A stretch of 36,414 nt of DNA. Origin: Saprospiraceae bacterium. Its GTDB lineage: Bacteria; Bacteroidota; Bacteroidia; Chitinophagales; Saprospiraceae. The DNA is taken from positions 1-36,414 of the forward strand of contig JAEUUU010000042.1 in assembly GCA_016787345.1 (NCBI GenBank), given 5' to 3'. The notes below the pieces were generated by a model that saw only the letters and a program-made list of their open reading frames with translations, was not told the origin of the DNA and searched no databases. Positions 1 through 36,414 of this stretch are shown piece by piece. The stretch's first letter is position 1, and each line of letters starts with the position of its first letter. Position numbers and translations under genes: made by a program.

Positions 1-501
1 GCGCCCCTGGCGATCAACAGCACCGACAACTGCAGTGTATGGACATATTCACCCGTCGCCAAGGCATACAATTCTTCCAATCTCGGGGTAAACAACCTCA
101 CCATCACGGTCAAGGATTTTAGCAACAATGCCTCCACCTGCGTATCGCAGGTCACGGTGTTGCCCTACAACTCCAACAATCTGGTGGCGCCCGACAACGA
201 CCAGACCAAGTACGCCGATCCGGTCGAAAACATGGCCGGCGGGGAAGAACTGGCGTTCAAGGTGTTCCCGAACCCGACCGAAGGCCAGTCGACCGTCCTG
301 TTCGAATTGCCACAAGACCAGCTCTACTACTTGCGCCTGTTCGATATCAACGGCCGCCTGATCCTCGATTTCGACGTACCGGGCTTCAAAGGCGACAACT
401 CCATCGTGCTCGATCTGAGTGTGCTGGAATCCGGTGTTTACATCATCGACATTCTTTCCTATGATCTGCACGGACGCCAGAAGCTGATTATTCAGCGCTG
501 A
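1..501 (+). CDS. C-terminal part of a T9SS-secreted cell-surface protein (5' end outside window)
   Basis: The frame is open from the first base and stops at 499-501, so only the last 166 residues are seen. Residues about 15-55 resemble the end of an HYR/Ig-like beta domain (pattern N-L-T-I-T-V-K-D...T-C-V-S-Q-V-T-V). The last 80 or so residues form a type A T9SS sorting domain: the F-K-V-F-P-N-P-T start, a central L-R-L-F-D-I-N-G-R strand, a G-V-Y-I-I-D strand and the final Q-K-L-I-I-Q-R. Such domains guide export through the outer membrane and are then removed or anchored. The function of the missing N-terminal part cannot be inferred. A strong terminator follows 37 bases downstream, so this is the last gene of its transcript. 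Confidence 0.9.
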   Translation, partial: APLAINSTDNCSVWTYSPVAKAYNSSNLGVNNLTITVKDFSNNASTCVSQVTVLPYNSNNLVAPDNDQTKYADPVENMAGGEELAFKVFPNPTEGQSTVLFELPQDQLYYLRLFDINGRLILDFDVPGFKGDNSIVLDLSVLESGVYIIDILSYDLHGRQKLIIQR

Positions 502-537
502 TGATGCCTGAACCGGATCATTGATACCCAATTTGCA

Positions 538-573
538 CAGCCCTCGCAACACGATTGCGAGGGCTGTTTTTTT
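538..573 (+). terminator. Rho-independent terminator after the T9SS gene
   Basis: A perfect 12-bp stem (CAGCCCTCGCAA at 538-549 with TTGCGAGGGCTG at 555-566), a 5-nt loop and seven T residues (567-573). It terminates the plus-strand gene ending at 501. No A-run precedes the stem, so it is less likely to work for the convergent gene on the other strand, whose stop lies at 582. Confidence 0.92.
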
Positions 574-581
574 GGTAGAAC

Positions 582-2099
582 TTAAAACTGGCGAATAAAC
601 AGTTCCAGGTCCTGATCCGGGTTAAGTCCCAGCCGTTTGCGCAAACGCTGGCGCCCTTTTTTGATACTTTCTTTTGAAATGCCCAGGGTGGCCGCGGCTT
701 CCTGGCTGGTAAAATTCAATTTAATCAATAGCAACAACCGTTCTTCGGCGCTGCTGAGTTTGGGGAATTGGGTGCGGAGGCGGTATAAATAACCCGGATT
801 GCCGCGTTCGAAATAGTTTTTGAACAGTTCCCAGTCCGAATCGGTCAGGATACGGCTGTTGTACCAACCCTCCGGCTGTTCTGCCGATTCGCTCTCCGTC
901 GCCTGGGCAGCCGGAAGTTCCGCGCTTTTTTCTCTGGCGCCCAGGGTTTCTTCCAGTTCGGTCAGGCGGGTATTTTTGGCCAGCAACAATTGGGCAAACT
1001 CCTGCAGGTTTTTTTGATTTCGTTCGAGTTTCAATCTGGAGCGTTTGAGTTTTTGCCGCCACCGCAACCCAAGCAGGGTAAAGCCTGCGGCGCCAACCAG
1101 CATCAGGATCAGGATCATATTGCGGCGGTTCAATTCAGCCTCATATTCGGCCTGAAGCACCAGATATTGTTGTTCTTTTTCTTTTGTGGCGTAGCTGGTT
1201 TCAAGTTCGCGCAGGCTGGCGGCGTTTTCTTCCCTGAAAATCGTGTCTTTCAGCGCTACCGATTGCCGGTACAATTTCAGGGCCCCGGCATTGTCGCCGG
1301 TCGATTCGGCCAGTTGGGAGAGCCGGTCGAGCGCAACCGCCCTGACGTGTCTTTGCGCGTTGCGGGCAGCTTCTTTTTCGGCCAAATTCAAATACTGTCT
1401 TGCTTCGGTCCAGTGTTCCAGTTTACGGTGGCAATTGCCGATATTGAGGTACATGCTCGGCAACTGGTCGAGCACGCCAGAGGCCTGCATGAGCAGCAGA
1501 GCGCTGTCGAGCAGGGGCAAGGCTTCGGCCCACTGGCCGGCGTCGCTGTACACAAACGCCATTTGATTAAACGCCGCACAGCGGTGAATCAGGTCGCCCT
1601 GGCTGCGCAGTATTTCAAAACCTTTTCGCGCCGCTTCGAGGCTTTTTTCCTGCAAGCCGGCCTGTCCGTAAAAACCGGCCAGCGTCGAATATCCCCGGCC
1701 GATACGGACAGAATCGCCGCTTCGGATGTAGGCTTCGATTGTAGGTTCGGCCAGTTCGATAGCGCGGGCGGGATTCCGGAGCCGTTCGTACACGAGGGCC
1801 AGATCCAGCCGGGAATCATAATAGGCAAACGAATCACCGACGAAGGCTGCCGAATCCATAGACATTTGATAACGGGCCATGGCTGCCGGGTAATCTCCGC
1901 TTGCCCTGAGCGAGTCGCCTTCCTGATTGAAGCGTTTGGCCATCGCCCGGTAGTTTTCAAAAGCAATGGAATCGGCGAGATCCTGATCGGTTGGGGTATT
2001 TTTCGTGACGGAAGACTGGCAGGCAGGAAGCATTACGAGTGTCAATACTATCAGCAGGAATATCGATCCGGCAGTACCGCGAAGCAGGTTATCCTTCAT
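582..2099 (-). CDS. TPR lipoprotein with a membrane segment and a C-terminal LuxR-type HTH
   Basis: The start is set at the ATG at 2099 because a lipoprotein-type signal follows at once (hydrophobic run, L-P-A-C with Cys27); the frame stays open further upstream but that stretch looks noncoding. The product is about 505 residues. Residues about 45-310 are TPR-like helical repeats, residues about 327-345 a transmembrane helix, then a basic, coiled-coil-prone stretch. The C-terminus (about 455-500) is a helix-turn-helix of LuxR/sigma-4 type (S-S-A-E-E-R-L-L-L-L-I, then Q-E-A-A-A-T-L-G-I-S and K-G-R-Q-R-L-R-K-R-L). This TPR-TM-HTH layout is common in Bacteroidota and is thought to work as a one-component membrane regulator; its target is unknown. 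The lipobox is imperfect (Pro at -2), so a plain signal anchor is possible. It is divergent from the secreted-protein unit at 2297. Confidence 0.85.
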   Translation of the reverse strand: MKDNLLRGTAGSIFLLIVLTLVMLPACQSSVTKNTPTDQDLADSIAFENYRAMAKRFNQEGDSLRASGDYPAAMARYQMSMDSAAFVGDSFAYYDSRLDLALVYERLRNPARAIELAEPTIEAYIRSGDSVRIGRGYSTLAGFYGQAGLQEKSLEAARKGFEILRSQGDLIHRCAAFNQMAFVYSDAGQWAEALPLLDSALLLMQASGVLDQLPSMYLNIGNCHRKLEHWTEARQYLNLAEKEAARNAQRHVRAVALDRLSQLAESTGDNAGALKLYRQSVALKDTIFREENAASLRELETSYATKEKEQQYLVLQAEYEAELNRRNMILILMLVGAAGFTLLGLRWRQKLKRSRLKLERNQKNLQEFAQLLLAKNTRLTELEETLGAREKSAELPAAQATESESAEQPEGWYNSRILTDSDWELFKNYFERGNPGYLYRLRTQFPKLSSAEERLLLLIKLNFTSQEAAATLGISKESIKKGRQRLRKRLGLNPDQDLELFIRQF

Positions 2100-2157
2100 A
2101 ACATCGATAGGTGTGTTTCTTATAGTCGGCCAAAATATTAATAATACGTCGGCTTGT

Positions 2158-2181
2158 CTGTTTGTCCCCCTGTTTGTCCCC
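2158..2181. repeat. Tandem 12-bp duplication in a divergent intergenic region
   Basis: CTGTTTGTCCCC occurs twice head to tail (2158-2169 and 2170-2181) between the regulator on the minus strand and the secreted-protein unit on the plus strand. Each copy carries TTTG, the word of a Bacteroidota -33 box, but the spacing to the -7-like box at 2214 is too long for a standard promoter. It could also be a binding site; no function is shown. Confidence 0.6.
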
Positions 2182-2213
2182 CGAAAAGGTCTGTTATCCG
2201 GATGGATTAGAAA

Positions 2214-2221
2214 TACTTTTG
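2214..2221 (+). promoter_or_regulatory. Putative Bacteroidota -7 promoter element
   Basis: TACTTTTG matches the TAnnTTTG consensus. No clear TTG lies about 19 nt upstream, so only the -7 half is convincing. A start near 2226 would give a leader of roughly 70 nt, ending in the AT-rich stretch before the ATG at 2297. Confidence 0.45.
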
Positions 2222-2296
2222 TCGCCTCAAAAAGCCCTTGCCCGCCCCGCCCAACCACCGCGCTTCATTTTAATTTTAATTAAAAATCAGAACATT

Positions 2297-2791
2297 ATGA
2301 ATCGTTTTTTTCCCGTCATTCTTCCTGCCCTGCTATTGTTGTTTTGCGCAACAGGGGCGCTGGCCCAACAACCTGCCTCAAACTACGACCCCAAACGATA
2401 CAAAGACGAACCGCTCTGGATACAGATGATGAACGACCCCAATGCCAATTATTACGAAACCATCGAGGCATTTCGTGAATTCTGGGAGGGCTACAAGTTG
2501 CCCGGCGAGCCCGAAGAAATGACGACCCGCGACGGTTTTGAACGAGAGATAGGCCTCGAATCGGAGGAAGAGAAATCGCGTGAAAAGAGAGAAGGGAAAG
2601 AGAAAAAAAGACGAAAAGCACCCGACGGCGGCGATTACAGCTTCGAGGTAAAACAATTCAAAGGCTGGTGGCTCGACGCTCAGGACTGGGTACAACCCGA
2701 CGGCCGCATATTGCCCCCGGCAGAGCGGCAAAAAATGATCGAACAACAGCAAAAAGAATTGAAGGAGATCGAAAACAATCAGAAACAGTAA
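2297..2791 (+). CDS. Small secreted hypothetical protein
   Basis: The ATG at 2297 is chosen because it begins a classical signal peptide (M-N-R-F-F-P then a long hydrophobic run ending in G-A-L-A-Q); the 45 upstream in-frame codons look noncoding. The 164-residue product is exported. The mature part is hydrophilic, with an aromatic-rich N-terminal half (W-I-Q-M-M-N-D-P-N-A-N-Y-Y-E), a very charged Lys/Glu central stretch, a W-W-L-D-A-Q-D-W motif and a Gln/Lys-rich, coiled-coil-like tail. It has no T9SS sorting domain. It lies 21 bp before the giant T9SS protein and is surely cotranscribed, which suggests a periplasmic or surface partner of that protein. I do not recognise a named family. Confidence 0.8.
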   Translation: MNRFFPVILPALLLLFCATGALAQQPASNYDPKRYKDEPLWIQMMNDPNANYYETIEAFREFWEGYKLPGEPEEMTTRDGFEREIGLESEEEKSREKREGKEKKRRKAPDGGDYSFEVKQFKGWWLDAQDWVQPDGRILPPAERQKMIEQQQKELKEIENNQKQ

Positions 2792-2812
2792 TCCTCAACA
2801 CGCTTTCAACTC

Positions 2813-5800
2813 ATGAAAAAGATAATCACACTTTTCGCCTTTTTAATCCTCCTCACATCCTCCGCACTGGCCCAGCTGGCCAACTGGAGCAACATAGGCG
2901 CTACCGATTTCCCGCTCGATGTCAGCGGGCAGATCAACGGTTTCTGCCGGATCGTGCAAATGAAGTTCCACCACAGCGATCCCAACAAGTTTTACGCTGT
3001 AACCGCCGAAGGAGGGCTGTTTATCACGACCGATGCCGGAGAAAACTGGACAGTGGCGCCCGGCACCGAAGCCATTACTTCGAGCTGCGCTTCGGTCTGT
3101 ATCGACCGCACCAATGATCAGGTCATCTACCTCGGCACCGGCGACCCCAACTATTATTCCAACGGAGCGGGCGTGTACAAATCCACCGACGGCGGCGCCA
3201 CCTTTGTCGCCACGACACTGACCAATTGCCTCGTCGACGAAATCCTGCAACACCCCACCGACGCGGCCACCTTTGTCGCCGTAACCAACAAGGGTATTTA
3301 TAAAACGACCAACAACGGCTCGACCTGGACGGCCGTCACGGCGACGAATATCCCTTTTACCGATATGCGCCAAAACGCCGCTGCCAACTCACTCATCCTG
3401 TATGCCTGTACCAATGAAACCACCCCGAGACTCTACCGCTCCACCGATTTCGGCAGCAACTGGACGCAGATTACCAGCGGCATCGTCGCGCCGACGATCA
3501 ATATCCAGAGCGGTAGCCGCATTGCTGTGACGCCCGCCGACCCCAACATCGTGTATTTTTCACAGGTCGGCGGCGGCGGTATGTTGTTCAAATCGACCGA
3601 CGGCGGCCTGAATTTTACCCTGATTAAAGATCAGGGATCGCCTTATCTGACCTTTTACGACGACAATTCCGGCTCTAGCGGACAGGGCAATTACAACAAC
3701 ACGCTCTGCGTCGATCGCCTCGACCCCAACAAGGTCTGGATTCAATCGCAAAACACCTGGTTTTCCAGCAACGGCGGGTCAAGCTGGACGATGCTGTCCA
3801 AATGGTCGGTTATCATCCACACCGACCACCACCACTTGCTCCAAAGCCCCTACGATCCTTCCAAATTGTACAGCTGCAACGACGGCGGCGTGTGGCTCAG
3901 CACCAACGGCGGCGCAACCTGGACGCCCAAAAGCAACGGCCTGTATGCCTACGAAGTCGCATCCAACGCCGGTAAATCGAGCCATACCGACCCCTACATC
4001 GTCTCCATCGGAACGCAAGACAACGGCCGGCTCTACCGCACCGCCGACCAATGGTACACGACCCTTGGCGGCGACGACTACGACAAGCGCGAGTTCGACT
4101 ACCTGCCCAACGGCGGTTATGTGTATTTCCTGGACGACAACGTGCGCACCAAAGCGCCCAACAACGGCACCGGCACCTACGGACTGCCCACCACCACCGC
4201 CGAAGCCATGGGCTTCAATCGTACCAATACCGAACTGGCCTTCATGGGCAACCAGAATATTTACCGGACGACCAACCTGTCGGCTACTACGCCCAGCTGG
4301 ACACAGATATTTACTTTGGGAAAAACGATCATGGCCATCCATAGCTGTATCGCCAATCCCGACCGCCTGTACGTGATTACCAACGACCAGAACATCTACG
4401 TCTCCAACAACGCCACATCGGCCTCGCCGACGTTCAGCAACTACAGCCTGCCAACGGCGTCCGGTACACGCGCCAGCATTGCAGCCGTTTGTACCAATGC
4501 CGACATCGTGTATATCGCTATCAACAACAAGGTTTACCGCTCTTCCAACGGCGGCGTGAACTGGACGGACATATCCGCCGGCCTGCCCAACGTGAACCAC
4601 CGGAGAATACTCACAGAAGACTACGGCGGCACCGAAGAACTGGTATTCATAGCCACCAACAACGCCGTGTATTACCGGAAAGCCTCGCCCGGCACCTGGA
4701 CCAATTACAGCACCAACCTGCCCGCCCGGCGCAGCCCCACCGATTTTTCGATGTTCGACGACGGTACCGGGCGCTCCCGCATCCGCTATACTTCCTACGG
4801 GCGCGCTGTATGGGAAACCGGTTTCGGCAACCTTCGCCCGCCGCAAGCCAACTTCACTTCCGATTACACCGGCAATCTTTGCCTGAGCAATGGCGTCGTC
4901 CAATTCACCGACCTCTCCAACGGCGGCCCTTCGGCCTGGGAATGGTCGTTCCCCGGCGGTACGCCGGCTACTTCGACCGACCAAAACCCCACGGTGACCT
5001 ATTCCACACCGGGTACTTATTCCGTTACGCTGACGATTACGACGGGCTCGGGGCCCTACACCGTCACGCAGAGCAATTACATCACGGTTCCGACGGTTGT
5101 TTCCGGCGGCACGTACAACGTGGGCGCCGGCGGCGACTTTACCACCCTAAGCGCGGCGGCGGCGTACTGGAATGCCAATTGCATCAACGGACCGGTCGTT
5201 TTTAACCTGACCGACGCCAATTACCCCTCAGAAACATTCCCCATCACTTTCAACGCCAACAACTCGCTCTCCTCGCTGACGATCAAACCAACGGGGACAA
5301 CTTCCATCTCGGGCTCGTCGGCCAGCGCCCTCGTCATCATCAACGGCGCCGACCGGGTGACCATCGACGGCTCTTCGGGCAGCACGGCCAACACGGTTTG
5401 TCCGCGCGTCACGGCCAGCCGCAACCTGACACTCACCAATACCAATGCCGGCACCACGAGCGCGGTGGTCTGGATACAAAGCAACGGTTCCGACGGCGCC
5501 ACCGACAACACGGTCAAAAACTGCGTGCTGATCGGCAATACCAATACTACGACCCTGTTCGGCGCCGGCAGCGGCAGCAACACTATCGGCACCAGTTCAT
5601 TTGGCGTCGGGAACGACAACAACTCGTTTATTAACAATAAAATACAAAAAACCCAGTACGGGATTTACTCCGGCGGCGCTTCGGTTGTGAATAAAAACCT
5701 CGGCACCGTTATCAACCTGAACGAGGTGAATTCGGCTTCGCCGAATAACATTCTGCGGACGGGCATTTTGGTCAAATTTGAAGACAATATCCTGATCTCC

Positions 5801-8800
5801 GGCAACAGCATCGGCAACACCAACACGCAGGACCTGACGGCCTCGCACGGTATCGCCTGCGGCGGTGAGGCGAGCGGCTCGTACACCAGTTTTTCGGGCA
5901 GCGAGGTGACCGGTGCGACCATCACGTACAATGTGATCGATAATATCGTACGTGCCCAGTCCTTCGGCGGCGCTTTGGGGATTTACATCAGTTCCGTGGG
6001 TTCTACCACGGGTTCGGGCCCCAATGTTATTGGCAACAATATGATTTCACGGATCAATGCCCCTACTGCCGCATCAGGCTATTACATATCGGGCATTACC
6101 ATCGGCGGCGGCCGCAACAGCAACACCAAGGTGTATTACAATTCCATCTACCTGAGCGGTACGCAGTCGAACAACATTCAAAGTTTCGGCGTAATGGTCG
6201 GGGGCTCGGAAAACACGGCCATCGTCGATTTTCGGGACAATATCATCGTCAATACCTTGTCATCAACCAATCGGAGATATGTTGCTGGTCTGGCGCACGG
6301 TAGTCCTTATCCCAGGATCACTTCCGATTATAACAACTGGTACGCGTCGGGGAGCAATTTTGCCGTGGTCGGAGGCTTTGGCAACTCGCCCGCCGGCGAC
6401 CGGAACAGCCTTGCCGCCTGGCAATCGGAAACGGGCAAAGACGCCAACTCAAAAAATGTGCTGCCCGAATTTATTTCCACTTCCAATCCGCACCTCAACA
6501 CCTCGGGCGCCAACAACCTGGCCAATTTAATCGGCTTCGGCACCCCGTTGTCGATCAACTCCGACATCGATTGCGATACACGATACACCAACCCCGATAT
6601 CGGCGCTGATGAAAACTGTATCAACCCGGATATCCCGACCCTGAGCGCTACGGCCAACCCGATTTGCCCGGGCAACAACACCACCATCAGTATTACCTCC
6701 GGCAATCTGTACAAAGCGACAAGCTGGTATTGGTATACCGGAACTTGCGGCGGAACCCCGGCCGGTACAGGTACATCCATCACGGTTTCTCCGACCATCA
6801 CCACCACGTATTACGTCAGGGGTGAAGGCGGGTGTGTGACGCCGGGCGCCTGTGCCAGCATCACCATCGTGGTCAACAACCCGACGCCGGCCATCACCGG
6901 CCCGACCAGCGTGTGCAACGGCGGCAACGTCACCCTCGACGCCGGCAGCGGGTACAATACGTACGCATGGTCCGACGGCGGCGGTAGCGGCCAAACCGCC
7001 ACTTTCTCCAACGTCACCACAAATACCACTTATTCCGTCACTGTCACCGACGCTATCGGCTGTGTCGGAACGGATACGCATTCCGTTACAGTCAACAACA
7101 ACCCGACGCCGGCCATCACTGGCCCCACCAGCGTGTGCAACGGCGGCAACGTCACCCTCGACGCCGGCAGCGGATACAATACCTACACATGGTCCGACGG
7201 CGGCGGTAGCGGCCAAATGGCGACTTTCAACAACGTCACCGCAACCACCACCTACTCTGTCACCGTCACAGATGCCAACAACTGCTTGGGTTCCGATTCG
7301 CACACCGTCACGGTGAATGCCAACCCGACACCAACAATCACCGGCCCCACCAGCGTGTGCAGCGGCGGCAACGTCACCCTCGACGCCGGCAGCGGGTACA
7401 ATTCCTACGCATGGTCCGATGGCGGCGGTAGCGGCCAAATGGCGACTTTCAACAACGTCACCGCGACCACCACCTACTCCGTCACCGTCACCGATGCCAA
7501 CAACTGCTTGGGTTCCGATTCGCACACCGTCACGGTGAAAGCCAATCCGACACCAACAATCACCGGCCCCGCCAGCGTGTGCAGCGGCGGCAACGTCACC
7601 CTCGACGCCGGCAGCGGGTACAATACCTACGCATGGTCCGACGGCGGCGGTAGCGACCAAATGGCGACTTTCAACAACGTCACCGCGACCACCACCTACT
7701 CCGTCACCGTCACCGACGCCAACAACTGCTCCGGTTCCGATTCGCACACCGTCACGGTGAATGCCAACCCGACACCAACAATCACTGGCCCGACCAGCGT
7801 GTGCAGCGGCGGCAACGTCACCCTCGACGCCGGCAGCGGGTACAATTCTTACGCATGGTCCGACGGCGGCGGTAGCGGCCAAATGGCGACTTTCAACAAC
7901 ATCACCGCAACCACCACCTACTCCGTCACCGTCACCGATGCCAACAACTGCTCCGGTTCCGATTCGCACACCGTCACGGTGAATGCCAACCCGACACCAA
8001 CAATCACCGGCCCCACCAGCGTATGCAGCGGCGGCAACGTCACCCTCGACGCCGGAAGCGGGTACAATACCTACGCCTGGTCCGACGGCGGCGGTAGCGG
8101 CCAAATGGCGACTTTCAACAACGTCACCGCGACCACGACTTACTCCGTCACCGTCACCGACGCCAACAACTGCTCCGGTTCCGATTCGCACACCGTCACG
8201 GTGAATGCCAACCCGACACCAACAATCACCGGCCCCACCAGCGTGTGCAGCGGCGGCAACGTCACCCTCGACGCCGGAAGCGGGTACAACTCCTACGCCT
8301 GGTCCGACGGCGGCGGTAGCGGCCAAATGGCGACTTTCAACAACGTCACCGCGACCACCACCTACTCCGTCACCGTCACCGATGCCAACAACTGCTCCGG
8401 GTCCGATTCGCACACCGTCACGGTGAATGCCAACCCGACGCCGGCCATCACCGGACCCACCAGCGTGTGCAGCGGCGGCAACGTCACCCTCGACGCCGGC
8501 AGCGGATACAATTCCTACGCATGGTCCGACGGCGGCGGTAGCGGCCAAATGGCGACTTTCAACAACATCACCGCAACCACCACCTACTCCGTCACCGTCA
8601 CCGATGCCAACAACTGCTCGGGTTCTGATTCACACACCGTCACGGTGAATGCCAACCCGACGCCGGCCATCACCGGACCCGCCAGCGTGTGCAGCGGCGG
8701 CAACGTCACCCTCGACGCCGGCAGCGGGTACAATACCTACGCATGGTCTGACGGCGGCGGTAGCGGCCAAATGGCGACTTTCAACAACGTCACCGCGACC

Positions 8801-10132
8801 ACGACCTACTCCGTCACCGTCACCGACGCCAACAACTGCTCGGGTTCTGATTCGCACACCGTCACGGTGAATACCTGTGCCAATTCGATCAGCGGTAAAG
8901 CGAGCTGGGAAGCAGATGATGTGACCGGCATCAATGAAGTCGTAGTGACGCTCTCCGGCGACGATACGGGTACATATACCACCGGACCGGCCGGCACGTA
9001 TGAACTGAACCCGACGATGGGCAACAACTTTACCGTTACGCCCAAAAAGAATAAACCCATGCCCGGAGCGATCAATGGCGTATCCACAGCGGATGCTTCC
9101 CGTATTCAACAGCATATTACGGGCGCCTTCCCCTTCAATGACCCGTACAAAATGATCGCGGCCGACGTCAACAAGAGCAATACGATCACCAGTTTCGATG
9201 CCAGCCAGGTTATCCAGGCCGTGCTGGGCAACCCGGTGTCGCAAGCGCTTTTTGTCAATAATACCTGGCGTTTTGTACCCTCGGCCTATGTTTTCCCCAA
9301 TCCATCCAGTCCCTGGGGATTCCCGGAAACTATTTCCGTTACCGGCAGCGGCAGCAATAAAGATTTTATCGGCTGCAAAATTGGCGACGTCAACAACACC
9401 GCCAACCCGCTCAATTTTGCCTCCAACCCGCCCGAATTGATCGTGCTGACGGACGAGCGGTCGTGGACACAGGGCGAAGAACTGACGGCCACTTTCCGGT
9501 CTTCCGGGTTCAACAGCCTGCTCGGTTGCCAGTTTGCGCTGACATTCGACCCGACTGAACTCGAACTGGTGGACATTGAAATGATCGAAGGCAGCCCGTT
9601 CCAGTCTGGCAACTTCGGCACTTTCAATCTGGCAGCAGGAGAAATACGCGTCGCTTTGCCATTGGTGCAAACATTGACCCTGCCGGAGGATGCGCCGATG
9701 TTCCGCCTGCGCTTTAAAGCCTTGCAAGACCGCAACACTCCGGGCGGTTATTTGCAACTCGACAACACCGTGCTGGCGGGCGAGGCTTATGCCGGCGATT
9801 ATGCTACCGGCCCTGTCAGCCTTGTTTTTGAAAACGCAACTACCTCGAATACGGAACCTGGTCCGGATCGACTGGAGTTGTTCCAAAACCGTCCGAATCC
9901 GTTCCAAAGCCTCGTCGCCATCGGATTCAGGTTGCCGGCCGCTTGCGAAGCGCGTTTGCGCATTATCGACTCCGACGGGCGGCTGGTCACAGAGTACAAA
10001 GCATTGTACAACCAGGGTTACAACGAACAGGTATTCAATCTCGACGCTTACCCGGGTCAGGGTGTGATGTTTTACGAGTTAAACACGCCCTTTGGCACCC
10101 TCACGAAAAAGATGATCCTCATGAGAAACTGA
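2813..10132 (+). CDS. Giant T9SS-secreted multidomain protein (2439 residues)
   Basis: The signal peptide (M-K-K-I-I-T-L-F to A-L-A-Q) is about 21 residues. Residues about 25-675 form a sortilin/VPS10-like beta-propeller with eight Asp-box motifs of the type S-T-D-G-G-x-x-W. Residues about 676-762 are a PKD domain (W-E-W-S-F-P-G-G-T-P and Y-S-V-T-L-T-I). Residues about 765-1262 look like a right-handed parallel beta-helix rich in Asn, Gly and Ser. About 1273-1355 is one Ig-like domain, followed by nine 74-residue repeats at 1356-2021. Then come a carrier-like beta domain, dockerin-like calcium loops (about 2085-2130, e.g. D-V-N-K-S-N-T-I-T-S-F-D), a K-I-G-D-V-N-N segment (about 2187), a cohesin-like beta domain (about 2205-2330) and a T9SS sorting domain (about 2354-2439). 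It is probably a surface adhesin or a surface-bound scaffold or hydrolase; no catalytic site is evident. Confidence 0.93.
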   Translation: MKKIITLFAFLILLTSSALAQLANWSNIGATDFPLDVSGQINGFCRIVQMKFHHSDPNKFYAVTAEGGLFITTDAGENWTVAPGTEAITSSCASVCIDRTNDQVIYLGTGDPNYYSNGAGVYKSTDGGATFVATTLTNCLVDEILQHPTDAATFVAVTNKGIYKTTNNGSTWTAVTATNIPFTDMRQNAAANSLILYACTNETTPRLYRSTDFGSNWTQITSGIVAPTINIQSGSRIAVTPADPNIVYFSQVGGGGMLFKSTDGGLNFTLIKDQGSPYLTFYDDNSGSSGQGNYNNTLCVDRLDPNKVWIQSQNTWFSSNGGSSWTMLSKWSVIIHTDHHHLLQSPYDPSKLYSCNDGGVWLSTNGGATWTPKSNGLYAYEVASNAGKSSHTDPYIVSIGTQDNGRLYRTADQWYTTLGGDDYDKREFDYLPNGGYVYFLDDNVRTKAPNNGTGTYGLPTTTAEAMGFNRTNTELAFMGNQNIYRTTNLSATTPSWTQIFTLGKTIMAIHSCIANPDRLYVITNDQNIYVSNNATSASPTFSNYSLPTASGTRASIAAVCTNADIVYIAINNKVYRSSNGGVNWTDISAGLPNVNHRRILTEDYGGTEELVFIATNNAVYYRKASPGTWTNYSTNLPARRSPTDFSMFDDGTGRSRIRYTSYGRAVWETGFGNLRPPQANFTSDYTGNLCLSNGVVQFTDLSNGGPSAWEWSFPGGTPATSTDQNPTVTYSTPGTYSVTLTITTGSGPYTVTQSNYITVPTVVSGGTYNVGAGGDFTTLSAAAAYWNANCINGPVVFNLTDANYPSETFPITFNANNSLSSLTIKPTGTTSISGSSASALVIINGADRVTIDGSSGSTANTVCPRVTASRNLTLTNTNAGTTSAVVWIQSNGSDGATDNTVKNCVLIGNTNTTTLFGAGSGSNTIGTSSFGVGNDNNSFINNKIQKTQYGIYSGGASVVNKNLGTVINLNEVNSASPNNILRTGILVKFEDNILISGNSIGNTNTQDLTASHGIACGGEASGSYTSFSGSEVTGATITYNVIDNIVRAQSFGGALGIYISSVGSTTGSGPNVIGNNMISRINAPTAASGYYISGITIGGGRNSNTKVYYNSIYLSGTQSNNIQSFGVMVGGSENTAIVDFRDNIIVNTLSSTNRRYVAGLAHGSPYPRITSDYNNWYASGSNFAVVGGFGNSPAGDRNSLAAWQSETGKDANSKNVLPEFISTSNPHLNTSGANNLANLIGFGTPLSINSDIDCDTRYTNPDIGADENCINPDIPTLSATANPICPGNNTTISITSGNLYKATSWYWYTGTCGGTPAGTGTSITVSPTITTTYYVRGEGGCVTPGACASITIVVNNPTPAITGPTSVCNGGNVTLDAGSGYNTYAWSDGGGSGQTATFSNVTTNTTYSVTVTDAIGCVGTDTHSVTVNNNPTPAITGPTSVCNGGNVTLDAGSGYNTYTWSDGGGSGQMATFNNVTATTTYSVTVTDANNCLGSDSHTVTVNANPTPTITGPTSVCSGGNVTLDAGSGYNSYAWSDGGGSGQMATFNNVTATTTYSVTVTDANNCLGSDSHTVTVKANPTPTITGPASVCSGGNVTLDAGSGYNTYAWSDGGGSDQMATFNNVTATTTYSVTVTDANNCSGSDSHTVTVNANPTPTITGPTSVCSGGNVTLDAGSGYNSYAWSDGGGSGQMATFNNITATTTYSVTVTDANNCSGSDSHTVTVNANPTPTITGPTSVCSGGNVTLDAGSGYNTYAWSDGGGSGQMATFNNVTATTTYSVTVTDANNCSGSDSHTVTVNANPTPTITGPTSVCSGGNVTLDAGSGYNSYAWSDGGGSGQMATFNNVTATTTYSVTVTDANNCSGSDSHTVTVNANPTPAITGPTSVCSGGNVTLDAGSGYNSYAWSDGGGSGQMATFNNITATTTYSVTVTDANNCSGSDSHTVTVNANPTPAITGPASVCSGGNVTLDAGSGYNTYAWSDGGGSGQMATFNNVTATTTYSVTVTDANNCSGSDSHTVTVNTCANSISGKASWEADDVTGINEVVVTLSGDDTGTYTTGPAGTYELNPTMGNNFTVTPKKNKPMPGAINGVSTADASRIQQHITGAFPFNDPYKMIAADVNKSNTITSFDASQVIQAVLGNPVSQALFVNNTWRFVPSAYVFPNPSSPWGFPETISVTGSGSNKDFIGCKIGDVNNTANPLNFASNPPELIVLTDERSWTQGEELTATFRSSGFNSLLGCQFALTFDPTELELVDIEMIEGSPFQSGNFGTFNLAAGEIRVALPLVQTLTLPEDAPMFRLRFKALQDRNTPGGYLQLDNTVLAGEAYAGDYATGPVSLVFENATTSNTEPGPDRLELFQNRPNPFQSLVAIGFRLPAACEARLRIIDSDGRLVTEYKALYNQGYNEQVFNLDAYPGQGVMFYELNTPFGTLTKKMILMRN
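6878..8875 (+). repeat. Nine tandem 222-bp repeats (74-residue Ig-like units)
   Basis: Exact-length units start at 6878, 7100, 7322, 7544, 7766, 7988, 8210, 8432 and 8654. Each encodes N-P-T-P-[AT]-I-T-G-P-[TA]-S-V-C...Y-S-V-T-V-T-D-A-N-N-C...S-H-[TS]-V-T-V, with two Cys per unit. Units 2-9 differ at only a few positions (NTY/NSY, PTS/PAS, NNV/NNI, LGSD/SGSD), and these variants are shuffled among units. Unit 1 is the most divergent and may be the ancestral end. The pattern fits recent expansion by unequal recombination, so copy number probably varies between strains. Short-read assembly of this stretch may be collapsed. Confidence 0.97.
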
Positions 10133-10161
10133 TTTATCAGTTTGATTTTTAATGGAAAAAC

Positions 10162-10192
10162 AAAGGCCCCCGTAGCAAGTACAGGGGCCTTT
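10162..10192. terminator. Bidirectional rho-independent terminator
   Basis: The 9-bp stem AAAGGCCCC (10162-10170) pairs with GGGGCCTTT (10184-10192) around a 13-nt loop. A-rich sequence (10156-10160) precedes it and a T-rich stretch follows, so it can serve both the plus-strand giant gene (stop 10132) and the convergent hsp20 unit (stop 10246). Confidence 0.85.
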
Positions 10193-10245
10193 TCATTTCA
10201 ATCAATGTAAATTCCAACTTAAAAAACCGGCTCTTCCGCTCAATT

Positions 10246-10665
10246 TCAAGCCACAATAATCTCCTGTGCCGGGCCTGAAAATTCGGGGCGTTTGGGCAGT
10301 GTTACCTGAAGGATGCCCTCGGCATAGCGGGCGCGGATCATATCGGCTTCGATTTTGCTGTTGAGTTGAAACCTGCGTTCGAAGGGCGCAATGCGGTACT
10401 CGCTGCGCAGGCGCTGCTGGCTGTTACCAGGTTCGTTGCGGTCGCAGGAGATCACGAGTACGTCGTCGGCGATGCGCAGTTGAAAATCTTCTTTTTGACG
10501 GCCGGGAGCGACCAGGAATATTTCAAAACTGTCGTCGGTTTCTTCTACGTTGGCGGGCGGCGCCGATTGGCGGCCCGGGTGCTGGCTGGCTTGTGGGCCC
10601 CAGCCATGGCGATGGGCATGGGCGGCGCGTCTGGCGTCGGCCCAGTGGGCATTGTGATTGCACAT
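10246..10665 (-). CDS. Hsp20 / alpha-crystallin family small heat-shock protein
   Basis: The start is placed at the ATG at 10665 (M-C-N-H-N-A-H-W); the longer open frame upstream runs through a heptad repeat and looks noncoding. The product is 139 residues, normal for the family. After a His/Ala-rich N-terminal arm (to about residue 40), the alpha-crystallin domain begins at E-T-D-D-S-F-E-I-F-L-V-A-P-G. It contains the L-R-I-A-D-D-V-L-V-I-S strands and ends with the hallmark A-E-G-I-L-Q-V-T-L-P-K. The C-terminal tail has an I-I-V anchor. Such proteins are ATP-independent holdases that bind unfolding proteins. It is the last gene of a four-gene minus-strand cassette led by an ECF sigma factor, which suggests stress-induced expression. 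Confidence 0.92.
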   Translation of the reverse strand: MCNHNAHWADARRAAHAHRHGWGPQASQHPGRQSAPPANVEETDDSFEIFLVAPGRQKEDFQLRIADDVLVISCDRNEPGNSQQRLRSEYRIAPFERRFQLNSKIEADMIRARYAEGILQVTLPKRPEFSGPAQEIIVA

Positions 10666-10672
10666 ATTTAGA

Positions 10673-10707
10673 GAATGGTAAATGGTAAATGATGAATGAT
10701 GAATGGT
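10673..10707. repeat. Heptad tandem repeat (5 units) in an intra-operon spacer
   Basis: Five 7-bp words in a row on the plus strand: GAATGGT, AAATGGT, AAATGAT, GAATGAT, GAATGGT. They fill nearly the whole spacer between the small membrane protein gene (stop at 10707-10709) and the hsp20 start at 10665. On the mRNA this is a C/A/U-rich, unstructured leader just before the ATG. Slippage would change the leader length in 7-nt steps. Confidence 0.85.
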
Positions 10708-11000
10708 TAGATCACCTCGATGGAACGGGCGCCGGCAAGGGGTTCGGCCGAGCGGCGCGGCATGCGCGGGTCGAGCGGGTCGGCGGCAGGGTAGTCGCCG
10801 GCAGGAATTCCCATCTGGTAGGGATGGTATGCGCGGCGCCATTCGGGGTGGCCGTATCGGCGGTTGCGGAGCATCCGGGATGCGGCAAACAAGAGCCCGG
10901 CGATCAGCAGGCCGGCGGCGGCAAAAAACAGGAGTTTCAGGAACACGATCGCCACAGCGGCGGCGAACAACAAACCGAAAACGAATTTCAACGGTCTCAT
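10707..11000 (-). CDS. Small membrane protein, hypothetical
   Basis: The start is set at the ATG at 11000 (M-R-P-L-K-F), which is followed directly by hydrophobic sequence. The 97-residue product has one long or two short membrane segments at residues about 5-41 (F-V-F-G-L-L-F-A-A-A-V-A-I-V-F-L, then F-F-A-A-A-G-L-L-I-A-G-L-L-F). A basic R-M-L-R-N-R-R-Y stretch follows, then a Pro/Arg-rich soluble tail. No family was recognised. It lies between the Spy-like membrane gene and hsp20 in the sigma-factor cassette, so it may be part of a membrane stress response. The 120-bp gap upstream is AT-rich and might hold an internal promoter, but no clear consensus was seen. Confidence 0.7.
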   Translation of the reverse strand: MRPLKFVFGLLFAAAVAIVFLKLLFFAAAGLLIAGLLFAASRMLRNRRYGHPEWRRAYHPYQMGIPAGDYPAADPLDPRMPRRSAEPLAGARSIEVI

Positions 11001-11120
11001 AATTTCAAGAATTGATGCTAAGCAAATTTTGGATAGTGAATGGAGCGGCTTTTTTTCAACCGCATATATATCCAAAGACGAAACACCGCATCGATTACTT
11101 TAAGCAGGGCCGTATTTTTT

Positions 11121-11474
11121 TTATTTTTCTCCGGCATCTCTTCTGCGGCAACGGTCGCGCCAGGCAGTTTTGAATTGTTCGCGTTCTTCATCGCTCATGT
11201 GCCGCCATTTTGCGCGCAAATGCTGCGAGGGGCCGCCCCGGTAATGCCGTCGGCCACGCCAGCCGCCAAACAGAATACGCGACAAGGCGAGCAAACCCAG
11301 GGCTTGCCAGTAACCCAGATGGCCTGCGCCGGCAGCCTGCGGAAGAATGGCGTTCCAGAGCCATTGCACCACCAGGCCCATGGCCAAAAATCCGCCGACG
11401 GCCAGCAAGGCATACAGCAGATAGATCGGGCGCCAGCGGCGACGGAAACCGGATGATGGAGATTCATTGAACAT
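11121..11474 (-). CDS. Small membrane protein with a Spy/CpxP-like C-terminal tail
   Basis: The ATG at 11474 is chosen; it lies 13 bp after the sigma-factor stop, so the two genes are coupled. The product has 117 residues. A basic N-terminus (G-F-R-R-R-W-R-P) is followed by a hydrophobic segment (I-Y-L-L-Y-A-L-L-A-V-G-G-F-L-A-M-G-L), a second (Y-W-Q-A-L-G-L-L-A-L-S-R-I-L-F-G-G-W) and a His/Arg/Gly-rich stretch. The tail W-R-H-M-S-D-E-E-R-E-Q-F-K-T-A-W resembles the helical motif of periplasmic heavy-metal sensor or CpxP/Spy-type proteins. Its position after an ECF sigma gene is where an anti-sigma factor or sensor often sits; that role is inference. No zinc-finger anti-sigma motif is seen. 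Confidence 0.75.
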   Translation of the reverse strand: MFNESPSSGFRRRWRPIYLLYALLAVGGFLAMGLVVQWLWNAILPQAAGAGHLGYWQALGLLALSRILFGGWRGRRHYRGGPSQHLRAKWRHMSDEEREQFKTAWRDRCRRRDAGEK

Positions 11475-11487
11475 GGTCAGTGTGATT

Positions 11488-12039
11488 TCAGGATAAAAAT
11501 TCGCGGTAAAATTCGCCCAGCCGTTCGCGCAGGTGCTGCACGGCGTAGCGTTTACGGGAAATAAGGGTTTTGATATTCTCGCCGGTGCGGTCGGCAATCG
11601 ACTGAAAGGTTTCGTCTTCCAGTTCGTTCCAGACGAACACGTTGCGTTGCGCTTCGGGCAATTCGTCGAGCGCCGCCATCAGTTCCTCCCAGAACAATTC
11701 GCGGAGGTATTCGGTCTCCGGCGTTTGGTTGTCGGCGAGCAGAATATTGCGAAAATCCAGGGCGCCGTCTTCATCTTCGTACACCAGGGCGTCGAGCGAG
11801 TCGGGGGTGGTGCGGCGGTAGCGGTCGGTCAGTTTGTTGCGGGCCACGCGAAACAACCAGGCGCCTACCTGTTCGATTGGTTCGACCCGGAGCACGCGGC
11901 TGAATTGGTACCACACCTCCTGCAACAGGTCTTCGGCATCCGCATCGTTGTCCACCCTGCCCCGGATAAACCGGAACAGGCGCTTGCCGTACTCGCGCAC
12001 GGCGCCAGAGATTGTTTGTTCGGCCATGAGGACAGACAT
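11488..12039 (-). CDS. ECF-family RNA polymerase sigma factor
   Basis: The 183-residue length is normal for the family. Region 2 is clear (about residues 14-50: L-F-R-F-I-R-G-R-V-D-N-D-A-D-A-E-D-L-L-Q and W-Y-Q-F), including the D-A-E-D-L-L-Q-E-V core-binding motif. Residues about 63-75 (W-L-F-R-V-A-R-N-K-L-T-D-R-Y-R-R) recognise the -10 region. Region 4 (about 125-175) starts at L-P-E-A-Q-R-N-V-F-V-W and contains the helix-turn-helix that reads the -35 element. A second ATG at 12027 could be the true start. It heads a minus-strand cassette with two small membrane proteins and Hsp20, and probably autoregulates it. No classical anti-sigma gene is adjacent. Confidence 0.93.
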   Translation of the reverse strand: MSVLMAEQTISGAVREYGKRLFRFIRGRVDNDADAEDLLQEVWYQFSRVLRVEPIEQVGAWLFRVARNKLTDRYRRTTPDSLDALVYEDEDGALDFRNILLADNQTPETEYLRELFWEELMAALDELPEAQRNVFVWNELEDETFQSIADRTGENIKTLISRKRYAVQHLRERLGEFYREFLS

Positions 12040-12194
12040 GGGTTCTTTTTGCCTGGAGCAGACGAACCACGAACGCTTTTACTTTAAAACCCCGAAATTA
12101 AATTTCATTAAAATTGTAAGGTAATTATCATCAAAGTACTGGAAAAAATAAGACAGGCGCTTACATTTGTCAGGAGAATGAAATGAAAGCATTG

Positions 12195-12237
12195 GAGTCT
12201 TCCCCGGCATTATAGCCCGCGGGAAGGCTTCGTTTTT
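12195..12237 (+). terminator. Terminator-like hairpin in a divergent intergenic region
   Basis: A stem of about nine pairs with two G-U pairs (12196-12204 with 12221-12229) is followed by TTTTT at 12233-12237. It lies between two divergent genes (sigma factor on minus, deoC on plus), so no annotated plus-strand gene ends here. It could end a short unannotated RNA starting after 12040, or be fortuitous. The rest of the 291-bp gap (12040-12330) is AT-rich, with no ORF I would support. Confidence 0.5.
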
Positions 12238-12292
12238 CAGGGATATAGGCTTGTTTGGGTATTAAATATCGACAATCTTCGCCGCGTCATAC

Positions 12293-12300
12293 TACCTTTG
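12293..12300 (+). promoter_or_regulatory. Putative -7 promoter element for deoC
   Basis: TACCTTTG matches TAnnTTTG and lies 30 bp before the chosen deoC ATG at 12331. A clear TTG at the -33 distance is lacking. Confidence 0.5.
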
Positions 12301-12330
12301 TGTTGCCTCCCCCGACCAATTATTCCACGT

Positions 12331-12990
12331 ATGTCAGTGATTGCTTCCTACCTCGAACATACCATTCTGAAACCCGACTGCACCCTGAACGAGGTCCGGC
12401 GGGTATGCGAAGAGGCTTTGCAGCACGGCTTTGCGGCCGTTTGTATTCCTCCATTTTTCGTGCGCGATGCGCGGCGTTTTTTGGGAGAAGAAAAAGCGCC
12501 CCGGCTGGCCACCGTTGTCGGCTTCCCGCTGGGTTACAACGCCATTGCTGCCAAAAGTGAAGAAATCCGCCGGGCAACCGAAGATGGCGCCGACGATATC
12601 GATGCCGTGATCAATATCGCTGCGCTCAAAAGCGGCAACTGGAACCACGTGCGCCACGATATCGACGGCCTTTCCCGCGCCACGCACATGCGCGGCCGAA
12701 CCCTGAAACTAATCCTCGAATGCGGCCTGCTCACGGCCGACGAGATCAGGCAGGTCGCCCAAATCGCCCGGGAGTTCAATGTCGCCTTCCTCAAAACCGG
12801 CACCGGATTTAACGGTTTTCCGGCCACCGTCGACATGGTGCGGCAACTCCGCCAACTCACCTCGGCCGATATGCGCATCAAAGCCGCCGGAGGCATCCGT
12901 ACCCGCGCACTGGCTGAAGCGCTGATCGCCGCCGGCGCCGACCGAATCGGCACCTCGGCCTCGCTGACCATTATCGCGGAGCCCGGTTGA
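12331..12990 (+). CDS. deoC: Deoxyribose-phosphate aldolase
   Basis: DeoC reversibly cleaves 2-deoxyribose 5-phosphate to glyceraldehyde 3-phosphate and acetaldehyde in deoxynucleoside catabolism. The start at 12331 (M-S-V-I-A-S-Y-L-E-H-T) gives 219 residues, a normal bacterial length; the 11 upstream in-frame codons overlap the promoter-like box. Family motifs are intact: L-E-H-T-I-L-K-P near the N-terminus, V-G-F-P-L-G-Y at about 63-69, D-A-V-I-N at 91-95, the Schiff-base lysine K155 in K-T-G-T-G-F, and K184 in I-K-A-A-G-G-I-R. The end A-D-R-I-G-T-S is the phosphate-binding loop. The protein is cytosolic. It may be cotranscribed with the SPOR gene 75 bp downstream. Confidence 0.95.
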   Translation: MSVIASYLEHTILKPDCTLNEVRRVCEEALQHGFAAVCIPPFFVRDARRFLGEEKAPRLATVVGFPLGYNAIAAKSEEIRRATEDGADDIDAVINIAALKSGNWNHVRHDIDGLSRATHMRGRTLKLILECGLLTADEIRQVAQIAREFNVAFLKTGTGFNGFPATVDMVRQLRQLTSADMRIKAAGGIRTRALAEALIAAGADRIGTSASLTIIAEPG

Positions 12991-13025
12991 GGTGTGTAAC
13001 GCAACGCGCACTGCCAAACCGGCCC

Positions 13026-13045
13026 CATAAACCCTCATCAACCCC
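13026..13045 (+). repeat. Solo arm of the ATAAACCCTCATCAACC repeat family
   Basis: This stretch matches the inverted arms of the two large intergenic elements at 26445-26613 and 28250-28423 almost exactly (compare 28404-28423). It lies 20 bp before the SPOR gene start, and the CATCAACC strand is the coding strand, the same orientation as before the DUF1501 and DUF1800 genes. Confidence 0.7.
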
Positions 13046-13065
13046 CATCCTTCCGGACATCAACT

Positions 13066-13473
13066 ATGAGACTACGTCTGACACTCGTTTTTCTGGGCTT
13101 TGTTTTGGCTGCCGCTCCGGGTTTTGCTCAGGAGGTTCAGCTCAATGAAGACCCCGAAGCCGCCCAATTGTTCCAGGCCTGGGTGCGCGCCAACCGTGCT
13201 AACCCGGCCGTGTCGGGCTGGCGGGTACAATTGATGTCGACCACCGACCGGTCGAACATCGAAGAAGCCAAATCCAGGTTTCGGCTCCTGTACCCCGATG
13301 TGCCGGCCGATTGGGTGCACGAACGCCCGTATTACAAGCTCCGGGTGGGCGCTTTCCGCAGCCGCGCGGAAGCCCTGGCATTTATCGCCGAACAACTGAA
13401 AGACAGCTATCCCGGCGCTTATCCCGCCCAAGACGAACGCATTCATCCGCGCGATTTTTTAACCCAACAATGA
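13066..13473 (+). CDS. Secreted SPOR-domain protein
   Basis: The 135-residue protein has a signal peptide (M-R-L-R-L-T-L-V-F-L to G-F-A-Q). The C-terminal part (about residues 48-120) reads as a SPOR peptidoglycan-binding domain: G-W-R-V-Q-L-M-S-T-T-D-R at the first strand, E-A-K-S-R-F-R in the helix, Y-Y-K-L-R-V-G-A-F at the central strand, then R-A-E-A-L-A-F-I. SPOR domains bind denuded glycan strands at division sites. The gene lies 28 bp before rodA, which makes a cell-wall role plausible. Confidence 0.88.
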   Translation: MRLRLTLVFLGFVLAAAPGFAQEVQLNEDPEAAQLFQAWVRANRANPAVSGWRVQLMSTTDRSNIEEAKSRFRLLYPDVPADWVHERPYYKLRVGAFRSRAEALAFIAEQLKDSYPGAYPAQDERIHPRDFLTQQ

Positions 13474-13481
13474 TCCGATTC

Positions 13482-13495
13482 AGGGCAATTGCCCT
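13482..13495. repeat. 14-bp perfect palindrome just before rodA
   Basis: AGGGCAATTGCCCT is a perfect palindrome in the 28-bp gap between the SPOR gene stop and the rodA ATG at 13502. On RNA it would form at most a short hairpin beside the start codon. It may be an operator or chance. Confidence 0.5.
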
Positions 13496-13501
13496 TTGCA
13501 C

Positions 13502-14971
13502 ATGAGCGCTTCCAATCCGACACCGGTTTCTTTCAGTCAGGTAGATCGCCAGACGATGTGGCTGTATATCGTGCTCGTTGCCACGGGCTGGCTGATGATT
13601 TTTGCGGTCAACTATGATACCGTCAGGGATGTCGGTGTGTTCAACCTGGGGCACAGTCCGGGCAAGCAGATGTTTTTTATTCTGAGCTGCCTGGGGCTGC
13701 TGTTTTTTATCTTCATGATCGACTGGGCGTTTTGGCGCACTTTCGCCTTGGTCATTTACGTCGTTTCCCTGGTTATCCTGATCGGGCCGATTTTTGTAGG
13801 GCGGGAGATCAATGGCGCCAATGCCTGGTACCAGATCGGCGGTTTTACCTTTCAGCCGTCGGAGATCGCCAAATTCAGCACCTGCCTGGCGATGGCGGGC
13901 TACCTGAGCTCCACCGGCGTCAATCTGCGCGAATGGCGCAGCCGATTGATCGCTTTTGCTATTTTTCTGGTACCCGTACTGATCATTCTGCTGCAAAAAG
14001 ACACAGGCTCCGCCCTGGTTTTTTTCTCCTTCGTCATGGTACTGTACCGGGAAGGATTGCCTGGGCGCTGGTACGCCGTCGGTCTGACGACGATTGCGCT
14101 GGTATTGCTGGGGCTCTTGTATCAACCTTACAGCATTATTGCTTTCCTGATTCTGGTCGCCTGCGCCTGGCTGATCGAGCGTTTTAAAGACGCCCGTTTC
14201 TGGTGGTGGGGACTGTTGGCCCTCGCCGTACTGTGTAACTGGTGGTACGACGCGGCATCGTGGGCGCTGGGGCAAATTGGCATGTCGGCGCAGGATTTTC
14301 CCAATTTGAAATGGGGCGTCGTCGTTCCGCCTTTGCTCCTGCTCGTTCCGACCTTTATACTCAATTACTGGCGTAAAAACAGCCTGATTCAGCAACGCCT
14401 GCAACTGGGGATGATCGTGCTGGCGCTTTCGGCCGGACTGGTATATTCCGCCAACTTTGCCTACAACCTGCTGGCGCCGCACCAACAACAACGTATAACC
14501 ATCTGGCTGAAACCCTCGCAGGTGACCGATACACGCGGCTCCGCGTACAACCTGTTGCACTCCAAAATGGCCATCGGCTCCGGCGGCTTTTTGGGCAAGG
14601 GATTCCTCGACGGCAATATGACCCGAGGCAAATACGTGCCCGAACAAAGCACCGACTTCATCTTTTGCACCATTGGGGAAGAACAGGGCTTCATCGGCGT
14701 TTTCGGCCTGATCTTTTTGTTTACCTGGCTGCTGTGGCGCATCACCGTGATCGCGGAGCGGCAGCGGTCCCATTTTTCCCGAATCTATGCTTACGGCGTA
14801 GCGGGTATTTTATTAGCGCACTTTCTGATCAATGTAGGCATGACGATGGGCTTGTTTCCCATCATCGGTATTCCGCTGCCTTTTGTTAGCGCCGGGGGCT
14901 CGTCCCTCATCGGCTTTACGCTGATGATCGGCGTGTTGTTGAAACTGGATAGTCAGCGAAACCTGGCCTGA
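13502..14971 (+). CDS. rodA: SEDS-family peptidoglycan glycosyltransferase RodA
   Basis: RodA polymerises lipid II into glycan strands in cell elongation. The ATG at 13502 is preferred over an in-frame TTG two codons upstream. The 489-residue product is a polytopic membrane protein with ten or more hydrophobic segments, longer than the roughly 370-residue E. coli protein because of an extra hydrophobic, Trp-rich central part (W-W-W-G-L-L-A-L-A-V). SEDS signatures are present: F-Q-P-S-E-I-A-K-F; D-T-G-S-A-L-V-F; the long extracytoplasmic loop with G-S-G-G-F-L-G-K-G and P-E-Q-S-T-D-F-I-F, holding the catalytic Asp; and G-I-P-L-P-F-V-S-A-G-G-S-S near the C-terminus. No class B PBP gene adjoins it. 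The SPOR gene precedes it and tgt follows after 3 bp. Confidence 0.93.
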   Translation: MSASNPTPVSFSQVDRQTMWLYIVLVATGWLMIFAVNYDTVRDVGVFNLGHSPGKQMFFILSCLGLLFFIFMIDWAFWRTFALVIYVVSLVILIGPIFVGREINGANAWYQIGGFTFQPSEIAKFSTCLAMAGYLSSTGVNLREWRSRLIAFAIFLVPVLIILLQKDTGSALVFFSFVMVLYREGLPGRWYAVGLTTIALVLLGLLYQPYSIIAFLILVACAWLIERFKDARFWWWGLLALAVLCNWWYDAASWALGQIGMSAQDFPNLKWGVVVPPLLLLVPTFILNYWRKNSLIQQRLQLGMIVLALSAGLVYSANFAYNLLAPHQQQRITIWLKPSQVTDTRGSAYNLLHSKMAIGSGGFLGKGFLDGNMTRGKYVPEQSTDFIFCTIGEEQGFIGVFGLIFLFTWLLWRITVIAERQRSHFSRIYAYGVAGILLAHFLINVGMTMGLFPIIGIPLPFVSAGGSSLIGFTLMIGVLLKLDSQRNLA

Positions 14972-14974
14972 GAC

Positions 14975-16105
14975 ATGCAATTTACCCTTCAGCATACCGA
15001 CAACAAGTCCGGCGCCCGTGCCGGCCGTATCGAAACCGACCACGGGGTGATCGAAACCCCCATTTTTATGCCCGTGGGCACCGCCGCCACGGTCAAAGCC
15101 GTCCATCAGCGCGAACTGCGCGACGATATCCGCGCGCAAATTATCCTGGGCAATACCTACCATCTGTACCTCCGTCCCGGCCTCGAAGTACTGCAACAGG
15201 CCGGCGGTCTGCACCGCTTCAACGGCTGGAACGGCCCCATCCTGACCGACAGCGGGGGCTTTCAGGTCTATTCGCTGGCCCACCGCCGCAAGATCAAGGA
15301 GGAAGGCGTCACCTTTCAGAGCCATATCGACGGCTCACGGCACACCTTTACCCCCGAAGGCGTAATGGACATTCAGCGGGTGATCGGGGCCGACATCATC
15401 ATGGCCTTCGATGAGTGTACGCCCTATCCCTGCGAATACAATTATGCCCGCAAATCGCTGGACATGACCCATCGCTGGCTCGACCGCTGCATCGAACGTT
15501 TCGACAACACGACGCCGCTGTACGGATACAGCCAGACGCTTTTCCCCATCGTGCAGGGCAGCACTTTCCCCGATTTGCGCCGCGCATCCGCCGAGTATAT
15601 CGCCGCACTGGGGCGCGAAGGCAATGCCATCGGCGGCCTGTCGGTAGGCGAACCCGCCGAAGACATGTACGCCATGACCGAACTGGTCACCGCTATTCTT
15701 CCGGCCGACAAACCGCGCTATCTCATGGGCGTCGGTACGCCGGAGAATATTCTGGAATGTATCGCACGGGGCATCGACATGTTCGACTGCGTATTGCCCA
15801 CCCGCAATGCACGGCACGGATTGTTGTACACTTCCGAAGGCATTATCAGCATCCGGAACCAGAAATGGCGCAACGACTTTTCGCCCATCGACGCCAACAA
15901 CCCGGCGCCTACCAGCCAGACCCATACCCGGGCGTATCTGCGCCATCTTTTTGTCAATGAGGAAATTCTGGGTATGCAACTAGCCACCCTACAGAATCTC
16001 GGGTTTTTCCTCTGGCTGGTTGGCGAAGCCCGCCGCCACATCCTCGAAGGCAGCTTTGCCGCCTGGAAAACGGAGATGGTGGCCAAAGTCAGCCGGCGGC
16101 TGTGA
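14975..16105 (+). CDS. tgt: tRNA-guanine transglycosylase (queuine tRNA-ribosyltransferase)
   Basis: Tgt exchanges guanine-34 of GUN-anticodon tRNAs for the queuosine precursor preQ1. The ATG at 14975 lies 3 bp after the rodA stop, implying translational coupling. The 376-residue length is normal. Seen motifs: P-I-F-M-P-V-G-T near the N-terminus, L-G-N-T-Y-H-L-Y-L-R-P, the active-site D-S-G-G-F-Q-V-Y-S, G-G-L-S-V-G-E-P, and F-D-C-V-L-P-T-R-N-A-R-H-G with the nucleophilic Asp. The usual C-x-C-x2-C zinc ligands before R-A-Y-L-R-H-L are absent; the place reads P-A-P-T-S-Q-T-H-T. From memory this loss also occurs in other Bacteroidota, so it need not mean loss of activity. Confidence 0.95.
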   Translation: MQFTLQHTDNKSGARAGRIETDHGVIETPIFMPVGTAATVKAVHQRELRDDIRAQIILGNTYHLYLRPGLEVLQQAGGLHRFNGWNGPILTDSGGFQVYSLAHRRKIKEEGVTFQSHIDGSRHTFTPEGVMDIQRVIGADIIMAFDECTPYPCEYNYARKSLDMTHRWLDRCIERFDNTTPLYGYSQTLFPIVQGSTFPDLRRASAEYIAALGREGNAIGGLSVGEPAEDMYAMTELVTAILPADKPRYLMGVGTPENILECIARGIDMFDCVLPTRNARHGLLYTSEGIISIRNQKWRNDFSPIDANNPAPTSQTHTRAYLRHLFVNEEILGMQLATLQNLGFFLWLVGEARRHILEGSFAAWKTEMVAKVSRRL

Positions 16106-16136
16106 GCGTGCGATTATTAGCAGTCCGGTCAATCCC

Positions 16137-16144
16137 TATCTTTG
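16137..16144 (+). promoter_or_regulatory. Putative -7 promoter element
   Basis: TATCTTTG fits TAnnTTTG and lies 29 bp before the ATG at 16174. The -33 region around 16114 reads TTATTAG, only a weak match to TTG. It would start a transcript for the fumarylacetoacetate-hydrolase-family gene and its neighbour. Confidence 0.5.
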
Positions 16145-16173
16145 CCCGCTGAAACTGTCTGCCTTACTGCAAC

Positions 16174-16785
16174 ATGAAAATCTTCTGCATTGGCCGCAAT
16201 TACGTCGACCACGCCAAAGAACTGAACAACCCGGTTCCGAGCGAACCCCTGGTATTTATGAAGCCGCCGACAGCCCTGGTGGTGAACAACAAACCCTTCT
16301 TTTACCCGGATTTTACGCAGGATCTGCACCATGAGGGCGAAATCGTGCTGCGGGTGTGCAAAAACGGCCGTTCCGTGCAGCCCGGGTTTGCCCATCGCTA
16401 CTACGACGCCGTGGCGTTCGGTATCGATTTTACGGCGCGCGACGTGCAGGAACGCCTCAAGCAAAAAGGCCAGCCCTGGGAGATCGCCAAAGGATTCGAC
16501 GGCTCGGCGCCCCTGAGCAAATGGGTGCCGCTGGAAGAACTGCGCGACGTAAAAAACATTCATTTTCAATTGAAAAAAAACGGCCAGGTGGTGCAGAACG
16601 GCCAAACAGCCGACCTGATTTTTCCCTTTGATGCCCTGATCGTGCATATTTCCCGTTATTTTACCCTGCAAAAAGGTGATATGATCTTTACCGGTACGCC
16701 CGCCGGCGTCGGCCCGGTGCAAATCGGAGATGTACTGGAAGGATTTATCGAAGACCAACTCCTGCTGCACTGCGCCGTCAAATAA
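16174..16785 (+). CDS. Fumarylacetoacetate hydrolase (FAH) family protein
   Basis: The 203-residue protein covers the single catalytic FAH domain. Family features: M-K-I-F-C-I-G-R-N-Y at the start, F-M-K-P-P-T-A-L-V, H-H-E-G-E-I-V-L (metal-binding acidic residues), F-G-I-D-F-T-A-R-D-V-Q, K-G-F-D-G-S-A-P-L-S, and G-D-M-I-F-T-G-T-P-A-G-V-G-P-V near the C-terminus. Members cleave C-C bonds in acylpyruvates or decarboxylate oxaloacetate with Mg or Mn; short single-domain members are often acylpyruvases. The exact substrate cannot be read from sequence. It is probably cotranscribed with the amidohydrolase-like gene 21 bp downstream. Confidence 0.9.
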   Translation: MKIFCIGRNYVDHAKELNNPVPSEPLVFMKPPTALVVNNKPFFYPDFTQDLHHEGEIVLRVCKNGRSVQPGFAHRYYDAVAFGIDFTARDVQERLKQKGQPWEIAKGFDGSAPLSKWVPLEELRDVKNIHFQLKKNGQVVQNGQTADLIFPFDALIVHISRYFTLQKGDMIFTGTPAGVGPVQIGDVLEGFIEDQLLLHCAVK

Positions 16786-16806
16786 CTTTCGACACAATCT
16801 GCTCCT

Positions 16807-18081
16807 ATGCTGCGTATCCTGTTTTTTGTCCTCCTCGCCACCGGGCTCAGCGCCCAGTCGCCCGTACCCGCCCCAAAACAACAAGGCGCCATTCTCATCC
16901 TGGGCGCTACCGCGCACCTGGGCAACGGCAGCGTTATCGCCAACAGCGCCATCGCTTTTGACGAAGGAAAACTCACCCTGGTCGCCGATGCCACGACCAT
17001 CCGGATCGACCGCTCCAGATACGCCCGCATTTACGACGCCTCGGGCAAACACGTGTACCCCGGCCTGATCGCCCCCGACGCCACGGTGGGTCTGGTCGAA
17101 ATCGGCGCCGTACGCGCCACGCAGGATACCCGCGACGCCGGGCCGATCAATCCGCAAAACCGGGCCCTGATCGCCTACAACACCGATTCCGACATCCCGC
17201 CCACGCTTCGCACCAACGGCGTACTGATGGCCCAGATTACGCCCGAAGGCGGCCTGATGCCCGGCATTTCTTCGGTTGTGCAAATGGATGCCTGGAATTG
17301 GGAAGACGCCGCCGTGCGCGCCGACGAGGGCCTGCACGTCAATTGGCCTTACTGGCAAAGCCAGAGCAACGACCCTTCGCGGACCAAGAATGAAAATTAC
17401 GACCGCGACGTGCGCACCCTGCGGCAGTTTTTCGACGAGGCCAAAGCCTATTGCCAAAAAACGGCGCCCGAGCCCGTCAATCTGAAATATGAGGCGATGC
17501 GCGGTATTTTTGATAAAAAACAAACACTTTACATCCACACAGGCCAGTCGAGGGCTATGCAGGAAGCTGTTTTGTTTGCTGAAATCTATGGCCTGAAACC
17601 CGTACTGGTGGGCGCCAACGACGCCTGGCTGATCGTCGATTTTTTGCGCAGTCATCAGGTGTCCCTCATCCTCAGCCCGACCCAGCGCTTGCCGGCGCGG
17701 GAAGACGAAGACGTCGATCAGCCGTTCAAAACTGCCGCGGCCCTGCAGGAGGCTGGCATCCTGTTTGCGTTTAGTGCCGACGGTTTCTGGCGACAGCGCA
17801 ATTTGCCTTTTATGGCAGGGCAGGCTGCCGGCTACGGCCTGCCAAGAGAGGCGGCTCTGAGCGCCCTTACGCTCAATACGGCGAAGATTCTGGGCATCGA
17901 CAGTTTTACCGGATCGCTCGAAACGGGCAAAGACGCCACGCTTTTTATTTGCGAAGGCGACGTGCTCGACATGCGCAGCTGCATCGTGACCGCCGCGTTT
18001 ATCCAGGGCCGCACCATCGACCTGGACAACAAACAAAAGGCGCTGACGCGCAAATTCAATGAAAAATACAAGCGCCAGTAA
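16807..18081 (+). CDS. Secreted amidohydrolase-superfamily protein lacking the HxH metal motif
   Basis: The 424-residue protein has a signal peptide (M-L-R-I-L-F-F-V-L-L to L-S-A-Q). Its frame resembles imidazolonepropionase-type amidohydrolases: an N-terminal beta-sandwich strand, the hinge G-K-H-V-Y-P-G-L-I, a central barrel, and the C-terminal L-T-L-N-T-A-K-I-L-G-I, S-L-E-T-G-K-D-A-T-L-F. Active members have D-x-H-x-H right after P-G-L-I; here the sequence is A-P-D-A-T-V-G-L-V, so both His ligands are gone. A related degenerate group exists in Bacteroidota from memory. It could be a pseudoenzyme or use another chemistry. F-S-A-D near residue 324 might correspond to the barrel-end Asp. It acts in the periplasm or beyond. 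Confidence 0.85.
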   Translation: MLRILFFVLLATGLSAQSPVPAPKQQGAILILGATAHLGNGSVIANSAIAFDEGKLTLVADATTIRIDRSRYARIYDASGKHVYPGLIAPDATVGLVEIGAVRATQDTRDAGPINPQNRALIAYNTDSDIPPTLRTNGVLMAQITPEGGLMPGISSVVQMDAWNWEDAAVRADEGLHVNWPYWQSQSNDPSRTKNENYDRDVRTLRQFFDEAKAYCQKTAPEPVNLKYEAMRGIFDKKQTLYIHTGQSRAMQEAVLFAEIYGLKPVLVGANDAWLIVDFLRSHQVSLILSPTQRLPAREDEDVDQPFKTAAALQEAGILFAFSADGFWRQRNLPFMAGQAAGYGLPREAALSALTLNTAKILGIDSFTGSLETGKDATLFICEGDVLDMRSCIVTAAFIQGRTIDLDNKQKALTRKFNEKYKRQ

Positions 18082-18156
18082 GCTTCGGTCCGGCGCCCGG
18101 TGAAACTTTGGCTGGTGTCTGAAATAAATTTACCAAACAGACGCTTTTTGATCCTG

Positions 18157-19065
18157 ATGAAGCGCAAACACCGGATACTAACCTTGTTTCTTTTGCTGAC
18201 CTGTGCCCTGGCGCGGGCGCAATCGAACGCAGCGTTCGACTCGACGGTGGTCGAAACAGGTGAGGCATTCACCCTGCATCTCAGTGTAATGGGGTGGGGA
18301 GCCGAACCGGAGCAGATTGATTTTTCTGCCTGGGAAAGCGTGTTTCCTCCGGAAAATATCCTGCGTGAAAGCGGCTGGTACCTCGACGGCGATACCTGGA
18401 CCAACGACATCACGCTGATCACCTTCGATTCCGCCAAATTACATCTGCCGCCCTTGTCGATCCGGCGCCGCGACGGCAGCACGGAAGAAACCAATCCGCT
18501 GCAACTTACCGTTGTGCCCACCCCTTCGCCCAACGACCCCATCGACCTGGCCGACATAGCCGACATCCGCCGCGAAGCTTTTCACTGGCTCGACGCAGTG
18601 CCCTGGGTATTGCTCGTAGGCGGCCTCTGCGCAATGGCGGCCCTGGTCTGGTGGCTGCTTGTGCGCCGCAAACAACGCGGGCCGCGCAGCCGGACGGTGC
18701 AATTGCCCCCGCACGAACTCGCCCTGCGCGAACTCGATGCCCTGGCGCGCCGAAATCTCTGGCAGCAACACCAAATCAAAGTTTACTACGAAGCCCTGAC
18801 CTACATTGCCCGGCAATACATACAGCAGCGTTTCGGCGTGCCCGCGCTGGAATCGGTGAGCGACGAAACCATGTACCGCCTTCGCAAAACAGATTTTCCG
18901 CCCGAACTCCTGCCGCCGCTGGAAAACCTGCTGCATACAGCCGACCGCGTGAAATTTGCCAAAGGCGAACCGCCGGCCGACTACCACGAAACCGCCCTGC
19001 TGCAAGTGCGGCAATTGGTGCAACAAACCATACCGCCGCCCCCCGCCGAACCGGAAAAAAAATGA
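18157..19065 (+). CDS. BatD-like / DUF4381-like membrane protein of the Bat operon
   Basis: The ATG at 18157 is chosen because it opens a signal-like sequence (M-K-R-K-H-R-I-L-T-L-F-L-L-L); the 19 codons upstream look noncoding. The product is 302 residues. A periplasmic beta domain covers about residues 25-135 (V-E-T-G-E-A-F-T-L-H-L-S and L-P-P-L-S-I-R-R). One transmembrane helix lies at about 148-168 (V-P-W-V-L-L-V-G-G-L-C-A-M-A-A-L-V-W-W-L-L), followed by a basic helical cytosolic domain of about 130 residues with Y-Y-E-A-L-T-Y-I-A-R-Q-Y-I. This layout matches the short BatD/DUF4381-type proteins that precede VWA genes. It lies 4 bp before batA. Confidence 0.75.
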   Translation: MKRKHRILTLFLLLTCALARAQSNAAFDSTVVETGEAFTLHLSVMGWGAEPEQIDFSAWESVFPPENILRESGWYLDGDTWTNDITLITFDSAKLHLPPLSIRRRDGSTEETNPLQLTVVPTPSPNDPIDLADIADIRREAFHWLDAVPWVLLVGGLCAMAALVWWLLVRRKQRGPRSRTVQLPPHELALRELDALARRNLWQQHQIKVYYEALTYIARQYIQQRFGVPALESVSDETMYRLRKTDFPPELLPPLENLLHTADRVKFAKGEPPADYHETALLQVRQLVQQTIPPPPAEPEKK

Positions 19066-19069
19066 CGCC

Positions 19070-20050
19070 ATGACCTTCGCCCAACCGCTTTGGCTGATCT
19101 TGCTGCTATTGATTCCGCTGGCCCTGCGCCGGACCGGGCGCGATGGCGGCGTGCGGGCCATCGTTTCCCTGGGCGCTCCGGAAGGCCCCTGGCAGGGCTG
19201 GCGAGCCGCTATTCGCGCCCGTTTGCCGCTGCTGCGCTGGGTGGCCCTCGGGTTGCTGGCACTGGCGATGGCCCGGCCGCAACGGCAATGGCAGGAACAA
19301 AAGATCAAGGCCGACGCCCTCGATATTATGCTCTCGATGGACGTATCGCTGAGCATGCTCAACCGCGATTTCAACCCCAACCGCCTGACCGTGGCAAAGG
19401 CCGTCGCCTCCGATTTTGTCGAAAACCGGCCCTACGACCGCATTGGCCTGGTGGCTTTCGACGGCGAAGCTTTTACTTTATGCCCGCTGACAACCGACCG
19501 GCGTGTGGTGAAACAATACATTCAAACCCTGCAGGTGGCCCGTGTAGCCGAGGGCACCGCGATCGGACTCGGGTTGGCCACCGCCGCCAATCGCCTGAAA
19601 GACAGTCCTTCAAAATCCAAAATTATTATTTTGCTGACCGACGGTATCAACAATGCCGGATTTATGGACCCGCTCGATGCGGCCAATATTGCGCAATCGC
19701 TCGGCATAAAAGTGTACACCATTGGCGTAGGAACGGAAGGAGACGTACTGGCGCCCAGTTCGCGCAAACCCGACGGCACTTATTTTTACGAGTTTCAACC
19801 GCAAACTTTCGACCCCAAACCGCTCGAAAACATCGCGGCGCTCACCGGCGGCAAATTTTACCTGGCCCGCTCGGAAAAAGCCCTCGACGACATTTACAAA
19901 GAGATCGACCAGCTGGAAAAAACAAAGGTGGAAATCAGTTCGGTTCGGCGCACCAGCGACTATTTTCAGTGGTTTATCGCCGCGGCGGTGCTGCTGCTGC
20001 TCGTCGATGCGCTGTTGCGCTGGGGTTTTCTGCGATCTGTAACCATTTAA
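19070..20050 (+). CDS. batA: BatA-like VWA-domain membrane protein
   Basis: The start is placed at the ATG at 19070 (M-T-F-A-Q-P-L-W-L), 4 bp after the preceding stop. The 326-residue product has an N-terminal membrane helix (about 6-19), a second (about 55-65) and a C-terminal one (about 300-318: Q-W-F-I-A-A-A-V-L-L-L-L). Between them is a von Willebrand A domain with an intact MIDAS: D91-x-S93-x-S95 in M-D-V-S-L-S-M, T in E-G-T-A-I-G, and D in L-L-T-D-G-I-N-N. Bat proteins form a membrane complex linked to aerotolerance and stress resistance in Bacteroides and Francisella relatives. The MoxR ATPase and DUF58 genes that usually lead the operon are not upstream here. Confidence 0.9.
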   Translation: MTFAQPLWLILLLLIPLALRRTGRDGGVRAIVSLGAPEGPWQGWRAAIRARLPLLRWVALGLLALAMARPQRQWQEQKIKADALDIMLSMDVSLSMLNRDFNPNRLTVAKAVASDFVENRPYDRIGLVAFDGEAFTLCPLTTDRRVVKQYIQTLQVARVAEGTAIGLGLATAANRLKDSPSKSKIIILLTDGINNAGFMDPLDAANIAQSLGIKVYTIGVGTEGDVLAPSSRKPDGTYFYEFQPQTFDPKPLENIAALTGGKFYLARSEKALDDIYKEIDQLEKTKVEISSVRRTSDYFQWFIAAAVLLLLVDALLRWGFLRSVTI

Positions 20051-20068
20051 CCCTCCATTCCTTCTTCA

Positions 20069-20100
20069 AATCCTCGAATCTTCGCATCCTCGAATCCTCA
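20069..20100. repeat. Octad tandem repeat (4 units) between batA and batB
   Basis: Four 8-bp words in a row: AATCCTCG, AATCTTCG, CATCCTCG, AATCCTCA. They occupy the centre of the 58-bp spacer between the two VWA genes and are pyrimidine-rich on the coding strand, just before the A-rich start region of batB. Confidence 0.7.
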
Positions 20101-20108
20101 ATAAAAAA

Positions 20109-21104
20109 ATGTTCCGCTTCGAACACCCTGAATATCTGCGTTTGCTGTGGGCCGTGCCGGCGCTGTTGCTGTTGCTGGCGGCCTGGTGGCGCTGGCGGCG
20201 CAAAGCGCTGTCGCAACTGGCAGGGCCAGGCGCGGCGGAGCAGATGGTACCGGGTTTTTCGGGAGGGCGTTTTTGGATAAAAAACCTGCTTTTCCTCGGT
20301 GCGCTGATATTGCTGGCCTTTGCCTGGGCCAATCCGCAACGCGGCGCCAAACAGCAGACCGCCGTGCAGCAAAGCGCCGACGTAATCATAGCACTGGATA
20401 TTTCGCAAAGTATGCTGGCCGAAGACGTTCGGCCGAGCCGGCTGGTACTGGCCCGCATTTTTGCCCAAAAACTCGTGCAGGCTTTGGCCGGCGAACGGAT
20501 AGGATTGATCTTTTTTGCCGGCGATGCCTATGTGCAAATGCCGCTTTCGACCGATTACAGTGCGGCTATGTCCTTTTTGACCGAAGCCTCGCCCGACCTG
20601 ATGACGGCACAGGGCACCGCGCTGCCGGCCGCCATTCGCCTGGCCGAACAAACCTTCGATCCGGAAACACCCGCAGGGCGCGCGCTCGTACTGATTACCG
20701 ACGGCGAAGACCACGACGCCGATGCAGTGTCGGCCGCCGAAGACGCCCGCGGTAATGGCGCACTGATCTTCACCGTGGGCGCCGGTACGGCCGCGGGCGG
20801 ACCCATCCCCTGGTCGCCGGGGGGCGCCGCGGGTTACAAACGCGATGAAAAAGGCGATCTCGTCCGTACCCGCCTCAACGAAGCCTTGCTGCACGACGTA
20901 GCCAGGGCCGGCGGCGGCCAGGCCTATCACATCAGTCAGGGCGACGCTGCCGTCGATGCCATTCGCAACGCCGTGAATCAACTCCGAAAGCGCGAAGTGG
21001 CGGTGCGTTCCTACACCGAATTTGAGTCGTATTTTCAGTGGCTGCTGCTGCCGGCTTTTTTGCTGTTGCTGCTCGAAACCTGGATTTTTTGGAAAAAAAA
21101 CTGA
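20109..21104 (+). CDS. batB: BatB-like VWA-domain membrane protein
   Basis: The 331-residue product has membrane helices at residues about 8-26 and 57-73 and at the C-terminus (L-L-L-P-A-F-L-L-L-L-L-E-T-W-I-F-W). The VWA domain between them has a complete MIDAS: D97-x-S99-x-S101 (L-D-I-S-Q-S-M), T in A-Q-G-T-A-L-P-A, and D in L-I-T-D-G-E-D-H-D. It is paralogous to the preceding gene and together they are the usual BatA/BatB pair. The next gene, the TPR protein, starts 6 bp after its stop, so they are one transcript. Confidence 0.92.
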   Translation: MFRFEHPEYLRLLWAVPALLLLLAAWWRWRRKALSQLAGPGAAEQMVPGFSGGRFWIKNLLFLGALILLAFAWANPQRGAKQQTAVQQSADVIIALDISQSMLAEDVRPSRLVLARIFAQKLVQALAGERIGLIFFAGDAYVQMPLSTDYSAAMSFLTEASPDLMTAQGTALPAAIRLAEQTFDPETPAGRALVLITDGEDHDADAVSAAEDARGNGALIFTVGAGTAAGGPIPWSPGGAAGYKRDEKGDLVRTRLNEALLHDVARAGGGQAYHISQGDAAVDAIRNAVNQLRKREVAVRSYTEFESYFQWLLLPAFLLLLLETWIFWKKN

Positions 21105-21110
21105 CCCAAT

Positions 21111-21866
21111 ATGCGTCGTTTGCTCTTCTTCCTTTTACTGCTCGCCGTGTCGGCCATACTGCCGGCCCATGCCCAGTCGCCCCACCAGCCGCTGCGCAAA
21201 GGCGACGCCGCGTACGACAAAAAAGAATTTAAAAAAGCCGAAGACGCCTATCGACAGGCCCTCACCCAAAGCCCCAAAGACCCCAAAGCGCTGTACAACA
21301 CCGGCAATACCGCCTATCGCCAGGGCAACTACGCTGACGCTGTCGGGCTTTACACCGAGGCTGCCCAACAGGCGCCGGATACCGACTTCAAAGCCGATGC
21401 CCTGTACAACCTGGGCAATGCGCATTTGCAGCAACGCCAGTACGACAAGGCCGTCGAAGCCTATCAGCAGAGCCTGCGCCTGCGCCCCGGCGACGCCAAT
21501 GCCAAAAGCAATCTCCAGTTTGCCAAGAAAAAACTCCGGGAACAACAGGAGCAGGAAAAGCAAAAACAGCAAGAGCAGGAACAGGAACAGCAACAAAATC
21601 AAAACCAGAACCCGCCGGAAAATCAGCCGCAGGATCAGCCGCGGGACGAACCGCAGCAAGATCAACCGCAACAGCCCTCCGAGCAGGGGCAGGAGCCTAA
21701 CCAACCACAGCCCAAACAACAAGCCCCCCAACCCGGTAAAATCAGTCCCGAACAGGCCCGCCAAACCCTCGACAACAGTATTGGGCCTGCCGACCAGAAA
21801 AGCGCCCGCCGCTACCGCGAAAACCAGCAACCCCGCGATCGCCCGAGAGCCAAAAAGGATTGGTAG
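21111..21866 (+). CDS. batC: BatC-like TPR protein
   Basis: The 251-residue protein has a signal peptide (M-R-R-L-L-F-F-L-L-L-L to A-H-A-Q). Three TPR units follow at residues about 28-135 (K-K-A-E-D-A-Y-R-Q-A-L; A-L-Y-N-T-G-N-T-A-Y-R-Q-G-N; A-L-Y-N-L-G-N-A-H-L-Q-Q-R-Q-Y-D-K-A-V-E-A-Y). The rest, about 145-225, is a low-complexity Gln/Pro/Glu-rich tail, and the end is Arg/Lys-rich. TPR proteins of this type bind the VWA partners in the periplasm. Neither a full-length BatD nor a BatE gene follows; the next gene is an unrelated oxygenase with its own likely promoter. Confidence 0.85.
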   Translation: MRRLLFFLLLLAVSAILPAHAQSPHQPLRKGDAAYDKKEFKKAEDAYRQALTQSPKDPKALYNTGNTAYRQGNYADAVGLYTEAAQQAPDTDFKADALYNLGNAHLQQRQYDKAVEAYQQSLRLRPGDANAKSNLQFAKKKLREQQEQEKQKQQEQEQEQQQNQNQNPPENQPQDQPRDEPQQDQPQQPSEQGQEPNQPQPKQQAPQPGKISPEQARQTLDNSIGPADQKSARRYRENQQPRDRPRAKKDW

Positions 21867-21886
21867 ACCGGGAAAACCTATCTTTA
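21860..21886 (+). promoter_or_regulatory. Possible promoter for the oxygenase gene
   Basis: TATCTTTA at 21879-21886 differs by one base from TAnnTTTG, and TTGG at 21860-21863 lies 15 nt upstream, a short spacing. It overlaps the end of the Bat TPR gene and would start a transcript about 40 nt before the ATG at 21931. Confidence 0.35.
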
Positions 21887-21930
21887 CCCACGCAAAACAT
21901 ACATCCGACAACGCTCAACCAGCCCGCACC

Positions 21931-22884
21931 ATGAAAGAAAAAGGCATTCCCACCGTCGACCTCTCCCAATACGTGCTCGGCACGCACGAAGAAAAAGAAC
22001 AATTCGTCAAGGCACTTGGCAAAGCTTTCCACGAGGTCGGCTTCGTCGCCGTAATCAATCACGGCGTACCGAAAGACCTGATCGACGATTTTTACGCCGC
22101 CTCCAAGGCCTTTTTTGCCCTGCCCGAAGAGGTTAAGCGCCGTTATGAAATCGCGGGAATGGCCGGCCAGCGCGGCTACACCTCCTTTGGCAAGGAACAC
22201 GCCAAACAATCGAACGTGCCCGACCTGAAAGAGTTCTTCCAGATCGGTCAGGAAGTACCCGACGACCACCCGCGTAAAAGCCAGTACCCCGACAACGTCG
22301 ACGTCGTGGAAGCACCCGATTTCACCCGCCTGGGCCGCGAGTTGTACCGCTCATTCGAACACGCCGGCGGTCAGTTGCTCGAAGCCATTGCCATACACCT
22401 CGGCCTCGACGAAAATTATTTCCACGACAAAATCAAACACGGCAACTCGATCCTGCGCGCCATTCACTACCCGCCCATTACGCAGGAGCCGGCCAGCGCC
22501 ATCCGCGCCGAACAACACGAAGACATCAACCTTATCACCCTGCTCGTGGGCGCCAGCGCCGGCGGCCTGCAGTTGCTCAATTCGGAAGGCCAATGGAACG
22601 ACATTATGCCCGAAGCCGACGAGATCGTCATCAACGTGGGCGATATGCTGCAGCGCCTCACCAACGACTACCTCAAAAGTACGACCCACCGCGTCGTCAA
22701 CCCGCCCCGCGAAGAATGGCACCTGCCCCGCCTCAGCATTCCTTTCTTCCTGCACCCGGTGAGTGAAATGGACCTCAGCTGCCTGCCTGCCACCGTGACG
22801 GCCGACAACCCGCTGCACTACCCGCCCATCACCGCGGGTGAATACCTCGACGAGCGGCTGCGGGAAATCGGGTTGAAAAAATAA
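21931..22884 (+). CDS. Isopenicillin-N-synthase-like 2-oxoglutarate/Fe(II) oxygenase
   Basis: The ATG at 21931 (M-K-E-K-G-I-P-T-V-D-L) is the true start; the frame is open far upstream, but that part is antiphase to batC. The 317-residue length is normal for the family. The N-terminal DIOX_N region includes A-F-H-E-V-G-F-V-A-V-I-N-H-G-V. The catalytic jelly-roll has the iron ligands H196-x-D198 (H-E-D-I-N-L-I-T) and distal H253 (T-T-H-R-V-V-N-P), with R267-x-S269 (R-L-S-I-P-F-F) for the oxoglutarate carboxylate. All key residues are present, so it should be active. The substrate is unknown; bacterial members act on amino acids, peptides or small metabolites, and a beta-lactam role is not implied. 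Confidence 0.9.
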   Translation: MKEKGIPTVDLSQYVLGTHEEKEQFVKALGKAFHEVGFVAVINHGVPKDLIDDFYAASKAFFALPEEVKRRYEIAGMAGQRGYTSFGKEHAKQSNVPDLKEFFQIGQEVPDDHPRKSQYPDNVDVVEAPDFTRLGRELYRSFEHAGGQLLEAIAIHLGLDENYFHDKIKHGNSILRAIHYPPITQEPASAIRAEQHEDINLITLLVGASAGGLQLLNSEGQWNDIMPEADEIVINVGDMLQRLTNDYLKSTTHRVVNPPREEWHLPRLSIPFFLHPVSEMDLSCLPATVTADNPLHYPPITAGEYLDERLREIGLKK

Positions 22885-22894
22885 TCGGTGTTTC

Positions 22895-22959
22895 GGGAAA
22901 CGGAGGGTTAAATTTTGAAATTGCAGGGGTCAGTCCAACCTGTACGCCCTCCGTTTCTC
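22895..22959. other. Long-stem hairpin after the oxygenase gene
   Basis: The perfect 11-bp arms GAAACGGAGGG (22897-22907) and CCCTCCGTTTC (22947-22957) enclose a 39-nt loop, which has its own small CAGG/CCTG pairing. The position just after the stop suggests a terminator or a 3' stabiliser, but no T-run follows directly. Confidence 0.6.
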
Positions 22960-22995
22960 CGCACTCAATTGTTTGAACGACACTTTTTGCAACCA

Positions 22996-23026
22996 TTTGT
23001 AAATCGTGGCGGGCACCCTACATTTG
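22996..23026 (+). promoter_or_regulatory. Bacteroidota-type promoter
   Basis: TTTG at 22996-22999, a 19-nt spacer and TACATTTG at 23019-23026 give a full match to the TTTG/TAnnTTTG promoter of the housekeeping Bacteroidota sigma factor. Transcription would start around 23031-23033, giving a short AT-rich leader of about 25 nt before the T9SS gene ATG at 23056. Confidence 0.8.
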
Positions 23027-23055
23027 ACTTTTGTTTCACCTAAATTCTATCTATC

Positions 23056-25203
23056 ATGCTTAAAAAGACCTTTTTCTCTTTCCTTCTTTCTTTTTTCGCC
23101 CTGGGCTTCCTCCATGCGACCCACATTGTCGGCGGCGAAATCAGTTACCAAATGCTTTCCTTCGGCGCTTCGAACAACCTGTTCCGTATCGACATGACGG
23201 TCTACCGCGATTGTGAACACGGCCTGCCGCCTTTTGATGCCCCCGCTTACCTCGGTATTTATGCCGCTGATAATCTCCAGGGCCCCTACACGGTGATCGA
23301 AGTATATTATCAGTCCATCGATTCAGTCCCGCTGGCCGGAAACGACCCATGTCGGCTGGCGCCCAATGGCCTGTGCGTCGATGCTGCCTATTATTCCGCA
23401 CAGATCAGCCTGCCGTACAATCCGGTCGGGTACTACTTTGTATATCAGCGCTGCTGCCGCAATGAAAGCGTCACCAATATTGTCGATCCCGTCAATACGG
23501 GGGCTACATTTTATGCCTTCGTATCGGCCAACGCCCAGTTGTACGGCAACGACAGTCCGGTCTGGGCGGATTATCCGCCGGTAGTCATCTGTCTGGGCCA
23601 GCCGCTCGTATTCAACCACAGCGCGACCGATGCCGAGGGCGACAGCATTGCATACAGTTTCTGTGCGCCATACATTGGCGGAGGAAACGTCGTGATTAGC
23701 CCGGGTTTATACGGATGCAACGGTGCGCTCCCCAACCCGCCCTGTCCGCCGCCTTACGTGTGGGTAAATTACATGCCGGGGTATTCGCCCGAGCAACCCA
23801 TGGGTGGCAACCCGGTCGTGGGCATCGATCCGGCGACGGGTATCATCTCGGGCACACCCGACCATTTGGGCCATTTTGCTATTGCCGTATGCGGACTGGA
23901 ATACCGCAACGGCGTATTGCTCAGCCAGTTCCGGCGCGATATTCAGTTTATCGTGAGTTCCTGCAATCAGTCGGTTATCGTGGGCGCGCTGGCATCCTCG
24001 ACCCCTTGCGACGTCACCCTGACCGACATTGATCTGCAAGTAGGCAACGGCACGCCGCCATACACGTTCCTGTGGAATACGGGCGCTACCACCCAGGATC
24101 TCCCTGTTGTGTCGCCGGGTATCCCTTACAGTGTTACCATCACCGATGCTTCCGATTGCACCACCCAGGCAACCATCCGGGGCAACGATTGCGTATGGCC
24201 CGGCGATGCCGATTACAACGGCGTGGCCGACAATTTTGACGTGCTGACCATCGGGCAGTTTTTCGGCGACAACGGCCCGGAACGACCCAATGCATCCAAC
24301 GACTGGGTCGCCCAGCCGGCGCCGTTCTGGAGCGCCTACCAGCCCTCCGGCATCAATTCCAAACACATCGACTGCGACGGCGACGGGGCAGTCAACGTAT
24401 TCGATGCGCAGGTTGTACTGGCCAATTACGATAGCACGCACGCCACGGCTTTCCACCCGACTTACGACCCCGCGGCGCCGACGCTTACCGCCAACATCGA
24501 CCTGCCGTATTTCATGCCGATTGATTTTGTCAACCTCGATATTTCGCTTGGCGACAGCCTCAACCCGGCCGAAGACGTGTACGGTATTGCATTTACCATT
24601 GAATGCGACCCACCGGAAGCGATCATCAATACACCGGTCTGGAATTTTAATGCCAACTGGACGTACTCGATTTTTGGCGATGCGTACCATACGGTCAGCA
24701 TTGCCAAAGCATTTCCCAATGAAGACGGCCGTGCCGAAGTGGCCATTTGCAATACCCGGCGCTTGTCGTTTCCGAGTTTGTACGGCCATGTCGGCACCTT
24801 CAGTTTTCAACTCGACGATGAAATTCCGGGCGGGCCGGTCACATTTACGCTGTCCAATGTCCGCCTGATCAATGCCCAGGGGGAAGTTCGGCCGGTGAAT
24901 GCCGGAAGCGCCGTGCTGGGAGTCAGTCCGACGCAGGAGCCGGAAATGATCCGGGGGCAGTTGCGCATTTACCCCAATCCTGCCGGCAGCCGGGTGAGTT
25001 TGTTCGGCCCGGCGCCGTTTATGACCGACACCCGCGTGGATCTTATGGACGTCAACGGGCGTTTCCTGGGCACACTTCCGGGTTCGCCGGGCGCCGATGG
25101 CAGCCTGAACCTGAGTTTGCCCGAACTACCGGCGGGATTTTATAGCCTGCGGGTCAGCAGCCCGGAAGGCGTGTTGGTAGGGAAGATGATGGTAGGGGAG
25201 TAA
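23056..25203 (+). CDS. T9SS-secreted surface protein with dockerin-like calcium loops
   Basis: The 715-residue protein has a signal peptide ([10 protein letters not shown] to F-L-H-A). The mature part begins [10 protein letters not shown], the typical start of a large group of Bacteroidota surface proteins, with a Cys-rich beta domain to about residue 310 ([19 protein letters not shown]). An Ig/SprB-like unit follows (about 315-378: [16 protein letters not shown]). Two EF-type loops resemble a dockerin: [13 protein letters not shown] near residue 383 and [12 protein letters not shown] near 439. A cohesin-like beta region and a T9SS sorting domain (about 637-715, L-R-I-Y-P-N-P) end it. Its function is unknown; adhesion or a matrix role is likely. 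Confidence 0.88.
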
Positions 25204-25208
25204 ATTCA

Positions 25209-26429
25209 TCACACAAACCCCATCGGCCGAAACGCCTCGCCCAGAATATCATCCGCATCTGCTTTTAGCCAGCGCTTGAGCAGGGTGGCGTACACCTGCC
25301 GGAAATCCACCTGGAATTTCAGGTCGCCCTCATCGAGGTCGGCCAGGTCGGGCATGGGGTTGAGAATGCCTTTTTGCTTCAGGCTTCCGCCCAGGAAAAA
25401 CATCTGGTTGGCGGTGCCATGGTCGGTGCCGCCGCTGGCATTTTGCGACACGCGCCGCCCGAATTCAGAGAAAGTCACGACCAGCACGTCGTCCCAGCGG
25501 CCGTTGGCTTTGAGATCGGCTGCAAAAGCGCCGAGGGCTTCGTTGAGATCGCGGAACAGCCGTTCCTGCTGGCCTGTCTGGTTGATGTGCGTATCGAAAC
25601 TGCCGTGCGAGAGGTAGTACACCGAAGTATCGGAATCGGCCAGGATAAGCGAGGCAATGGTGCGCAGATGCCGGCCGAGTTCGGAATTGGGATAGTTGGA
25701 TGCCGTGGCTTTGGCGCGACTTTTTTCAAACAAATAGTCGGCCGAAGCCATGGTTTCCGCCATGGTTTTGTACAGATAACCCACAGGCGAATCGTCGTGT
25801 ACCTGTCCCGAGGGCGAGTTTTGGGGCTGTTTGACGGCGAGGTAGTCGCGGAAAAACGGGCTGTTGGCGCTGTCGTACAGGCGTTTGGGCTCCTGAACGG
25901 CAATGCCGCGCAGTTCTTCGCCTTTGAGGGCCAGGCTGAGCGTGTCGTCGATTTCAAGGATGGCCGTGGGGCGGTCGCAGCCCTTGCACTGGGCGTCGAG
26001 GTAACGGCCCAGCCAGCCCGTTTGCCAGATCTCGCTGGCCGGACTGGCGGTGTGCCAGATATCCATGCTGCGGAAATGGGAGCGGTCGGGATTGGGATAA
26101 CCCACGCTGTTGAGCACGGCGAGTTGCCCTTCGTCGTACAGACTTTTGAAGCTCGTGAGCGCGGGGTGCAGGCCGGCTTCGTCCGTTAGCGTCAGCGCCG
26201 TTTCGCGGGCAATGGCCAGGCGGGGCCGCTCGCGGTAATAGATGTCGTTGCGGGTGGGCACGACCGTATTCAGTCCGTCGTTGCCGCCGCTGAGCTGCAA
26301 CATCACGAGGATACGGCCGTTGTGGGCCAGTACGCCGGGGCGCCCGAATTCGTGCAGAAAATTGGGCAGCCACAGCGAAGCGGTAGCCAGCGAGGTGGTT
26401 TTGAGAAATTCCCGGCGTTTTATAAGCAT
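25209..26429 (-). CDS. DUF1501 family protein with a Tat signal
   Basis: The ATG at 26429 is chosen because it opens a twin-arginine signal (K-R-R-E-F-L-K-T-T at residues 4-12, then a hydrophobic stretch); upstream in-frame sequence is the intergenic repeat element. The 406-residue product shows DUF1501 features: I-L-V-M-L-Q-L-S-G-G-N-D-G-L-N near the N-terminus, D-R-S-H-F-R-S-M-D-I-W-H-T, Y-Y-L-S-H-G-S-F-D-T-H, V-V-T-F-S-E-F-G-R-R-V, and G-T-D-H-G-T-A-N-Q-M-F near the end. The family is related in fold to alkaline phosphatase/sulfatase enzymes and is exported folded; its substrate is unknown. It follows the DUF1800 gene on the same strand, a pairing seen widely. Its stop lies 5 bp from that of the convergent T9SS gene. 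Confidence 0.9.
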   Translation of the reverse strand: MLIKRREFLKTTSLATASLWLPNFLHEFGRPGVLAHNGRILVMLQLSGGNDGLNTVVPTRNDIYYRERPRLAIARETALTLTDEAGLHPALTSFKSLYDEGQLAVLNSVGYPNPDRSHFRSMDIWHTASPASEIWQTGWLGRYLDAQCKGCDRPTAILEIDDTLSLALKGEELRGIAVQEPKRLYDSANSPFFRDYLAVKQPQNSPSGQVHDDSPVGYLYKTMAETMASADYLFEKSRAKATASNYPNSELGRHLRTIASLILADSDTSVYYLSHGSFDTHINQTGQQERLFRDLNEALGAFAADLKANGRWDDVLVVTFSEFGRRVSQNASGGTDHGTANQMFFLGGSLKQKGILNPMPDLADLDEGDLKFQVDFRQVYATLLKRWLKADADDILGEAFRPMGFV

Positions 26430-26444
26430 GGCAATTTTTTTTAT

Positions 26445-26613
26445 GGTTGATAAGGGTTTATAAGGTTGATGAAAGGGGAAGGTTGCGCTCGGGATTTGAC
26501 CATTGACAAGGGTAAATCGGGCTGGAAGAAGGTTTAAAAAAGTCGAGCGCAGTAATGCCCCTTTTATCAACCTCATAAACCTCATCAACCCATATCAACC
26601 CCTTTTATCAACC
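26445..26613. repeat. Intergenic element A: inverted arms with a conserved structured core
   Basis: The left arm (26445-26478) and right arm (26558-26613) are imperfect inverted copies built from roughly 10-bp words of the type GGTTGATRAG/GGTTTATRAG. The 66-nt core (26485-26550) is closed by the 7-bp stem GCGCTCG/CGAGCGC and contains CCATTG at 26500 and GGTTTAA at 26531. The same core layout, with a different but still paired stem, occurs in element B at 28250-28423. Element A fills the spacer between the DUF1800 stop and the DUF1501 start, so it is transcribed with them. A mobile palindromic element (MITE/REP-like), a structured RNA or an attenuator are all possible. Confidence 0.85.
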
Positions 26614-26615
26614 TT

Positions 26616-28058
26616 TCAGCAAAGTTGAAACTCCGGGGTCGCCATCAGCTGCATAAACGTCGTTTTGATCCGTTTGTCGCGGCTGCTGCGGTCGGTGTGT
26701 TCTTCCATGACATCGAGCGGCGGCCGGGCCTCGGGCAGTTGCCAGAGGTAACGCGCCATTTGTTCGGCGAGCTGGGCGTCCGGGGTTTTGCCGAAGAGAT
26801 CGAGTACGGGCGTCCAGTTTACTTCAGACACGAGGCGTTTCTGGCGATCGCGCAAGGCATCGCCTTCACCCATATTCTGGTCATCGTCGTCTTTGGTACT
26901 GACGTTAAAATCGCCCTGCCAGGCCACGAGTTGAGGCAGGCGGAGGCGCAGCATGAGCGAGGAGGCGTCGATCCAGGTACGACCGCCGGGCCAGCCGGCC
27001 ACGTTGGGCGGGTAGAACAGGGTTTGGCCCAGGGCGTTTTGCACCAGAATTTGCGAAAGCGGGTCCTGCGGCTCGAAGGGCAGGGTGCGGCGCAGGCCGA
27101 CCCAGAGTTCGACGGGCGATTTGATCCGCGCGCCGATGTTTTCAGGGGCGTAAAACCAGGGGCTGCCCACGATGTCGTCGAGCAGGCCGGTGATGCTGTA
27201 TTGGCGTTGGAAAAAACGGGTGGCAAGGGCCTGGATGCGGTCTTCAGGCACGATTTCCTCGTTGACGATGAAGCGGTAAATCTTGCGGGTGATGTACACG
27301 GCCGTTTGTGGCTGCCGGAGCAGGATGTCGAGCACGTCGTCGCCGTCGAATGGGCCGGTTTGGCCGAGCACGGTCTTCGAGCCTTCGTCGTGCGCGCGGC
27401 GGCGAAATACAAAGTCGCCGTTGAGTTCGTAGCCCCAGCCGGTAAAAGCCCGGGCGGCCTCCTTGATGTCGTTTTCGGTGTAGTTGCCGCGACCGAGGGT
27501 GAAGAGTTCCATCACTTCCCGGGCGAAGTTTTCGTTGGGGTGCTGTTTTTTGTTCTGCTGGTTGTTGAGAAAAGCCAGCATGGCCGCGCTTTTCGACACG
27601 GCGCGGAGCAGGTCGCCGAAATTGCCCAGCGCATTTTTCCGGATAATGTCGAGCAGTTGCTGCTGATAAAGAATATTGATGTTGCGACTGGCAAAATGCC
27701 CGTGCCAGAACAGCGCCATTTTTTCGCGCAGCTGGGCCTTGCTGTAAATCATTTCATTCAGCCAGCGGACGTTGAGGTTGCGCAGATCTTCGCGGCTTTG
27801 GCGGCGCACCTGGCGCTTTTTGTCTTTGTCGAGGTTGTCGCTTTCCATGCGCCCGATCTCGCCGGCGCCCAGGAGCAGGCCCTTGACGGCATTGTCGGCC
27901 ACGTCGTAGTATTCCGGCTGGCCGGTGGAGAATTCCTTGATTTTGGACCACCAGGTGCTCTCCGGTCGCGATTCCCACGATTTCCAGTCGGCCGTAGCCG
28001 GCCCGAAGCCGGTGCGCCAGAGCAGGTGCTGAAGTTTGAGTTGTTTGGATACGGGCAT
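26616..28058 (-). CDS. DUF1800 family protein
   Basis: The 480-residue protein begins M-P-V-S-K-Q-L-K-L-Q-H-L-L-W-R-T-G-F-G-P, the usual N-terminal helix of DUF1800 proteins. Other family features: M-A-L-F-W-H-G-H-F-A-S, N-E-N-F-A-R-E-V-M-E-L-F-T-L-G-R-G-N-Y-T-E, A-A-R-A-F-T-G-W, F-V-N-E-E-I-V-P, F-Y-P-P-N-V-A-G-W-P-G-G, and the C-terminal L-M-A-T-P-E-F-Q. No signal peptide is evident. The family is of unknown function and is nearly always paired with DUF1501, as here. Long families of this pair are abundant in Planctomycetes and Bacteroidota. A terminator-like hairpin and element B separate it from the SPFH gene upstream, so it likely has its own transcription start. Confidence 0.9.
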   Translation of the reverse strand: MPVSKQLKLQHLLWRTGFGPATADWKSWESRPESTWWSKIKEFSTGQPEYYDVADNAVKGLLLGAGEIGRMESDNLDKDKKRQVRRQSREDLRNLNVRWLNEMIYSKAQLREKMALFWHGHFASRNINILYQQQLLDIIRKNALGNFGDLLRAVSKSAAMLAFLNNQQNKKQHPNENFAREVMELFTLGRGNYTENDIKEAARAFTGWGYELNGDFVFRRRAHDEGSKTVLGQTGPFDGDDVLDILLRQPQTAVYITRKIYRFIVNEEIVPEDRIQALATRFFQRQYSITGLLDDIVGSPWFYAPENIGARIKSPVELWVGLRRTLPFEPQDPLSQILVQNALGQTLFYPPNVAGWPGGRTWIDASSLMLRLRLPQLVAWQGDFNVSTKDDDDQNMGEGDALRDRQKRLVSEVNWTPVLDLFGKTPDAQLAEQMARYLWQLPEARPPLDVMEEHTDRSSRDKRIKTTFMQLMATPEFQLC

Positions 28059-28089
28059 ACGTCTGAGCGGTTATCAATCACGCCGGGCA

Positions 28090-28110
28090 GGGTTGTTGAT
28101 AAGGATTTAT
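28090..28110 (-). repeat. Solo arm fragment upstream of the DUF1800 gene
   Basis: Read on the minus strand this is ATAAATCCTTATCAACAACCC, a variant of the arm word of elements A and B, 31 bp before the DUF1800 ATG and in the same sense orientation as before the DUF1501 and SPOR genes. Confidence 0.55.
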
Positions 28111-28132
28111 GGAACCTGTCGGTGTGCGGTAT

Positions 28133-28166
28133 AAAAGCGACCGGGCGGCCTTTGCCGCCCGATCGC
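28133..28166 (-). terminator. Terminator-like hairpin between the SPFH and DUF1800 genes
   Basis: The arms GCGA-c-CGGGCGGC (28137-28149) and GCCGCCCG-a-TCGC (28154-28166) form 12 pairs with one mismatch and a 4-nt loop. On the minus strand the stem is followed by TTTTAT. It fits a rho-independent terminator for the SPFH transcript or an attenuator in the DUF1800 leader. The remaining part of this 371-bp gap holds element B and a small AAAC/GTTT hairpin near 28191-28221; I see no ORF in it. Confidence 0.65.
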
Positions 28167-28249
28167 CCTACAACACGGGTGAATCAACGTAAACAAAGAC
28201 GGCCAACGAGGCCGGATGTTTAATGCCTTAACAGAAAATTAATTTTTTA

Positions 28250-28423
28250 GGGGGTTGATGAGGGTTGATTAGGGTTTATGAGGTTGATAAAAAGGAGGGT
28301 GGATGCTCTCAGGGTCAGGCCATTGCATGGAAGAAATAAACAGGCGACCGGTTTAAGAACGCCGAGAGCGCCTCTCCCCTTTTTTATCAACCTCATAAAC
28401 CCTATAAACCCTCATCAACCCCC
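28250..28423. repeat. Intergenic element B: inverted arms with a conserved structured core
   Basis: The left arm (28250-28299) and right arm (28376-28423) are inverted copies of the same roughly 10-bp words as in element A and pair over about 45 bp with few mismatches. The core (28305-28369) is closed by GCTCTC/GAGAGC, whereas element A has GCGCTCG/CGAGCGC. CCATTG begins at stem start +15 in both copies, and GGTTTAA lies 13-14 nt before the 3' stem in both. The element starts 6 bp after the SPFH stop. No flanking target duplication or transposase is visible. Confidence 0.85.
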
Positions 28424-28429
28424 AAACAA

Positions 28430-29329
28430 TCATTGATTTAACAGGATAGGCGCATCCTTGCCGCCCATAATGACCACCTTGGCGTTGGGCGAATTGGCCA
28501 GTTCGCGCTGGGCTTTGATGTACTCGTACTGGAGCAACTGGTTGGTCAGGGTGCTGGTCAGGATACGTTGGTAATCGGCGATACCCTGCGCTTCGACGCG
28601 TTTGCGTTCGGCTTCCTGGCGCTCTTTGTCGAGCACGAATTTCATTTTCTGCGCTTCCTGCTCGGCATTGATTTTCGACTCGATGGTTTGGCGTACCGAT
28701 TCGGGCAGGGTGATGTTGCGGATCAGGAGTTGTTCAAGAATAAGGCCCCGGTCGGCAAAGTCTTTTTCAATGCTTTGAAAAATCTTTTGCTGAAACTCGT
28801 CGCGTTTGGCGGAGTAGAGCGCCACGGCGTCGTAAAACACGGCGTTGTCGCGGATTTTGGTGCGCGCCAGGGGGCGTACGATTTTGTCCCTGATGCTCGG
28901 CCCGATGTTGCGCAAAATATCAGGCGCCTTATCGGGCACGATGTGGTACAACACGGAGAGGTCGATCACCACTTCCAGACCGTCGGCGGTGAGCACCCGA
29001 ATGGCGTCGTCGCCTTCCTTGTCGCCCTCGTCGTGTACGCCCGACATGGTGTAGTTCTGTGTACGCACGTCGAAATGCGTGACGTCGACGAGCGGATTGA
29101 CGACGTTGAGGCCTTCCGTAAGCACCTTGGGCTGCACTTTGCCGAACAGGGTTTGCACGCCTACTTCGCCGGGTTCGATCTGTACGAAACATGCGCTCAG
29201 CAAACCGAGCGCGAAAAGGCTGATGCCCGCAATGCGGCCAATGCGGCCCGCGGAGGCGAAGTTGGGATTGACTTTGGAAATGGAATAGGTAACAAGGGCG
29301 ATGAGAATGCCGAGTATGACAAAAAACAT
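28430..29329 (-). CDS. SPFH/prohibitin-family membrane protein
   Basis: The ATG at 29329 (M-F-F-V-I-L-G-I-L-I-A-L) is preferred; an ATG 12 codons upstream is an alternative. The product is 299 residues. Two hydrophobic segments lie in the first 50 residues (the second is I-A-G-I-S-L-F-A-L-G-L-L-S-A-C-F-V). The SPFH/Band 7 domain follows: I-E-P-G-E-V-G-V-Q-T-L-F-G-K, V-D-V-T-H-F-D-V-R-T-Q, A-D-G-L-E-V-V-I-D-L-S-V, R-D-K-I-V-R-P-L-A-R. The C-terminal part is a long charged coiled coil (A-E-Q-E-A-Q-K-M-K-F and R-K-R-V-E-A-Q-G-I-A). Prohibitin-like proteins form large membrane rings that organise proteases or lipid microdomains. No FtsH or NfeD partner gene adjoins it. Confidence 0.9.
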   Translation of the reverse strand: MFFVILGILIALVTYSISKVNPNFASAGRIGRIAGISLFALGLLSACFVQIEPGEVGVQTLFGKVQPKVLTEGLNVVNPLVDVTHFDVRTQNYTMSGVHDEGDKEGDDAIRVLTADGLEVVIDLSVLYHIVPDKAPDILRNIGPSIRDKIVRPLARTKIRDNAVFYDAVALYSAKRDEFQQKIFQSIEKDFADRGLILEQLLIRNITLPESVRQTIESKINAEQEAQKMKFVLDKERQEAERKRVEAQGIADYQRILTSTLTNQLLQYEYIKAQRELANSPNAKVVIMGGKDAPILLNQ

Positions 29330-29410
29330 GACTTGAAGATTTGGTTTAACGGGCGAAAGGTGCATCCCCGGGGGAGGGGGATGGGGCTTTTTTTCGATGA
29401 AAAGACTCCT

Positions 29411-29763
29411 TTACTCGTCAAGAAAGCGTCGAATGTCGGTGTGAAGCTGGGGTAGATTGTTTTGCATAATCTGCCAGATCATTTCAACATCAACACCCCA
29501 ATAGTCATGTGAGACTTTGTTTCGAAGATTTTTAATTTTTTGCCACTCAACTCAACTTCCGGCTTCGAATCTTTGAATTGCTTTGATAACCGCTTAATAC
29601 ATTCACCAATCAATATAAAATTCATCAAAATAGCATCCTGATAAACAAAATTGGCTTCAAGGTCATGCGGGGTATCCATGTCCTTTCCTACCAATTGTAT
29701 TTTTTCGACCACTTCAAGAAGCAGTTCTAAAGAGTCTCTATCCTTTTCAGATAAAGATGGCAT
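29411..29763 (-). pseudogene. hepT: HepT-family toxin gene broken by a 5-bp tandem duplication
   Basis: The intact frame from 29763 yields 94 residues and stops at 29479, reading P-E-V-E then an unrelated tail. CTCAA stands twice in a row on the plus strand (29546-29550, 29551-29555). Removing one copy restores a 115-residue HEPN protein ending at 29411: V-E-W-Q-K-I-K-N-L-R-N-K-V-S-H-D-Y-W-G-V-D followed by I-W-Q-I-M-Q-N-N-L-P. The restored part carries the R79-x4-H84-x-Y86 RNase motif of HepT toxins and the Tyr that MntA modifies; the frameshifted product lacks all three. The start overlaps mntA by 17 bp. A sequencing error cannot be ruled out. The locus is visibly AT-richer than its neighbours, which suggests transfer. 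Confidence 0.88.
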
Positions 29764-30046
29764 AGCTTAACAGTTTTTGTTTAATGCTGGGGCGGACATA
29801 TTTTTCACGGGCAATGTCAACCTTGATGCCCAGTTTTGAACGAAAAAACTTTTCGAGAGCCAATCGCTTCTCCAGCAATTCCTTAGTGCCCTCTGCGTAT
29901 TCGATCAATATATCAACATCACTCTCAGGTGTTTGCAACCCTTTGGCATAAGAACCCACCAAGCCCAACCTGACGATATCGAACTTTTCTTGTAAAAAAG
30001 GCTTGTTTGCCTTTAAGAAATTAATGATTTCCGCCTGCGTATACAT
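29747..30046 (-). CDS. mntA: MntA-type nucleotidyltransferase antitoxin
   Basis: The ATG at 30046 gives 99 residues; a longer frame from 30082 would run over a good promoter and is rejected. The minimal nucleotidyltransferase motif is intact: G31-S32-x10-D43-x-D45 (V-G-S-Y-A-K-G-L-Q-T-P-E-S-D-V-D-I-L-I), with a later I-K-V-D-I-A acidic strand. MntA antitoxins transfer AMP units to the Tyr of the R-x4-H-x-Y motif in their HepT toxins and so silence them. Here it precedes hepT by overlap, the normal order. Because hepT is frameshifted, this enzyme may have no working partner at this locus. It lies 51 bp after pheS on the same strand, with its own promoter. Confidence 0.92.
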   Translation of the reverse strand: MYTQAEIINFLKANKPFLQEKFDIVRLGLVGSYAKGLQTPESDVDILIEYAEGTKELLEKRLALEKFFRSKLGIKVDIAREKYVRPSIKQKLLSYAIFI

Positions 30047-30051
30047 ACCTA

Positions 30052-30082
30052 CAAATATACAGGGTTCAAAGGCATTCGCCAA
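30052..30082 (-). promoter_or_regulatory. Promoter of the mntA-hepT locus, with a near-leaderless start
   Basis: On the minus strand, TTG (30082-30080) is followed after 20 nt by TATATTTG (30059-30052), a close match to the Bacteroidota consensus. The expected transcription start falls at about 30046-30048, on or beside the ATG at 30046, so the mRNA would be nearly leaderless. This also argues against the upstream alternative start. Confidence 0.65.
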
Positions 30083-30097
30083 GCCGGAGCCTGGCCC

Positions 30098-31138
30098 TTA
30101 CTGCACCGCTGCAAACTGGCGCAGGAAGCGCACGTCGTTGTCGAACAACATCCGGATGTCGGGAATATTGAACAGGCGGAGCGCCTGCCGTTCGATGCCC
30201 ATGCCGAAGGCGAAGCCCGAATATTCTTCGGGGTCGATGCCGCAATTGAGCAGCACCTGGGGGTCAACCATGCCACAACCCAGAATTTCAAGCCAGCCGG
30301 TGCCTTTGGTGAGGCGGTAGTTTTCTTCCGTGTCGGTTCCGAGCCAGACGTCCATTTCGGCGCTGGGTTCGGTGAAGGGGAAAAACGAGGGGCGGAGGCG
30401 GATTTTCGGCGCACCGAACATTTCCTGCGCGAAATACAGCAGCGTCTGCTTCATGTCGGCAAACGATACGCCGCGGTCGATGTACAGGCCTTCCACCTGG
30501 TGAAATTGGGCATGCGAGCGGGCCGAGATCGTTTCGTTGCGAAACACACGCCCGGGCGCGATGATGCGGATCGGCGGTTTGCGGTTTTCCATCACACGAG
30601 CCTGCACAGGCGAGGTGTGCGTGCGCAGCAGAATACCCGGCGCATCGACGATGTAGAACGTATCCTGCATGTCGCGCGCGGGGTGGTCTTCCGGCGTGTT
30701 CATGGCCGTGAAGTTGTGCCAGTCGTCCTCGATTTCGGGGCCGTCTGCCACCGAGAAGCCCATGCGGGTGAAGATTTCGACGATGCGGTTGAGCGTGAGC
30801 GAGACGGGGTGGCGCGAGCCCAGCGGAAGCGGTTCGCCCGGGGCGCTGAGGTCGAGTTGCACGCCGCCGCTGCCGGCAGATGCCGATTCGAATGCCTCAC
30901 GGGTACTGCGGACCTTTTCTTCCACCAGCTGTTTGAGCGTGTTGACCAGTTGTCCGAACTCGCGTTTGCGCTCGTTGGGCACGTTGCGGATTTCAGCCAT
31001 CAACTGCTCGAGCACGCCCTGCACGGTTTTGGACCCCTGAAAACGGATGCGGAACGCTTCAAGCGCTTCGGGGTTGGCAAGGGTTTCCGCTTCGGCGGCG
31101 GCAATGGCTTCCTGAACTTTGGCGAATATGTCGGACAT
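30098..31138 (-). CDS. pheS: Phenylalanyl-tRNA synthetase alpha subunit
   Basis: PheS charges tRNA-Phe as an alpha2-beta2 tetramer with PheT, in the cytosol. The ATG at 31138 (M-S-D-I-F-A-K-V) is chosen over an upstream in-frame ATG, giving 346 residues, the usual length. The N-terminal coiled coil (about 1-90) includes F-R-I-R-F-Q-G-S-K. Class II motifs follow: L-P-L-G-S-R-H-P-V, M-G-F-S-V-A-D-G-P-E-I-E, motif 2 F-R-N-E-T-I-S-A-R-S-H-A-Q-F-H-Q-V-E-G-L, F-T-E-P-S-A-E-M-D-V, and motif 3 S-G-F-A-F-G-M-G-I-E-R. pheT is not adjacent here. A weak promoter-like box, GACCTTTG on the minus strand, lies at about 31163-31170. Confidence 0.96.
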   Translation of the reverse strand: MSDIFAKVQEAIAAAEAETLANPEALEAFRIRFQGSKTVQGVLEQLMAEIRNVPNERKREFGQLVNTLKQLVEEKVRSTREAFESASAGSGGVQLDLSAPGEPLPLGSRHPVSLTLNRIVEIFTRMGFSVADGPEIEDDWHNFTAMNTPEDHPARDMQDTFYIVDAPGILLRTHTSPVQARVMENRKPPIRIIAPGRVFRNETISARSHAQFHQVEGLYIDRGVSFADMKQTLLYFAQEMFGAPKIRLRPSFFPFTEPSAEMDVWLGTDTEENYRLTKGTGWLEILGCGMVDPQVLLNCGIDPEEYSGFAFGMGIERQALRLFNIPDIRMLFDNDVRFLRQFAAVQ

Positions 31139-31200
31139 GGTGGAAAAGATAATTACGGGCGGCAAAGGTCGGAAAAATCCGCTTTCCGCGCGCATAAGGG

Positions 31201-32400
31201 TTAAAGTAACAAGCCGGGATGGCCCCAGCTGCGGAACTCCAGGGGAAACTGCGGGTAAGTCTCCGTAAATTTTTTGTACTTGTTTGGGTTTGCTTCGACA
31301 GCGTTGAATTTGGACTCGACCGCTTTGCCGCCAAAAGCAGTTTCCGCCACGACAAAATCTACTTCATTGCCGTCGGCCGTACGCCAGAACCTGATTTGAT
31401 CGGGAGCGTACAATTCACTCAAGCGGCGATAAACATAGTTTTCCAGCAAAGCGCCTTTGTCTGTTCGTTGTTCGACAGGCGCGAAGTAATTGACCAAAGC
31501 ATTTCTCAGGCCAAGGTCGAGGAAATACACCTTGGGCATTTTGACCAGCTCTTTTCGAAGATTTTGGAAAAAAGGCCGCACCAGGCGAACGTGAAAACAC
31601 TTTTGAAGGACGTATAAAAAATGATCGGCAGAAGCGTGGGTCAACTGGAGGGTATTGGATAACTCATTGGTATTTAACAGGTTGCCAATTTGCGCGGCCA
31701 ACAATACCATCATACGAAAAAACCTGGTTTCATCGGTCACTCCTGACTCAAACATATCTCTTTTGACAAACGAATCCCGAATCTCCTGCAATCGTTCCAT
31801 TTTATATTTAGGCTCCGGCTCAAGTACCACCCCGGGATACCCCCCGTACGTCAGGTAGCTTTCCAGGGCAGCCCATAGGCGGGGTTCGGCGGGCGAGCGG
31901 GCGATTTCGCCGTTGCGCAAGCGCAGCAACTCCTGTAGTTCCAATTCCTGCTCCTGAAATTGTAAAAACTCTTCAAAGTCAAGCGTCGGCAGTTCAAATA
32001 TCTTTTTTCTCCCCGCCAGAGAGTCCTTGAACTGGCGGTCGATGTAAAAAGCGCTGCTGCCGGTCACAACCAGTTTGAGCCGGTCGGCATGTTCGTCATA
32101 AAGGAGTTTGAGAAAGTTGGTGGGATCGTTGAGATACTGAATTTCGTCAATCAGGGCAAATACTCGCCCGTCTCTGGCATTCGGCAAGTATTTAAAAATG
32201 TATTCGGGCGCCTGATTAAGGTCCAGCAGAATGTCTTTACGTTCGAGATTCAGGATGGTCATGACTTCACCCGAATCCGCCAGGGTATCTGCCAATTGCC
32301 GCAACAAGGTCGACTTGCCCGTCTGCCGGGCGCCTATTAGCACCGTAATCTCTTTTTTAGGGAGGTGTTCGAGCAGTTCGAAGTATTTTTTTCGCCGCAT
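31201..32400 (-). CDS. AAA-like ATPase with DUF4143 (orphan ATPase)
   Basis: The ATG at 32400 (M-R-R-K-K-Y-F-E-L-L) is chosen; the longer frame upstream runs through two palindromes. The 399-residue product has Walker A at 23-31 (G-A-R-Q-T-G-K-S-T), Walker B (V-F-A-L-I-D-E-I-Q-Y-L), and sensor-like V-V-T-G-S-S-A-F. The middle carries L-P-T-L-D-F-E-E-F and Y-L-T-Y-G-G-Y-P-G-V. The C-terminal DUF4143 part has G-N-E-V-D-F-V-V and a later V-E-S-K, which resembles the acidic-Lys core of PD-(D/E)xK nucleases. This family is common, mobile and patchily distributed in bacteria; its cell role is unknown. Two symmetric sites just before the start point to autoregulation or a dedicated repressor. Confidence 0.9.
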   Translation of the reverse strand: MRRKKYFELLEHLPKKEITVLIGARQTGKSTLLRQLADTLADSGEVMTILNLERKDILLDLNQAPEYIFKYLPNARDGRVFALIDEIQYLNDPTNFLKLLYDEHADRLKLVVTGSSAFYIDRQFKDSLAGRKKIFELPTLDFEEFLQFQEQELELQELLRLRNGEIARSPAEPRLWAALESYLTYGGYPGVVLEPEPKYKMERLQEIRDSFVKRDMFESGVTDETRFFRMMVLLAAQIGNLLNTNELSNTLQLTHASADHFLYVLQKCFHVRLVRPFFQNLRKELVKMPKVYFLDLGLRNALVNYFAPVEQRTDKGALLENYVYRRLSELYAPDQIRFWRTADGNEVDFVVAETAFGGKAVESKFNAVEANPNKYKKFTETYPQFPLEFRSWGHPGLLL

Positions 32401-32410
32401 GATTTTACAA

Positions 32411-32457
32411 ATATCCGATATTTTTATTTTTTTCGTGAAAATTATCGGATAATTTTC
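32411..32457. promoter_or_regulatory. Paired palindromic operator-like sites
   Basis: Site 1, ATATC-C-GATAT (32411-32421), and site 2, GAAAATTATC-G-GATAATTTTC (32437-32457), are both perfect inverted repeats around one base. Their cores, TATCCGATA and TATCGGATA, are reverse complements of each other. The centres (32416 and 32447) lie 31 bp apart, about three helical turns. They cover the 11-57 bp before the ATPase ATG on the minus strand, with site 2 overlapping the stop of the preceding gene. A dimeric regulator binding both sites on one helical face is likely. Confidence 0.75.
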
Positions 32458-33115
32458 AAAACGAATACCCGTGCTGCCCTTCGTCCGGCGCCGTTTTTTC
32501 ACTATCTCCAAGGGGCATTTTTGACAAAATTTGCTTCAAAACGGCTTGCTCTGCCAAGTCGGCGCGCAGCCGTAGTACGTCCAGCGCCAGCAAACTTTCA
32601 TTGGCACGCGCGGCATGAAGATACCTGGCCAGCCAACCAGGTCTACCTGACATATCTCCCATTATATCCAAACTGTACGGATTAGCGCCCTCGTCGGGTA
32701 GCAATATGCCATAAAAGCGCCCCAAACTATCGGCAGCCTGTTGCAAACCAGCGATCTTTTCGGGTGAAACCGGCATGATGATACTGCGTTGGGTATTGCG
32801 CAATCCAGGTTCGTTGGATGTTTGTATACATGCCCTTATCGCTTCCTGCACGAATTGCCGCAATCTGTCGGCTTCCCCGGCCTGAACATATAGTGCCCGA
32901 TTTTTTGCAGATGGAAGCACTTCTTTGCGCCTTGAGATTTCATTGAACATATCATGGCGAAACTCTGCTGTTTTCTTTTCCGCATCAACTGCCGTCAGAT
33001 GTACAAAATGAAGCAGCTCCTTGTCGCGAAAATGACGTTTTACAATATAGCCAATCAACACGGCGATGATGGTCAGATAGCCCAGATGCCAGAAGAAAAA
33101 CCGATGCTTTGTCAT
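32456..33115 (-). CDS. Membrane-anchored hypothetical protein
   Basis: The ATG at 33115 (M-T-K-H-R-F-F-F-W) is chosen because a membrane helix follows at residues about 8-24 (F-F-W-H-L-G-Y-L-T-I-I-A-V-L-I-G-Y-I-V). The 219-residue product then has a mostly helical exported part: F-R-D-K-E-L-L-H-F, D-A-E-K-K-T-A-E-F-R-H-D-M-F, and a C-terminal half with A-R-Y-L-H-A-A-R-A-N-E-S-L-L-A-L-D-V-L-R. The N-in helix followed by a helical domain is loosely like the start of GldM-type gliding/T9SS proteins, but I do not claim homology. It lies between a terminator and the DUF4143 ATPase gene, and might be cotranscribed with the latter. Confidence 0.75.
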   Translation of the reverse strand: MTKHRFFFWHLGYLTIIAVLIGYIVKRHFRDKELLHFVHLTAVDAEKKTAEFRHDMFNEISRRKEVLPSAKNRALYVQAGEADRLRQFVQEAIRACIQTSNEPGLRNTQRSIIMPVSPEKIAGLQQAADSLGRFYGILLPDEGANPYSLDIMGDMSGRPGWLARYLHAARANESLLALDVLRLRADLAEQAVLKQILSKMPLGDSEKTAPDEGQHGYSF

Positions 33116-33135
33116 GGAGCAATGGCGTTTTTTTA

Positions 33136-33178
33136 AAAATATAGAGGCCGCAGAGAAACGACTTTCCCCCGCGGCCTC
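33136..33178 (-). terminator. Rho-independent terminator of the 834-residue T9SS gene
   Basis: On the minus strand GAGGCCGC (33178-33171) pairs with GCGGCCTC (33151-33144) around a 19-nt loop, followed by TATATTTTT and then a run of A. It lies 32 bp beyond the T9SS gene stop (33210). Confidence 0.75.
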
Positions 33179-33209
33179 CGCGCACATTTGTGTGAATTTT
33201 ACGCAACAA

Positions 33210-35714
33210 TCAATGCTGCACCCGCATGACCCGCTGAACAGCCGTACCGCCGGCCGTTTGCAAACGGAGCAACATCAAACCCTGCGGGGCATTGCCGAGC
33301 TCGAACTGTGCGGAATGGCGTCCTGCTTCATACTGGTTGTTTTGCTGCGACACCACACGACCGTCGGCGTCGGTCAGGGTCAGGCTGGCGGTGCCGGCTT
33401 CGGGCAAATCGAAAGAAACCGAAATCCGGTCTTTGGCCGGGTTGGGCTGCACGGGGTACAGCACCGGCGCCTGGCGACCTGCTTCGGCCGGAATAAATTC
33501 CAGTTGCGCGGCCAGGGGCTCCTGCTGGCGACTGTACAACATAGCCGGAGTAGGCGCCGGGACCAGGTTCAGCACATCGTGTATCTGACCAGCTTGTAAA
33601 GCCGTAAACACGAGCGTAAAGGCCGTCTGGCGGCTGTCTTTGCCCTGCACGCTGGGGTCGAGCAGCGCCGTGGCAAACCAGGCGGCCGTCACCTGATGGC
33701 TGCCGGTGAACGCGGCCGTCATTTCAAGGGGCAGCAAGCCGCCTTCCATGTAGTTGAGGGTGAGGAAAGCGGGGTTGTAATCGAGGCTCAACTGGAAGGC
33801 CGCGATGCCGTCGAGATCGGGCGTGATCAGGTCGATCCGCACTTCCTGACCGGCTTCAAAATTCAGATCGGGCACGAGGAAAGCCAGTGCGGCTTTCTGG
33901 CGGTCTTCGGCAGGCGCCGCAAGGCCGTCGGGTTGAGCGGAACCGTCGAGGTCGCCGGTTTTCACCGCGGTGAAATCGGGCTGCGCCGTAGCGCCGGTGC
34001 CCAGGCAAAGGGCAATATTACCGGGTGGAATGGCCGGATTCTGAATATTATAACCTGCCGGGATAAACTTCCAGGTCGGTACATTGCCGGGCAGGTCGCT
34101 GCTGGCGCCGAGCACCAGATCGAGCACCGTCTGCCAGTCGGCCGAAGTGACCTGACCGTCGCCATCGGCATCGGCAGCGTACACGTCGAGCGGGGTGGGA
34201 AGCGTCAGGGTGCCGTCGTTGTGAGCGGCGTTGAGCAGGGCATCGAGCACCGTCAGGCCGTCGGCGGCAGGGCCATCGAGGGAGGGTGTAATGAGGTAGT
34301 TGCAGCCGGCCGGCAAGCCGTTGGCGAAGAGGTAGTTGCCATTGGCGTCGGTCAGGGTCGATTGAACCACGTTGTTGCTTTTCAAGGCATTGACCGTCAC
34401 GCCCGGCGCGGGATGCAGTTGCGCGGTGGTGATATTGCCGCTGACGGGCCCCGAGGGACCGCAGGCGTTGCTGTTGTCCTGAACGATCACATAGGTCTCG
34501 CAATACGCGGCGTTGCCGGCGGCATCGACCGACCATATTTCTACGGGCTGGGTGCCGATCTCCGTGCAATCGAAGGTGACCGAATGGCTGTCGAGCGGAA
34601 AGCCGGTGCCGGTGCCCGATTTGCGGATGCCGTATTTCAACTGCTGGGAAGGCGTGCAGTTGTCGAAGGCATAGAGCAGGAAGTCGGTATCCCAAAGGGT
34701 GATCATGCCGGTTTGCATGATATTCACGCTGAGGCCGTTGTGGCAAACGACGGTGGGCGGTTTGCAATCCTTGACCACAAAAGTGTATTCGCAGGTCTTT
34801 TCATTGCCGCAGCCGTCGGATATAAACCATTTGATCTTGTGGGTACCGTAGGGGAATTCCGGCACCACGTAGGTTCCCGGCGCAGCCTGCGTGTTCCAGC
34901 GCACGGAGGCGATCCGGTTGTTGCCGCTGACGGTTTCCTGCATCGTAAATCCGTATTTCTGATTGGCCGGCACGTTGCGCTGATCGAACGCGCGGGCGGT
35001 GCCGCCGGAGAAATTGGGCGTATTGAGGTTGTTGTAATTGACTGTGTTGGCCGGCGGCGGGTTGTTCGAACTCACGACCGTCTCCATGGGCCCTACGCCG
35101 TCGAGGTCGAGGAAAAGCTGGTAACGGATCTGGACATTGTTCCCCGAGCAGGCGTCGGTGGCGGTGACGGACAGGTCGGCCGGGCCTTCACAGAGGTCGT
35201 GCGAGGAGCCGTCCCACCAGTACATGGCATTCCACAACTGGGCGTTGTTCTCCGTCAGGTCGCAAAAGATCACCGGCGACGCCGGGCAATCGATCACGAT
35301 GGGCACTTCCACGTCCTGCACCTTGATGATTTGGTGGTATTCGAGGTAACCGTGGTTCCAGGAGTCGCCGTTGACCGTCGGGCCCACGTCGGAGTTGACC
35401 GGGTTGAGGATCAGGTACGGATTGTAGGTATTCGGGTTGTAATCGCACCACCAGATCAGTCGGAACCGGCGGTCGATCTTGTAGCAGCCCGGGGTGGAGG
35501 TGCTGTAAAAAACCTGGTCGTGTACAGACACGCCCACGTTGAAACCATTGCAATAGCCGTATTGCGTAATCACCGGCCAGATGGTGTCGGCGGTGGCGCC
35601 GCAGCCGTACACGGTAAAATCGTTCGGAAATTTGACGGTGTAGTAGGTTTGGGTTTGGGCTTCGGCTTTGAGATAAAAGGCGAAAGAGACGAGCAGGAGT
35701 AAAAATTGTCGCAT
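33210..35714 (-). CDS. T9SS-secreted multidomain protein (834 residues) with dockerin- and cohesin-like modules
   Basis: The signal peptide is M-R-Q-F-L-L-L-L to K-A-E-A-Q. Residues about 20-430 hold a Cys- and Trp-rich beta region with HYR-like domains (P-V-I-F-C-D, Y-G-T-H-K-I-K-W-F-I-S-D-G-C-G-N, G-T-Q-P-V-E-I-W-S-V-D-A-A-G-N). About 435-500 is a carboxypeptidase-regulatory/CnaB-like domain (V-S-G-N-I-T-T-A...D-A-N-G-N-Y-L-F). A dockerin-like pair follows (D-G-L-T-V-L-D-A-L-L-N; D-A-D-G-D-G-Q-V-T-S-A-D-W, about 515-535), then W-K-F-I-P, K-T-G-D-L-D-G (about 585), a cohesin-like beta domain (about 610-735) and a T9SS sorting domain (about 751-834: L-Y-P-V-Q-P-N-P). The second half matches the end of the 2439-residue protein domain for domain. 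It is probably a surface or matrix protein. Confidence 0.9.
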   Translation of the reverse strand: MRQFLLLLVSFAFYLKAEAQTQTYYTVKFPNDFTVYGCGATADTIWPVITQYGYCNGFNVGVSVHDQVFYSTSTPGCYKIDRRFRLIWWCDYNPNTYNPYLILNPVNSDVGPTVNGDSWNHGYLEYHQIIKVQDVEVPIVIDCPASPVIFCDLTENNAQLWNAMYWWDGSSHDLCEGPADLSVTATDACSGNNVQIRYQLFLDLDGVGPMETVVSSNNPPPANTVNYNNLNTPNFSGGTARAFDQRNVPANQKYGFTMQETVSGNNRIASVRWNTQAAPGTYVVPEFPYGTHKIKWFISDGCGNEKTCEYTFVVKDCKPPTVVCHNGLSVNIMQTGMITLWDTDFLLYAFDNCTPSQQLKYGIRKSGTGTGFPLDSHSVTFDCTEIGTQPVEIWSVDAAGNAAYCETYVIVQDNSNACGPSGPVSGNITTAQLHPAPGVTVNALKSNNVVQSTLTDANGNYLFANGLPAGCNYLITPSLDGPAADGLTVLDALLNAAHNDGTLTLPTPLDVYAADADGDGQVTSADWQTVLDLVLGASSDLPGNVPTWKFIPAGYNIQNPAIPPGNIALCLGTGATAQPDFTAVKTGDLDGSAQPDGLAAPAEDRQKAALAFLVPDLNFEAGQEVRIDLITPDLDGIAAFQLSLDYNPAFLTLNYMEGGLLPLEMTAAFTGSHQVTAAWFATALLDPSVQGKDSRQTAFTLVFTALQAGQIHDVLNLVPAPTPAMLYSRQQEPLAAQLEFIPAEAGRQAPVLYPVQPNPAKDRISVSFDLPEAGTASLTLTDADGRVVSQQNNQYEAGRHSAQFELGNAPQGLMLLRLQTAGGTAVQRVMRVQH

Positions 35715-35825
35715 AGGTCGAAAGATTGTTTTAGGCCACGAAAATAAGTCATGCGACGCCTGATAGTAGGGGTTGAAGCGAATTTACCACTATTCGGGTA
35801 CTGCACCGCTGTAGCGCCGCTGTAG

Positions 35826-36259
35826 CGCCGACCTCCAGGTCGGCGACACTGAGAGAAGGAAAAACCCGCGATTTGCAGCAATTGCTGGCAGTGTCCCTAC
35901 TTGCTATTGATTGTGGCATTCGCTCATAATCGCGGGTTGCTGCTGCCCTCAAACTCGCCGACCTGGAGGTCGGCGCTACAGCGGCGAACACTGAGAGAAG
36001 GAACAACCCGCGATCAGCAGCAATTGCTCGTAGTGTCCCTTCTTGCTACTGATCGTGACATTCGCTCATAATCACGGGTTACTGCTGCCCTCAAACTCGC
36101 CGACCTGGAGGTCGGCGCTACAGCGGCGAACACTGAGAGAAGGAACAACCCGCGATCAGCAGCAATTGCTCGTAGTGTCCCTTCTTGCTATTGATCGTGA
36201 CATTCGCTCATAATCGCGGGTTGCTGCTGCTCTCAAACTCGCCGACCTGGAGGTCGGCG
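35826..36259. repeat. Structured tandem repeat array (142-bp period) bounded by palindromes
   Basis: Four 20-bp palindromes, CGCCGACC-NNNN-GGTCGGCG, lie at 35826-35845, 35956-35975, 36098-36117 and 36240-36259. The last three are spaced exactly 142 bp; the first has the opposite central polarity (TCCA instead of TGGA) and a 130-bp spacing. The intervening units (35846-35955, 35976-36097, 36118-36239) are copies of one sequence; the last two differ at about four positions. Each unit has its own inverted arms AACCCGCGAT/ATCGCGGGTT and AGCAATTGCT. Together with a GCTGTAGCGCC doublet just before it, this occupies most of the 569-bp gap upstream of the 834-residue T9SS gene. No ORF is supported. 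Confidence 0.93.
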
Positions 36260-36283
36260 CTACAGGCGGCGCAACAGCGGCGC

Positions 36284-36414
36284 TCAATCCACGATCATCT
36301 CCACCCGATCCAGTTCCTGATTCACGATCCCTTCTGGCAATTCCCTGAACTCGTACTGCTGATTGCGCAGGCGCGGTTCAAAACCCGCTTCACGGATGGC
36401 CTGCTGGATGCCGT
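36284..36414 (-). CDS. C-terminal fragment of a protein, possibly the futalosine-pathway enzyme MqnC
   Basis: Only the last 43 residues are in the window, ending at the TGA at 36286-36284. They read G-I-Q-Q-A-I-R-E-A-G-F-E-P-R-L-R-N-Q, then Y-E-F-R-E-L-P-E-G-I-V-N-Q. The A-I-R-E-A-G-F-x-P-x-x-R-N motif is typical of the end of radical-SAM enzymes of the futalosine menaquinone pathway (MqnC/MqnE type), where it follows the barrel. The naming is from memory of family ends and is uncertain. The palindrome at 36240-36259 lies just after the stop and may influence its 3' end. Confidence 0.6.
   Translation of the reverse strand, partial: GIQQAIREAGFEPRLRNQQYEFRELPEGIVNQELDRVEMIVD

Follow-up and report, generated by a model that had tools for sequence, protein, structure and literature searches.

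A dispersed family of word-built extragenic palindromes, mostly at gene 3' ends, in uncultured Saprospiraceae

Two palindromes beside minus-strand stop codons

The window, the whole 36,414-nt stretch of Saprospiraceae DNA that was analyzed, carries two long palindromes between genes. Element A (positions 26445 to 26614; 170 nt) occupies the gap between a DUF1501 gene, whose minus-strand start codon (26427-26429) bounds it on one side, and a DUF1800 gene, whose minus-strand stop (26616) bounds it on the other. Element B (28251 to 28423; 173 nt) lies directly past the stop of a Band_7/SPFH gene (28430, minus strand). The left arm of A (26445 to 26478, plus strand) is composed of the words GGTTGATAAG, GGTTTATAAG, and GTTGATGA followed by AAAGGGG, and the right arm (26557 to 26614, minus strand) of CCCCTTTTATCAACC with TCATAAACC/TCATCAACC words and an additional outer CCCCTTTTATCAACC. 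Between them, the core (26485 to 26550) is closed by the stem GCGCTCG (26485-26491)/CGAGCGC (26544-26550) and contains CCATTG at 26500 and GGTTTAA at 26531. In B, the left arm (28251 to 28304, plus strand) consists of GGGGTTGATGAGGGTTGATTAGGGTTTATGAGGTTGATAAAAAG and then the outer stem GAGGGTGGAT; the core (28305 to 28369), closed by GCTCTC (28305-28310)/GAGAGC (28364-28369), contains CCATTG at 28320 and GGTTTAA at 28350; and the right arm (28371 to 28423, minus strand) comprises the outer stem CCTCTCCCC, TTTTTT, and then TATCAACC/TCATAAACC/TCATCAACC words.

A previous sequence-only reading had described A and B as homologous elements with word-built inverted arms, each directly adjoined by a minus-strand stop codon, and our analysis agrees. 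It agrees also on the core: CCATTG starts exactly 15 nt past the stem start in both copies (26485 to 26500 in A; 28305 to 28320 in B), the distance from GGTTTAA to the 3' stem is constant, and the closing stems differ from each other while each pairs. End-to-end alignment of the two cores gave a score of 17, compared with -4.9±3.5 for shuffles (0 of 2,000 as high), and the interior common to both spans ~65 to 67 nt. On the gene strand, A folds at -63.4 kcal/mol (z of -6.8 versus shuffles) and B at -98.6 kcal/mol (z of -12.3). In both elements the stem is followed by T3-T6 on both strands.

Size, spread, and placement of the family

A and B represent a large palindrome family that is dispersed between genes, mostly at gene 3' ends, in uncultured Saprospiraceae. 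The family is multi-copy: further copies were found in related genomes, and 40 sites in this genome, A and B among them, share the same words. The stem half AAAAGGGTTGTTKCTGCTCTC occurs 217 times in the genome with up to 3 mismatches, compared with once for a reversed-pattern control, and all 39 half-sites within 400 kb lie in gaps. Elements follow a common plan, in which an inverted stem pair, itself conserved, encloses a variable loop and is flanked on the outside by mirror-image arms of short iterated words; because the words iterate, the outer limits are fuzzy. The commonest stem pair in this genome is AAAAGGGTTGTTTCTGCTCTCG .. CGAGAGCAGAAACAACCCTTTT, a form from which A and B have diverged, and one stem occurs within arms of at least four vocabularies. 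The word array was detected in 12 of 36 other genomes of the genus and in 0 of 23 outside it; in a larger sample, 8 genomes outside the genus carried it. Twenty-six of 36 fetched loci from the source genome (G000) align to some fetched locus of its close relative G025, so much of the family is older than that split. A covariance model (R1) returned no matches in 198 genomes of the order, an uninformative outcome: scoring covered just 27 candidates in each listed genome, and no genome known to bear the model's family was shown to match.

The 65-nt core that A and B share had been put forward as a conserved unit, a generalization that the wider comparison did not bear out. A pattern for long cores, run on the fetched G000 and G025 loci, caught B and missed A; CCATTG (either strand) occurred in 3 of the 10 long cores that it found, and GGTTTAA in 1. 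When interiors were matched against G000 gaps plus the G000 and G025 loci, A had a single near-full match, its own G025 ortholog (score of 60), and 12 partial matches among those listed (scores of 18 to 22; shuffled maximum, 14), about half of which were word arrays. B had one partial match (score of 19; shuffled maximum, 16). The full-length interior of A or B was absent from the other copies tested, A's ortholog excepted. What the family has in common is its stem; the 65-nt interior is not general.

In another gap of the window (35715 to 36283), the REP-like sequence CTGTAGCGCCGACCTCCAGGTCGGCG frames a tandem series of three palindromes. The inner stem of these palindromes (GAGAGAAGGAAAAACCCGCGATT .. 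AATCGCGGGTTGCTGCTGCCCTC) is similar to the G000 core stem read in opposite polarity, and it is by this resemblance alone that they may be related to the family. Similar REP-framed copies also occur in contig C141.

The position after stop codons, noted earlier for A and B, is general across the family. The distance from stop codon to first word had a median of 3 nt in 81 co-directional gaps (10th to 90th percentile, -16 to 54), and both element ends lay ≤26 nt from stops in 12 of 16 convergent gaps. Long palindromes, defined by a score of 20 or more, occupied 25 of 53 convergent, 23 of 142 co-directional, and 5 of 62 divergent gaps in the relative G034, and 11 of 36, 26 of 173, and 1 of 48, respectively, in G000; shuffled gaps contained none (0 of 503). 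Convergent gaps exceeded divergent ones in both genomes (p = 1.8e-6 for G034 and 2.7e-4 for G000), while the difference between co-directional and divergent gaps reached p = 0.012 in G000 and was not significant in G034 (p = 0.18). Convergent enrichment appears only when all long palindromes are counted; the GTTGAT family alone showed none (16 of 106 gaps versus 104 of 646 in the background).

Pairing and turnover of arms and cores

Compensatory change in the core stem, proposed earlier from A and B, was evident when 75 cores of relatives were compared: double changes that maintain the stem filled 79 cells, compared with 41.5±4.7 after shuffling (0 of 500 as high) and at most 31 in slid controls. 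Arms likewise paired better within elements than between them. For 95 elements from relatives the values were 0.813 versus 0.713±0.008 (highest of 2,000 permutations, 0.741), and the effect was weaker in 27 elements of the source genome (0.689 versus 0.648±0.015; highest permutation, 0.695). Mismatches in directly aligned arms from co-directional gaps showed no sense-strand G-U excess (50 GU-type versus 55 AC-type), so the palindromy looks maintained at the level of DNA. The stem covariation could also arise from DNA-level arm copying.

Orthologous gaps can carry palindromes built of different words, and ortholog pairs differ by insertion or deletion of whole words; the arm words are interchangeable modules. 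The core was inverted in 2 of 17 comparable pairs, clearly at one site and weakly at the second, and the core of A retains its orientation in its G025 ortholog (L105). Palindromes tended to be present or absent together at orthologous gaps: both gaps of 17 pairs had one, neither gap of 13 did, and a single gap of 10 did (p = 0.0035), with words that differed in several. These 40 gap pairs are not independent, many coming from loci picked for holding the word array.

Selection on one RNA strand was considered on the basis of a first folding test, which counted 217 G-U pairs for the gene strand and 477 for the opposite one. The directly aligned arms lack asymmetry, and the idea was dropped. The imbalance comprises a core part that tracks element polarity and an arm part, which we tentatively attribute to longer start-side arms in relatives (6.9 words versus 4.9 in the other arm; 4.4 versus 4.3 in elements of the source genome).

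Candidate explanations and known systems

To evaluate membership in a RAYT/REP system, we took every Y1 transposase match in five element-rich genomes (G000, G034, G028, G016, and G006; 13 loci) and searched up to about 2.5 kb of flank, less at contig ends, for the main-word array and three core pairs. Neither pattern lay near a Y1 gene at any of the 13 loci, with single stray motif matches at 3, and membership was rejected. Y1 transposases are present in all 13 genomes positive for the word array and in 34 of 42 genomes of the genus. In 20 inspected loci of 30 fetched, Y1 flanks held mostly short G+C-rich REP-like hairpins, the exceptions being an A+T-rich hairpin (L251), a terminator-like one (L240), and a word-built palindrome of another vocabulary ~1.2 kb from the Y1 gene of L237 (G021). 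The G+C-rich hairpins beside Y1 genes of this genus are apparently a separate system.

The sequence-only reading had offered a non-autonomous mobile element, a 3'-end or attenuator RNA, or a non-coding RNA family. Its family, stem upkeep, and gene-end position stand, and neither outcome that it had named as refuting, a lack of further copies in relatives or a core stem left unmaintained, was observed; RNA as the selected molecule and a mobile element with clean empty sites and target duplications are not supported. A MITE-like element is possible, if doubtful: the core stem pair would form the ends of a unit that is moved in trans and prefers hairpin or 3'-end targets, with the word arms as target or hitch-hiking sequence. 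This would fit the same core at about two hundred half-sites within arms of different vocabularies, the sparse distribution among related genomes, the terminal-inverted-repeat families linked to RAYT genes that are described in excerpts of PMC3733652, and an orthologous gap of 22 nt (L147) facing an occupied one of 180 nt (L043), a comparison in which flank protein identity is only 47-67%. The inverted core and arms could serve as terminal inverted repeats, but their outer ends are fuzzy. However, no target duplication was shown, the sole reduced copy seen, in G025, retains part of an arm rather than leaving a clean empty site, the alignment of 26 of 36 G000 loci to G025 loci places much of the family before that split, and the 13 Y1 matches lack a neighboring main-word array or core pair. 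Neutral slippage, in which simple sequence without function grows and decays and 3'-end gaps merely tolerate it, would account for frequent word indels, vocabulary turnover, and lopsided arrays such as L076, where 57 forward words precede 5 reverse ones; it is unlikely in view of the stem covariation, the pairing within elements beyond that of re-dealt arms, and the concordant presence at orthologous gaps.

Strong folds of A and B and covarying stems would also suit a family of structured non-coding or attenuator RNAs whose folding is selected, but the same covariation could come from arm copying in DNA, and the remaining evidence makes such a family very unlikely. Sense-strand mismatches lack G-U bias, core G-U pairs in named relatives track the element's own polarity and not the gene's, and core polarity stands to gene direction at only 33:17 (p = 0.03), too weak for use. 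Rfam at gathering scores gave no match in the window, and the 140 kb of DNA scanned from G034 and G000 yielded just a tRNA. The words might instead be sites, arranged as inverted pairs, that a DNA- or RNA-binding protein recognizes, such as a nucleoid protein or translational regulator. Excerpts of two papers describe opposite-strand paired tandem 7-8 mers of Geobacter metallireducens as putative IHF/HU global regulator sites (PMC2700814) and propose heptamer direct repeats before start codons as regulator sites (PMC4679880). We consider this distinctly improbable, since several unrelated vocabularies accompany the same core in one genome and relatives can use different vocabularies in one and the same gap; neither is expected of sites for a sequence-specific protein.

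We tentatively favor 3'-end palindromes that may act like bidirectional terminator or mRNA-end hairpins and would be rewritten by slippage and template switching. On either strand of A and B a run of T3-T6 comes after the G+C-rich stem, which suggests that the transcribed hairpin could end or protect messages arriving from either side; this would explain why such palindromes are tolerated or kept at 3' ends and are rare in divergent gaps. Slippage would add or remove words in the arms, and intrastrand template switching or arm-to-arm recombination would copy one arm onto the other and sometimes flip the core. A terminator scan found 7 sites in the region versus 3.2±2.0 expected, only one of them within an element (B). 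Neither the type-I cores of relatives nor the AGTCC palindromes in G034 have a T-run behind the stem, which leaves copies that intrinsic termination does not account for. Further points speak against the 3'-end reading: convergent enrichment is absent for the GTTGAT family alone, the co-directional excess over divergent gaps is not significant in G034, a hairpin kept for RNA function should tolerate sense-strand G-U pairs, which these do not, and cores and words that recur at many loci require some dispersal route, for which the Y1 searches gave no enzyme. It is also conceivable, if rather unlikely, that the palindromes renew themselves, with gap position and pairing persisting while the sequence is rewritten in lineage-specific words. 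Slippage would then edit one arm, template switching or recombination would copy the edit, and the conserved, flippable core stem would recruit or seed the process; the persisting unit would be the palindrome at a gap and not its sequence, and a dedicated word-writing enzyme may take part.

If these readings are correct, these genomes would hold hundreds of gene-end palindromes that keep their structure while their sequence is exchanged. They would show in nature whether correction of palindromes in DNA, and not RNA selection, can generate the covariation that is commonly taken to prove a structured RNA. Judged on covariation alone they would pass for RNA families, a conclusion that the absent G-U bias and the inverted cores advise against. 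They would also provide densely set candidates for bidirectional terminators and, for comparing strains, a fast marker in a mostly uncultured lineage that is common in activated sludge.

We met no description of such a palindrome class in the open-licence papers that were searched and do not claim that the class is unpublished. Cyanobacterial STRR heptanucleotide repeats, including tRNA-Leu intron hairpins, form degenerate-heptamer stems that grow and shrink; unlike the family here, they involve one intron or direct repeats and are not known to have a shared core. Quasipalindrome template switching renders imperfect inverted repeats more perfect. As described for Escherichia coli, where the template switch occurs at imperfect inverted repeats, it is a mutational mechanism and, unlike the family here, not a family of elements (excerpts of PMC7202029).

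According to excerpts of PMC3733652, REP and REPIN sequences are likewise palindromes that occur outside genes in many copies; most lie downstream of genes, in convergent or co-directional gaps, and roles in termination and mRNA stability have been proposed for them. REPs measure 20-40 bp and mostly bear a GTAG or CGTC tag, and RAYT genes are flanked by GTAG repeats or long inverted repeats. In contrast, A and B, compared by length, measure 170 and 173 nt and have arms of iterated words, and the searched flanks of 13 Y1 loci contained no main-word element. The Geobacter metallireducens sites share with the family tandem short units on opposite strands of intergenic DNA, variable half spacing, and several classes per genome, but they come from a different phylum and differ in sequence, and the excerpted text (PMC2700814) makes no mention of a core stem that is conserved, of exchange of words, or of inversion of a core. 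The TAACTGA heptamer direct repeats (PMC4679880, excerpts) are also iterated intergenic heptamers with a sporadic distribution, some of them in Bacteroidetes, and one of the palindromes examined here (L222) includes a word of this type, GATAACTGATAACC. Of the sets in the genome of that study, 169 are direct and one is inverted; those repeats lie mostly just upstream of start codons, whereas the words of the family described here form inverted pairs after stops.

Elements A and B and their copies

Elements A and B lie in a 5.28-Mb genome of 191 contigs (G000), each between minus-strand genes: A (26445-26614) between a DUF1501 gene and a DUF1800 gene, and B (28251-28423) on the other side of the DUF1800 gene, which separates the two elements, with a Band_7/SPFH gene as its second neighbor. 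Both run from a left arm of iterated words (like GGTTGATGA and GGGTTTATAA) through an inner stem and a loop to a mirrored stem and arm, and both are far better folded than shuffled versions (z of -6.8 for A and -12.3 for B). The spacings that the sequence-only reading gave for the interior motifs CCATTG and GGTTTAA were exact on a sequence check, and the two interiors align with a score of 17, against -4.9 ± 3.5 for shuffles (0/2000). That reading had also proposed the 65-nt interior as a shared core; this interior proved to be shared by A, B, and the ortholog of A, and none of the other copies tested matched it at full length.

The stretch that separates B from the start codon of the DUF1800 gene contains a lone word, GTTGATAAGGATTTAT (28095-28110), and two G+C-rich hairpins (28136-28214). 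A small open reading frame (29479-29763) has a match to Pfam HepT-like (E value, 5.6e-07), a ribonuclease family linked to toxin-antitoxin systems. Three tandem palindromes at 35715-36283 have a REP-like frame, CTGTAGCGCCGACCTCCAGGTCGGCG, and an inner stem that resembles the core stem of G000 with its polarity reversed.

Searching G000 with B returned 110 matching pieces, which group into 40 sites when pieces separated by more than 400 nt are counted apart. Two of these sites are A and B; the DNA around the remaining 38 was fetched as 35 loci. Besides G000, 12 of the 36 further genomes of the genus had a three-word pattern, which occurred in 0/23 genomes outside it, and its reversed control matched nothing in the same set. 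Across the order, 12 of 396 genomes were positive: 4 of the 13 sampled from the genus, 7 others of the family (1 to 40 hits), and 1 from another family (10 hits). Named genomes carry at least 115 stretches with the same arrays; among the 80 listed, 74 come from metagenome-assembled genomes (MAGs) of Saprospiraceae or other Bacteroidota, and 6, each with a single match, belong to other phyla.

A covarying stem with exchangeable arms

Among the matches listed, the common form in named MAGs is [TTGATGAGGG]n - ATATTCAGCC(A/G)CTCG - loop of ~24 nt - CGAG(C/T)GGCTGAATAT - [CCCTCATCAA]n. From 95 elements of relatives, none contributed by other phyla, we took the 75 cores of 52 to 72 nt, excluding shorter and longer ones. 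With a fixed stem, 86.4% of cells were paired, and both sides had changed at 10 pairs. The compensatory change that had been read from A and B alone is borne out in this wider family, because cells changed on both sides numbered 79, compared with 41.5 ± 4.7 after shuffling (0/500) and at most 31 in slid versions. The arms match within elements as well: pairing in the 95 elements of relatives was 0.813, against 0.713 ± 0.008 when arms were re-dealt (permutation maximum, 0.741; n = 2000), and the excess was weaker in 27 elements of G000 itself (0.689 versus 0.648 ± 0.015; permutation maximum, 0.695). One array is lopsided: its 57 forward words are answered by 5 in reverse (L076 1486-2206, G007:C1).

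One stem is joined to different words. G000 has 217 occurrences of the stem half AAAAGGGTTGTTKCTGCTCTC (up to 3 mismatches), against a single one of the reversed pattern. In a 400-kb sample of G000, a related stem pattern gave 39 half-sites, 39/39 in gaps between genes, adjoining arms of at least four vocabularies, one of which is the GTTGAT vocabulary that A and B use. Some gaps hold several same-side half-sites spaced 44 to 66 nt apart. At C61:893-1229 and C113:40826-41043 of G000, one side carries core half-sites at intervals of 50 to 57 nt, followed by an inverted half; here a word arm together with a core half forms the unit of a higher-order array.

Position at gene ends

Gene calls came from a codon-usage script rather than a published gene finder. 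The 122 two-armed elements fell in 81 co-directional, 16 convergent, and 9 divergent gaps, with 10 at the edge of fetched DNA and 6 overlapping a called gene; background gaps at the same loci numbered 443, 104, and 99, respectively. Relative to this background, the GTTGAT-word family is only mildly depleted in divergent gaps and is not enriched in convergent ones. In the 81 co-directional elements, the first word begins a median of 3 nt past the stop codon (10th, 25th, 75th, and 90th percentiles, -16, 0, 9, and 54); from the end of the last word to the next start codon the median distance is 29 nt. In 12 of the 16 convergent gaps, neither end of the element is more than 26 nt from a stop, and the TGA within the first word serves as the stop codon at 10 gene ends.

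We also scanned gaps for any long palindrome in two 400-kb samples, from G000 and a second genome, G034. Such palindromes occupied 25/53 convergent, 23/142 co-directional, and 5/62 divergent gaps in G034, and 11/36, 26/173, and 1/48 in G000; gaps with singly shuffled letters gave 0/249 and 0/254. Convergent gaps exceeded divergent ones in both genomes (p = 1.8e-6 in G034 and 2.7e-4 in G000); for co-directional versus divergent gaps, p was 0.18 and 0.012. Co-directional palindromes start a median of 1 and 1.5 nt past the stop in the two samples. The set is mixed, with some ordinary G+C-rich or REP-like hairpins and many arms of iterated words, whose other vocabularies include AGTCCTG, GTGAGAG, GTTATGA, GGTTATT, GGTTTTGGGTGTT, GGATGCGAGGATTTGA, and GGTGAATTGGTTAT. 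Among 85 arms of at least 28 nt, 32 had no periodicity exceeding the 95% level of shuffles; in the other 53 the best period was 5 to 14, most often 7 (n = 21). A further vocabulary, ATTAGCACATTAGCACATT, occurs at L059, at G000 C141:86861, and on many contigs of the close relative G025, with dozens of matches in that genome.

Turnover and the maintained molecule

Words turn over at orthologous gaps. After gaps shorter than 10 or longer than 700 nt, N runs, and flanks below 40% identity were dropped, 40 of 46 gap pairs were kept; at a palindrome score of at least 18, both members scored in 17, neither in 13, and one in 10 (p = 0.0035, for pairs that are not independent and loci many of which were chosen for arrays). 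Vocabularies differ at several orthologous gaps despite similar flanking proteins: GATGAAT faces GTTATCA words between flanks 98 to 99% identical (L140 and L222), AGGTGAG faces GTTGAT words (L186 and L122), and words also differ among three gaps orthologous to the L045 gap, one of which has GGTTGAGA words. In G034 and G028, at 84 to 87% nucleotide identity, both arms of one palindrome have changed together (CTGTAGAGTACACC/GGTGTACTCTACAG versus CCGTAGCGTACACC/GGTGTACGCTACGG).

G025 is ~95% identical in DNA to G000 in element loci. Counting the window, 36 G000 loci were compared, and 26 of them could be aligned to a locus fetched from G025. Differences between orthologous elements comprise whole words, core loss, and substitutions. 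In 8 of 25 pairs the cores were too short for orientation; among the other 17, which include one paralogous-site comparison (L032/L304), 2 cores are inverted, clearly in L055/L383 (0.67 reversed versus 0.17 forward) and weakly in L045/L267 (0.40 versus 0.12). For the 10 sites lacking a fetched counterpart, a joined-flank search made 5 comparable across the gap (L034, L046, L055, L059, and L062), placed the flanks of L063 5.4 kb apart (C203:10827-16433), with DNA inserted or rearranged where the element lies, and listed no match for 4 in G025, which is only 82% complete. The L034 element of G000 corresponds to part of one arm in G025.

The finding rests most firmly on the stem, on where it sits, and on words that mirror each other and can be exchanged. 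Were a transcribed hairpin selected, sense-strand mismatches should be G-U rather than A-C; co-directional gaps in the two samples gave 50 GU-type, 55 AC-type, and 117 other mismatches beside 2600 matched positions. In the 75 type-I cores from relatives, G-U pairs numbered 177 versus 69 between element strands, a bias that tracks the element and not gene direction, so that the core has its own polarity. Because there is no G-U excess and core polarity is element bound, we favor maintenance at the DNA level, where arm copying could yield covariation without RNA selection. A mobile element and an RNA are candidate identities; no Rfam family matched the window or, apart from a tRNA, 140 kb of G034 and G000 DNA. 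In the most likely mechanism, a stem at a gene end that is flanked by short T-runs left and right could terminate transcription or stop exonucleases coming from both directions; arms of words would extend the stem, slippage would alter word number, and template switching or arm-arm recombination would rematch the arms and could flip the core. The main rival to this scheme is that a transposase acting in trans disperses new copies.

Y1/RAYT transposase genes of the genus (L238 2012-2464, L249, L243, L241, and L245) have REP-like G+C-rich hairpins on their flanks, with sequences that vary from one of these genomes to another, and a palindrome of GGTGGACGGTAGAC words (L237 70-310, in G021) lies ~1.2 kb from a Y1 gene. 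In the literature consulted, the systems closest in anatomy to the elements are the paired tandem 7-8-mers of Geobacter, the TAACTGA heptamers, and REPs.
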